Part shown: in pieces, positions 1-64,000 of the stretch | Numbering within the stretch: position 1 is the stretch's first letter | How the letters are laid out: each line of letters begins with the position of its first letter | Assembly (NCBI GenBank): GCA_963402885.1 | Contig: OY727093.1 | Coordinates: 23,497,409 to 23,561,408, forward strand | Length of the DNA: 64,000 nt | Direction: 5' to 3' | Source: Antedon bifida | Taxonomy: Eukaryota; Echinodermata; Crinoidea; Comatulida; Antedonidae | The notes under the pieces: model-generated | Told to the model about the DNA's origin: nothing | The model's input: only the letters and a program-made list of their open reading frames with translations | The model's database searches: none | Position numbers and translations under genes: made by a program

Positions 1-3000
1 TCTTCTGGTTTGGCTTATGTGCCTATTTTTGTATATTAATAAGAATTTCATGATTGATATAGTATTTTAAAATATTAAACAGGTCTGAAGTGTGTTACTT
101 ACAACTGTACTATAGATTTTAGTTTCAAACTTGAAGCTTAAAAAGATGCTTGTTGGGATTTCATTCGCAATAAACAATAACCTGCAATAACCAGAAAGAT
201 ATAAATCGTTACAAATATTATAATAGTGTAATTAAACAATAAATGTTACCTTATATAAAAATTATTATATATAGTATATCATTAATTGAAGATTTTGAAA
301 TCATGCCAGTTGTCTTGTAACATCACAGATATTTAGGCCTAGGCTAGTCTAGCCTAGTCTCTCAGGCCTACAAAGGTTATCTAAAGCCTACACATGTAGG
401 CCTGTCATATTACATAAATCCAATACCACCTGTATTTACAAAATCAAGTCAATACTTCTGTTTAAGTGAATATCATAGACTCATTAGGTTACCTAGTTTA
501 ATATTTTGAAATAAATAAGAATCAAACTTACCCCAATATTTTAAAATGTTATCTTGTTGAATAAACAATAGTTTAAAACTTTTATCCAATGGCTGTGCTT
601 TGTAGTAGAAAATGTCGCCCTCAATGCCAATCATTTTTTACACTTACAAATTTAATACAATGGTATTGAAAATGGCAAAAGTTTTAAACCGTATCTTGGA
701 TGTACATTATTGGCAAGTAACAAATAATTCCACTGGATTTCTGATATCAAAACATATTAGATACTTATTATGTTACAGTTGTCTGGAATACTGTAAAAGA
801 TATATGGATAGTTCAATAAGAGGTCAATAACCTCACTTCCGGTAAATTTGGGATAAAATATTTCATTACACCAAATACAAAATTTGCATGTTGTAGCGGC
901 CATTTTTCGACAAAATTTTCTATTAGAGTAAATATGAATGTATATATTGTGAACTATTTGACACCAAAATCAATTATCTATGACAAGCGGTTACGAAGTT
1001 ATAGACCAATTAAAATGGTGGACATTTTGGACTTTTAGTATGATGTTCCAATCATAGTTCTGGACCTTTCCTGAAAAAATTTGCTTGTTACCAGAAATGT
1101 CCGGGTCCTCCATACTTATGAACTAATGCTCTTGGACTAAGTGGCACATTTCTGGATTGCCAGGACTATACTACATCAATCTCTATGGTGAAATCGGGCC
1201 CGAGGCGTTGGGTGTGGTCATTATTGCCAATTGATTTCATGCTTTACTAAAATAATGCTAAAAATCCGCACTATAAATTGCTTTAAAATACTTACTTGTA
1301 TTGCACATTTCTGGATTTCCAAGACTATACTACGCAACTTTAAAATGTACATTTGTGGTGAAAGAAGCCTACGTCTACATTAGATTGGTTGGTGGCGCAC
1401 GGCATATTTACCGCTATCAAGATTTTGGCCTAGCCGCCGGCAAATGTCCGATAACTAATACACACGATACAACTAGGTGAACGAGTCCACGCTACTCATG
1501 TTTTCCGGCCGCCATTATAGCGTAGCGATGATTTTCACGAAGCTAATCGGGCGATGGATTTCTGAAGGTACTCAATTATTGATTTATAGATGTGATATTC
1601 GAATACAGTATTTTACTAGGCCTACGTTATAATATACACTTGTAATAATAATAATATATGTTTTCATATTTGTACAATAAACTACAACAAAAGGTTCGCT
1701 CTTGTTTTCATATTTCTTTTTCACCACCAATCCATTTGGAATATAAATACTAATAAAATATACCACTTCAGATAATATATCTGAAGTAGCTATCCTCGCG
1801 ACACTCGTATCCCGCCGACGGCCGCAAAGGCAGCATTTCGCGAGTACAGTTTAAACTTTGTTTTTGCTTTTCATAATTCTGTAAAAGAAAACTGTAAATT
1901 GTCAGCCTCAAGAATTTAAGAAAAAAGATGGAACATTATTTTCCACAAGCAGATTTATTGTACTGAGATATAATTTCTATCTTGACCGCGCGCTCCGTTT
2001 GGAATCCTTCCTTCATTTTCCTTCCTTAGATTTTACTATCTTTCCACGAAGCTTTATTCGGTTTCATGCAATTGCAGAATTGAAATGAATTAATTAGATA
2101 CATCATACTATAAATTGCTAAAAAGGAGAAAAGGCCTAATAGAATGAAAAATTAGACTGTACAAACGTCGACACCGAGTTACCAATTAATATACAAAATG
2201 TGTAGTTTTTTATTTATTAAATATACCAAAATTAACAGATAGTATGGTAAGTTAGTTTGCATTAAATACCTAGCTACAGTCCGAGTATTTAGGTCGTGAT
2301 GCAACCCTGCTCTTTGAACACTTGAATGCACAAGGAGAGACACATTCAATGTGACTGAATTGTTAACTTTGGCAACTTTTAAAACACGGGTAAATCAACT
2401 TAGAGCACAAAACCCACATTTTCTATGCTTAGAAAAGAATTGCATACAACAAATTACATCAGCGAAAGGCAGCGCATTTAATAATTATTAATTAATATGT
2501 AATTGTAGATAATTTATTGCCTTATTAATGTTTCAAAAAATTATTTTGATTAAAAATAGACAAATTTACATACACAATTACATTAGTAAAAGGAAACAAT
2601 TTTATGTGATAATGTTAAGTCGATTGGTTGTTTTGCCACATTTTTTACTGTATACTGAATTTAAATTTTCTTGCACATTGTTTATGTTGTATTTTGAAAT
2701 GAATGTTCAATTAATGACATTGGTAAAAACATTGTATTCAATAGTTATTTACTTTTAGTTCAAAGACCTCCATTTATATTAAACCTTTAAAACATGTCAT
2801 GGGAGGCCAGAATAATACAATAAATTATAATAAATTCTAATTCTAATACTATGCAGCATTTATGTCACCTTAAGTGACTATTTAAACTCAACATTGTAAT
2901 CAAACCTAGATAGATGCATGGTGTATTTTAAGTTCAAGTTCAATATAACATCATAAAGCAAAACAGCATAAAGTCAATACATCAATAGGAGCATACACTA

Positions 3001-3056
3001 GCAAACTTAACTTAATAATTATCTGGATGTCAACATCGCTAAATGAAAGTGTCGAC
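1..3056. other. Intergenic, no supported gene
   Basis: AT-rich, with GC-richer patches at about 1380-1560 and 1790-1850. On the plus strand, 2351-2489 reads LATFKTRVNQLRAQNPHF to a stop and is followed by an AT-rich tail to about 2850, which resembles the end of a LINE reverse-transcriptase ORF; too short to be sure. Confidence 0.4.
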
Positions 3057-3293
3057 CTAGGACTCTTGTTGGTACTCTGAAAGTTTCATTTGCGGTCCAT
3101 ATGCTTGTAAGTCACGAAGAAAGTCTTTGACTATATTGATATTGGTGTTGGTGTGCATATAGATGGTGACAATGCAAGGGTTTCCCCAAGGTGGCATATC
3201 AACACAAAGTTTCATAATGCGATGGTTTTCTGAAGGATGGGATGCTCGACCAACTTCAAACCAGCTTCTCTGAAATACGTCATGTTCAGTTTT
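3057..3293 (-). CDS. Cysteine-string gene exon 4 (terminal)
   Basis: 78 codons plus TAG, acceptor TTAG, in phase 0. It encodes KTEHDVFQRSWFEVGRASHP, VDMPPWGNPCIVTIYMHT and the final helix, ending QQES. Confidence 0.75.
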   Translation of the reverse strand, partial: KTEHDVFQRSWFEVGRASHPSENHRIMKLCVDMPPWGNPCIVTIYMHTNTNINIVKDFLRDLQAYGPQMKLSEYQQES

Positions 3294-4971
3294 CTAAAGA
3301 TAAAATGATTAATTTGTCAAACACTTCATATTTCCAAGATCAACAAAAATATACCACTTTATACCCACTAGATTTGAACAAAGAAATTTCACTCGGAAAA
3401 ATGTTACTTTTCAACACAAGGGTCGTATCAGGTCTAAAATGGCCATATAATAAAACAACGATTTTAATAAATCTAAACTTGGGCTTACCCGTGCACAGCA
3501 GCAGCACATGCAGCAGCTGCAGCAGCTGCAGCAGCGGCTGAAACGACGGAAAAACTTTAACATTGATTCCTCACTATCGATAAATGTAGTCATGGAAGCT
3601 CCAATCATGCCATCAAGCTCGACAGTTCGAATGCTCTTTAGCGGTAGAAACTCATAGTGGAAAGCATCGCCAGCTTCACATTTTACAGAGTATTTTTTCG
3701 GTTTCTCGATGCTGTATGGAGGAACTGTAGCAACTTCCGTTTCTAAAATGATTCAGACGATATTCATGAATAAGTGCATGGGAACGAGGACACGTTCATA
3801 ATTGTAAAAGCATCATATGTTTTTCATTCAATCTTTTCGAAAGTGTATGTTTCTTTTAAATCAACTACTTAAATTAAAATGTTGTTTTAAATAATGTAAT
3901 TCTTAATATAGAACAAAATGTTGAAACAATCGTTCCCACTAAAGACCGATTAACACAAAAGAGAGACAACGGTAATAAAAATATAGAATCTATGTTATTC
4001 CTTATGACCATTTACACACAACGCGAAGTGGACGGGTGATTTCCGTTAGATAGATATTGATTCTACGTGGGACAAGTTACGCAGTTTTCCGCTTACCGTT
4101 ACCGTCGGTGTAAATTGGCCTTATACGTAAACGCAACGTAAGCTGGTTGACCAGTCACAAGCGTGGGATTACTGTCACTTATCATTGGTTAACAGGCTTG
4201 CGTTTCGTTAAATCCTTGTATTTTGTCTCTAGTGGGAACCAAGCTTAAGTGTGCAATTATAAAACACATACTCTGTGTGCTTTCGTTTGACAGCATAATC
4301 AATCTACTGTTGGTGAGGAACATCCTCCCTCGTGATATATTTTTCTTAGTTGGTACAACTGGATAGTTCGGAATTGGCAGCAACTGAAAATCTACGTAAT
4401 CATATGGCATGAACTGACCGTTGGCCAACACAGTCTCACTACGACAAAGCATGTCTATGAAATATAATGTAATGCTGTTACTTAGGGAAGAGTTACGAAG
4501 CACTTTAAAAACTGTATTATTTTTATTGTCTTGCATAAAAAAAATCGATCGATCTAAGCGTTTGACATATGCATAACATTCTTGTTTTCAATCGTTTACT
4601 CTCTTTTGATTTGAAATGATCACTAAAATCCCTCAAGTATTTGCCATAAAGTTAATTAGTCAACGTATTATTTTAACAATCAAGATAGGTAGTGATATAG
4701 CGTGTAAGAATAGTCCTTATTGGGACTAAGCAATAGGCATAATGATTCATTACTTACCTTTCATAAATTGTTCATAACTTATGTTTCCACCGAGTTCATT
4801 TCGAATGGTCTCAACATTTTGGGATAGTTCGGAAACGATTCTGTTCAATTCCTGCGTCAACTTCTGGCTACTTTTGTGACGGGCTGGAATGGAGTTAACC
4901 ACTTGTAAGGAGTTTGGATCATAGTGGTAATCCGTAGCCGACTGGTCCGCCGATCCACTTGGTTGAGTCAT
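3057..4971 (-). CDS. Cysteine-string protein with GRAM/PH-like domain (295 aa, four exons)
   Basis: Exons 4758-4971, 4272-4454, 3489-3742 and 3057-3293 join in phases 1, 1, 0 into 888 nt ending TAG. I do not recognise the family. Residues 1-71 are polar and helix-forming (SSQKLTQELNRIVSELSQNV). From about 77 the pattern ETVLANGQFMPYDYVDF then GRMFLTNSRLIMLSN resembles the start of a GRAM domain, as in WBP2-type proteins; later strands and a closing helix (IVKDFLRDLQAYG) would complete a PH-like fold. Residues 203-215 hold ten cysteines, just after the basic-aromatic LKFFRRFSR. A role in membrane or phosphoinositide binding is inference. The ATG is the first after an in-frame upstream stop. 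Confidence 0.75.
3489..3742 (-). CDS. Cysteine-string gene exon 3
   Basis: 254 nt, acceptor TTAG, donor GTAAGC, out phase 0. It encodes YSVKCEAGDAFHYEFLPLKS and closes with CCSCCSCCMCCCCAR, read from a GCA/TGC-rich triplet tract at the exon end. Confidence 0.75.
4272..4454 (-). CDS. Cysteine-string gene exon 2
   Basis: 183 nt, acceptor ATAG, donor GTATGT, phase 1 at both ends. It holds the GRAM-like start with PYDYVDFQLLP and RGRMFLTNSRLIMLSN. Confidence 0.75.
4758..4971 (-). CDS. Cysteine-string gene exon 1
   Basis: ATG at 4969-4971; 71 codons plus one base; donor GTAAGT. It encodes the polar, Ser- and Gln-rich N-terminus with a possible short coiled coil. Confidence 0.75.
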
Positions 4972-6382
4972 TACTACCTTTAAAATGCGAGCAACATTAG
5001 TAGAAAATGTGAAAGGGACTTTTCTTGGTGATAGGAGGGCGAGGAGGAGAGGCGAGTGGCTTCAGGACAGGTTGGAGAATTCTAGCAATGATATTTTATC
5101 AGAGAAACACAAAGTGAAACATAAACTATGTGGTATGAGTTACGTTTTACAATGTTGTGCAATTTTGCTCTATTGCTCTTTCCTGTCCGGGAATTAAAAA
5201 ATATTTTCGCCTTCCAAAATGAGAGATCATGCTGGTAAAGCCATGACGATTTTTAGAATCTTAATGTTTAACCCCAGATTAATAAAAATGATAATGATAT
5301 CGAATATTTACAGTGCTCTTTACCGGAGTCTCACAGCGCAACATGATAAGAATAACTATTGAAAGTTTTCTGGAGAGATGTGAATGTGTAACGAGGAAGT
5401 TGGTTCCAGATCCATTGTGCCTGAACAAAGAAGGCCTTAGGCATGGATTTTGTTCGTTCTAGGTGGTATTAACATAAAAGTTTGTGAAGATAATTTGGAG
5501 CAGTTCCATAAAGACACTTATATGAAAAGGTTGCAATCTTGTACTGTATACGCTCCAGCAAAGGAGAGACATGTTCAAATTTTCTTACCTGAACACGAGT
5601 TTAGCAGCCCTGTTCTGAAGAAGTTGGAGACGCTTAATATATTTCTCAGAGCAACCAAAGAGCAGAGAATTACAATAATCAAGACGGGACAACACCAGAC
5701 ATGACAGGTGGACAGATTAATGTACTTTCGAATTTTGTAAATGTTGCGAAAGATTATATTTAATTGATTTGTTAGAGAGAGAAGTATTCCGGTCAGACAT
5801 AGTTAAGCGCTCATCAAAAACTACTCCAAGACATTATGTGACATTAAAATGATATTAACATTTTTTTTAAATGTTCAGGGGGAAAATATATCGTAAACTA
5901 AATATGCTATTTATATATGTTGTTATACGCCTAAGGAAAAAATGTAGTTTTTCAGCTCAACAACCAGAAATAAACGAAACGAGGCAAATTTTTTTATACC
6001 TGTAAATGTTTGTGTTAAAGGGTCGCTATTCTATCGATATCATGAAAGCCACCGTGGTCAAGCAATGGCACAGATTTTCTAATGTTTAATATTCAGTATT
6101 TCTTCTAATGCATATAATAAACATATGTTTCTTTTATATAAAAGAAAGAAATTATAATTAAATTTATGACATAGGCTCAAATAATTTTTGTCTTAAAAGA
6201 ATATTTAATACAATTAAGGGAACTTAAGAAGGTTTGAACTTCTTTTGAAAAAGCATGTTTAAAATGACAAGATCATGCTAAAGTTCGACAGCACATTATT
6301 CTGTATGCGAATCATTACAAAATAAACTTACCTTTTTCATTTTAAAGCAAAAAATGTTTCCCAACTACTCGAAATGTATAGC
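4972..6382. other. Intergenic, 5' of the cysteine-string gene
   Basis: This should hold the promoter of the minus-strand gene at 3057-4971, but no TATA or CpG island is evident. A plus-strand open frame at 5450-5704 (84 codons) has no recognisable domain. Confidence 0.4.
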
Positions 6383-9300
6383 AACAATAAAATGATGATG
6401 ATTACATTACTCTTTTTCTGAAAAGGCGGAAGAACAAATACAAGAAAATGTAAAACAAATATGGTAATTGATTAGTTTTTAAAAGAATTACTATAATATA
6501 GGGAAATTGTACCAATCCCTTTTATTAAAAATATTAGCAGAAAAATAACAACTTGGCATGTTACCAGTTTTTAAAGAGGAAATAAAAAAATAAAATAAAA
6601 AGGAATATAATACTTCGAATAAGCAAAATAAACAGTTACATTAAAAAAATATATATATAAATTAATGTAGATTCTCAAAAAATTTCATCTGGTTTCAAAT
6701 ATATATTAAATAAATCAATGTTAACTTTTTGGTTAAACCAGTTGACAAGTACTTACTTGCTACGTTTCAGCTACTTTCAGTAGCCTTGATCACGCAAATG
6801 ACGTTGACATGATGTTCTGTAGCTGAAACGTAGCAAGTAAGTACTTGTCAACTGGTTTAACCAAAAAGTTAACATTGATTTATTTAATATAAATTAATGT
6901 TTTAAAAAAAAATGAATAACTATTATACGACATTAAAATAGCCTACCGTATTCAACAGCAATAAGACAATTTTATATGAAAAATAAACAAATTGCACACC
7001 TCGAATGCCCATACTGTTTAATGTTGTGTGATCAATTCAATTGATGGCCCAGTTCTTATAAATGTCACTTTCTGCAGAGAACTAAAAACATTTCAATATT
7101 GTCGGCGGTTTTGAAAACAGAGACCCAAATAAAAACTTCTAAAAAGTGCTTTAGGTTGATTTTGTATTCCGTAGGCCTTACACTATTTTATTTATTGTAC
7201 CGTACATCATGGATGATGTAAATTAACGAAATTAAACAGAATTAATTAAACTAGGTTAATTTACCATTTAAAACTTGATTAAATATGATAACATTAGCAT
7301 GTTAACGTTAGCAAGAATAACGTGATAATGAAGATCATGTTTGTTACAGTATTTTTCGTCCTTTTTCAGATTCACATAGAAGATCACGTTAAATTATGAA
7401 TTTGAACCTAGTGTTTAATTCAACAACATCCTCATTAGCATAACTAATTTATGATTTCTATAGGCCTATGGCGGCTTTACTTGACAGGTCATACATAAAA
7501 GTCACAGTATTTTATATGAACACTAAACCTACACAATAGATCATGTCTGATGGGAAGTACTAAATTATCTTTATTTATCCCATTCACTAAAACAACGGAA
7601 ATCGTCAATTTACCTGTCCCTTCCCAATTTTAGTCGCGTGCAACGCGACTCTACAGCTCGCTATGTCGGTCGGTCGGTAAACACTAACTTGTATATGGCC
7701 TTGTCTTTATATCAGTTTCATCTAGCTATGTCAATTTTCCAGAGTATATTCCTTATGGCCAGGACTCGATGTGGTTATGTTTTTCACGGTGCGCAATCAA
7801 AAATTACGCGGTCTACGCACGATTTAACGAAATCACGTTTGTAATCATATCTTCACAAGCATGAATCACAATTAAATAAAATTTGGTACTCATAAATTTC
7901 AGGTCATATTTCATCATATGGCAATACAATTACGTGCGTAGCGCATATAACGCATGCGTACGCGCGCTTAAAATGTTCAAATTTATTTTCGATGAAATTA
8001 CGTTTCAGGCAATTTTAAGCGTTTAAAAAATTGCAATGAGTGCGCACTCTTTTTACCCGATTTCTGTTGTACAACCTTTCTTTCCAACTCGAAATTACGT
8101 TATACGAGCACGTCAAACGTGACAGGCTACGCACGTGTAAATTAAAAAAATATAAATGTTTTTAAATGTTCAGCAATTTCGGTCGGTTGGTCGGTAAACA
8201 CTAACTTGAGCACGCGACTGCAGCCATGTATATGGCCTTGTTAAATATTGAAATATGATTGACTATCTTGGTTTAAAGATGTATTGTCCCCCAAAACATA
8301 AAACATGCAGATTAATAAAATCAGACTTTTAATAGATTATTTTGTAGTTTAATATAGTTAGATCACTTCCGTAGAAAAAAAACCGTTTTCACTTATAAAA
8401 TGACAAAATAAATAGTTAAATTCAACCAAAAACTCATTGGCTGCCAGACAATTTTCTTTACATATTTTGTTTCCGTTTTTTTAGGTAAACACATTTTTTT
8501 TCTACCCAATTTGTGGTCAAAGTGGATAACTATTAGGTGAAAAATGTTTAAGAATTATTTTTAATTCTTTAATGTTAATTACATTTTTATTGTTTCACTT
8601 GCAGAACTGTATTTAATTCCTATATAAATACTATATTGTTAGGAGCTGCTGTGGGTGGTTCGAGACTTAGCATTTGAAAATAGTTTTCAATTAAGAACAG
8701 AAAATCTTAATCACCAAGTTAAGTGACCACATGGTTAAATGTTTTATGAAACTACTCAACATACTCATTTGTTCTTTTGACCTGCATGCATTAGGCCTAT
8801 AATTAAATCTGTTTTTTACGGAAATAATGTGTGTTATTCGCTTATTTGAATCGTATACTGTAATTCTGGGAAGATCACTGAAATCATAATAATATCTGAT
8901 CTTGTATTTGTTGAATAATAAAAATCAGTGAAAAATTGAAACAATATTATGTAGTGTTGTAGGACTACGTTAAAGTGCAATGCATAGAGAAATGAGAAGA
9001 ACTCACAAAAGAAAAAAGATAAATCTACATAATTTTTAAACGGTTTTTTTTGTTTTCTATTCACCTGTCTGTGTCTCATTTACTTTTCTCCTTTATTCCA
9101 ATCCAATCATAACTACTTTATATTTCTTATTTCTTTGACTTGTGGCCAGATGCCCCACTTTTAGATTGAAATTTTAGAAAGCTAGGATTTGCTGGAAAAT
9201 CATTCGCGTATCAGTTTTATCAACGCTTTTACAACCATTTCACGCCATCACAGATAATTACACGAACAAATGCATTTAAAACCTGTAGTAAGAATATACT

Positions 9301-10491
9301 GTACTGATATCAAACATGCCAGAAAGTAGAAAAACAATAAATGAAATTGGAGAAACTGTCGACATCCAGTAGGTCAAAACTAACCAAATTACTCCCAACA
9401 GTTTAATACATATAAAATGTGTAGTTTTTATTTACTCTCAAAAGTACGAAAATTAACAGCTAATGCTAAATTAATTATTTTGTATTAGTTACCTAATTCG
9501 TGTATATTTTAAAGCATTTACTAAAAGTTTAATGCCTTTGAACTTTGTCACGTAAAATATTACCTAATGCATTAATTTGTCAGTCTCTCTACCTTTACTT
9601 ATTATTTTCTATAAACAGTTTAAAACAAGTTTATATCAATATCTAAAATAACGATCATGTTCACAGCATAATGTTTTTTAAGCAGGAAATCTACTGTATA
9701 CATAATTTAACTAACCATAGTTTTTGAATTAATAGAAAATATAAAGTTATGATAAAAAAAGACAATCACATTGGTGGTGTAGTATAGAACAGAAACAGAC
9801 GATTCTTAATAAGATATTTGTTATGAAAAATATAGATCCATATAAATAGTAAAATAAAATACAGGTCTACCTCTAATTAAAAACTAGTCTCTAAAGAAAA
9901 TACCAACGTTGGAGAAACAAATATTGCTTTTATAAACATAACGACCAAGTATTTTTATTTTATGCGTTTTTAAAAGCTTTACATAAATTTGACAACATAA
10001 CCATTGTTCTCCAAAAAAGAGGATATAATCTACAGACCAAAACGGCTGCAGAGTATAGAGTATTAATTAGAGGAAGACCTGTACAATATTAGAAAGATAC
10101 AGGTATTCAGTTATGAGAAGACAATTATTAAAGTTTCCTGTATAATAGTAGCTTTATAAATCACAGTATTTAGGACAAATCGCAGTATTTAGGACAAATA
10201 GCAAATATTATCAAATTCATAAATACTGAAAGTGGTGTGTTCGGACAATGTTGATATACAATAGAAGACGTGAATAATTGTGATTAATATTCTGATGGTG
10301 ATGAAGAAGACAAGAAGACATTATAGTGGAATTCTTAAGACAATTCCTATATTAAATATTTCAGTGGTTTCTATACAGATATTTGTATTTTTAAAATGGC
10401 TAATTCAATATTTAATGCTGTGCTGTTTTAAACTTGACAAATATAAACATTCAAGCCTACATTTTACTTTGACATTCGCTAAAAATACTGT
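6383..10491. repeat. Tandem duplication, copy 1 (4.1 kb)
   Basis: Near-identical to 10501-14194 in direct orientation, with shared landmarks such as the GTCGGTCGGTCGG run (about 7663 and 11582) and the AGCGCATATAACGCATGCGT block. Copy 1 alone carries the 188-bp palindrome at 6703-6890 and about 230 bp at 9031-9267. Open frames inside are short, and no protein is recognised. Confidence 0.9.
6703..6890. mobile_element. 188-bp foldback/MITE-like palindrome
   Basis: Two 72-bp arms, apparently perfect inverted repeats starting ATATTAAATAAATCAATG, around a 44-bp loop. It is absent from duplication copy 2. TAAATTAATG occurs on both sides, though not directly adjacent on the left, so target-site status is uncertain. 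Confidence 0.8.
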
Positions 10492-10500
10492 AAATGCAAT

Positions 10501-13500
10501 ACAATAAAATGATGATGATTACATTACTCTTTTTCTGAAAAGGCGGAAGAACAAATACAAGAAAATGTAAAACAAATATGGTAATTGATTTAGTTTTTAA
10601 AAGATTTACCATAATATAGGGAAATTGTACCAATCCCTTTTATTAAAAATAATAGCAGAAAAATAACAACTTGGCATGTTACCAGACGGAAGCGAGAACA
10701 TTTTTAAAGAGGAAATAAAAAAATAAAATAAAAACGAATATAATATTTCGAATAAGCAAAATAAACAGTTACATTAAAAAATATATATATATAAATTAAT
10801 GTTTCATGTGGCAATCTTTAAAAAAAAAATGAATAACTATTATACTACATTAAAATAGCCTACCGTATTCAACAGCAATAAGACAATTTTATATGAAAAA
10901 TAAACAAATTGCACACCTCGAATGCCCATACTGTTTAATGTTGTGTGATCAATTCAATTGATGGCACAGTTCTTATAAATGTCACTTTCTGCAGAGACCT
11001 AAAAACATTTCAATATTGTCGGCGGTTTTGAAAACAGAGACCCAAATAAAAACTTCTAAAAAGTGCTTTAGGTTGATTTTGTATTCCGTAGGCCTTACAC
11101 TATTTTATTTATTGTATCGTACATCATGGATGATGTAAATTCACGAAATTAAACAGAATTAATTAAACTAGGTTAATTTACCATTTAAAACTTGATTAAA
11201 TATGATAACATTAGCATGTTAGCGTTAGCAAGAATAACGTGATAATGAAGATCATGTTTGTTACAGTATTTTCCGTCCTTTTTCAGATTCACATAGAAGA
11301 TCACGTTAAATTATGAATTTGAACCTAGTGTTTAATTCAACAACATCCTCATTAGCATAACTAATTTATGGTTTCTATAGGCCTATGGCGGCTTTACTTG
11401 ACAGGTCATACATAAAAGTCACATTATTTTATATGAACACTAAACCTACACAATAGATCATGTCTGATGGGAAGTACTAAATTATCTTTAATTATCCCAT
11501 TCACCAAAACAACGGAAATCGTCAATTTACCTGTCCCTTCCCATTTTTAGTCGCGTGCAACGCGACTCTACAGCTCGCTATGTCGGTCGGTCGGTCGGTA
11601 AACACTAACTTGTATATGGCCTTGTCTTGATATCAGTTTCATCTAGCTAAGTCAATTTTCCAGAGTATATTCCTTATGGCCAGGACTCGATGTGGTTATG
11701 TTTTTCACGGTGCGCAATCAAAAATTACGCGGTCTACGCACGATTTAACGAAATCACGTTTGTAATCATATCTTCACAAGCATGAATCACAATTAAATAA
11801 AATTTGGTACTCTTAAATTTCAGGTCATATTTCATCATATGGCAATACAATTACGTGCGTAGCGCATATAACGCATGCGTACGCGCGCTTAAAATGTTCA
11901 AATTTATTTTCGATGAAATTACGTTTCAGGCAATTTTAAGCGTTTAAAAAAATGCAATGAGTGCGCACTCTTTTTGCCCGATTTCTGTTTTACAACCTTT
12001 CTTTCCAACTCGAAATTACGTTATACGAGCAGGTCAAACGTGACAGGCTACGCACGTGTAAAGTAAAAAAATATAAATGTTTTTAAATGTTCAGCAATTT
12101 CGGTCGGTTGGTCGGTAAACACTAACTTGAACACGCGACTGCAGCCATGTATATGGCCTCGTTAAATATTAAAATATGATTGACTATCTTGGTTTAAAGA
12201 TGTATTGTCCCCCAAAACATAAAACATACAGATTAATAAAATCAGACTTTTAATAGATTATTTTGTAGTTTAATATAGTTAGATCACTTCCGTAGAAAAA
12301 AAAAACCGTTTTCACTTATAAAATGACAAAATAAATAGTTAAATTCAACCAAAAACTAATTGTCTGCCAGACAATTTTCTTTACATATTTTGTTTCCGTT
12401 TTTTTAGGTAAACACATTTTTTTTCTACCCAATTTGTGGTCAAAGTGGATAACTATTAGGTGAAAAATGTTTAAGAATTATTTTTAATTCTTTAATGTTA
12501 ATTACATTGTTATTGTTTCACTTGCAGAACTGTATTTAATTCCTATATAAATACTATATTGTTAGGAGCTGCTGTGGGTGGTTCGAGACTTAGCATTTGA
12601 AAATAGTTTTCAATTAAGAACAGAAAATCTTAATCACCAAGTTAAGTGACCACATGGTTAAATGTTTTATGAAACTACTCAACATACTCATTTGTTCTTT
12701 TGACCTGCATGCATTAGGCCTATAATTAATCTGTTTGTTACGGAAATAATGTGTGTTATTCGCTTATTTGAATCGTATACTGTAATTCTGGGAAGATCAC
12801 TGAAATCATAATAATATCTGATCTTGTATTTGTTGAATAATAAAAATCAGTGAAAAATTGAAACAATATTATGTAGTGTTGTAGGACTACGTTAAAGTGC
12901 AATGCATAGAGAAATGAGAAGAACTCACAAAAGAAAAAAAATAAATCTACATAATGCATTTAAAACCTGTAGTAAGAATATACTGTACTGATATCAAACA
13001 TGCCAGAAAGTAGAAAAACAATAAATGAAATTGGAGAAACTGTCGACATCCAGTAGGTCAAAACTAACCAAATTACTCCCAACAGTTTAATACATATAAA
13101 ATGTGTAGTTTTTATTTACTCTCAAAAGTACGAAAATTAACAGCTAATGCTAAATTAATTATTTTGTATTAGTTACCTAATTCGTGTACTATATATATAT
13201 TTTAAAGCATTTACTAAAAGTTTAATGCCTTTGAACTTTGTCACGTAAAATATTACCTAATGCATTAATTTGTCAGAAACTATTGTGGTATAAGTCTCTT
13301 TACTTATTATTTTCTATAAACAGTTTAAAACAAGTTTATATCAATATCTAAAATAACGATCATGTTCACAGCATAATGTTTTTTAAGCAGGAAATCTACT
13401 GTATACATAATTTAACTAACCATAGTTTTTGAATTAATAGAAAATATAAAGTTATGATAAAAAAAGACAATAGTAGTGTAGTATAGAACAGAAACAGACG

Positions 13501-14194
13501 ATTCTTAATAAGATATTTGTTATGAAAAATATAGATCCATATAAATAGTAAAATAAAATACAGGTCTACATCTAATTAAAAACTAGTCTCTAAAGAAAAT
13601 ACCAACGTTGGAGAAACAAATATTGCTTTTATAAACATAACGACCAAGTATTTTTATTTCATGCGTTTTTAAAAGCTTTACATAAATTTGACAACATAAC
13701 CATTGTTCTCCAAAAAAGAGGATATAATCTACAGACCAAAACGGCTGGAGAGTATAGAGTATTAATTAGAGGAAGACCTGTACAATATTAGAAAGATACA
13801 GGTATTCAGTCATGGGAAGACAATTATTAAAGTTTCCTGTATAATAGTAGCTTTATAAATCGCAGTATTTAGGACAAATCGCAGTATTTAGGACAAATCG
13901 CAAATATTATCAAATTCATAAATACTGAAAGTGGTGTGTTCGAACGATGTTGATATACAATAGAAGACGTGAATAATTGTGATTAATATTCTGATGGTGA
14001 TGAAGAAGACAACAAAGAAGACATTATAGTGAAATTCTTAAAACAATTCCTATATTAAATATTTCAGTGGTTTCTATACAGATATTTGTATTTTTAAAAT
14101 GCCTAATTCAATATTTAATGCTGTGCTGTTTTAAACTTGACAAATGTAAACATTCAAGCCTACATTTTACTTTGACATTCGCTAAAAATACTGT
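10501..14194. repeat. Tandem duplication, copy 2 (3.7 kb)
   Basis: Second copy, starting 10 bp after copy 1 ends. It lacks two segments of copy 1 and has small unique indels, for instance a TA-run near 13190. Confidence 0.9.
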
Positions 14195-15669
14195 TGTGTG
14201 TACATAATTGTTTGTCAGGTGATCATCTATTTTAATAATAAGGGGATTTCCCACTTTACCCATATAAGTCTATATAATAAAGGACAAGGTGATTCCCCAC
14301 TCTCCCATATAAGAGTTCTTCCTACTTTCATTTTGTTGTTGAAATAATGCGTAAAATTGTCCAACCTCAGCGTATTAAAATGAGCGGTAAATTAAATACA
14401 CATGATTATTAAATTATATTTTGTTTACTATCATTAGTGCAGTACAATAAAACTAGTCTATTCGGAAATCTTCCCATTTTATAATGCTGTTTTAAACAAA
14501 ATTGATTTTTAATTCTTTCAATATATTAGCTTATAAATAATCTAAGCTACTTAATTATAACATAAAAAAAGTGTGATTAACCATTGTTAATCCTACTTAG
14601 CACCAATATATTTAGTTATTGGACAATAATAATTTACAAAGCAACTTAAAAACAAAAATGGGATTCAAAATTCAGGCACAACACACACTACTTATACTTT
14701 CAATCTCTTTTGAGTATCGATAATAAAATAAAAATATAACCAACTACAAATTTGACGTCGTTGGTGGAAGAGACCGATAAATATTAACTCAATGGTTTTT
14801 TAAATTTAATAAACTATACCACAATTAATTAATTCATTTATTTACTCTCAATTTAACATCATTTTGATGGATGACAGGTGGGATTATACGATCAGTCGAT
14901 ATAATTATTATCAAGACTGAGATATCAATTTAGCCAAATGCCAATTATTTCACTTAAGCCAATAAATATTTAAGGATTACCCTTAAGTGGATATTAAGTG
15001 CAAGTGTTTCCCTTAGCCTAGTGCATAGGTGAATACTGTCACTGGTCATGTTGACTAAATCAAACAATTAGAGGTTACAGATGTGCTTTAAATATACAAT
15101 GGTAAAATAGTATGTTTCATTAGTTATATATCTTGCTTACTTACATTATACAATGATTACTACCACATATGGTTATGGTTTGTCACATGATTGGCTAGCC
15201 TTCGATTTTGGAGAGAGTAGATGAAGGTGATTTAAAAAAGATAACGGTTGTGGAAAGTGGACAAAATACATGTTAAATTTGTCACGGTCTGTTAAATTAT
15301 TGTCCCTTTCGTCTACCATCCCGAAACAAAAGCTTGCTATTGTGAATGTCAACTCGGTAGTAATTACGGAAGTATGTATGGCTTGTTATGTCGATTTTAG
15401 TTCCTTGAATTTTTAGTTTTCTATGCAATTATAGTTAAATAAATGAGTCGTTTATATAATCTAATTCAGCCATTCATGGTTTCTATAGAACAATTAATAT
15501 ATTTATTACTAATAGTTTATTTTATAAAATTTAAAATAGTGATTATAATTTGGCCAAATTAATTGATAATTTAAAAAATGACATCATTACCACTTTGGAC
15601 AATAAATTTTGGCTTGCATTCAGCTTTCACATATTTTGCATAAAGTGAAGAGTAATGTAATATATTTAT
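14195..15669. other. Talin 3' flank and intergenic sequence
   Basis: AT-rich; includes the presumed talin 3' UTR (candidate signals near 15510). No other gene or clear mobile element was seen. Confidence 0.4.
15502..15521 (-). terminator. TLN: Candidate talin polyadenylation signals
   Basis: AATAAA occurs on the sense strand at 15502-15507 and 15516-15521, 150-170 nt after the stop; another overlaps the stop at 15665-15670. In such AT-rich sequence these are weak evidence. Confidence 0.3.
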
Positions 15670-15915
15670 TTAATCTGAATCTTCCGGTGGTCTATTTTTG
15701 TATTTGGCTTTTCTGATAACTTCCAGCTTTCTCCTAGCTTCTTCTAGTTCTTTTTCTTTCCTGAGAATGGCTTCCATGGCATCCATCTCAATAGCGATGT
15801 TATTGACTACTGCAGAGGGTAAGGTAACAACTGCTTGCTCTTCTTCCCACTGTGAGGCTTGCTGAGCTGCTTTTACTAGGTTGTCTGAAGCACGTTTTAC
15901 AGCATTTCCAGCAGT
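15670..15915 (-). CDS. TLN: Talin terminal exon w35 (R13 end, dimerisation helix, stop)
   Basis: 81 codons plus TAA, phase 0 in, acceptor ACAG. It encodes TAGNAVKRASDNLVKAAQQ and a charged C-terminal helix with AILRKEKELEEARRKLEVI, the dimerisation domain needed for actin binding, ending NRPPEDSD. Confidence 0.97.
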   Translation of the reverse strand, partial: TAGNAVKRASDNLVKAAQQASQWEEEQAVVTLPSAVVNNIAIEMDAMEAILRKEKELEEARRKLEVIRKAKYKNRPPEDSD

Positions 15916-18900
15916 CTGTAAAAGAACAAAATTATAGTGAACCAAAACGGATTGGAGCTAAAGTTACAACAAAGCAATGTATGCTGTGCCTGTGCTTTGT
16001 GAATGTCATACTAGACTGTGCAAGGATTATGTTCCTGAAGGAACCTTCCCATAGACTACACCACCTTTTGCCTAAAGCGCCTACATCTAGATACAATAAA
16101 AATCTCACCTGTAACCTCTTCATAGGTTCACTGAATGTGTCTGCCTTTACTTTACAAGCTACAAGCAGTTGAGCTGTTGAACTTGCAACTTGTTTAGCAG
16201 ATGATATTAGACGCTCTTCACTGGCATGACCCTGCACGGCTGAATTGGCAGCCTCACAGAGCCCGTGTGTTGCTGCTGCAACTTTTTTGGCTGCCGAGAT
16301 GAGCCCCATAGACCATTGGCCATCCTCGCTGTATGGGGTAGGGTTTGGCATCACCTAATATAAATAAATTAATATCTATCATTATCTTAATCTTATACAT
16401 TCAGGTTTGCTGCTATAAGTATTTTAAAAACAAAAACTAAAATACAAATACTTTAGTTCAATCGATGCAAACAGGAATCATTCAGCTGTAGACATGCTAG
16501 AATTTTATTTGAATTGGAATTAATTACATACAGTATGATGCAGAAGATCCTTAAAAGTGGGTTTATGTCAACATAGACACAACTCAAAGCACATTGAGCA
16601 ACTGAACCGATTGCAGCTCAAAGTAACGCAAAATATGTCAACAGAGGCGCATTTGAGTTGAATAGCATTAATGTTCTACTTTTTCCAGAACTGATAAATT
16701 TGAATCACATGCAGTTTGGGTAACTGCATTGGGTAACTGTTGACATATGAAGCACTTGTGCACATTGGTTCCTAATAAAGTACAAATCATATATGGTACG
16801 GTAACCATGATTAGTTCCATATGTCGACATGAAAGTGTTTTAGAGGTATGAATGCAAGGCTACTGGTCTGGGTTTTGTATAGAAAAGAGTATAAAACTAC
16901 AATTTACATCAGAGTAGGGCAAAATATCTGACCAACTTGAATATATAGAAAATAAAAAACAGTAGTAAAAGAGCTTTCAATCAACACTAATTTACATCAG
17001 ATTTTTAAAAAACAATCCAAGAAAATAACAAACATCAGGAAAGATTCTGTTCAAATGCAAATGTATTATCAGTAACATGTAAAGAAATAATTGGTTAAAA
17101 AGGACACACAATAAAGTGCAACATACAGTATAACATACATGTTTTTTTGCACAAATGCAATTATAAAATTTGCAGTTTTTTGTAACAACAAATTTATCAT
17201 GCTGTTCTAGTTAATGCAATGGGAACAAAGCTGAGTAAGGCATAAACCATTGATTTCTAAAGCAGTTGTAAACTTTAATAAACAATATTCATAACAATGT
17301 TTCAAACAGTTCAAAACATTATAAATCCATTCAATATTTTACCTAATCATCTTATAATAGTTAGAGAAACTAATCTATTCATTTAATATTTAACGAATTT
17401 ATTATGAAACACTATATTGAAAACAAGATCGCAATGGTAAGTTGTAATTTCTGTGAAGAACATACATTTTATAAATGCCTTACTCCCAATGTAAATATGC
17501 AAATGGAATATGTTTGCTCCAGAATGTAGATTAATAGTATAAATTATCCAAAACAATTATTTGTCTACCGCCCTGAAGTGAAAACTCACTATTGTTAAAA
17601 CCTTTGTTCTGTTTTTATGCATTTCCCGTTGAAACAAAATATAGTTTGCTTATAGTCATATTCTACTATTTACCTAGATCGTGAAAAATAGTGCAATAAT
17701 GATAATAAAAAAAAAACAGTCCCCACACACAAACACCAAGTTGACTACAACAACAAGAGTTTATATGCTACTCATAAAAATAATAAGCTATTAATGAAAA
17801 ATTGGTTTGAATATGAAAAGTTGTGTTGACTGAAATAGATTTAAACAAACAGTTCAAGATAAAAATAACAAAATATCAATTCATGCACAAGAATTTTAAA
17901 ATGTAGCAAAGTTGAAGAAAACAAAATCATTGCGAATCAATAACATTGTTGTTTATGTTCCAATTATTACATTGTAAATATTTAGCACCATAGCTTAACA
18001 ATTATAAACTGTAGATCTACTTTATTTTCATTAACTTTTCTTTTATTAAAACAATTTTTACAAATTATCCTTGTGGGTATGGTTTGTAATGTAAACATTC
18101 TTTGTTTTTCAATTGTTGCATATTAAGTTTTGAGTTATTAAGCCTAGAACTTTAGACTAACATTATTGTTAGTCAAGTGATAGGTAGCAGTGTACAAAAA
18201 TGAATGTTTAATATTTTCATTAGTTGAAAGACTGACAATTATATTCAACAAAGAAGAGACTAGTTGAATATAACAATTTTAACAAGTATTCATTGATTGT
18301 TTTATATTAACATAGACCTATGCGTTAGAGTAAGCTTTAATTCAATTATTCCACCACCTCCCTCTTGAAACAAATCCATCCATCTTTGAGGCTTGTGTAT
18401 TAACTTCAGGATCAGAACAGTGAATTGACAGCGCAAAACAAATTCCCAGTCATAGAGTAACTTTAAATGGGAGAAAATAATTCATGGCATGTGGTATGAA
18501 AAGTGACGGCACAACTTCAAGGAAATAAAACTTTACCAGTGTGCAATTTTTTAAAGTTTGACTTGAGTAATCTTTATTTTTCATGTTTTGACGAAAAAAC
18601 ATCTTTAAATTTCAAAAACGATTTGACAATTTACAGCAAATACTAAAGTCTTTAATAAGTAATTATATAATGTTTGTAAATGTGACTTTTATAACAAGTA
18701 ACATAGATTTGACAATGTGATGTCAATTATGGTACAAAGCAAACTCATCATGCACCAACACATTACCTGCACCTGATCACAATGGCAAGCAAGATATATG
18801 AAAAGAAATATATACAAATAATATTACTGTATAAGGAAATAATATTATAAGGAAATAATATTAAAAAAATGTAATTCATTCATTTCCTTTATTTCGGATA

Positions 18901-21900
18901 ATACATCCATATACAAAACATAAAAAACAAAAAGAAGAAAATTTCACCAGGAAATTAACAAAAAGATAATATTGCAATATCAAATATAAGATTAAATTAT
19001 ACTTTACATATTATTACAGACTACCAATATAAAGGGAATAGAAAAAATAACAACATAAGATTAGAACATAATCTGAAATTAAAAGATAAATGAGAAAGCA
19101 GACAAAGCAACTCATAAATAGGAAATATCAATTAAAGAGACAAGAGAACAACTGTACAATGTAATATTTTAGGCCCTGTTCACATTGTGAAATATTTAGT
19201 AAATTTGTGCTACAAGAATTTTTCTTAGTCGCTCTTGGGGTTACCAACATGGTCACTAACAATGCCTATATTAAAAAAATTAAAACAAAAACATTAACAG
19301 ACATACAATGACCGACATGCAAGAGGACACACATGCATACAGACAGGTTGACAAACATGCATAAAAACATAAATGATGATGACTGTGTAGTATCTGAAAT
19401 TATGTTCCCCTTTATTTTGGGTATTACTATCATTGAACAATCTTGAACCATTAAAGTTCCTCTCTGCATTTATTCAAACTGAATACAACCATTGACTAAA
19501 CATGTGCATGGATATAGATATTGTTTTCTCTTTCGCCAAAATACAGCCATGGAATGCTTATAAGATTTAAAATAAAGCCAGGCTAATAATACACACAATA
19601 CAAACTGGATTTTTACAACCTGTAGGTAGTATTTCAAGTGGTGAATGGAAGCGGCTATACCAACACAAAACAAACTTGTTTTTGTCTTTTTGACATTAGC
19701 AAATTCAGGTTAACTTTTTTAAAAATATGTTTGAGGATTCTAACTTTTATGAATCCTCTTGTATCTTTATGTTTGAATGATGTTTGTATATTTTTGTATT
19801 GTTTTTAATAGGGTCTCTTCAAGTCGGGTGTACTGCTGTAGTACCTACCCTTGTAAAACAAAGTTGAATAAATAAATAAATGCAGTCGAAACATGCATAG
19901 TATGCAGTTAAGTTTATATGCATTGTCTCTCATGTGAAATAATGTAATTTATTCTTTTGTAATTTCAAATGTAGGCTTAGAGTGATTCCTACGATGTAAA
20001 TGTTAGTCCTTATTAGTGGTTTATGTTTGTTTGTTAGAAATGAGACTTTTACTGTTTCTTCTGTTATATTCAAATGTACAACGGAGGTTTTTTAAAGTAT
20101 GACTTCTATGTGTTTACTTGTTTTGTTGTCAACAAAAATGCTATAAACAAATATAAATTTTCACAAAAAAGTCCATGAGATTGGTACAAATAATGCAAAT
20201 TTTCATTTTAGTGAATATACAGTATTGATTGTACATAAACTGTTATCATTGTAACCGTAGCAATGAATGAATGCATCATCAAGGTGCAAGATGCAATGAA
20301 TACAAGCCTACCTCACCGTCTGTATGGGTGGTGTCTAGATACACAGACAGTCTCTTCAAGCTATGCGTAGAAGCCTACATGTTTTTGAATGACATAGGAT
20401 TTTACATTAGCGGTTGTATTCAAATTGACATTGCAAATCCAGCTATGTTTGGTGAATGCGTTCCATATTCAGAATTGGTACACTATATGAAGTCATGGAC
20501 GATCCATTGATATTACTCATTTTAACCATGCTTGTGAGTTTTGTATTTTAGGATGTAATTTCTAAATATATGCTTCATTTATGCAATGACTTTCTCATGC
20601 CGAATCCAATGAATGATATGCATAGTTATTCTTATATGTACAACATAGCAATCTACTGAATTTCAAATCGAATTTATGTAATTTACAATAAAAAAAAAAT
20701 CACAGACATTACAAAAACATAGGCAGATCCATGGATGTCTGTGAGGTTTGGACCACACATATAGAACAAATTTAACCTATACAAAACTGATCATTTATCA
20801 AAAAAAAAAATGTCTACTAATCCATGGGTTCTGTATCTTGCTTTTTGTAAAATATTTGGTGTGCAGAAATCAACTGTTCATGTAAGTTTTTTTTCATTGT
20901 ACATGTACTGTATAACATAACAAATATAATACATACTGTAGATATATATACTTTGTGGATTTAAATTAATATTGAACACTTTTTTAAACAGTGCCTGTGA
21001 AGACGCTCCTTGTATTGTATTAAATTACTACAGACAATTTGCTATTCTGTGTACACAAGAAATGTAAGGATACACGCTGGAGAAGTAGTGTCGTGTAGAC
21101 GCAAAACTTCAAAGCTTGCAAGCAAGTAAATACTGAATATATATTATGGGTCAACGTGATTCCCGCTTTTCACTTCCAGCAAATTTGCATATCTACTTCA
21201 GGAAAATCGTGTGATCCACCTTGTATTAAGCATTGTGTGGACACTCATCAGACGTAAGGCGTCTGAACATAACATAAAATTATGCACGGAGGCCTATTCA
21301 CATTTGTTGATGATTTGAATACAGATGTCAATTGCCAAAATACTAAATACATATTAAACCTGGAATTTAAACCAAGTCAATCAAATGCGACCTACTACAG
21401 AATTGAAGAAATTGTTTAAATGGGATATCTATATAAAAAAGCAGCTACTGTACATATTTTATACTTTTATATTCTTATCTTAAAGACATATCTTCTCTAA
21501 AATGGAATCAAAACAGGATTGAATTTACCTTTCCTTGCAATACAAGTTCTTTCTGAGCTGCTGAGGCAGCCTTTACAAGAGCACTGGTTGCATTTGCAAT
21601 GCATTTGGCTGCTTCAAGAATCTGCTCTTCAAAATTCAAACTTTCATCGGCCTCCTAAAATGATCAAAATATTGTTTAATAAGTTTGTTTGATTTCTGTG
21701 AATTGCATTTATTACAAAACACATACACACACACTTTTAAAACAAAACAACATATTACAAGACACAGGTTTGTATAACTTGATGAAACAACTATATAACA
21801 CAATGAAACAAATGATATGGCTCTATATGATTTACAGGACGACAGAGGACAAACAACATGTTCCTTTCCGCATGAAAACCTACCAGACCTTAAAGTTACC

Positions 21901-24900
21901 ACTACTTAAAGTTATCAAAATTGAATTGAAGATCCATTTTCCATGAATTTTCTCATGATGCCAACTGAATGTTTATGAAGCAATGCGTGTAGTAATGTCA
22001 AGAAATTTACCATAGATGATTAGATCATCATTCTAATAATGTTCTGTTCTTAAGTTTTTTTTTTCTTGGATAACAAAAGGGGTTGAAGCTAAAACTACAC
22101 TGACCGGCCATTGGCTATAAACTGGACAATCAATTACATACAGTTTAATAACCAATGCATCCAGCAGAATGGCTACTGATCATACTATATAAAGTTTTAT
22201 TGTTAATAGTATTGAAGAAAGTTCTATTTCAGTTTAGAAAAGGAACATCATCCTCAGCAGAAACTCAAAGAAACTAAACATAAAGGCTTAAGAGTTTATA
22301 ATGTCCACATTATTTGTATCAGCAATCAGTTCTAATAGTTCAGAAAGGAATTAACATTTTTTTCCAGAGAAATTATCCAACAAAGAGTCAATAATGTAAA
22401 TATATCCAACAGACAAAGTACTATAATAGTTTTTGGTATCTTGATCACATCTCCTTTTATAACAGTGCAACTTCCAACATCAGATAACAAAATGAATGTA
22501 CTCCATTCTAACTACCATGAGAAAGTAGATCAACAACACATGCTCCTTACAGTAAACTGCCTGTGATGATGATGATATCACAAAAGTGTTGAATTACTTG
22601 TTTATGACACATTGTTCCACGATAATTGATTACTGAATAAAATGAAATATAAGGTGCCAACTTCCAAAAACAGCAGTCACATTATACAGAAATGAAGAAT
22701 AAAGATGATTTCAACAATCATGGCGTATAATATTAGAGGATTTCAAGATGTACTGAATAACACAACCGACACATATGTCTATCATAGGCTGAACATGCCA
22801 ACTTATTCTACCTATAACAGACATATCTGAGAGTTATGTACATGCTATTAAGTGCCTGTTTAGAATCAGAGATAAAAAAAAAACACAAACAAAACAAAAA
22901 GAAAACTAAAAACGTTTAATGCAACATTTTAACATTGTATTTCTAAAATTAATCATAATTAACATATAGTAGAACCTCTAATTTGGACATCTTATTCAGT
23001 GGACACCCCTATTGAGGGTACACCTATCGTGAAGCATTGATATAGCATACTCCTATTCAGGGGAAACCCCTATTAAGGGAAAACTTTTTTGGGTTCCAAT
23101 CGGTTATATTCATATTAAACAGACAATCTAATATTTTGGCCTCCCATTTCAATGCCAGAGAAAATATTAATAATTTGTTTTAATAACAATTCAATTATAA
23201 TAATAATCAAGTTATTAATTCTTTAAAAAAATTAATAATTTATCTGCTCTAAACTTTTGCATGTAAATTTGATAGTTGTTTAACATACCTTTGGTCTTGA
23301 CCTAGGCTTAAGCATTGCTAGTTTCTTAGCTGCTGCCTCTATAGATGCCGCTGCACCAAGAAGTTCATTCTCAGCCACAACATGTGGGTCCTCTGGATCT
23401 ACCCAGTCAGGGCCTAGGGAAAACAAATTACGCATTTAATATACCAAATTTATTAATCACAATAGGTGGCACAGTTCCACAAAATAGGCAACACTTCAGA
23501 ATTATTATTGTTATAGTTTGCCTATGCAGCAATTGGACTGTTAAACATCACCCACACTAATCAATTGAGAGCTTCCACAAACATAGTGAACAGTTAAAAT
23601 AATTAATATTATCTGTTTTTAGCTGCAAGTTGTCTTTAGCTGTAAATTTACCTTTGAGAGCTTCAGCAGCTTGTACTACTTCACCGACCGACGTTGCAAC
23701 TCGTTTTGAGTAATGTACCAATTTCTGTTTACCTTCAGGTGTTGGCTTTTGGATGACCTAAAATAAATAAAATACAAAACAATAACAATCAGAAGATTCG
23801 GCGTTCAAATCTTGCTTGGGGTCTTTTTCTCATTCTCACATAAATTATTTCTTCACCAATTTTAAATGAATTAATTAACTTTTTATTTTTTCTATGTCTG
23901 TGAATTAATAAAACATTAACAGGTATTTTCTATTTTCAGACATGACAGAGTTTTCAGAACGCACATTTGACATTTAGGGCTAATATTGACTTCATTTTAA
24001 TGTAACAAGATTTTATTATTTTATATCTCTATTGTTTATATTTTTTGTATACTTTTGTAATATTAAATCAAGTGCAACAAAGTCTAATGTCATGATAAAA
24101 AACATTTCATTGTAAAAATTAAAATTGCAGTTATTCACTCAACGGTATGTATTGTGATGTATCGCAAACTAACGAACTGAAATGGCAATTCAAGATGTGT
24201 GAAACTGTAAAAGGTTACAGGTCGTGACAGCTGTGATGTCATCAAATTCAATATGATAATTTTAAAAGCTTTATGATGGTGGGTGCATAAACCCTGGAGT
24301 AACACATAGAAGTTACTGATGATTTTACTATTCATATTAAAAATGATTTGACTGTAGTACAGTCAAACTACTGGTGTAATATTACTTTGAATGACGAACA
24401 TTTTTTTATGAAGGCCAATTCTACATTTGACAACTTTTGCAACCATTGGTAAATTTTCTAGGGAAAGTTTTGAGCTTGGTTTCCATGTGGATGTAAGTGT
24501 ACCGCAAGTAATTTGACCAATCACAATGTGATGGACTTTTCAAACTGTCGCTTATGATTGGTCAACTCACTTGCACTGCACCTACGTTTTTCAGTTGCAT
24601 CTAGCTTAACATTTTTTTTATGAAAGCATTGATAATAATAGGTTTTATAGGATTATGTCCAAATAAATCATATTGTAGTATGCAATAGGTATATTAAAAA
24701 GAAGCATCCCATGTTTCAGATAACAAAAGAAGCTAAAGAAAATAGCACAATCCATGGAGTGATAGTCTCACCAATGAATATTCTTCCGTTTCTGAATCCT
24801 AATATAAATAATGTAAAAACAACGTACAAATGATGAGTTTGCCCAACTTTGACTGAATATTCAGTATCTATTTATCACAAGGTCCTAATTTGATTTGATA

Positions 24901-27900
24901 TAACAGGAGGAGGACCCCATTGGAAATAAGTTTACTTTTTTGTCGACTTAATGGGTTATCCAGGTATTCTTTTTATACATTGTATATTTTAACTTTTATG
25001 TATGAATATCAAATAAAATCAATCAATCAATCAGAGGATGCTATAATTTTTATTTAAATACATCCAAACATTAGCCAAAATAAGCAAACATAAAAGGATT
25101 CTAGTAATAAAGCCTAAATGGTAAATGTATGCACTATTAGGATGTCTTTTTTTTGTATCTAAAAAAATCGAAAGAAATTGCAACTCAAAGTATTGGAAAA
25201 ATGTGGTGGTTATCATTTGACAAATTCTTATTGAAATTTACAAACATCAAATTGCATGGACTGTTATTGCCAGACATTGTTAATATATTAGTATTGCACT
25301 AAACACAAATACTGTAAAACTTCGATGAATTTCATACAGCTTGTATAGTTGACAAAATGTCAAATTAACATTAATATTAAAAAACAAAATTTTTAATTAA
25401 AGATGTATTGTCCCCCTGAAAAAATAATTCTTAACAACATTTTTTTTGAAAATGCCATTTTAATGTAACATAATAATTTAAACTACAAAATAACATATTT
25501 AAAGTCTGATTTAATTAATCTTCATTTTTCAAGTTTTTGGGGGACAATACATCTTTAATAATTAATTTTAACAACAATTACATTTTTATTTGTACAATTG
25601 TACTTATTATTAAAAATAAATAAGACTAGGTAAAACAGGTCTTACCAGATGAACATTTTGAAGAAGTGAACGATAAGAATCGGCACAGTTCTGTCCAGCA
25701 ACCAGTGTTCTCTGTTTAGCTTCAGGTGTTTGAGCAGTAGCTGCAGCTCCCTGTAAAAAAGAATATTAAGTACAGTATTTGAATATCAAAAATAGAATGA
25801 TACATTAGTTATTAAACATGGAGAATATAGGAAAAACAGTAATTTTCAAATTGCCCAGTTTAATAGTTATACATACAGTGATAATTTTTGACTACAAACT
25901 CAAACTGTTATGTCAGAACTGGAGAAAACTCTCAACTTTGCTTTTTTCTTTAAAGAACTTCAACCTAATATAGTATCATACTATCTGATGAATGTTGTTC
26001 AGTACAGATGTCGGCAAACTGATTGTCCATACAACTAATTCAGTCATTTATATAGGCACAATACGGAATCCCTATTTTCAAAATTAACATCCTACTGTTT
26101 AGTGTTGATTAGGTTATTGTGTAACGCAACATGCGCACATGGTTATAATGAGCACTTCACACAAATAATAATAATCACACAAGAAACTGAAATAAAAGTA
26201 TATAGACATTAACAAAAAAGATTGTTTCAGAGATGAAATTAATAGATTAGAAAAACAGATAAACGATAAAAAAAACATTAGTAAACTAGTCAATTCATTC
26301 ATTTAAATCTTAATTTATAAGAAAAAGTTCATTAAAATCCAAAAATCTATTACTATAATGGTGTCATACTACTCTGTCTTTTTAATAAGATATATTTAAT
26401 GAAAAAATAAAAACACTTAAGTAATTAAAATGACATTCTTCGACAATGTTTAAAATTGAAATAATGGAATATATGGTTTTTTTCTAGTATTTCTATTTTG
26501 CTTTAAAGACATGAAAGCATTGAACGTGTTAATAATTATATATTTAGATCAAGCATAATAATCATGACCTTTCATTTTTATTCTATAGGTCAATTGACCT
26601 GCAATAAAGTCTAATATATATTGAATAGACTGTAGAAAATAAATTGCATTCAGTAATTCACTTGACAAATATAAATTGTGATGCATCATTAGACAAACGA
26701 TGAAATGTTTCACTCAAGATGATACAGAAAACGGCAGATGAAGAGTATACTGAAAACAGAAATATTAGGTCATAGGTCATGTCAGCTGTAAGGTCAGGTC
26801 AATGTCAGGTCATCAAGTTATCAATGACTATGTATAAAACTAAATAATTAATCACATGTTTTTCCTACTCTGAAAAGATTGCCAAATAGTAAATTTGAGA
26901 ATACTTGTGAACTAATACGTTGTTGGGGAATGATTTGAACCTACCAACTTCAGATCACATAGACTGTTGTTTATACCTTGCTAGGATTAGATTTGAGCCC
27001 AAGGAACCAATAAACACTGCACTATTTATTTTTGTGTTACAGTGTCGATTAGTTAGTATTTGCCAAACATGAATCAAAATGTATGAATGTGTGACGACTG
27101 GTATAGTTCAAAGTCAGTACCATTTTTTCAGATCATGTCCAAAGTCACATGAATTATACTGTAGATTTCATAATGGAAACATAAAAGGTAACTCATGCTT
27201 CAACAAAAAGAAAAGAAACTAAAAATAATTTAAAAAGAGTATAGCATAAAACCATGGAGTGAATTCCTCACCACTGAATCTTCCGTTGGTTGTGAACCCT
27301 AATTAAAAAATAGCAATTTGTAAAAGTAAACGTCCTTTTATCACCACACATTGGAAAGTAGCAAGTACTAAACTATAATTTATGCATCATGTTTTATGTA
27401 TTATTATACAGATTTCAAAGAGAATTTTGTATAATACACAGGACTGCTAACTGTGAAGTAATAATATAACCTCCCTGACACATACCATCCCAACAGACCC
27501 TGATCCAAATGCTTGTTTAGCATTCTTATCTAATCAATGCATTTACATCTCACATTTTGTATTTTTTGCATTATACTTTCCTCGGATACACATAATATAA
27601 CTAACTTCTATACCAAATTATACAGAACCAACATTTAAAAGATAAATTACAATTTATAAAAAATAGTGAGTACAAAATATTGGTCATAGGAATGCTAAAA
27701 ATTGGCCTTCTATCGGCTGACAACCTCTCATAAGTGGACATCTGCCATAAACAGTTTTTGTGATTTTGTTTCTACCTAGACTGCATTTCAGAATGTGAAA
27801 GAATTAAAAGAATAGAGTATGTGAGATAGCCCACCTTTTCTAACAAACAGATAGACAAAATAACAAGAAGATTGAATGGGGAAAAATTATTATGAAACAC

Positions 27901-30900
27901 AGAAACTTTTAATGTGTAAAGTCAAATAGTGTAAAATAAATCAATTTTTGCAGTCAGCCATTAAAGCAAAATTCAATTGTGCAACACAACACGACAAAAT
28001 GTTATATTAAAATCAAATCTAGAGTTCGAACAAAAGGGGGTTTTTGCCCAAAGTGTCCTATTGACAGACCAACAGCGAAAGTAATGACAAGCTAGCCTAT
28101 ATTAACTCTCTGTAAAAATGCTGGTTACAGGCTTGTAATTAACAGTGGTAAATTTTGCACCTGAAACACTACCCTTATAGTTAGTAAAGTTTACCCACCG
28201 ATATTAAACCATTTACCAACTTTACACTAATCTTAAAGATAGTATAGAATGTGCTTATAAACTTCAGAGTACCCAAGACATGATGTAGTTCTAATCTAAA
28301 GCAGCCCACATAAAATGACAATGATGTCATGTTTTATGATACATACCCTGCAAGTTTCAAGCAGCTCAAATATAGCTGTACGGCCAAGATTAGATGCAGC
28401 AATTATGTCATCTTGCTTGCAAGAGTTGCCGGCTCCAACAGCTTTCGCTGTTGCAACCGTCACAGGTTTGGTACTGCGAATCAAGTCCTCTGGCGTGTAC
28501 CTCTTTTCAGCTGGTGTTTGAAGAATCTACAAAAAAATGGAAAAGCATGGTGTTTTTGCAAGATATTAAATGCCAGCAACCAGGCTTCATTTTAAGCAAT
28601 TGTTATTACTGCTTGCTTTTTCATTTTAAAATGTAAGGTTAGTGATGCAATGATGATAGAAAAGAAAAGCCACAAACCCATATTCAAAACATTCTGACTT
28701 CAAATTGATTTTAAAAAAAAAAAGTTACCTAATATATGAAAACCTTAACTTAAATTTAATGAACTAGCTTTCAGCTTTCAGTTGAACATGTTCTACTTTT
28801 CTGGAACTGAGGGAACACTGAAAACTTTGATTTGGGTGGTTCCTATACCATGTACACAACATGATTCAAAGTTGAAAGGAACCACAGTATTTAAGCGATC
28901 ATGTCGACATGGAACTGGTTGTAGTTATCAACACCAATTATGGTTACTATTTACTATCAGTTCCAAATGACATAAGCGCTTGCCCACTGGTTCCTTTCTG
29001 TTCTGTCACCTCGGTTCAGCTCTGTTCAGTTGACCGAAAGTGAAATTGAGTGCACAAATACAGTAGTTTCTTTCAGTTGAGTTGATGCTTTCAGTTCCAT
29101 GTTGACAAGAGCATACCATAACCATATCAGGGTACAGCATACAGAAACTAACTAATAGTAACTAACTAGATACATACATACGGCTGTAGTTTGTAACTCT
29201 GTAAATCTGGGTGATTTGCTTTGCATTATATACACTAGATTCACAGGAAGTGAATTAGGGTGTCTATCTCAGATTGCATTTATTGTGTATTGGTATAGTA
29301 TCCAAGATTTGTCATAAGACACTACCCCACTATCACATGACTATACATATTGATAACAGCCTGCTATAAATTTAGTTCCAGATTATAGGTTTTGCCTGTT
29401 ATTAAGATTTGTATAACAAAGCTTGGTCTCGCATGAACAATAGTTGGCTTTATAAAACACACAATTATTGCCCTCATGTAGGTAGATATTAATAAAAAAA
29501 AGAATGTTAAAATAGGAAGGAAACATCCTCTTTTGTATTTGATTCATTGATAACATGTAAAATAAGGAACATTCTCACACACAACAGATTAGAAATCATT
29601 GAGTCATCAATATTGAGCACATCTTTTCAGTTTCAATTTAGGTGTCAATTTCTTTGTCAAAGTTTTGTAAAGACATGAAATGTTAGGTTTCAAGTGTGAG
29701 AGAGTGCAACAAGAAAGGATTTAAATGCATGGGCCTCACACAGTTCAAACTTCAGGAGGGCCACATGACCGAGAAGAAATGTAGACAAGACTTGCATGTT
29801 GTAATTACGTAACAATGTAGAGGCATTACATAATAGTTTACTGCTCATTTACTTACTCTGGCTTCTTGTACTACTGCATCAATTGTTGCTTCCAAAGCCC
29901 TTGTACCACGCAGTGCTTCATCCTCTACACTTTTCACTGTTTTCAACAATGAAGTTACATTTGTTACCATCACCTACAAACACAACAAGTAAAACAACAA
30001 TCAAAAATTGGGCTGGGAATCTAGTAATTTGTCTGTTATTTAATCCAAAAAAGAAAAATATAATTTATAAATCTAAATTATATTTTTTTGACTGTTGAAT
30101 CTTGAATAATAAACAATTGGAATATGTTACTGTAAATAGTTAACACAACAGTGTAATTTAGAGTAGAATGCCTCCATTTGGAAACCCAGAAGTTGTCCCC
30201 TTTTTGGGTTCTACTGCAGTCCGAAACTACAGTATTAATTTCAGTATTATTGTCTTAAATGCACTACCATTCAATATATTAGCGTGTATACATAACAATT
30301 GTGGTGTTTTTCTTCTTTGTGAAAATAATAATTATTTTTACTTGTCTTTTATAAACATGCGTAAATACAGTATTATTTACATAACTAAACAACACTAGTA
30401 GAGTAAACCTGCAATATTATTTATAACAATACAAAACAATTACATTAATATTTAGTTCCTTTATATTATTACGGTAACCGATTTCTGCAGTAATACAGTA
30501 CTCAACTTTGTTGTCGATAATACTGTACTGTATTAACTTTTTATTTTTGTACCTACTTCTTCCTTTTGTATCTTGAAATAACTTATTTTGATTGTTTGTT
30601 ACAATGCAAACAAATATTAAAGTAAATTATCCAAACTGCAAAACATACACAACATTGTTAAAAGATGTATTGTCCCCCCAAAACACAAAGAAAATGAAGA
30701 TTATTAAAGACTTCACAGACAAAATAAATAGTTCAATTCAACCAAAAACCTATTGGCTTTCGGTCAATTTTGACTTTAACAAAATTTAAATTACAGTTTT
30801 TTTGGGTCCATTTTTTTTTTCTGATCCAATTTTTAGTGAATAACTATTATGTGACACTAAAATGGCATATTCAACAAAAACATTTAAAACAATTACTTTT

Positions 30901-33900
30901 TCAGGGGGACAATATATCTTGAAGCGTGTATGAGAAACAAACAGTACCTTAGTATATAAAATAACCCAAAGCTAAAATTTAATATTAAAAATAGATCATA
31001 GATCATAAAATTTATACACAATATAAAAAAGCCAATATAAAAGAGAATATTGTACATGTGTTAATGATGATATGAACATTAAAAATGAAATTTAATAAAC
31101 AACATTTAAAAAGACAGGGTATACAATCCCATAAGCACACCCAATAAAAGTTACACAATGCAAGCCTATATGTTAGTATTATAAAAAGCACAAAACAGTT
31201 ACAAGGGAACAACAGTTATGATGAATATAATATTTTCTATTGAAGAAAATTAAAACTTTTGCATTCTTTTGCTTCATATTAAATAATTAATATTTAAAAA
31301 AATGATCATCTGTTTTTCATCCAAATGAATATCTATATTATAAGTGAGAGAGTTTTTACGTTTTTGTGTTTGTTTGTTTTTGTTTTTTCGTTACACAAAT
31401 TTTTGTTACTGCACGTAACCTTACATATGGGGTATCAAAATGACCGCAATTGTACCGGGAAAGTTCTAAACTATATTTGAACATCATCGTTAGGGGCCAA
31501 AATGTGGTCAAAATGGCCCACTTTTCCCCACTTTTGATGTTTGTTCGTTATACAAATTTCTGTTTCTGCATGTCACAATACATAGGATGGGATGTAGCCT
31601 ATCACCATGACCGAAACTGTACTGGGAATGTTTTAAACTACATTTGAAAACGGCCACTGAGGGATTATGGGTTGGGAGTGACGGCTAACATAATTTGTAC
31701 TGGAACCGTCTTAAACACATCACCCAGTATCTGGGGTGTGTTGGGAGGAAGGAGGAGCGGAAATACTGGGGTAATGAAGTAGCCTATATAATTGGAATTG
31801 TACTAGGAAAATTTACTACACTAGAAGGTCGTGTCCACAGATGGTTCTCGAATACACAGTAATTTCAGCGTCAAAAAACTGGCGATTTCAAATGTACGTA
31901 CAGCAGGACTATAAATACATTGTCGTTTTCAGAAACGAATAAATAGACACGATGATTAATGTAGTCAACTAAAATTAGCACACTGGGAATTAGGCCTACT
32001 TCTGAAGGAGAAACTTGTCTTAAAATGAGTCCAAAAAACTAAAACTGTCCCTGTTATAGTCAATTGAAATAGTAAAGTACATGTAACGATACACCACTAT
32101 TATTCTCATGTGTTTTGGTATTTGGAAAATAAATGTCATGGGAGACAGAATTTAGAACACAGAAGCCACACTTAACCAATTTTAAATAAACATAATTTGG
32201 TTGTTAGTATAGAATAACCAGTAATCAGAAGTGGGTGAAGTATGTATAAACACACTGGTGATATTTATATTCTATTGGACAATCATTTTAAACCCATCAC
32301 TAACAACGCTACCAGACATTCCTGTATAAAACACATTCGTCGCTATTATTAACACTAATTTAAAATCTTGAAAATAATTACCCCTTGCTTCTAAAAGCTT
32401 TTGAGGAGGATTAACCCCTGCTATTAAAATATTGTAACTTATCTTTTTCCTTAACTTATATGTTTGTTATTTTGTCTGCTTTCTTTGGGCCTGTTTCTGC
32501 TGCAACTGCTCAAAATACGGTATAAAATACGGTATTTTTTATACCGTATTTTTTAGTACCCCGTTTCTGCTAACAATACTTCTTGGGTGGTCATGTTAAA
32601 TTTCATCATTTTTACCCAAATTGTTATTTATTTGGTCGATAATTAAAAGTCGCAATAAAGGAAGTTTTACGCCTCACTTTCAACAGCCTATCCCTAGTGA
32701 TACAGATGTTGTGAGAGCACAGAAAACATCGTAATGGGGACAAGTAATTCGTTTCCTCCCCGAGTTATTGTCTTTTGCAATGTTACTGCTTTCGTAGGCT
32801 CTTCAGCTTTGAGTTTACTTGCTTTGGAGACAAGTCTATTCCGTACTCCTGCTTTATTTTTAGAAATGTCTTTATATGTTATATGTATTTATGTGGTTGT
32901 CTCTTTTATTACCTTTTAGTTGGCCGGACATTTTAGCTTGCCCTCCCTCCCCACACAGATTTATATAGTAAATACTGTGACGTCTTCGCTCCAAATTTTC
33001 GCTGAATATATCTATACACATGTGTAAAACAGCTGACAGCGACAGAAAATAAAAACATGATGTTGACCTCATGTGGCAGGTCAAACAAAATATGGTATTT
33101 TTTATTGGCAGCAGAAATGGGTACAAAAAATACGGTATAAATTTGTAAATACCGTATTTTATCCACAAATTTTGTGGGGAAAATACGGTATACAAAATAT
33201 GGTATTTTTTTTATGAGCGCAGTTTCTGCTGCCAAAAAAATACGGTATAAATACGGTATTCAAAAAATATCGTATTAAATACGGTATTTTCTTGGCAGCA
33301 GAAACAGGGCCTTTTATATATATATAAAAAAAAAAATTATATTTACAATAAAAAAAACAGCAATGTTATTTATCATATTGTGTTGTAAAGCAAGCAGAAT
33401 ACTTGGTTTCCTTTCAAAATAAAGTAAAAATATGTCCTGGTTGATAAAAATAAAATAGTGTACCAGTGAAACTTAGTACTGTTTTAAATGAGGTCAGTTT
33501 TTAAATAGTACTGCACATAATAACATAATGTATACATGACTTATGGATAATTTATTGTTGATTAAAACAATGTATTTATTTTAAACTGTAGTGTTATGTA
33601 AAAAGTGCTAACCCTTTGTTTGAAGTACGAATTATATATTTTAACAAATTTAGTTGAATATAACTATTTTTTTACAGTACAGTATTAGACCTAAATTATG
33701 AAATCATTCAATTGGTTAAAAAAACAACATGAATATTAATAGTTAAATCATGAAATGGAATTTTGTTTGGTGTTATATTTACTGTTAAATATATATGGAC
33801 CTCTGACTCACTAAACCATATAAAGCAAATATCTAATGGTAAATGAAATGGAATAATTGAAAACATAGCAACATTTGGATAACAGGGAAAATAATGTTAA

Positions 33901-36900
33901 GTGACAATAAGCAATGATAAAACAGTTATTTAGTTCTAAGCAGAGTTAAAACACAGACATCAGTTAAAATGGGCAATTTCATAATATTTTATTCATAATT
34001 TGGTACCAACAAACTATAATGAGGAAGAAGTCTATAAAAAAAACAAGAATAACTTTTTCCAGCAAAAGATAAATTATAGTTGATGCTTAAAGCCTGGGAA
34101 AGTTTATGAAGTGTTCATTCCTTTCATAAATATTTGATGGAAAACATGTCACTATTATATCTTTGTTTAAGTTTATTCTTAAATCAGACAATATTATAGA
34201 AGGCCTTTCATAATTTCAGATCACATCTATGTTTTCAAAGTTTTTAAACCAGAAGATAAGCATAACTCTTCTAGATATTCTTGTTTATTAAAGAACATTT
34301 CTAAAACTTGTTGTCACATTATATGGCAATGATGTCCTGTAGAATGTTTATTCATGGTATGGTTTTATACATTGATGTGTGTATTGTTTCTATGGCTTTA
34401 AACAATTTATAAAGAAAAAATCAATTATACAACAGTTTATAATTATGTCTCTCTAGAATTTAGTGCTAAAGTAATATCATGAATTTAATTATTAATACTA
34501 AGACTATTATTTAGAATTATTTTTGTTTTTTAATAGTATTGTACAATTCATAAATTTGCTTTTTATTTAAATTTGATCTAAAAGTGTTATCTAAATTATA
34601 AAAGAAGAATGAAGACTGCCTATAAAGAGTGTAGCACAGTATACTTTTGTAAGGATAACACATTAAACAAAGACAGTTAAGGTTGGAATTTTTTTTAACA
34701 AAATATTATTTCTTGACTCTACTGCCATGCTGGAAGTTTTCTTTAATTTCATTCAAGCTCTCACATTGTACTAACAAGCAAAGAACACAACAAATAGAAG
34801 GTGTTGATTGTTAAACACAGAGACAAGTAAAATTAATTAGCTTAGATTAACATGACTTGTCGAACCTTGGCGGACTTCTTCAGTTGTTCCATCGACCTTT
34901 GGTACTTGTACTGTTCCAGCTGCGATGTGCGGTAAAAATGTTTAAAACATGCAACATTGACAAAAAAGATTATCAAAGAGCATTTCTTAAAACTGTTGCA
35001 CAGTAATAATAGTACAAGAAATGTATTATCATTGGTTTATTATGGTATAGAATTATTAGAGCAGAAAATCTGAGTAATTATATTGTGTATAAAATACTAA
35101 TACACTTTGCATACAGTGTTATTATATACTATACTGACTATACAAGTTTTAGTTTAAGCCACAAAGGATTTTCATAGTTACTTCTTGAAAAACAATTACA
35201 AGTTTTAGGCTTTTCTTGTGTGCTTTGCTGTGTAGATATGTTAAGATATATAAAAACTTGTTTTATTTTCAATTTTGTGAAGTGGGCAGTACACTAGAAG
35301 CTAACCTCCTTATATGAGTGTACAGCGCTCTTATGTTGCAACAACATGCATTTCTAAATCATTTGCAATAAAAACTGTATTCTAGTTCAGTATAGTAAAT
35401 AATTGCAATTAAAGCGATTGACTCGCAACCTTGGGTACATAAAAAAATTCAATACAAATAAAATATAGGACAATTATCATTAAATTAAAAATCAATAGTT
35501 ATTATTATTTATTATATAGATTTTTACAATTTTGTAGGAATTAATTTCACTCTACCAGCTTTGTTGGTCTGCACCGGACTAGTGCTGCGAGTCGGTACAA
35601 TAGCAGATGTTATAGCACAAGCGTATATCACAAATTACAACACTGTAGCTTTGGAGGAATATTGAGTAAGAATAGGGAATTGCGCTACAGTAATTAATGA
35701 ATGTGAAAAGTCTAAATTCAACAACTGGTAAATGTACCAAAACGCATGCAGCATATGACTGCCAAAAACAGCAAATTTAAAACATGCACTAAAAGTATGA
35801 ATAACACATTATTATTATCTTCAAGAGTGGTTTAAATATACGATCGCTCAGTGCTTTACATGTAAGTGCACGGTTGTAGAAAGAGTGCATTTTCATTGTC
35901 TCAAGTAAGGTGTATGTTAGTGTTAACCTGAATTAAGCAAGGTTGCAAGTAAACCACTTTAAAATATATTATACTGTATGATAAGTTAATTAGATCACAA
36001 TCAGGAGTGCTGTACATTTGATTAATCATTATAAAAAAATAAGATTGTAGATATCTACATTATTAGTTAATTACATAAAACATTACTACATTGAATTTTG
36101 TAATCTAATGTTATTATAACGTATCATATTTGTTAGGTTTACATATAACTAAAAAAACATTGTTAAATGTGCCAATTGTGTGCAAATGTGCAGCTAACAA
36201 GTTTGTAATCTTTGTATTTTTGTATTGGAAAAGATTTTTAAATTATCGGGTTACAATTTGTCCTAATTCAATTATACATGAACTGAAAAGTAGAAAAAGT
36301 GTTTTGTTAACCATACCTTGGCTGAATTCTTCAGTTGACCCATAGACGGGTCATTTACGCTCTTGCCAGCGGCTACTTTAGTTGCAGATATCAGGTCTCC
36401 AAGGGCACTAGTCACATCTTTTACGGCATTGATCAACAATACCTGATAAAAAACAATATATATACAATACCTGATTATTTAATAACAATTTAGCAGTTTC
36501 AGAATATTAACAAAGATATGTTAATGTTTTGGTATGTACTGATTATGTATTCTGAATATTCATGGATGATGCTATGCTAACATTTGTTATGTTCTCGTAA
36601 AACAATGTATTTGGATTTTGCCTTTATCTATCTATTTTTAAGAGTCTTGAAATTGGCTAAATAGAAGTCTAAATGTTGAAACGATTTATACAGTAATTTG
36701 AATAATTAATTGCGAATTCTGAATGTTAGGCTAGATTTCTCTACAATTAAACACTTTGCAGCCATGTCCATGGTCCTACATAACATGTACTTTGCAATGT
36801 TAAATCTAATTAATTTGTCCAGCATTTCTACATTTGCAATAATTTATAATATCTTTCAATTACTTTCAATTGATATTTAAAGCAGGCGAGACATAGCTTA

Positions 36901-39900
36901 AATGAACACAAGTATGAAAAACAAGACTAACATGTGATGTTTATTGCTAGCATTAAAAAAAAGTCTAAAAATCTTGCTTTTCCCTATAAAGAGAAAAAAA
37001 GAACACTATTTCCTACTTTAAAGGCTGCTAAACACTAAAGACGATAACGATCGATGATCGTCCTAGTGTAAATGGGCCTTAATAGAAATAATTGGGATTT
37101 GTTGAATGTTTTATGATACAAGTAGGTCTAATATATTATTGTAATTTAACATTGTTGATATTTGAAATATAGAACATCATTACACTGTACCAATATCAGG
37201 TGTGAAAGCCTTGTGTTGTAACTTGGTAAGATTATCATGGAAGATATCCATTTAGCAGCATTGCAAAGGTGATTTGTATCCATTTTATCACTGTGGTTGT
37301 GTATTTTTAAAGTTGTATTGAAATAATTTGTACATCAGTGATGTCATCAATGATAAAGAAAAAAAACCCATTTATTTCAACATAAACATAGTTTTATGTT
37401 TCATCATTGTTTAAAACAGAAAAAAACAAAAATAAAATGTTTTGCTATGTTGATGAAAACTAAAATGTTTTTGCGTTCTTGATGACAATAATGTTCCAAC
37501 ATGACAGTAATATTGATAATAATGGAAAAAGCAAAAGAAATCTATTTATTTTTAGTTTGCATCATTGCTCTTCTCATTATTTATAATCTAGTCTTAAGGT
37601 CTGTTCAGACCTACTAAGTTATCCCTTCGTATCGTAAGCGGTGTATAACTCCATAGGTCAGAACCACCCTTTACTACAATGATCTTTCGTTCGTTATGAC
37701 AGCTCAAGATTATGACACGAAATACATTTTGACCTACAACCAATCAAATTTACCCAAATCAGTTTCTAACGAAAGCATTAGTTAAGTGAGTCTAAACACT
37801 TTGCTGATACAACGCTATTATAATATGACAACTCCATGGATCAGAACATGCCCTCAGTAAAACGCAAAATATTCTCTTCTGTTCTCTTATTTATAGTATT
37901 AGGTAATCCGCCCATACTGATTTACAATATTTAATTGGATTGTCTTTCCTTATTTGTGTTACAGCATGGATTAAAGAATAGAAGGATATGCATCGACGTG
38001 AGATCAAGGGTTCCTTGACTCTCGCCGACAGACCGCGGACCGCCCACAATGTTATCAGTTTAATTAACCGCATGGTAACAACGAAACGGTCGCGTGCCTA
38101 ATATATTGTTTACTGCACATGTGCAACGACATTTAACCTTGTTGGCTACGCTTCTTTCGCGCGTTCTTTGGTGGCATGATGTTTTAGCGCTAGCAACAAC
38201 GGCGACGAACAATTTATACGACGACGACGAATTTAGTTATAACCTTTCTGATGAGGAATTGTAAATGCTATAATTATAATTAGTATAGGTTTCTGCCGCG
38301 ATTGATCTACGCTAATGTTTTTATGACATTAAAGTAGCATTTTATGACCTGTAGTAGCCCTACATCTGAGACAATAACTATTTGTTGTCTCAGCCTAGGC
38401 CTAGGCCTAGCCCTACATGTAAAATTACAAAATCAGCAAGGATACTAGGCCTAGGCCTTTTCTTCTAGGCTTACTATAGTAAACCATATGATTTGCCGAC
38501 ATTGATACTGCCTAGGTAGGCCTAGGCTAATCTTAAGTGTAGTAGATACAACGTGTAATCATGATCTATATACTCACCGTTGTCTTACTTCTTGTGTGAA
38601 TAATAATAGGTAGGCCTACTTCGTTTGTTCGTGATTAAGTTTGCCCTGCGTGTACTTTTCAAAACGACCGCTAGGTAACGAATCGCAACTATACATAGCC
38701 AGCCAATCCCGGATCAGGGATCGCTGTTTTCATTCAATTAGACCCGGTGATTGGATGTGATGTGGATGACATAACCACTAGCCAATCACCAGGCACTACA
38801 ATTTAAATATAATCACATCGATAATTAAGGAGATTTATGAAGAAACCACTGCTTAGCCATATATTAAAAACACGATTGTTGTATGGGTGAACACCGGCCA
38901 CGCTAACAACATACATGGTCAAATGCATAATTTAATATTCTATAGATTAACGCAATTTTTAATGACAGAAGATGGCAGGCAAATAATGATAATTCAAATA
39001 TAAAAATTGCATATTTTATTAATATTACCAACTACTTAAAATTACCAGTCGTAAGAAAGTGAACTTTTCGTAGTCCGATTGTGATGAAACTAAAACAGAA
39101 TTATTCAGCAATATATTTTTGTTGTCAATTAATCATCGACGCAGACATGTCAATAGAACATTCAGACTGCGCATACGATTTCTACATGGTTATGTTTTGG
39201 TCTCAAAAAATGTAACAGTTGATTCGCAGCGTTTTACAGAGGGCCGCGGTTAGAGACACGGAGTTCAATGAGCGTGTTTGTTTGATTGGCAGCAGTGCTT
39301 TAGTATAGGCAAGCGCGTTGTAAAATCGTTTGATGTCACCGTCGATGCATATCCTTCTATTCTTTAATCCATGGTTACAGTATGTTTGTAAAGGTTAAAA
39401 CATGATATAGCATGACATGATATATGATATTCATGCATTTATTGTTTCACATAAACATTCAATCTGTGTCTAATAACATTGATATAAACATTTAATAACA
39501 GAAAAACAAAATAATAAGGAAGATGTTTTGATCAACTCTGATGTAAATTGGGATTTGAACCCAGATGTTGACACCTTTGATTTTAAACTCGCACACATTT
39601 TGCTACATAAATCCTAGGTCTGCATAAATTTCAAAAAATCGCTGAACTGCATAAATAGTGATCTGTCAAACAAAGATCAGGTGGAAAATGAATAAACCTT
39701 AATTTTTTTGTGGAGTTGTAAGTGTTTGGTGATAATATTGTCTAAAATTTTTCTACAATAAAATAAATAAAAATGTCAGCATTAAAATACTATAAATTTA
39801 ATCTAAATTAGCACCTTTCCTTACATTTTTCTGTAAGAATCAGTTAAAATTTAAAAATGTTAAGAAATATACCGTTTGTTGACAACATTTTAAGTATAAC

Positions 39901-42900
39901 AACTGAGTGGAGAATTTCTATAAAGTAAAATGATATGTTACTCAAAATCAGTTTGATATGAAACTTCTTTTCTAGAAACAATTAAGACCTACAGTTTTAA
40001 TCAATGTGGACAGAGCCCAAATAAAATATTTATAATTGTGTTTTCTTATTTTGTATTTCTTTGGTCTTATATTGTCTAGGCCCGGCGATTGGCTGTGACG
40101 TATAAATGACATAACCACTAGCCAATCGCCAGCCATTACAGTTGGCTCTATCAAAAGAAAAATTTATAGATATTGCATCATCAACAACACTTTAATCATG
40201 TATATTTTGGCATTTGTTTGTGGTGTCCATAAGATCCATTAAACATTAAAACACTTAATGTATGATTTTAGATAAAAATATAAAACAACTCCAGAAAAGC
40301 GGGAAAGCCATATTTATTCAATATTTTGACCTCTTATTCATGTATTTGTTCATCTATACTGTTCCATTGAATTACATTTTTTAGGCACATGTATGTAATA
40401 AAACCAAAATTACTCATTGATATAACAAAACATCAACTTATACAATTTATTTAAAATTTAAACGTATACGAAAAGACAATTACAAATAAATTTACCTGTC
40501 CTTCTACATCAGCGCCCCCTAGAGTAGCAGCTCCTAGTTTGACGACATCAGCTAGTCTTGTTATAGTTAGTACTGCCGACTGAGCAGCATCAGCGAGTTC
40601 TTCCTGACTTGAGGCAGCTCCAGATACCAGAGTCTTTGTATCTTCCACCAAAGCTTTCGCCGTCTTCAAAATACTCTCCCTGTTATAATACAAATATTCA
40701 GTTGTAAATTGTAATTGCATTGGACTTACCGTCCATATTGATTTACTATAATATATTTAATATATTAAAATCCAACCTGTGATCAGCAAATGTAGTGCCG
40801 TCTGGCTCAGCATTGAGGGTGCCAGCTGTGGCAAACATAATGGTGGTGTCCAGATCACCAATAATACCAGACACAGTACTGTACGCATTGATACAAGCCT
40901 GGGTTCCACGGGAACCAGCAGTAAGTGCTGCCATTACAGTGTTTGCCTATGAAGGTATGTACAAATTATTTTTATGAAATCACAAAATAATTATTGTGTT
41001 AGACAGGAAATAGGAAATACCAAAAGTTGCTCAGATTATGAGTGACTAAGTCACTAATTTTTAATTCACACAAAGTTCAAAATGAAAAAAAGTAATCTAG
41101 ATCTTTAACATTATATTTTAAACTATAGCACACAATGGGTAATATTAACTATAATGTATTGCGAAGAATACATTTAAATGTTTGGACAGTGTGCTATTGA
41201 TTTGAGTACAGTATGGTCTTAAGGCCAACCACCTTTAAGATGTTATGTGCTTGTTGTGTGCTTATTGTAGGTATGGACGTTTTTTTTCCCAAATATCTTT
41301 AAAGAGGGTAACCCTTCAAATTTATTCCAGTGGGATAACTGACATCCAGGGTCTTCTTTAAAAAAAAATACATACAACATATTTACAACATACAATATAT
41401 AAACAATAACGTAGAACCCTTTATATCTGTATTGTTAGGCTATACCCAAGTTTAATATAAAGTATTTTTAAAGTACCTTTTCTGAGACACTCCTGGCACT
41501 GTCTACTAACTCTCGTTTGGCAAGTGAATCGGTAGGGTTTCCTTGGACCATTCCACCATTCTTGACTAGATCCACGGAAGCCCGTCCAAGATCTTGAACA
41601 CTGGATTTAATTCTTTGTCCAACCTAATCAAATTTGAAATACATTTTTTAAAAATATGTCTTCAATATAACACTAATTCTTGTGGATGATAAGCATTACG
41701 AATTACAGAAATTAAACAATTTAGAAGGGAATCATTTCTGTAAAACAAATATTCTAGCCAACCTCTATGGCGACATTCTGTTAGATTCGGAAGGTGTCCC
41801 CTGTATATGGGTTCTACAGACTGGAGAACTTTATGACAAACTAACTTGAAAAATACAAATAGATATTGGCTAATCCGTGGTCTAGTTGTTTATCTAGGCC
41901 TAATGAAATTGAATGCCTTCAATTAAAATTGCAATATGTTGTCAGAGCTGTTGGTCTGGGCATTAATAACCCATCCTAATGGGACACCAATATTCAGGGA
42001 TACCAAATTTCTTGTAGACCAAACGACAGGCAATACAGTACATCTTTGAACACTATTTAGGGGACACTCCTATTAAACGAACATGTTGCTGTGTCCCAAG
42101 GTGTCTCCTTAATAAGGGTCCACTATACAAAGTATACTTAAAATAGTATATTTGCAAAATTAAATGATTACATATAAATAATGCTACTTCACAAACCTCT
42201 GGAGATGCATTAGAACGAGCACCACAAGACTCATGAGCCAAATTTGCATATTCATGAGATAGTGAATTAGCTAAAGTGCCTAATTCGCCTACATCACTGT
42301 TGGATTTACCAACCTATACAAAAGAAAATAAATATTATATCATTTTTATTTTGACTCAAACTGAAAAATAAAGGATGTATATAATAATATTTGATTGATG
42401 AACTCTTTTATTTCTTAAACTTTGTCAAAATCTGCAATGTGTCTTCTGTTGAAATTTTGGTTAATGTTACCAAAACATGGAATTGTACAGATTTCGAAAT
42501 TCTAAAACAATTGTACTACGATCATATAGTAAATTGTTCATTTTTTTTATATGCTTTACTATCATTATATGTATGTTTTTTTATATCTTATACCTTTTTG
42601 TTGACCTACATATGACCTCATGGACCGGTCCACTATATTTAGAGGGTTACATTAATATACTGAATTTAATTACAGTTAAGTAAACATTTTTTACCATGTC
42701 CTGAGCAGTTTTGATGATTGCTTTACAGCTTTTTACCATACTAGTTTGATAATCAACAAAATCACCATCCATCTCTGTTATATTATCATCAGTCTAGATA
42801 AAAACAAACATTTATAATTAAAATAAGTGAGTGTGCTATTTGATGTGTGCAACATTGTTGCAATCCTTGGTCTGATATTAAATCATGACATCAAGAGGTT

Positions 42901-45900
42901 CACAGACACAAGACCTATCAAACATGTAGACATAGCCATTTAAAAAAACGGAGTGAAATTTGCTTTGTACACTTGGGTACTTTTTGTACAATGGTTCAAT
43001 TTAAATATACGACTCACTGCATAAAAATATATATACTGATTATAATAATATAATTTTTGATCCCATATTTATTTTTTTTTACCAATTGAGAAATATTGAA
43101 ACTTACAACAATGATAGCTTTAGAAATAGTTTCCATCATTCCAGCCACCATGCCAAATTGACTGGCAGCATCCTCCAGAGTGTTGTTAAGATCATCAACT
43201 GCTTCCTTCATTCCTTCTGCGGACTCTTCAATGGCACTATGAGTGTGTCTAGCCTGCAAATCAACAAACATCATTGCACTCACCAATTGATACAAAAATT
43301 ATGTTTTATTAAAAGATAAATTAAAAATAATGAAGAGTCATGATTGAAAAATACAATCTTGAATTTGATCTCAGTTCGTGAGAATGATCACAATTTGTAA
43401 TGTTGATTTTTATAAGATTCTGGTATTTGTAGTCTCTTTGTATTAAACTTGGATTAAAATAAATGAACCTCAGTCAGCAAGTTATAGTAATGTTTTATCT
43501 CCATCTTAAAATATTCACATACTTTAAGACCCCAATATAAAACAATTTTTTCTGAATAAGGATTAATTGGGTTGTCCTAAATCTATTGTGTTTTATTGTA
43601 ATTTATGGTATTTAATGTGCAGATTCGAAAAACAATGTCTAGTAAAAATGACTTTGGGATATCTTGTGTAAGATGAACTAATTCTACCACATGGTTCACA
43701 GACTGGCATTTATTAATCTTTTTGTTGAAGTCGAGATATTTAAGTTTTAACACTTTATCTATCAAGCTAGTTCATGTTAGATAAATGTAACCTCTGACCT
43801 AGATAATATTCTGTAATTCTAATAATAGTTTAGTCCAGTAAAATGTGGAATAATAATTTAAAATGATAAAATACCTTTGGATTTCCACCACCTTCTCTGG
43901 CAGCATACAAAAGTTGTAGAGCACATTCAGCTACGGTCTTTGTCTGATCTAATAGCGCCATCTGTTGTTGAGAATTAACGCATTTGGAAGCTGCTCCTAT
44001 TGAGTTTTGAGTAAGTGGGTCAAAGTAATTAGCCATTGTCAGTACCTGTAAACAAAGAAAAGTATAAAGTAAAATAATTGACAAACTCATGTCACCTCAA
44101 TCGGTTTAATGAGATTTTAAAGATACTAACAAAATAAAATCCATGTGTTTTCTATCATGATAACTTAGCAGGATTCAATTCAATCAGTAAATATATATAA
44201 TTTTAACTTCAATAAAGTTTATTTTGTCCATCAATATAATATAATGACCCAAAAACTAAGCATATAGTATTGTATCTCTTTCTACAGGTTCTACTATTAA
44301 TGTAGAGCGGAGTTTCCTAATGATTGGACTTCTTTGTTAAATGCAATCACTCTCCAAATTTCCCATAGTCATTTATGACTGAAGGATACCCGATGAATGA
44401 ATGAGATATTGTATTATAACTTATCAAAATTGTTTGTAAAAGTAAAAGGCAATTTTGTTTATCACACTAATTTTCATTAAAATTTGTACATACCTCATGA
44501 CCCAATTTTTCAGCTTGACCTTTGCCAGCTTCAGCAACCTTACTAATACTATCTTTTATAAAGTCAGCACTGTTAGCCATTTGTTCAGTGTAGCCCTGAG
44601 TACAGATCAAAGACAACAATTAGAAAAACTATGCAAGAGGGATTCTTTCTACATTCCAACAACATGCACTACTGTTAATCCTGAACACAGTTTAACTGAT
44701 ACGAATTACAGTTAAAACCGACGTAGGTGACTCTGAGATCGGAAAAACTGTCCAATACCACTTCCAATAAAACTATGATTACGATAGAACTACGATAGAA
44801 ATGATAGTCAGACAGATGAATTTCCCTGAGCAGCCAGCAAAATATCAATGATCAATAATCACCTTTTAATAGCAAAAATAGTCATACATTTTAGACATGC
44901 GATGTCGATGATATGTGATATGTTTTGTAGTACATATCCATCAACATCAGGCCTTTTCAGGTGTGTTACAAATTCTTACTCAACACATTCAGGTGTATAC
45001 TGTTAACACGTGATCACACTCGCATGTCTCAAAAAGAAAAACCCTGTAACACAAGAATAATGGTCATCCCAAAGGTAGATCTACAGTGGAATCGAGAACT
45101 TACCTGTAAATTATTATCATCAACTGGTGCCAAGCTTTGACTGATGGCAGCCAGTGAAGCCTGATCTAGTTCACGGATATCCTGGTTAATTCGTTCTATT
45201 GCCTGATCACATTCATGTTGACCTGGAGCACGATCCCTGAAAACCGTAAAAAAAATTGAACTGATCACTGTATGCATACTGATATTAGATATTATTGAAC
45301 AAATGGATTTGAAATTGAAAAAAAGAAAAAGCCACACCCAAGTAGTGTATGTCCTCTTAAAATGTAACACTTAGTACCCTAAAAAAATGTTCATATTTAG
45401 CGGTTTCATAGTCAATAGAAAAGCAAGCGATTTGCATAAACTCAGCATTATTACTGTTACATCGATTTATCAATTGACCACACATGCCATGTTTGAATAA
45501 GAAAGCCTAATGCTGTTCTGATGGATACAATGCTGATAAGAAAATATTATGAAATAATTTGGGAATATCAATAATGATGATGCTGATTACAATGTAGGAT
45601 AACAAAAATGATGGATGACAATGAATGTGGAGGGAGGAGAAAACAGATAACAATGAAGGATAATAAAAATGACAGTGAAGATGGTGAAGAAGATAGTGGT
45701 GGTAATGAAGATGGTGTTAACAATTTTATTCCGAAATCTTTTACTTTTAATTGACCTTAACAATGTTTCAAAAAGAATGGGAGCTGGTGATCATTTGATT
45801 AAACCAAACATAATACAAAAACCACTTAGTTCACCAATTATGTGATATACAAAAATGATACTAAAAGAAAGATCTAATGATTACAAATTCTTTCGTATAA

Positions 45901-48900
45901 GTATAATAAACCTATTTATAGCAATGTATAAAGAAAGAAGATACCCATTCAACATAATGGTTTTACATACAGCTTATAAAGTCTATATCATATTAAATAT
46001 TTTTATAAACAATTCTATATCTTCAATGAGACCCAATGGAAAGGATAATATAACTTAAATTAGGGTATAGGAATAGGTCATGAACTCATTAGAATTAAAG
46101 AATTTGATTCATAAATATATGTTGACTTGAGGAATGTTTACATTGGTTATAATTAATTGCATGGATTCTAATTTTGTAAGAAACCTGCTAGGTCTACTAA
46201 GAAATTTATCTTATCGATATGTCTCAAATGTTTAGATGCACAAGGTAATATACAAGCGAGGGGAGGAAAATAATTACCACAGGAAAACAATTTACAGTTA
46301 CCCACTATAAAAGACCACAAACAGTGGTGTTATGCAAATGAGATGAAAAATAAAGATTGAGATAAATAAGAGGTTGATATGTAGTGTTGTCACAAAGCAT
46401 CAGAACAAGTTTGTGATTTGTTTATATGGTGAATTGTGTATAATATATTTTACTGTATCTTTTAATATTACTGTCGGCAGTGTCAACAACAAACATAATA
46501 CATGTCGCAAATGGTTCATATTATACCTTTGTTCTGGCCAAGTAACAGTTTCAATATTAGCTTGTTACAATTATTTAGCTGGGCAGATAGCGTTGCATTA
46601 TTTTATTATCTCATGAACTGGGCTTAATCATAAATGTTGGTGGCGTAATTGCTCTGTTTCATTAAGCGTGAGGGCAACATCGGTATAAAGTATAGAAAAC
46701 AAGACCACTGCTAAAATGGTTGTAGAATTACATAATGATTATGTTATCATTATGCATATTTAAGTTATCTTTAATTAGTGTACTAAAATAATTATTTGTA
46801 GGCCTAAACATTTATTATGAAGCATAGAACAAGTATTATATTTAAATAAATATATAAGATTGTAGTTAAATCAGGGAGTTGTAATTACAACTCCCTGGTT
46901 AAATATTATAATTGGTTTTAGTTTCTAATACCAATTGAATGTCAATTAAATTAATTGGAAAGCAGCATCTAAACATACCCATTGTAGTCAACCAAAAAAT
47001 CATAATGTAGAAAGTTTAAAATAAAAGAAAACCAATAACTGAAAATGTTAAAGCATCAAATTGCTTAAATAACTATGCTTACGAAGAATACTGTGTGGAA
47101 CCTCTAAAAAAGCAACATTAAACAAACAACAAAAATTAAATCTTCGTACTTAATATGGAAAAAAAAAATCTATTTTGATGAAATTTTATACTTTTTTATG
47201 AAATGTGGAATGTTATAGTTTCTACTGATTGTTAAGGACATGACTATACTCCAAAATAAACTTTAACAAATTATGATGATTGTATTACAGTACTTTGCTT
47301 GAACAAGTTAATATATTAATATTACTTACGAATATTAATAAACATGAATATACCTTGAAATCTACCTAATATTATTTGTACATCAAATTTAATAAATCAA
47401 AAAACGTGTCAGAACATCAACACTGAAAATTACCAAATAAATTTCTCTTATTTTAAAGATGTATTGTCCCTTTGTCAAATTCCAAAAAAATAAAAAATAA
47501 AAGATTTCGAAAAAAAGTGGGTCATTTTGAAGTATCATAATAGTTATTAACTTTCACCAAAAATTAGTCGAAAAAAAAAATCATTTAACTGAAATACAGA
47601 CGTTTTTTGGTTCAAAAAATAACTTTGACTTCCAGTCAAAGTTTTCAATCAAAACATACCTCATAATGCAACGCGCTTATTTGGCTACTCTGTATGCATA
47701 CTCATAAAACTTCCTCGCGATCTGTGTGAAAACACCTTCTCAACCGTGAAGAGTTGTAAACAATCCTAATTAGCATCATGCATAATGTATACTCGTGGTT
47801 TGAAATCTTTGTTTACTTTCGCTCGCGACGATTTTCCAGACGAAATGTAATTAATTAATTTAGCTTTTAATTACGTAAAATTGTTGTTTTTGACTCAAAT
47901 TTTCGACTTAAAGTGAATAACTTTAATATTACTTTGATATGGCCAATTTAAATTTAGAATATTTTGACCTTCATTTTTTTGTGTTTCAAGGGACAATACA
48001 TCTTTAAAATATAGTACAGTTAGAAACATTCAGGACACGCCTATAAAGGTGACACTTTCCCCATGAAACAAATAGAGTTTTGGGTTCCGAAGGTGTCTCC
48101 TTAATAATATTAATTATGATGAATAAGCAATTTTCTGAGAATCAAAACTATCTAAAATAAATAAACATACCTGATGGAAGCAACAAGTTTCTTGATAGAA
48201 TCTGAGACATTCTTTGAATGATTGGCCAGAAGCTGCCAAGTGGGCGGATCTTTTGGATTTGCAGCCAATGGCTTGGCAGTTTGAATCAAAGCGCTTGAGC
48301 TTGCTATCATCATCTTTCCTGCAGTGATGATTGGCTCCATTGCTTCTCTAGCCTAGTTAACAAAAAGATTCCAATAATACAATAGGCAACTTTGTGAGAA
48401 AAAATATATTTACTTTTAAAAATAAAATTAGCCTATTTTTTTTAACAATTAGGAAATATACCTCATTGCTCTACATTTTGATTTTGTTTTGTTCTTTTTA
48501 TATTTTGCATTATAAAGTGAAATAAATGATATTGAAATGATAAAAATGAGATATACTTTTGAATCTCCAAATACCAGACTCTCTGAAAACTGAGAGCTTT
48601 CCCAAAATACTTTTTTTTAGGTCCTAAATGTCTTTTATACCATTCATATGTACATTTGTAATAGCAGGAGCTTTGAGATTCAAACAATAGTCACAAACCT
48701 AAAGCATCATTAAAGTAAATAGGGAAATAATACTGTTTTATATGATGTATGCACATAATAGACCATAGTGCATTATTGTGGCATATTAAAGGCATTGTAC
48801 TATACAGGTATAGATTATTAATACTGTGAGAAAGTGTGCTAGTAGAAGTATAACAGTTCATAACAAAAACTTGCATATCTATATTGTTGGAGAGATAAAT

Positions 48901-51900
48901 GAGATATGACATTTTGCAGAAGCCTGGATAAATTTGTATCTAATTCATTGACATTAAAATGGTCAGATTATGGCTGTCTATCACAACCACACATTTCAGC
49001 ATCTACTACAACTTTTAAAAGTTCTTATGTCATGTTTTAAATAAAATAAATTTATATTTTCTAAATTCTTTAAATAGCTTTTGAATGGCTCTTGATCTTG
49101 AAAAAAAAATAAATAAAAAGATGGACTTGCAATCAATTGATATTATTTTTTATTCTAATTATTTTTTTAATAATTTTCTTTTGTTAATTTTTATAAATTT
49201 TATACAATCATTAATTGTTGTATTTGAATGTTTTGTCAACTTGTATTTTTGTGAGGGCCCCTAATGATCAGCTTCGGCTGGATGGATCACCCTTGTAAAA
49301 TATTGTTAACATAAATAAATAACTTTTTACATGTTCATCAAATTCCTTATCATTGTGAAATTTCACTTTATGAAGTCTTGTATACAAATGAATAATGTCT
49401 TCAAAAACTATTTAAAGGATTTATAAACAAAAATCCATTTTTAGTACCTGAGGAGTAATTTCTGCTGGAACACTAGCAAACTCTGGTGATGAAGCAAATG
49501 TGACCAATCCATCAACAGCTTCCAGTAATGGCTTAGTACTGGCAACGCACTTCTGCCTGTTATCTTCACTAAAGTTCCCATCTAGGGCCTAGAAAACAAA
49601 ACAAGTTTTTAAAAAGAATAATTTGTTGCAAACCAACAAAAAGATGAGAAAAATCTATTTATTGAGGTAAAACATGGTGTTATTACAAGAATATCTTCAT
49701 CTTATCTTCAATCCAACATCTTTATAGTATTTACCACTATAGGGAAAAGATGTATTGACCGCCCAAACATGAAAATAAAGATGAATAAAATCATTTTGTG
49801 AAAAAATAAATAAAATAAAAAATTAGATACATTTAACCAGAAACCAATTGTCTAATGCAATAAGTGTCATCATTGAATAGTTAAGAACTAACTCACCTTA
49901 ATACTCTTGACTAAGTTGGCAGTATTATTAGCAACATCTTTTGCTGACTGGACGAAATGTTTCTTGGCAACTGGATTGCTAGTCTTGGACGATGCCAGAC
50001 GACAAATGTTACAGAGTGCAGATGTGTGTTTGGCGACCTCAGTTGCGGCAGACAACACCTGACACAACAACGTAAACAATTAACACGCTAATCTCACACA
50101 GTTATGATCAAAAACAAAATATAACTTCTATATGTTACATACATAATGAATGATTTTTAGTAGAGAATTACTAAAATAATGTAACAGTAATCTTTAATGT
50201 TTACATTGACCTTGATTCATCAAAAATAGATGGTAAAAGTAGGTATGTTATAAAAATAATTATAAATGTTTTGTATTCATTGAATGTTTCATTTGATGAA
50301 ATTGACTGCTCTATTTTTTAACTCGACTCTGCCTCGATATTTCAACTCATAAACATTCATTATTTGTATATTATAATAATTAATATATAAAATTAATATA
50401 TAATGAAGTAAAATAAGTTCAATTATTTGTTCATTCAGAGGCCACTGACCTGTTGTTGATTACTTGTTGGGTTGAGCAGACTGTTACAGGCTCCTTGGAT
50501 GGCCTCATAGGCTCGTGAGAATTGAGTTTGATCAACAAGACCAGGACGTCCAGCAACACTTGAAGGATCTGATATACCAACCAGATATGCTGACTAGTTT
50601 ATAAAAAAAACCAAATTGATACAGTTTAATATTATAATAGTTACTAACATTTTTACTCTATAATATCCTCCTAGACAGCATGACCAAACCCCACATCGTT
50701 TGAGATAGGGAGCTTTTAATTTCTCTCTAGTACAGTTAAATAATCAAATTGGAAGCTTTTTTAATACTGCTATAACATTTATTGCCATAATTAAAAAATA
50801 ATCACAACATTACATTTTTTTTAGTTAAGGAATTTTTATTCATTAAAGAATGAAAATAATTTTAGTCATTAGAAGGCCAGAATGGTGGTTATGATTACCT
50901 GGGCTGCGGCTTCTGCCAATCCACAAACAGCATCTCCAGCACTTTGAACACTCTTACCAAATTCTTCTAATTGTCCATCCTTAGCGTTTCTGGTGATACC
51001 TGCCATACTTCCACCAAGAGCCTGAAATTAAGAAATAAGATACTTATTTAAAAAAACAAACACACACTGTCTGTTTTCAACAACAGGACATTGTTGTTGT
51101 AGATCTCAATTCTAAACAATTTTATAGAACAGTAAAGAATGGTAAGCTATATCCAAATTTCTTAAAAGAAGGCCAAGCAAAAATGGTACCACTTTCAAGA
51201 AAATTATAAAACATAAACATAGGTGGTATAGGCACAGTATGTGTTCGTTCCATAGATATACTATAACTACTAGATCGTCAACTATATAGACACAAAGTGA
51301 TTCCAACCGTAAGGATGAGAAGTCAAAATGGCCATCGTAGTTCAAATATTATTTAGTATAGAAAATTAAAAATAATCAAAATTTTAGATAAGAACACAAA
51401 AATCCAAACACATTTTTTTTTATAAAAATGATCATGAAATGAATAATTATCTAGGGTTCTTGATCTACACGCTTGTAACATAGCCGTAGTGCGTGACTGA
51501 CGCATCAAATGAAGAATCACATTTTAAACTGCAATAACATTTGAGTCTTTTAGCTAATTTACAGCAGCTCATTGGTTTAATCAGGCTACAAAAAAGGCCT
51601 TTAAATGGATTTACTTTTAATGGGAGTCCAGTATACATAATGTGAAACAATACCTTCGACTTAGCAATTACGGTATCCAAACATTCAAAGTATGATGCAT
51701 CATTTATTGGGCCACTGACATCATCCATAATGCTTTTAACTGTTGCTATCTTACGTAATGCGTTATCACACTCTTGTTGACCTGGAGCGGCCTGCATGAA
51801 CGTGTTTATCAAATCATTAATAGCTTCTGTAACAGCCCTATAAAATGAATTTGTAATATTATAGTCAACTCTCCAAATAAAAAAGTGTAATAATGTAACA

Positions 51901-54900
51901 CATGCTGTTATTTCTTTATCTTAGTATACAATATTAGTGATCATACTATTCATAAGTTCAATATTAATTAATCTAATATTATATTTTAATGTATTGGAAA
52001 AACATAAAGTTGAAGATTTAGTTAAATGTTAAATTCTAGTCTAGGCCTATGTAGCTTAAATTATAATCTAATATAAAGGGTAGACAAGCCTTTTATTTTG
52101 ATTGGCTACGTCTAGGCAAAATCAATAAAACATAGACGGCTGTTTTTCTTGCCAAATCTAGGCCTAGGTGAGGCACCATAAGTTGAAGTTGAACATTTTC
52201 CTGGCTAAACAATACTGGTTTTATATAGACCTATTTAATATTGTTAAGTTACAAATTCTAAACTGACAGTCTATCTATAATTTCCTTATCAGTATGCAGT
52301 ATGTTTACTTACTTGGCAGCAGCTGCTAGTTGGTTCTTAGCATTGGCTGCACCAGGATCAATCGACATTGATTTAACAGACAACAGTAGCTTACTAGATG
52401 ATACTGAGATGGTCTTTAAGCTGGTCACCATCTTAGACTGCGCTTCTTTGCTCTTAATAAGAAATTAAACAGATTTTGTTTTTAAGAGAAAAAATAGATT
52501 TATATTTATTACATTATGAAATTATTTATATTTTGTTCTTAAGAGAAATGTATATTGTATATTATTATTAATAAGAAAGTGTTATTATTTTAAGCTATTT
52601 TTTAAAATTTAAATATGTGTTCAATAAAATAAAAAAAAAAAAGAAAAAAAAGAAATTAAACAATACAGTTTATACTCTCCCAAAACAAGACAATTGGGGA
52701 ATGGTCTAAATGTCACACATTAATAATATTCAGGGGATACCCCTATTAAAGGGACACTTCTATTTTAATAATGTTTTCAGAAAGAGAAAGGATACAGCAT
52801 CTTTGGGATACACCCATACAGGGGACACACCTATTCAGGGGATACACCTATTCAGGAGACACCCCTATTTAGGGGACACACCTATATGGATTCTACTGCA
52901 ACATATTCAATATAAACAATAAATTATTTTAGAAGATCATTCTATCAATGTGAATCTGACAGAGATGAAATATTATCAAACACTGATTGTCAAACTTACT
53001 GGTGCGGCACGAGCCATTCCCATGCCAGCATCCATCATATCTCTGAAATCGTGTGTGAATTCAATGGAAGCAGTTGAGAGTTGAGTTGGAGAACCACGAG
53101 TTGCTGTCACTAGTTTGCTAGAAGACACATTGAGTCCTTGTGCAGCTTTGCTTAAGGCAGCCTGGTGTTCTGGGTAGCTCCTGTTGGGTGTGTCAGGATA
53201 CTAAATAGAAGAGAAGAGACAATTTATCAAATCATTCCAGTAATTACTCGGTATTAATACATTCTTATTACCAGTTATACCTGTCTAATGGATGAGAGAT
53301 AGTGAATGTTTGGTATCAGCAAAACATGGTAATACAGAACAGACCATGCTTGGTGTTTTCAATTGCAATGACCTATAAACTGATAGAGAAAATGGCCATC
53401 ACAAAGAAATTTGTCTAAAATCACATTTTTCGCAATTAATTGTTGTTCTAACATGGCTTAATAAATAGAGGGCTGTAGTTAAAAGGTTCACCATCTCAAA
53501 CTGTGACTGTGTATCAGTCGTCCGGTTGATTGAAGACAAAGTTTTGGGTTAGTGCTATTATTGCTATAAATCATAAAAAACAAGTGATATGTCTACATCT
53601 GATACGATTATAAACAAAAATAGTACATTTAGCTAAGCTAACACCTGTGAAGTTACAAAACAAAAACAGCCTGAAATACAGTGCAGGAAACACAACAGTA
53701 AATCAACATCTTCCAAGAAATGGCTAAAATGGGACATTGGTTTTTTAGAGGAGTAAATGGAGATGAGAGAATTTATGAATGAGAATTCCAGGAGAGAGAT
53801 ACTAGGTTATAAGGGGCATTTAAAAAAAATTTTCGTCCTTCGATAGAGACATCGAGAAATATACTAAAAATGTAATGTAAACGTAATTGGGGTATACCTC
53901 GCGACTTGCAGCCTACTGGGCTGAATTGCGCACAGGTGTGGACAACACATGCCACAACTTTCTACTCCCCTAAGGGTCCCTTCATATCGAGTGCTGCCCC
54001 CGTTTATCTGTCCACGAGTCCAACGAGAAGGGCTGAATGGACCAGTACAGTGGGGTAATCCCCTACTCTTTCGAAAGATGTACTAGGTTCTTTAAAGTGC
54101 ACATGAGCCAGATGTGTACACTGGACCTCCAGTTTTAGGTTCTTGACTTGTTCTACCACCAGAACAATGGTCGAGTGACTTCAACATGTGCCAATTGTAT
54201 AGCTACTGCATGGTTTGGCGGAGCCCCTGCCTTAATCACTCGGCCACTTGACTTGACTACTAGTATTAATTTGGGATTGATAAGCAAGCATCACAATCAC
54301 AAAGCTACAATTCCAGAACTTTATAATGCAAAATGACTATGGGTTAATGAGGGTGACAGTAATAAATAATAAAACACAGTGAATAGATGTAAAATGGGAG
54401 ATATTTATGAATAAATAAAAAAGTACTGAGATTTCAAAAATCTAAAAATCATTCATTTTCATGTTCTTAGTTACGTTCTAAATTAGTTCCATTTACCAAT
54501 TACTTAAAATAATATCAAAACGTACAAAATGATTAAAGCAGAAATGTAAAAAACAATAAAATAAAAAGCAATGACGGCCATACAAAATACTACCTGATAA
54601 ATATAAGCAGGGTAACCTTTTGGGACAGTGCCCTCTAGGCGCTGCATCATCCGAACTGGTATTGATACAGTTTCTGATTTGAGTAACATACTTTGTCTCT
54701 GATTATTCCAGCATGCAGCAAAAATTGTTTAAGCAAATATGCATGATTATCTTTTTTATTTTGTTTTATTTGCATTCTATATTTCATTTATAATAATGAT
54801 CTACTGATTAATGTCTAGTTGCACCAATAAAATAAACCAATGTATTTAAAAAGACATGGTGGTAAAGAAACTAATGGGTAATGTTTCCAATTAGAATAGC

Positions 54901-57900
54901 ATACAGAAAAATTGATTACAGAAATTTGAATTCCATAAATTTAGCTGGCAATGCAGGATTTTATTGTAAAACATAGATTCAGTTTTTAATCTCAATCACT
55001 TCATAAACATTACAAGTATGGACAAATTTAGATTGGATATATAGGGCACGTTTAATTGTCAGATATATATAAAGAAAAAAATAATAATTTAGGTCAAACA
55101 GGAGTAATAGTAACTGTTTAGAAGGGAAATAATATCCATAATTATTCAGGGAAGGGATTACAAAGGTTAACTCAGTTACAACATATTATAGATAGTACAC
55201 AATTAGGTTTTTGTAATATCTAATAAATTCATAAATTATATAAATAGATTACCTTGCCAGTAGCCAGGCCCTTACTGGCATCAGTGACTGCTCGTAGGGC
55301 AGAGTCAACATCCTTTTGGCCAGGTAGGCAGTTGACACAGTTGTTGAGTGCATGAGATACAGCCTTGGCAACCTATTTTTAAAAATAAATATACTTGTTA
55401 TTTGTATTCATTCAACACAACTGGTATAGATGCTCATTAATTGCTTTAATTAATATTCTTCAATTCTTTTGAACTGTCCCTAATTATCTTCTTTAAACAA
55501 TTTGTACATTAAATGATTATATTCATAATGTTTGTATCAACATTCTATATGGGAAAAAAATACCAACAGCGTATATGCAGTATGCAGTGTGCCTTACTCC
55601 AAGTCTGCCAGTGCCTGTCTACACTATGACACTCTTTACTGTGAAGGCTGCCATTCATCAATATGCATATGACACATACTGTCATTTAATTGGCTAGGTT
55701 TTCCCAAACCTTATCCAACTAGTTTGTCAAGAAGGTGCACAGCCTAACTTTTCTTGGAAAATCGGCAAACTAAACTATTTGTTAGTAAAGACTAGCCTTG
55801 ATTTGACTTACGTGTGCAAGCCTCTGTTGATTGTTTGCATCTCTTGGATTAGCAAGTGCATTCTTAGCTTCATTCAGTAAATTAGCAGATTTATCCATGA
55901 TATCCATAGCATGATCTATCAACTCATCCTGAGCCTTGCGGTCTTGCGTCGTTGCTGCAACACCTCTAACAGCACCAGTAAGGTTCCTCAATGCATTGGC
56001 AGTGTCTCTTGCTGCAATGCCTGTGTGGTTTTTGTTGCCCTGGGCTGCTGCTGTTAGCAGTTGAGCCATGGCAGCTCCAACCCCCTTAGATGTTGCTCCA
56101 AGTTGTCCAGCACAAGACTCAGGCTGTAAGATTAACATACTATCAATTAAAGATAAACAATTCAAACCCACAACAGCAACCAAAGGAGATCACACACACA
56201 TTTTCCTTTAGTATAAAAATATAAAGCCAATAAACATGCCATAGTGTCCGCTTTTATATATTCAGATAAAGAAGGGAAATTCAAGTATAAAATAATTTTC
56301 AGTTGAGTTATCTACACCTTTTATGGAAAGAAGATTTCGACCTACAAATATTATGTCATTGGTCGCCTTGACATAGAATCTACCCAACCTTGACAAGGAT
56401 CAAATCAAAACACGAGTCATCAAAGTGCACTTAAATTAGCAATGAATTGAATTTTAATTTAGTTTAAATAGCAGTTTACATTCTAGTTCTGGGAGAGTCA
56501 CTGTTGTAGAAATGATACAACTACAGTGTGTACAAAAAAGGAAAGTAGTTGGACATGCTCTTTTTGATCCTTCAATACTTACAGTTTCTCCTGGTAGAGG
56601 TAACAACTTTAGGTCTTGAGCTGCTAATTTAATCTGTTTCAACTCATCTTCTTGGGCTCTGATCATGTCCATTGCACTGTCAATCTCAAGGTCGCCACAA
56701 GCCTCCTGAGCCTACACAGATTAGGCAATGAATAATATATTATTGCAAATATGGTAGAATAAGTTAAAAGATAAATCATGACAAAATATTAACAAGGACT
56801 TTACCTTAGTAGAGGCAGTTCTAAGATCATTGAGAGCTGTAGCCATATTCTTTGCACATTTGTTTAGTTGCATTCCTGCTGCCTGGTCAGAAACAAATGG
56901 TATGGTAGCTTTTGCAGCAGACACCATTTTAGTTGCAGGCTGTAGATAATTGAAAAAATAATAAATATTTATATTAAAATCTTTGAATTAATTAAAAAAC
57001 ACAGAAAATTATGAAAATATAGAGAATGACTATAAGTGCTCAAGAAGAAAATGTGACATCAGCTTATGACATTTTTACAAGCTTATCAACAGACTTGGGT
57101 GCTATATTTTCAGACAAGGCCTTTAGCAATCAATATTTAGTACTTCTATTGTTGTAGGCCCAATAGGCCTCCTCCTCTAGCATAGCATACATACCTGAAT
57201 ATAATTTTGACTAGCATTGATTAAGTTCATCTGAGCAGCAGGACTCTCTGTGTTGGTGCCATATGATTTAATGCCATGAACTAGCTCTGGTATATGCTCA
57301 ACAACAGACTGTAATTTGAGATAAATGTAAAATATAGAAATAGACAATAGCAACAGCATTGACAGAAAAATAGAGGAATACAAATTGAAATTGATGAACA
57401 AGTTGAAGTTGAATGGATATATTGTCCATCAATGTTTGAACCATCTCCTCACCACAATCAGATTTCAGAGTAAAGCTCTATCTACACTATCAAAATGTAT
57501 GTAACAAAAAAAATGTGATGTGCCCATATATGGACATGATAATGTCATCATATCACTACCATATTTGGGCATATCACCACCATATTTGGGCACATCAAAA
57601 CTAGTTTGATAGTGTAGACCTAGTCCTGCATGCATTTTCCTAGATTACTAAAACTTGTAAATGTCCCCTGGCAGCAGATGACATTTATTGGACCATTTTT
57701 CACATTAAAAATAAATATACAAAATACCCTGCATTCTGCAATAAGAGCTTGGTGAGATGGTTTATTGCGGTTAGATCTTTCAGATCCTTGAGCTGCAGCA
57801 ATACACTGAGTGGCTGCTGCAACATTATGCTTAGCTGCATTCTGCAATACAGAAAGAAAATCATTTGGATAATTACATTAATGCACATTTAGATTTCAAT

Positions 57901-59487
57901 CAGTGTGGCTTTTGTCTCTTTCACATTAAAAATAATTAATAATGTTTTTCACAATTAGGCTATACACCAAATGGCATAAATCATTTTTTATTGATTAAAT
58001 ATAAATATATTGCATAACGGATCACTATTGTGTATTAAAACAGTAAATTGAATAACGGTAAAATGTTTATTTACCTCAAGCTGTTGCAGGACACGCTTCT
58101 TCTGTGCGTTCGCAGCAGCTGCGTTGGTCACATTACGCAGGTTCTCTGCTGCTTTCACAAGCTTTTCTTGCTGTGCAGGATCATTTGGACTTGTTGCACA
58201 TAACTAAGAAAGTTACCATTAAATTGAATTTAACAGTTTAAACACATTTTACGATCTTATGATTGATTGATTATCACTTTATTTCAGAGTAACAAAATTC
58301 CATATAAAAAGACAGAAAAAAGAGAAAAAAAAAAGAAAATGAAAATCACACTAAAATAGGCTTTTCACCCATTTAGTGAAGAGATTTGAAAACCTTAGCA
58401 AACAGTCTGAGAACACCTAACACTATTCAAAACCCTCATTCTAAAACTATAGACGCACTTGCAAACATAAAAAGGGAATTCTCATGCCTTTATGTCTTAA
58501 TTCTGCCATTATTTACACTAATACAGAAGCTATTGGTAACTGTTCCAGAATCTTGTTACATTTATGTAAGCTTTCCATTTTTACACATTAATATACTTGT
58601 ATCTAATGCCTGTATCAAATTCAGGTAAAATTCAAATGAATATATAAATAACATCTTTAATGCTAGAAGGATAAGATGTACTTTTTTACTTTACAGATTT
58701 TTGAAAATGATCAAAGTGTCATGTAGGTTGACTTGTATGCTTTATGTAATTACTGACCTTGGCAGCTTCTACCATACGGGCTGTAGCATCGGCAAGGATT
58801 TTGGCCGCATTTAGAAGACGTTTCTGTGAGTTACCTTCACCAATCGTCTCTGCCTCGCCTTTGATAGCATTGACCAGTTCTGATGTAGCCTAGCAAGAGC
58901 AAACAAAATCATATTAGTTTTATTTAGTCATAGAAATACATGTATTCATAACCTTTGTTGTTACACATCTGACTTGACAAAGGGCTGAGCTTATGCAACT
59001 TATGTTGAAGTTGAGGTGGTTTTAAGGTTGGAAAGCTGTTATTGAGTAGAGTTAGGCACCTGGGTTTGTATTCCTGGGTTCAAATCCTGAAAGATGTCAA
59101 CATTTTTTCTCACGACTAAGATTCACGACTATATTTATGTAGAGCATCTTTTGTATATGTTTGTCCTGTGAACAGGATTGGGATAAGTAAATGAATTGCT
59201 TGTTTTGGCAATTTTCCTAAATATATGAAAAAACAAAACATTTTACTATAATCACTGACCTGGGCCAGTACTTTAGCCTGTTTGACCATTTCAGCTGCAT
59301 TCCCGACACTGTTAAAAAGCCTCTCGGATGCAACCATGATACGGTCACAAGCTTCCTCGTAAACCTGGCCTTGCTTGTTGGTACCCGTCCCTTGCTTCAC
59401 ATGCATAAGCAGGTCATTAAGAGCTTTGGTAACTGCTGTCGCTGCATCACCAACGTTCTTCAGAAGGTTTTCATCTTCTGTAGCATC
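15670..59487 (-). CDS. TLN: Talin (partial gene: rod R2 end to C-terminus)
   Basis: Talin is the cytoskeletal adaptor that links integrin tails (through its FERM head) to actin and vinculin (through its helical rod) at adhesions. Thirty-five exons read on the minus strand join in frame into about 1,778 residues that follow vertebrate talin from about residue 735 to the end without a gap; 30 of 34 junctions are phase 0. Recognisable landmarks are LPLPGET (R4/R5), the APGQ repeats that open R7 and R9, DPPTWQLLANHS (R7), FVDYQTS (R10), TRLADVVKLGAA (R11), GQWSMGLISAAK (R13) and a final charged helix. FERM, R1 and most of R2 lie beyond the right edge. Five candidate cassette exons are listed separately and are not counted. 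Apart from the repeats listed, the introns (about 100 bp to 6.3 kb) show no further coding sequence that I can support. A single talin is usual in invertebrates, so TLN is not resolved to a vertebrate paralogue. Confidence 0.96.
16109..16354 (-). CDS. TLN: Talin exon w34 (R13)
   Basis: 82 codons, phase 0/0, acceptor TTAG, donor GTGAGA. It encodes GQWSMGLISAAKKVAAATHG, CEAANSAVQGHASEERLISS and TAQLLVACKVKAD, the core of the I/LWEQ domain. Confidence 0.97.
19700..19880 (+). mobile_element. LINE-like 3' tail
   Basis: A T-rich stretch, then GGGTCTCTTCAAGTCGGGTG, then CTTGTAAAACAAAGTTG and a short (AATA)n end: the layout of a 5'-truncated non-LTR element tail. Family not assigned. Confidence 0.45.
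20316..20333 (-). CDS. TLN: Candidate microexon x5 (18 nt)
   Basis: Six codons, TPPIQT, phase 0/0, acceptor CTAG, donor GTGAGG, the donor type seen at x3 and x4. It lies in the w33-w34 intron and would lengthen an R13 loop. It is too short for sequence similarity, and the x3/x4 element is absent, so chance is a real possibility. Confidence 0.2.
21529..21654 (-). CDS. TLN: Talin exon w33 (R13, start of actin-binding module)
   Basis: 42 codons, phase 0/0, acceptor TTAG, donor GTAAAT. It encodes EADESLNFEEQILEAAKCIA and ATSALVKAASAAQKELVLQ. R13 is the I/LWEQ (THATCH) actin-binding bundle. Confidence 0.96.
23289..23413 (-). CDS. TLN: Talin exon w32 (R12/R13 linker)
   Basis: 125 nt, in phase 1, out phase 0, acceptor CTAG, donor GTATGT. 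It encodes GPDWVDPEDPHVVAENELLG and AAAKKLAMLKPRSRPK. Confidence 0.95.
23652..23757 (-). CDS. TLN: Talin exon w31 (R12 end)
   Basis: 106 nt, in phase 0, out phase 1, acceptor TTAG, donor GTAAAT. It encodes VIQKPTPEGKQKLVHYSKRV and EVVQAAEALK. Confidence 0.94.
24752..24762 (-). promoter_or_regulatory. Shared intronic element TCACTCCATGG (x4 copy)
   Basis: Same 11-mer and same spacing from the donor as beside x3; both are followed shortly by GCTAT. Function unknown. Confidence 0.45.
24772..24798 (-). CDS. TLN: Candidate microexon x4 (R12, 27 nt)
   Basis: Nine codons, DSETEEYSL, phase 0/0, acceptor TTAG, donor GTGAGA. It sits between w30 and w31, which join in frame without it, so it would add an acidic insert in the loop between the last two R12 helices. 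It is a paralogue of x3 in length, sequence and downstream element, but lies in a different intron, so the two are not simple mutually exclusive alternatives. Confidence 0.6.
24905..25034 (+). mobile_element. LINE-like 3' tail ending in (ATCA)n
   Basis: Contains AGGAGGAGGACCCCATTGG, a TGTAT-rich 3' region and a terminal AATCAATCAATCAATCAG microsatellite. Truncated; family not assigned. Confidence 0.4.
25397..25558. mobile_element. TTAA-flanked MITE-like repeat (162 bp)
   Basis: Termini AGATGTATTGTCCCCC and its inverse, each bounded by TTAA. TTAA targets are typical of piggyBac-type non-autonomous elements; the assignment is inference. Confidence 0.65.
25646..25750 (-). CDS. TLN: Talin exon w30 (R12)
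   Basis: 35 codons, phase 0/0, acceptor ACAG, donor GTAAGA. It encodes TPEAKQRTLVAGQNCADSYR and ends LLQNVHL, an R12 helix. Confidence 0.93.
27252..27262 (-). promoter_or_regulatory. Shared intronic element TCACTCCATGG (x3 copy)
   Basis: Eleven bases identical to 24752-24762 and at the same distance from the microexon donor. A splicing-enhancer or U1-proximal role is inferred; common ancestry is the simpler explanation. Confidence 0.45.
27272..27298 (-). CDS. TLN: Candidate microexon x3 (R12, 27 nt)
   Basis: Nine codons, GSQPTEDSV, phase 0/0, acceptor TTAG, donor GTGAGG. It lies between w29 and w30, which join in frame without it, so inclusion adds an acidic insert near the end of an R12 helix. 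Exon and downstream intron are paralogous to x4: shared ACGGAAGA and TTCA within the exon, shared GTGAG donor, and identical TCACTCCATGG starting 10 nt after the exon. I know of no talin isoform with this insert. Confidence 0.6.
28347..28526 (-). CDS. TLN: Talin exon w29 (R12)
   Basis: 60 codons, phase 0/0, acceptor GTAG, donor GTATGT. It encodes YTPEDLIRSTKPVTVATAKA, VGAGNSCKQDDIIAASNLG and ends ELLETCR. Confidence 0.96.
29857..29973 (-). CDS. TLN: Talin exon w28 (R11 end / R12 start)
   Basis: 39 codons, phase 0/0, acceptor GTAG, donor GTAAGT. It encodes VMVTNVTSLLKTVKSVEDEA and GTRALEATIDAVVQEAR. Confidence 0.96.
30658..30922. mobile_element. TTAA-type MITE-like repeat, diverged copy
   Basis: Starts TTAAAAGATGTATTGTCCCC and ends GGGGGACAATATATCTTGAA; the right TTAA is mutated. 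Same family as 25397-25558. Confidence 0.6.
32487..33311. mobile_element. Foldback element with repeated AATACGGTATTT
   Basis: Imperfect terminal inverted repeats (GGCCTGTTTCTGCTGCAA on the left, GGCCCTGTTTCTGCTGCC as inverse on the right). Subterminal regions hold many copies of the palindrome AATACGGTATTT or close variants. No transposase frame was seen. Confidence 0.7.
34866..34919 (-). CDS. TLN: Candidate cassette exon x2 (duplicate of w27 tail, 54 nt)
   Basis: 18 open codons, phase 0/0, reading LEQYKYQRSMEQLKKSAK between CGCAG and donor GTTCGA. The last ten residues match the end of w27 (SMGQLKNSAK), and the nucleotides align over most of the last 35 positions. Exons w27 and w28 join in frame without it. 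Homology to w27 seems to continue across the proposed acceptor with a one-base shift, so a decayed duplicate is the main alternative. The donor is weak. TGCATG lies 29 nt upstream. Confidence 0.45.
34948..34953 (-). promoter_or_regulatory. TGCATG motif upstream of exon x2
   Basis: Sense-strand TGCATG 29 nt before x2. Two more lie in the same intron at 35345-35350 and 35745-35750. An RBFOX role is inferred only. Confidence 0.3.
36317..36442 (-). CDS. TLN: Talin exon w27 (R11)
   Basis: 42 codons, phase 0/0, acceptor TCAG, donor GTATGG. It encodes VLLINAVKDVTSALGDLISA and ends DPSMGQLKNSAK. Its 3' end is the likely source of candidate exon x2, 1.4 kb downstream. Confidence 0.96.
37965..39373. 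mobile_element. 1.4-kb DNA-transposon-like element with 34-bp TIRs
   Basis: Perfect 34-bp inverted termini starting CATGGATTAAAGAATAGAAG, at 37965-37998 and 39340-39373, flanked on both sides by GTTACAG (37958-37964 and 39374-39380), a 7-bp target-site duplication. GC-richer than the surrounding intron. No transposase is visible, so it is probably non-autonomous. Confidence 0.8.
39535..39625 (-). mobile_element. SINE-like fragment with tRNA B box
   Basis: The minus strand has CTGGGTTCAAATCCC, a perfect pol III B box. No clear A box or tRNA fold, so a degraded tRNA-derived SINE is more likely than a tRNA gene. Confidence 0.4.
40496..40679 (-). CDS. TLN: Talin exon w26 (R11)
   Basis: 184 nt, in phase 2, out phase 0, acceptor ACAG, donor GTAAAT. 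It encodes ESILKTAKALVEDTKTLVSG and TITRLADVVKLGAATLGG of R11. Confidence 0.97.
40777..40946 (-). CDS. TLN: Talin exon w25 (R10 end / R11 start)
   Basis: 170 nt, in phase 0, out phase 2, acceptor ATAG, donor GTTGGA. It encodes SRGTQACINAYSTVSGIIGD and LDTTIMFATAGTLNAE, near identical to vertebrate R11 (integrin-binding site 2 region). Confidence 0.97.
41477..41623 (-). CDS. TLN: Talin exon w24 (R10)
   Basis: 49 codons, phase 0/0, acceptor TTAG, donor GTACTT. It encodes VGQRIKSSVQDLGRASVDLV and KRELVDSARSVSEK. Confidence 0.95.
42197..42313 (-). CDS. TLN: Talin exon w23 (R10)
   Basis: 39 codons, phase 0/0, acceptor ATAG, donor GTTTGT, weaker than the others. It encodes VGKSNSDVGELGTLANSLSH and GARSNASPE. 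Confidence 0.92.
42695..42793 (-). CDS. TLN: Talin exon w22 (R10 start)
   Basis: 33 codons, phase 0/0, acceptor CTAG, donor GTAAAA. It encodes TDDNITEMDGDFVDYQTSMV, with the talin motif FVDYQT, and ends TAQDM. Confidence 0.94.
43107..43253 (-). CDS. TLN: Talin exon w21 (R9 end)
   Basis: 49 codons, phase 0/0, acceptor GCAG, donor GTAAGT. It encodes ARHTHSAIEESAEGMKEAVD and AGMMETISKAIIV, the last R9 helix. Confidence 0.95.
43875..44045 (-). CDS. TLN: Talin exon w20 (R9)
   Basis: 57 codons, phase 0/0, acceptor ACAG, donor GTATTT. It encodes MANYFDPLTQNSIGAASKCV and QQMALLDQTKTVAECALQLL, ending EGGGNPK. This is one of the best conserved parts of the gene. Confidence 0.97.
44494..44595 (-). CDS. 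TLN: Talin exon w19 (R9)
   Basis: 34 codons, phase 0/0, acceptor TCAG, donor GTATGT. It encodes GYTEQMANSADFIKDSISKV and QAEKLGHE, the second R9 helix. Confidence 0.93.
45104..45236 (-). CDS. TLN: Talin exon w18 (R9 start)
   Basis: 133 nt, in phase 2, out phase 0, acceptor TCAG, donor GTAAGT. It encodes DRAPGQHECDQAIERINQDI and LDQASLAAISQSLAP. R9 is the domain that holds the FERM F3 lobe in autoinhibited talin. Confidence 0.96.
45237..48170 (-). other. TLN: Talin intron w17-w18 (2.9 kb)
   Basis: Contains the long TTAA repeat (47453-48007); otherwise AT-rich, with a purine-rich stretch at 45590-45720 and no exon-like segment. Confidence 0.6.
47453..48007. mobile_element. TTAA-type MITE-like repeat, long copy (555 bp)
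   Basis: Same inverted termini (AGATGTATTGTCCC) with TTAA on both sides but a longer, partly GC-richer interior. Solo ends of the family lie near 8276, 12198 and 49747. Confidence 0.65.
48171..48352 (-). CDS. TLN: Talin exon w17 (R7 last helices)
   Basis: 182 nt, in phase 0, out phase 2, acceptor CTAG, donor GTATGT. It encodes AREAMEPIITAGKMMIASSS, DPPTWQLLANHS and VSDSIKKLVASI. Confidence 0.96.
49195..49322 (+). mobile_element. LINE-like 3' tail
   Basis: Has GAGGGCCCCTAATGATCAGC, CCCTTGTAAAATATTG and a terminal AATAAATAA run, similar in layout to the element at 19700. Confidence 0.4.
49448..49588 (-). CDS. TLN: Talin exon w16 (R8 end)
   Basis: 47 codons, phase 0/0, acceptor CTAG, donor GTACTA. 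It encodes ALDGNFSEDNRQKCVASTKP and FASSPEFASVPAEITPQ, the R8 to R7 return. Confidence 0.95.
49897..50058 (-). CDS. TLN: Talin exon w15 (R8)
   Basis: 54 codons, phase 0/0, acceptor TCAG, donor GTGAGT. It encodes VLSAATEVAKHTSALCNICR and HFVQSAKDVANNTANLVKSI, strongly conserved R8. R8 binds LD-motif partners such as RIAM and DLC1 in vertebrates. Confidence 0.96.
50450..50593 (-). CDS. TLN: Talin exon w14 (R7 to R8)
   Basis: 48 codons, phase 0/0, acceptor CTAG, donor GTCAGT. It encodes SAYLVGISDPSSVAGRPGLV and QFSRAYEAIQGACNSLLNP, leading into R8, which is inserted in a loop of R7. Confidence 0.94.
50899..51021 (-). CDS. TLN: Talin exon w13 (R7)
   Basis: 41 codons, phase 0/0, acceptor TCAG, donor GTAATC. 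It encodes ALGGSMAGITRNAKDGQLEE and GDAVCGLAEAAAQ of R7. Confidence 0.94.
51654..51837 (-). CDS. TLN: Talin exon w12 (R6 end / R7 start)
   Basis: 184 nt, in phase 2, out phase 0, acceptor ATAG, donor GTATTG. It encodes AVTEAINDLINTFMQAAPGQ, then ECDNALRKIATVKSIMDD and DASYFECLDTVIAKSK. R7 begins at APGQ; vertebrate R7 carries the KANK-binding surface. Confidence 0.95.
52313..52452 (-). CDS. TLN: Talin exon w11 (R6)
   Basis: 140 nt, in phase 0, out phase 2, donor GTAAGT. It encodes SKEAQSKMVTSLKTISVSSS and AANAKNQLAAAA, the next R6 helix. Two overlapping AGs precede it; the upstream one preserves frame with w10. Confidence 0.93.
52729..52890. repeat. Degenerate GGGGACACACCTATTCA minisatellite
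   Basis: About eight degenerate units of 16-17 bp. The same word family appears singly near 22995-23085, 41797, 42060 and 48030, suggesting a dispersed element that expanded here. Confidence 0.65.
53000..53200 (-). CDS. TLN: Talin exon w10 (R6)
   Basis: 67 codons, phase 0/0, acceptor TTAG, donor GTAAGT. It starts YPDTPNRSYPEHQAALSKAA and ends DAGMGMARAAP, covering R6 helices 2 and 3. Confidence 0.94.
53995..54255 (-). mobile_element. tRNA-derived SINE-like repeat, copy 1
   Basis: The minus-strand head reads GTGGCCGAGTGATTAAGGC, close to a tRNA-Ser/Leu A-box region, with a decayed B box. Its body matches 59975-60195 (GAAAGATGTAC, TCTTTAAAGTGCACA, CAGATGTGTA). Confidence 0.6.
54594..54698 (-). 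CDS. TLN: Candidate cassette exon x1 (R6 loop, 105 nt)
   Basis: 35 codons, open and phase 0/0, bounded by ATCAG and donor GTAGTA. It reads RQSMLLKSETVSIP, VRMMQRLEGTVPKGYPAYIYQ. I know of no counterpart in vertebrate talin, where the loop between R6 helices 1 and 2 is short; the flanking exons w9 and w10 join in frame without it. The acceptor has a poor pyrimidine tract and TGCATG lies 14 nt upstream, both compatible with regulated inclusion. It could instead be constitutive in this lineage. Neither is shown without RNA. Confidence 0.6.
54712..54717 (-). promoter_or_regulatory. TGCATG motif upstream of exon x1
   Basis: TGCATG, the classic binding word of RBFOX splicing factors, occurs on the sense strand 14 nt before x1. 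Function is inferred from the motif and its position only. Confidence 0.35.
55253..55372 (-). CDS. TLN: Talin exon w9 (R5/R6 boundary)
   Basis: 40 codons, phase 0/0, acceptor ATAG, donor GTAATC. It encodes VAKAVSHALNNCVNCLPGQK and DVDSALRAVTDASKGLATGK. The exon ends in the loop after the first R6 helix, where the 35-residue candidate cassette would insert. Confidence 0.94.
55812..56123 (-). CDS. TLN: Talin exon w8 (R5, longest exon in the window)
   Basis: 104 codons, phase 0/0, acceptor ACAG, donor GTAAGT. It carries most of R5: ESCAGQLGATSKGVGAAMAQ, then HTGIAARDTANALRNLTGAV, then a helix around ELIDHAMDIMDKSANLL, ending NNQQRLAH. Confidence 0.96.
56583..56711 (-). CDS. TLN: Talin exon w7 (R4/R5 linker)
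   Basis: 43 codons, phase 0/0, acceptor GTAG, donor GTAAGT. It encodes AQEACGDLEIDSAMDMIRAQ and ends KLLPLPGET, a highly conserved talin motif. Confidence 0.95.
56805..56939 (-). CDS. TLN: Talin exon w6 (R4)
   Basis: 45 codons, phase 0/0, acceptor ACAG, donor GTAAAG. It encodes PATKMVSAAKATIPFVSDQA and NKCAKNMATALNDLRTASTK, closely matching vertebrate R4. Confidence 0.95.
57195..57308 (-). CDS. TLN: Talin exon w5 (R4)
   Basis: 38 codons, phase 0/0, acceptor ACAG, donor GTATGT. It encodes SVVEHIPELVHGIKS and the helix AAQMNLINASQNYIQ of R4. Confidence 0.93.
57481..57618. mobile_element. 138-bp MITE-like element
   Basis: 14-bp perfect inverted termini (TCTACACTATCAAA) around three short repeats of a CATATTTGGGCA-like unit. 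Confidence 0.6.
57728..57841 (-). CDS. TLN: Talin exon w4 (R4 helix 1)
   Basis: 38 codons, phase 0/0, acceptor GCAG, donor GTATTT. It encodes NAAKHNVAAATQCIAAAQ and ends QALIAECR. The following loop is shorter than in vertebrates. Confidence 0.92.
58075..58203 (-). CDS. TLN: Talin exon w3 (R3 last helix)
   Basis: 43 codons, phase 0/0, acceptor TTAG, donor GTAAAT. It encodes QQEKLVKAAENLRNVTNAAA and ends KRVLQQLE, the fourth R3 helix and the linker to R4. Confidence 0.93.
58758..58889 (-). CDS. TLN: Talin exon w2 (R3)
   Basis: 44 codons, phase 0/0, acceptor CTAG, donor GTCAGT. It encodes ATSELVNAIKGEAE and AAKILADATARMVEAAK, the middle helices of R3, the mechanically weakest rod bundle in vertebrate talin. 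Confidence 0.94.
59000..59200 (+). mobile_element. SINE-like repeat with B box
   Basis: CTGGGTTCAAATCCTG at about 59075 is a perfect B box, with tRNA-like spacing to GAGGTGGTTTTAAGG upstream. The 3' part ends in the w1-w2 intron just before w1's donor. Confidence 0.4.
59260..59487 (-). CDS. TLN: Talin exon w1 (R2 end / R3 start)
   Basis: 76 codons, phase 0 at both ends, acceptor TTAG, donor GTCAGT. It starts DATEDENLLKNVGDAATAV and ends MVKQAKVLAQ, equivalent to the last R2 helix and the first R3 helix. It is the most upstream talin exon in the window. Confidence 0.93.
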
Positions 59488-59889
59488 CTAATTTAAATAA
59501 TACGTAAATGTCAAAACTACTTCATGTACATTATAAACAAATACAAAATATTGTTATTGAAATCATCTCATAATAAATATCAACAATTAAACCTATAGCC
59601 ACCAATTACTTAATGCAGTACAAAAATGCATTTTTAAAACCAAAACACACAAATATTCCCTTGGGAAAAACCCCTATTTAACCTGGGTATATTCATTACA
59701 CACATTGTAAAATGTATTGTTTGGATTTTACTTCAAACTGTAGTTAAAAGAAAAAATGTCTATTAGCCTTACACTTTTCCATAAGAGTAAATATTGGAGA
59801 TTGTAATACATACAGTAGTGCAATGATAAAATAATATAATTTGAAAGTGAAAATGTGATGTAGTTAATTATTTATTTATTTATTCATTC

Positions 59890-60205
59890 TTTATACTGAG
59901 TGACCTCTTCCGTCTAAGACTGTTCCCCAGAGGACCAAAATTGTTTGCGTGACAGTGGCTGTGTGTGAAGTATGAACTACAGTAGTACATTGGGGTAACC
60001 CCCTACTTGTCTCGAAAGATGTACAGGTTCTCTAAAGTGCACAACAGGCAGATGTGTATACTAGGACTATAAACCGTAGCCTTACGGTATCCAAGAAGAC
60101 ATGTTCTACCACTATGGAGCGAGTGAGCGTTGAACACTTGCCGATGTAATGGCTAGGTATTACTGTTCCACTGTCTAACCACTGGGCCACTCACTCGTTA
60201 GTGTT
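59890..60205 (-). mobile_element. tRNA-derived SINE-like repeat, copy 2
   Basis: The minus-strand head has GAGTGGCCCAGTGGTTAGAC, an A-box-like start, and shares the body of the copy at 53995-54255. Confidence 0.6.
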
Positions 60206-62559
60206 ATAAAATATATATATTTCCTGTGAATAATTATAAATCATAGGTACTAATTTCTTTAACAAATTGGATTTTTACCATGAAATTATTTAAACCATCA
60301 ATAATAAAATAAAATTTCATAAAACAAAAAATTGGCGAAAGTAATTCATAAATAGCTTGAATAAGCCTGGTATCCCTGTGAGTGCTAAATATTTTGTTAT
60401 GGAAGTGTACAAGTTTTTAAAAATAGGTATTACTGTATACTGTGCCTTGAGAAATAAATAAACAATATCTGAGTGAATTCAAACAAAATAAATATAATCA
60501 TGTAAAGAGCTGCATATGCAAAATAAAAGAAAAACATACATTAATATAAATAGGGAGTCCGCTCATTACAATGCAATAAATAAAATAAACAAATATTGAA
60601 TATAATATTGGTCGTAAATAAGGGTGTGTGACCTTGTACGTGGTGAAATATAAACTAAGACTATTACGTACACCAGAAAAACTATGAATAGGCCTTTTAA
60701 CCTGAAAATAATAAAATATATAACCAAAATGCATAATGCAATCACAAATGTACATGCAATTACTTGGCCTTTTAAGTGTAAACATTCTTGTATATAGGGA
60801 GTTTAAGATAAATGAAAGGTTGGAAAAAAACCACCCAAAACAGTACATTTTGATTCAGTCTAAGAATACTTCATTCTAGAGTAAATAGGAATGTTGATAT
60901 TCTGAACATTTTGAGCTAAAAATCAACTCTCCATGACCAGTAGTTTCAGTGTTTAAGTGAAAATGTTTACCATTTTAAATTATGCAAATTAGGTGATCCA
61001 AGGGGTCATTTTGTTTGGCACCTATCAGAAATTGAATTTGTATAGGGTGGGCAACCTGTATACCAAATTTGGCGGTTTTGGAAAAAACTGAACCAAAATA
61101 TCCCTAACAGACTCCACTATATTTGATTTAGTACTGTAGCAGTACACTAAATATACCGTTTTTATAAATAATCTATTGCTACGCAGACTTAAAAAATAAA
61201 ATTGTGGTGAAATATAAAATTCATCTCTACTCTTTTAGGCTAGTCAATCTAGCAAAAAAAACAGCTCAAAGTGAAACAAATTGCAAACAGAGATTTTTTT
61301 TTTTTAAATGGTCATATATGATGAGGAGATGAAAATTTGAGCATCACACCTCTGTCACTCATCCCGAAGGTATGCAAATTAGCTTAAATATGCAAATTAG
61401 GGTGAAATTACAGGGTAACCATATCTCAAAAACTACTAGTCCGAGAGAGTTGATTTTTTCACTGATTTATTCAAAATGTATATATTTATATTTACTCTAA
61501 TGCAACATTTTACGATAAAATGACCGGAAGTACAACATTTGACCTTCGACCCCATTTCTCAATGTTTGCATATACAATGTGACTAAAATGTCTGTAGAGA
61601 CTTTATTTTGCCCTCAAATGACCCAGACATAGGTTCCTAATAGCCAGCATAGGACCACTTTGTAATTCCCAAAATCACACCTTCGTCACGCACCTCGAAA
61701 GTATGCAAATTAGTAGTACAAGTAATATTAAATATGCAAATTAGGGAGTGAAATTACAGCGTTGCCATATCTCGAAAACCGCTAATGCTAGAGAGTTGAT
61801 TTTTTCACAGCCGTATTCAGAATGTACATATTTCTATTTGCTCCAATGAAACATTTTACAAAAAATTGACCAGAAGTATGACATTTGACCCTCGACCCCA
61901 TTTCTCAATATTGCATATATAATGAAACTAAAATGTCTGTAGAGACTTTGTTTTGCCCTCAAATGACTCAGATACAGGTTTATAATAGCCAACATAGAAC
62001 TGTTTAGTAAATCTCAAAATCACACCTGTATCACTCACCTCCAAAGTATGCAAATTATTAGTACAAGTTACATAAAATATGCAAATTAGGGGGTGAAATT
62101 ACAGGTTCCTATATATCGAAAACTACTAAGGCTAGAGAGTTGATTTTTTCAATAACTTCAAAAATGTTCAAAATGTACATATTTATATTCGCTCTAATAA
62201 AACATTTTACGAAAAAATGACCGGAAATACAACAATTGACCCTCGACCCCATTTATCAATGTTTGCATACATAATGCGACTAAAATGTCTGTAGAGACTT
62301 CGTTTTGGACTCAAATAACTCTGATACATGTTTCCTATAGTCAGCATAGGACCGCTTTGTAATTCCCAAAATCACGCCTTCGTCATGCACCTCAAAATTA
62401 TGCTAATTAGTAGTACAAATTACATGAAATATGCAAATAAGGGGGTGAATAAATAAATAAATAAATTACAGTCTTCCCATATCTCAGCGACGAAGGCGTA
62501 TCTCTATACTTCGGTTTGGTTTTTTTTTGGCATGGTTGGAATTCCCTTTTTTCGTATTA

Positions 62560-62612
62560 GTTTATGTACAGCGCTTAGAGGTTTCACAACATTAGGCGCT
62601 ATATAAATCCAG
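62560..62612 (+). mobile_element. LINE-like tail (GCGCTATATAAATCC type)
   Basis: TACAGCGCTTAGAGG followed by AGGCGCTATATAAATCC, a tail form common in marine invertebrate retroelements; only the tail is present. Confidence 0.4.
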
Positions 62613-62627
62613 GACGTATCCGGATAT

Positions 62628-63015
62628 TCACCCCCTGGACATTTACCCCCCGGAAAACTACCCCCCGGACAACCACCACCTGGACAACTACCCCCTTAGG
62701 ACAACTACCCCTTTAGGACAACTACCCCTTTAGGACAACTACCCCCCGGACAACTACCCCCTTAGGACAACTACCCCCTGGACAACTACCCCCTTAGGAC
62801 AACTACCCCCTTAGGACAACTACCCCCTAGGAACAACCTGACTCTGCAACAGTGTATAATAGGTAGTTGACCGGGGGTAGTTGTCCTAAGGGGGTAGTTG
62901 TCCTAAGGGGGTAGTTGTCCTAAGGGGGTAGTTGTCCTAAGGGGGTAGTTGTCCTAAGGGGGTAGTTGTCCGGGTGGTAAACATCCGGGGGGTAACTGTC
63001 TAGGGGGTAGGTGTC
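62628..63015. repeat. Inverted minisatellite (GGACAACTACCCCCTTA)
   Basis: A forward array of about ten 17-bp or shorter units (to 62828), a spacer of about 40 bp, then about eight units in the reverse complement. It could fold into a long hairpin. Confidence 0.9.
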
Positions 63016-64000
63016 CTAGAACCATCCAGGATATTAATATTATAATTATTATTATTATTTCTCAATATTTGCATATAATGCAACTAAAATGTATATACAG
63101 ACTTTGTTTTGGCCTCAAATGACTCGGATACAGGTTTATATAGCCAGTATAAGTCAAGCACCCCGAAAGTATGCAAATTAGTAGTACAAGCTATATGAAA
63201 TACGCAAATTACAGTGAATTGCCTTATGTATGTCGAAAACGCTAATGACCGATAGAGATATGGCAACTTTCTTGTACTATTAATTTGCATACTTTCAAGC
63301 GAAGTAACAGAGGTGTGATTTTGAGAATTACTAAACAGTTCTATGCTGGCTATAGAAAACCTGTATCTGCGTCATTTGAGGCCAAAACAAAGTCTGTACA
63401 GACATTTTAGTTGCATTATATGAAAATATTGAGAAATAGATTTGAGGGTCAAATGTCATAATTCCGACAATTTTTGCGTAAAATGTTTCATTAGAGCGAA
63501 TATAAATATGTACATTCTGAATCAACTCTGAATTCAAATCAACTCTCTAGCATTAATGGTTTTCGAGATATGGGAAGACTGTAATTTCACCCCTAATTTG
63601 CATATTTCATGTAACTTGTACTAATAATTTGCATACTTTCAAGGTGTGTGACAAAATTATGATTTTGGGAATTACAAAGCGGTCCTATGCTGACGATAGG
63701 AAAACTGTATCCGAGTCATTTGAGTCAAAAAAATTATCTACAGACATTTTAGTCGCAATATGTATACAAACATTGATAAATAGGGTCAAGGGTCAATTGT
63801 TGTATTTCCGGTCATTTTTTCGTAAAATGTTTTATTAGAGCAAATATAAATATGTACATTTTGAACAAGTTATTGAAAAAATCAACTCTCTAGCCTTAGT
63901 AGTTTTCGATATATAGGAACCTGTAATTTCACCCCCTAATTTGCATATTTTATGTAACTTGTACTAATAATTTGCATACTTTGGAGGTGAGTGATACAGG

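Follow-up and report, generated by a model that had tools for sequence, protein, structure and literature searches.

Paralogous candidate microexons in two neighbouring talin introns of the crinoid Antedon bifida

Talin is the central force-bearing link from integrins to actin. In the talin gene of Antedon bifida, two successive introns each hold a short exon-like stretch, and the two stretches resemble one another—are they a duplicated pair of optional microexons, or remnants of copied intron that merely look like exons? Here we address this question in a window of 64,000 nt, the whole stretch of DNA that was analysed (GenBank assembly GCA_963402885.1, contig OY727093.1, positions 23,497,409 to 23,561,408 of the forward strand). 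Mitochondrial code and gene order also point to a crinoid host. Coordinates are collected in Table 1.

Twin stretches between exons for R12

The two stretches, x3 (GSQPTEDSV) and x4 (DSETEEYSL), are read in phase 0 on the minus strand; x3 lies in the intron between exons w29 and w30 (intron A) and x4 in the one between w30 and w31 (intron B), with the constitutive exon w30 separating them. AATTAG precedes x3 and GTGAGG follows it, TATTAG and GTGAGA take these places at x4, and the exonic string common to both is AACGGAAGA. A preliminary description of this DNA had reported twin 27-nt, phase-0 stretches bounded by TTAG and GTGAG in successive talin introns, with the intronic 11-mer TCACTCCATGG at an equal distance of 9 nt after each; direct reading of the minus strand bears out both points. 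At 27 nt each, with an AG acceptor and a GT donor, x3 and x4 have the length of microexons, defined as exons of at most 30 nt (PMC7821500).

With x3 and x4 left out, exons w29, w30 and w31 still join in phase 0, as had been claimed, and both inserts could be skipped in frame as cassette exons are. The protein joined from w29 to w31 is homologous to R12 of talin-1 (E = 5.9e-92 to 6r9t 2120-2375; 7.3e-51 to 3dyj), given the talin-1 residues that we take to count as R12, and neither insert site has residues in the talin-1 alignment 9qn7, the sole alignment of the region printed whole. IBS2 comprises R11-R12 of talin (PMC6032930), which supports the earlier placement of the acidic nine-residue inserts in the IBS2 region as a predicted position. 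A genome search found one talin gene and no second copy; its five matches were all exons of this gene, and no talin paralogue or processed copy with spliced microexons was among them.

Table 1. Positions within the window of the features discussed
Feature	Position	Strand	Remarks
Talin exon w29	28347..28526	-	Ends ...AIFELLETCR, phase 0
Candidate microexon x3	27272..27298	-	From reading; acceptor rank 3/115 AG, U1-pairing donor rank 2/166 GT (intron A); matrix scores below trusted sites
Copy A, duplicated intron segment	26600..27311	-	Extent with the better support; a weak signal reaches about 26500
TCACTCCATGG after x3	27252..27262	-	9 nt past exon edge
Degenerate tRNA-like short interspersed repeat	26852..26978	-	Inside copy A; carries a GGTTCRAATC box; matches two other places (71% and 74% identical)
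Talin exon w30	25646..25750	-	GAAATAQ...LLQNVHL, 35 codons; both ends in phase 0
Young dispersed repeat	24912..25035	-	About 113 nt upstream of x4; at least 39 other copies, 96-100% identity (best 40 of 2500 first-look candidates scored)
Candidate microexon x4	24772..24798	-	From reading; acceptor rank 1/75 AG, U1-pairing donor rank 1/102 GT (intron B); donor matrix score below trusted sites
Copy B, duplicated intron segment	24073..24812	-	Interrupted by palindromic repeat
TCACTCCATGG after x4	24752..24762	-	9 nt past exon edge
Older palindromic dispersed repeat	24489..24603	-	Approximate edges; inside copy B; at least 43 other matches, 71-89% identity (best 40 of 1137 first-look candidates scored)
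Talin exon w31	23652..23757	-	VIQKPTPEGKQ..., starts in phase 0

A duplicated intron segment

The similarity of x3 and x4 belongs to a collinear duplication of about 750 nt of intron that starts near the microexon 3' splice site. The earlier claim that the two are paralogues with retained flanking intron is supported, and the shared sequence extends well beyond an isolated 11-mer. Between the two introns, the microexon block is matched at E = 1.9e-8 (blastn), and the duplication reaches a local score of 121 against a maximum of 86 in 200 shuffles. The intron downstream of the block suffices by itself—it scores 160.5 against a maximum of 92 in 300 shuffles, and this part outscores 500/500 local and 300/300 global shuffles. 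Upstream of the microexons, homology is not above chance (22/300 and 44/500 shuffles reach the observed scores), and with the young repeat cut from intron B the upstream scores are reached by 51/300 and by 200 to 464 of 500 shuffles. As in duplicated exons, a homologous exon and its flanking intron thus occur twice in one gene, with the homology of the flanks downstream only. A duplication of constitutive w30 into the region of w31 was considered and dropped, there being no signal further downstream (27/300 shuffles). Elsewhere in the window, the best other matches to the block have E = 0.022 or weaker.

Between the copies, 21 of 24 exon positions are identical, a share not significantly higher than elsewhere in the segment. 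All three exonic substitutions are nonsynonymous, so no constraint at the codon level is visible. In favour of exon status, both exonic gaps are of 3 nt, while the other internal gaps are multiples of 3 in 15 of 52 cases.

With one mismatch allowed, the 11-mer TCACTCCATGG has no place in the window besides those after x3 and x4 (two occurrences against 0.50 expected); within the duplicated segment it forms the longest stretch of unbroken identity. We dropped it as evidence of a selected splicing element, because identical runs of 11 or more are reached in 98.7% of column shuffles of the duplicate and because identity across the exon and the 20 nt beyond it does not significantly exceed that elsewhere in the segment (37/44 against 401/535 identical; Fisher p = 0.12). 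Judged by this comparison of paralogues only, the flanking intron does not stand above the neutral background as it would beside a conserved regulated microexon. A hairpin at the 5' splice site that involves the 11-mer (GGUGA with UCACU) was likewise rejected; it is present in the minimum-energy fold in 3/3 stretches for x4 and only in the shortest of three for x3, and all six stretches lie within one standard deviation of shuffles.

Splice sites and rival readings

Scored by acceptor strength and by U1 pairing of the donors, the candidate sites rank high. The best AG and the best U1-pairing GT of intron B lie 27 nt apart and in frame, and together they bound x4; x3 ranks nearly as high in intron A. 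In proper register, the x3 donor equals or beats 23 of 26 trusted donors and the x4 donor 22 of 26, the trusted sets here and throughout the later scorings being the gene's own sites minus 8/37 acceptors and 11/37 donors judged doubtful. A scan of 37.6 kb of talin introns for in-frame open candidates of 9-51 nt (acceptor at least 6, U1 dG at most -7, thresholds chosen with x3 and x4 already known) yields exactly x3 and x4, against 0 antisense and a shuffle mean of 0.28; two candidates are reached in 1/40 shuffles. At the loosest pair of thresholds tried (4, -6), 4/40 shuffles reach the observed three.

Scored by matrices derived from the gene, the donors of x3 (4.5) and x4 (1.3) fall below the weakest of the 26 trusted donors (6.8), and the x3 acceptor (7.6) below the weakest of 29 trusted acceptors (8.1); the x4 acceptor, at 10.4, is ordinary. 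The two scorings of the donors thus disagree. A matrix scan at the pair's own level gives seven sense candidates against three antisense and 2.7 +/- 1.9 in shuffles. An earlier scan, since superseded, with a gene model that included the doubtful exons, gave three candidates in 37 kb at thresholds of 9 and 1.5, x3 and x4 among them, and none in the same 37 kb at 10 and 1.6. Taken together, acceptor strength, U1 pairing of the donors, frame and openness support a predicted exon status for both. Neural microexons of the SRRM3/4 (eMIC) type typically have a UGC motif shortly before their 3' splice site; TGC stands 17-15 nt upstream of x3, and none is found within 30 nt upstream of x4.

These same sites weigh on a neutral account of the locus, by which an exon-like string was copied, neither copy is usefully spliced, and the similarity, 11-mer included, is what remains of the 750-nt duplicate. 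Long collinear homology, an identical run of the expected length, an exon block not significantly better conserved and the poor showing of both donors and the x3 acceptor under the matrices all agree with such an account. It has more difficulty with the top-ranked splice sites, frame and openness kept in both copies, which stay exon-grade in 0.4-1.4% of neutral-drift simulations (again with thresholds chosen once x3 and x4 were known), or in 7-14% if only splice dinucleotides, frame and openness are asked for. Under neutrality, survival of both copies as exon-grade is unlikely; to this extent the selection on splicing proposed in the preliminary description finds support, while the 11-mer as a selected element does not. 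We consider it rather unlikely that the pair is a neutral relic. Less probable still, in our judgement, is that crinoid R12 carries two extra acidic loop segments constitutively, with no isoform switch, or that only one copy is used. U1 pairing of both donors at the level of constitutive donors, an x4 acceptor that is the strongest of its intron and the single talin gene would suit constitutive use; the neighbouring exons, however, join in frame without x3 and x4, talin-1 in alignment 9qn7 has no residues at either insert site, and exons under 30 nt are mostly cassette exons.

Carriage of the microexons into both introns by a family of transposable elements seems hardly credible. Several dispersed repeats do lie in these introns, but they sit outside the duplicated segment or interrupt it, and the pattern of exon end, donor and 11-mer at fixed spacing is confined to x3 and x4 across the 315-Mb genome when up to three mismatches are allowed (reversed control, 0). 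At that stringency the exons do not appear transposon-derived, although old, strongly diverged copies could escape; the similarity search is insensitive at about 70% identity, the x3 query having missed x4 and the x4 query x3. A repeat search upstream of x3 matched only the place itself.

Proposed origin and known systems

The segment of about 750 nt, which runs from near the microexon 3' splice site into the downstream intron, was copied from one talin intron into its neighbour; in the account that we favour as likely, this gave two paralogous 27-nt cassette microexons, x3 and x4. When spliced in, each would add its acidic nine residues just before an R12 inter-helix loop, lengthening the loop with the frame kept; by analogy with the exon 17b insert between R1 and R2 of human talin-1, the longer acidic loops may change the mechanical stability of R12 or its contacts with integrin and other ligands. 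The sequence itself shows the duplication, the reading frames and the splice-site sequences; from these we infer splicing of x3 and x4, their optional inclusion and this effect on R12. Both are probably real talin microexons that are spliced in. Since neither copy has lost the look of a usable exon, Antedon bifida may produce forms of talin lengthened by acidic loops of nine residues. Alternatively, it may include the inserts in every transcript or not use them. A bolder version, which we offer tentatively and think doubtful, is a co-regulated pair, selected after duplication, that independently sets length and charge of two successive R12 loops—up to four isoforms from one gene, a splicing dial on a mechanical switch and on IBS2, possibly linked to connective tissue, nerve or muscle.

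Among the matches listed in the literature on talin splicing, microexons and exon duplication, mostly titles and the starts of abstracts, no report of R12 microexons was found. The closest parallel is exon 17b of human TLN1, likewise a short, in-frame and long overlooked cassette exon of the talin rod, whose insertion changes the mechanics of rod switches—a recent demonstration, in humans, that splice variation in the rod alters mechanics (PMC9997659). As described there, exon 17b has 51 nt and 17 residues, lies between R1 and R2, is single and is proven by RNA, whereas x3 and x4 have 27 nt, lie in R12, form a duplicated pair and are predicted from sequence. Splicing also diversifies a single invertebrate talin gene in Ciona intestinalis (talin-a and talin-b) and in Drosophila; in Ciona the last coding exon, which belongs to the I/LWEQ module, has an alternative version (78 residues), and Drosophila varies the C-terminus, neither being an inserted R12 microexon (PMC1702346). 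Vertebrate TLN2 also yields isoforms by differential splicing; those described are short C-terminal proteins that lack the FERM domain and occur in testes, kidney and brain, a different kind of product from a nine-residue insert (PMC6032930).

If the R12 inserts are indeed optional, invertebrates would tune another rod switch by splicing, and the pair would offer a natural two-insert series for testing how R12 unfolds and binds integrin as loop length and charge vary. Among proteins of adhesion signalling, neural microexons come in pairs in FAK (boxes 6/7) and n-Src (N1/N2). Like x3 and x4 as proposed here, each of these pairs consists of two neighbouring optional microexons that put a few residues into a loop or linker; they differ in belonging to other proteins with known tissue specificity, and paralogy is not their hallmark. 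Paralogous exons side by side in one gene, often mutually exclusive, are the mark of tandem exon duplication; there the copies are usually direct neighbours, whereas a constitutive exon stands between x3 and x4. The pair likely fits the known class of duplicated cassette microexons, and would exemplify a microexon copied across a constitutive exon along with its downstream intron.

Talin insert sites and the duplicated intron segments

The talin gene lies on the minus strand; in a simple model that combines splice signals with amino-acid composition it has 37 exons, a few of which are doubtful. A search of the genome found this one talin gene and no processed copy. Two candidate microexons, x3 and x4, fall in successive introns: intron A (between exons w29 and w30) and intron B (between w30 and w31). 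Checked directly on the minus strand, the two 27-nt stretches, their borders, their frames, and the identical 11-mer located 9 nt downstream of each agree with the preliminary description. The joined w29-w31 translation matches talin-1 residues 2120-2375 (6r9t, E = 5.9e-92; 3dyj, E = 7.3e-51). In the 9qn7 alignment, the x3 site directly follows ...RACK of talin-1 and the x4 site lies between ...DHVLL and TLQKP—a few residues after each site comes a proline-containing stretch, which we infer to be an inter-helix loop.

Features of the talin locus (window positions)
Feature	Position	Strand	Remarks
Talin gene model	59487 to 15721	minus	
w29	28526-28347	minus	clear exon; phase 0 at x3-side junction
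x3	27298-27272	minus	candidate microexon, 27 nt, GSQPTEDSV
w30	25750-25646	minus	clear exon; phase 0 at both junctions concerned
x4	24798-24772	minus	candidate microexon, 27 nt, DSETEEYSL
w31	from 23757	minus	clear exon; phase 0 at x4-side junction
Degenerate tRNA-like short interspersed element	26978-26852		inside copy A; relatives on contigs C7 and C11
Inverted repeat	about 25557-25395		intron B; TTAAAGATGTATTGTCCCCC ... GGGGGACAATACATCTTTAA; spotted by eye
Young dispersed repeat, about 122 nt	25035-24912		~113 nt upstream of x4
Older palindromic short repeat	about 24603-24489		inside copy B; complementary ends TTGACCAATCA ... TGATTGGTCAA

The microexon block aligns between the two introns at E = 1.9e-8, followed by weaker collinear blocks at a similar offset (27311/24812, 26796/24241, 26707-26600/24184-24073). 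With the microexon block removed, the downstream intron still scores 160.5 in global alignment (shuffle maximum 92; 0/300) and 85 in local alignment (shuffle maximum 56; 0/500). Among 150-nt chunks of copy A, the intron A segment, the signal is clear at 27233-27084, 26933-26784, and 26783-26634 (0/200 shuffles each), weak at 27083-26934 (16/200) and 26633-26484 (3/200), and lost at 26483-26334 (44/200). Upstream of the microexons homology is undetectable past ~13 nt, even with the young repeat removed. Together, these alignment scores, chunk signals, and the lack of upstream homology indicate that ~750 nt starting near the 3' splice site is duplicated between the neighbouring talin introns; the paralogy proposed in the preliminary description thus stands, with an extent far beyond what was seen there. 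Across the 315.6 Mb, a 27-letter pattern of exon end, donor, and 11-mer matches 2 places when up to 3 mismatches are allowed, and the control pattern matches none. The duplicated segment's left edge (27311/24812) nearly coincides with the microexon 3' splice site.

The duplicated segment is interrupted by the palindromic repeat, with at least 43 other matches in the genome (71-89% identity among the matches listed), and by the tRNA-like element. The young repeat has at least 39 other copies on eleven contigs (96-100% identity among the copies listed), a count for which 40 of 2500 first-look candidates were scored. The inverted repeat in intron B probably represents a further small inverted-repeat element. 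Separately, TCACTCCATGG recurs at ~240-nt spacing at, among the places listed, C1:28268562-28269301, C7:17461608-17466770, and C7:13022166-13022658, pointing to tandem or satellite repeats; such repeats may account for some of the excess of this sequence across the genome (443 places vs 184 for the reversed control).

The shared 11-mer and the exon block

The identical element had been read as a sign of selection on splicing, an argument that fails as stated because a run of this length is expected in such a duplicate and because tests of conservation and folding are null. The duplicate alignment has 470/622 paired columns identical and 54 internal gaps, with longest identical runs of 11, 10, 9, and 9 bases; shuffling its columns and gaps gave a run of at least 11 in 98.7% of 5000 trials, and ungapped simulation at 68-75% identity gave one with probability 0.92-1.00. 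Identity shows no significant excess over the rest of the segment (401/535) in the exon (21/24, p = 0.12) or in the exon plus 20 nt (37/44, p = 0.12), a test made conservative by the gap-tolerant alignment, which inflates identity of the rest. The same holds against the last part alone (93/117; p = 0.28 and 0.34, respectively) and against 158/205 (p = 0.18 and 0.21), and the microexon donor regions fold no better than shuffles. The 11-mer is accounted for by common duplication.

Splice-site strength and exon status

Position matrices were drawn from the gene's own trusted sites (26 donors, 29 acceptors). The donors of x3 (4.5) and x4 (1.3) score under all trusted donors (minimum 6.8), and the x3 acceptor (7.6) under all trusted acceptors (minimum 8.1); the x4 acceptor is ordinary (10.4). 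When the introns are scanned with these matrices at the level of the x3/x4 pair itself, 7 candidates appear on the sense strand, 3 on the antisense strand, and 2.7 +/- 1.9 in shuffles; if the x3 donor level is the cut-off, the figures are 2, 1, and 0.9.

A second donor score was the energy of pairing to the 5' end of U1 snRNA, in proper register with six pairs. The x3 donor (-8.6) equals or beats 23/26 trusted donors and is second of 166 GT sites in intron A; the x4 donor (-8.1) equals or beats 22/26 and is first of 102 in intron B. Acceptors rank 3/115 (x3) and 1/75 (x4) among AG sites of their introns, so the top acceptor and top donor of intron B lie 27 nt apart, open and in frame. Across 37.6 kb of talin introns, in-frame open stretches of 9-51 nt were scanned with acceptor and U1 dG thresholds. 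At acceptor >= 6 and dG <= -7, x3 and x4 alone emerge (antisense 0; shuffle mean 0.28; 1/40 shuffles reach 2); at 4 and -6 there are 3 candidates (antisense 1; mean 1.27; 4/40 shuffles), and at 7.5 and -8 there are 2 (antisense 0; mean 0.03; 0/40). The scan is support rather than proof, since x3 and x4 were already known when the thresholds were set and, as copies, they are not independent of each other. In neutral simulation at 22-28% divergence, both copies remain exon-grade in 1.4-0.4% of cases, or in 7-14% if only AG, GT, frame, and openness are required.

The duplicated pair is a real feature, and x3 and x4, judged from their sequence, are probably real microexons of an already known type at a new location. 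Most likely they form a duplicated cassette pair, each of which would add nine residues ahead of an R12 loop, with a net charge of about -2 (x3) or -4 (x4). In human talin-1, adding an in-frame segment between R1 and R2 lets those switches open at lower force (PMC9997659); by analogy, the x3 and x4 inserts could tune the opening of the R12 rod domain.

The mitochondrial contig

The same genome includes a complete-looking mitochondrial contig of 15,844 bp (GC 26.9%), with genes named by eye. Its code fits the echinoderm/flatworm one: nad1 has AAA at Asn sites and AGA at Ser sites that we take to be conserved. Relative to cox1, nad1 and nad2 are inverted; nad4 and nad5 flank nad4L. The contig is crinoid-like, and with moderate confidence we take the host to be a crinoid. 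The Comaster mitogenome has 15,887 bp and 72.73% AT. That of Florometra has 15,792 bp and 28.1% G+C (PMC7748595); among the references of that paper is one whose title names a unique nad4L rearrangement in crinoids. In size and G+C, the contig lies near both of these crinoids.
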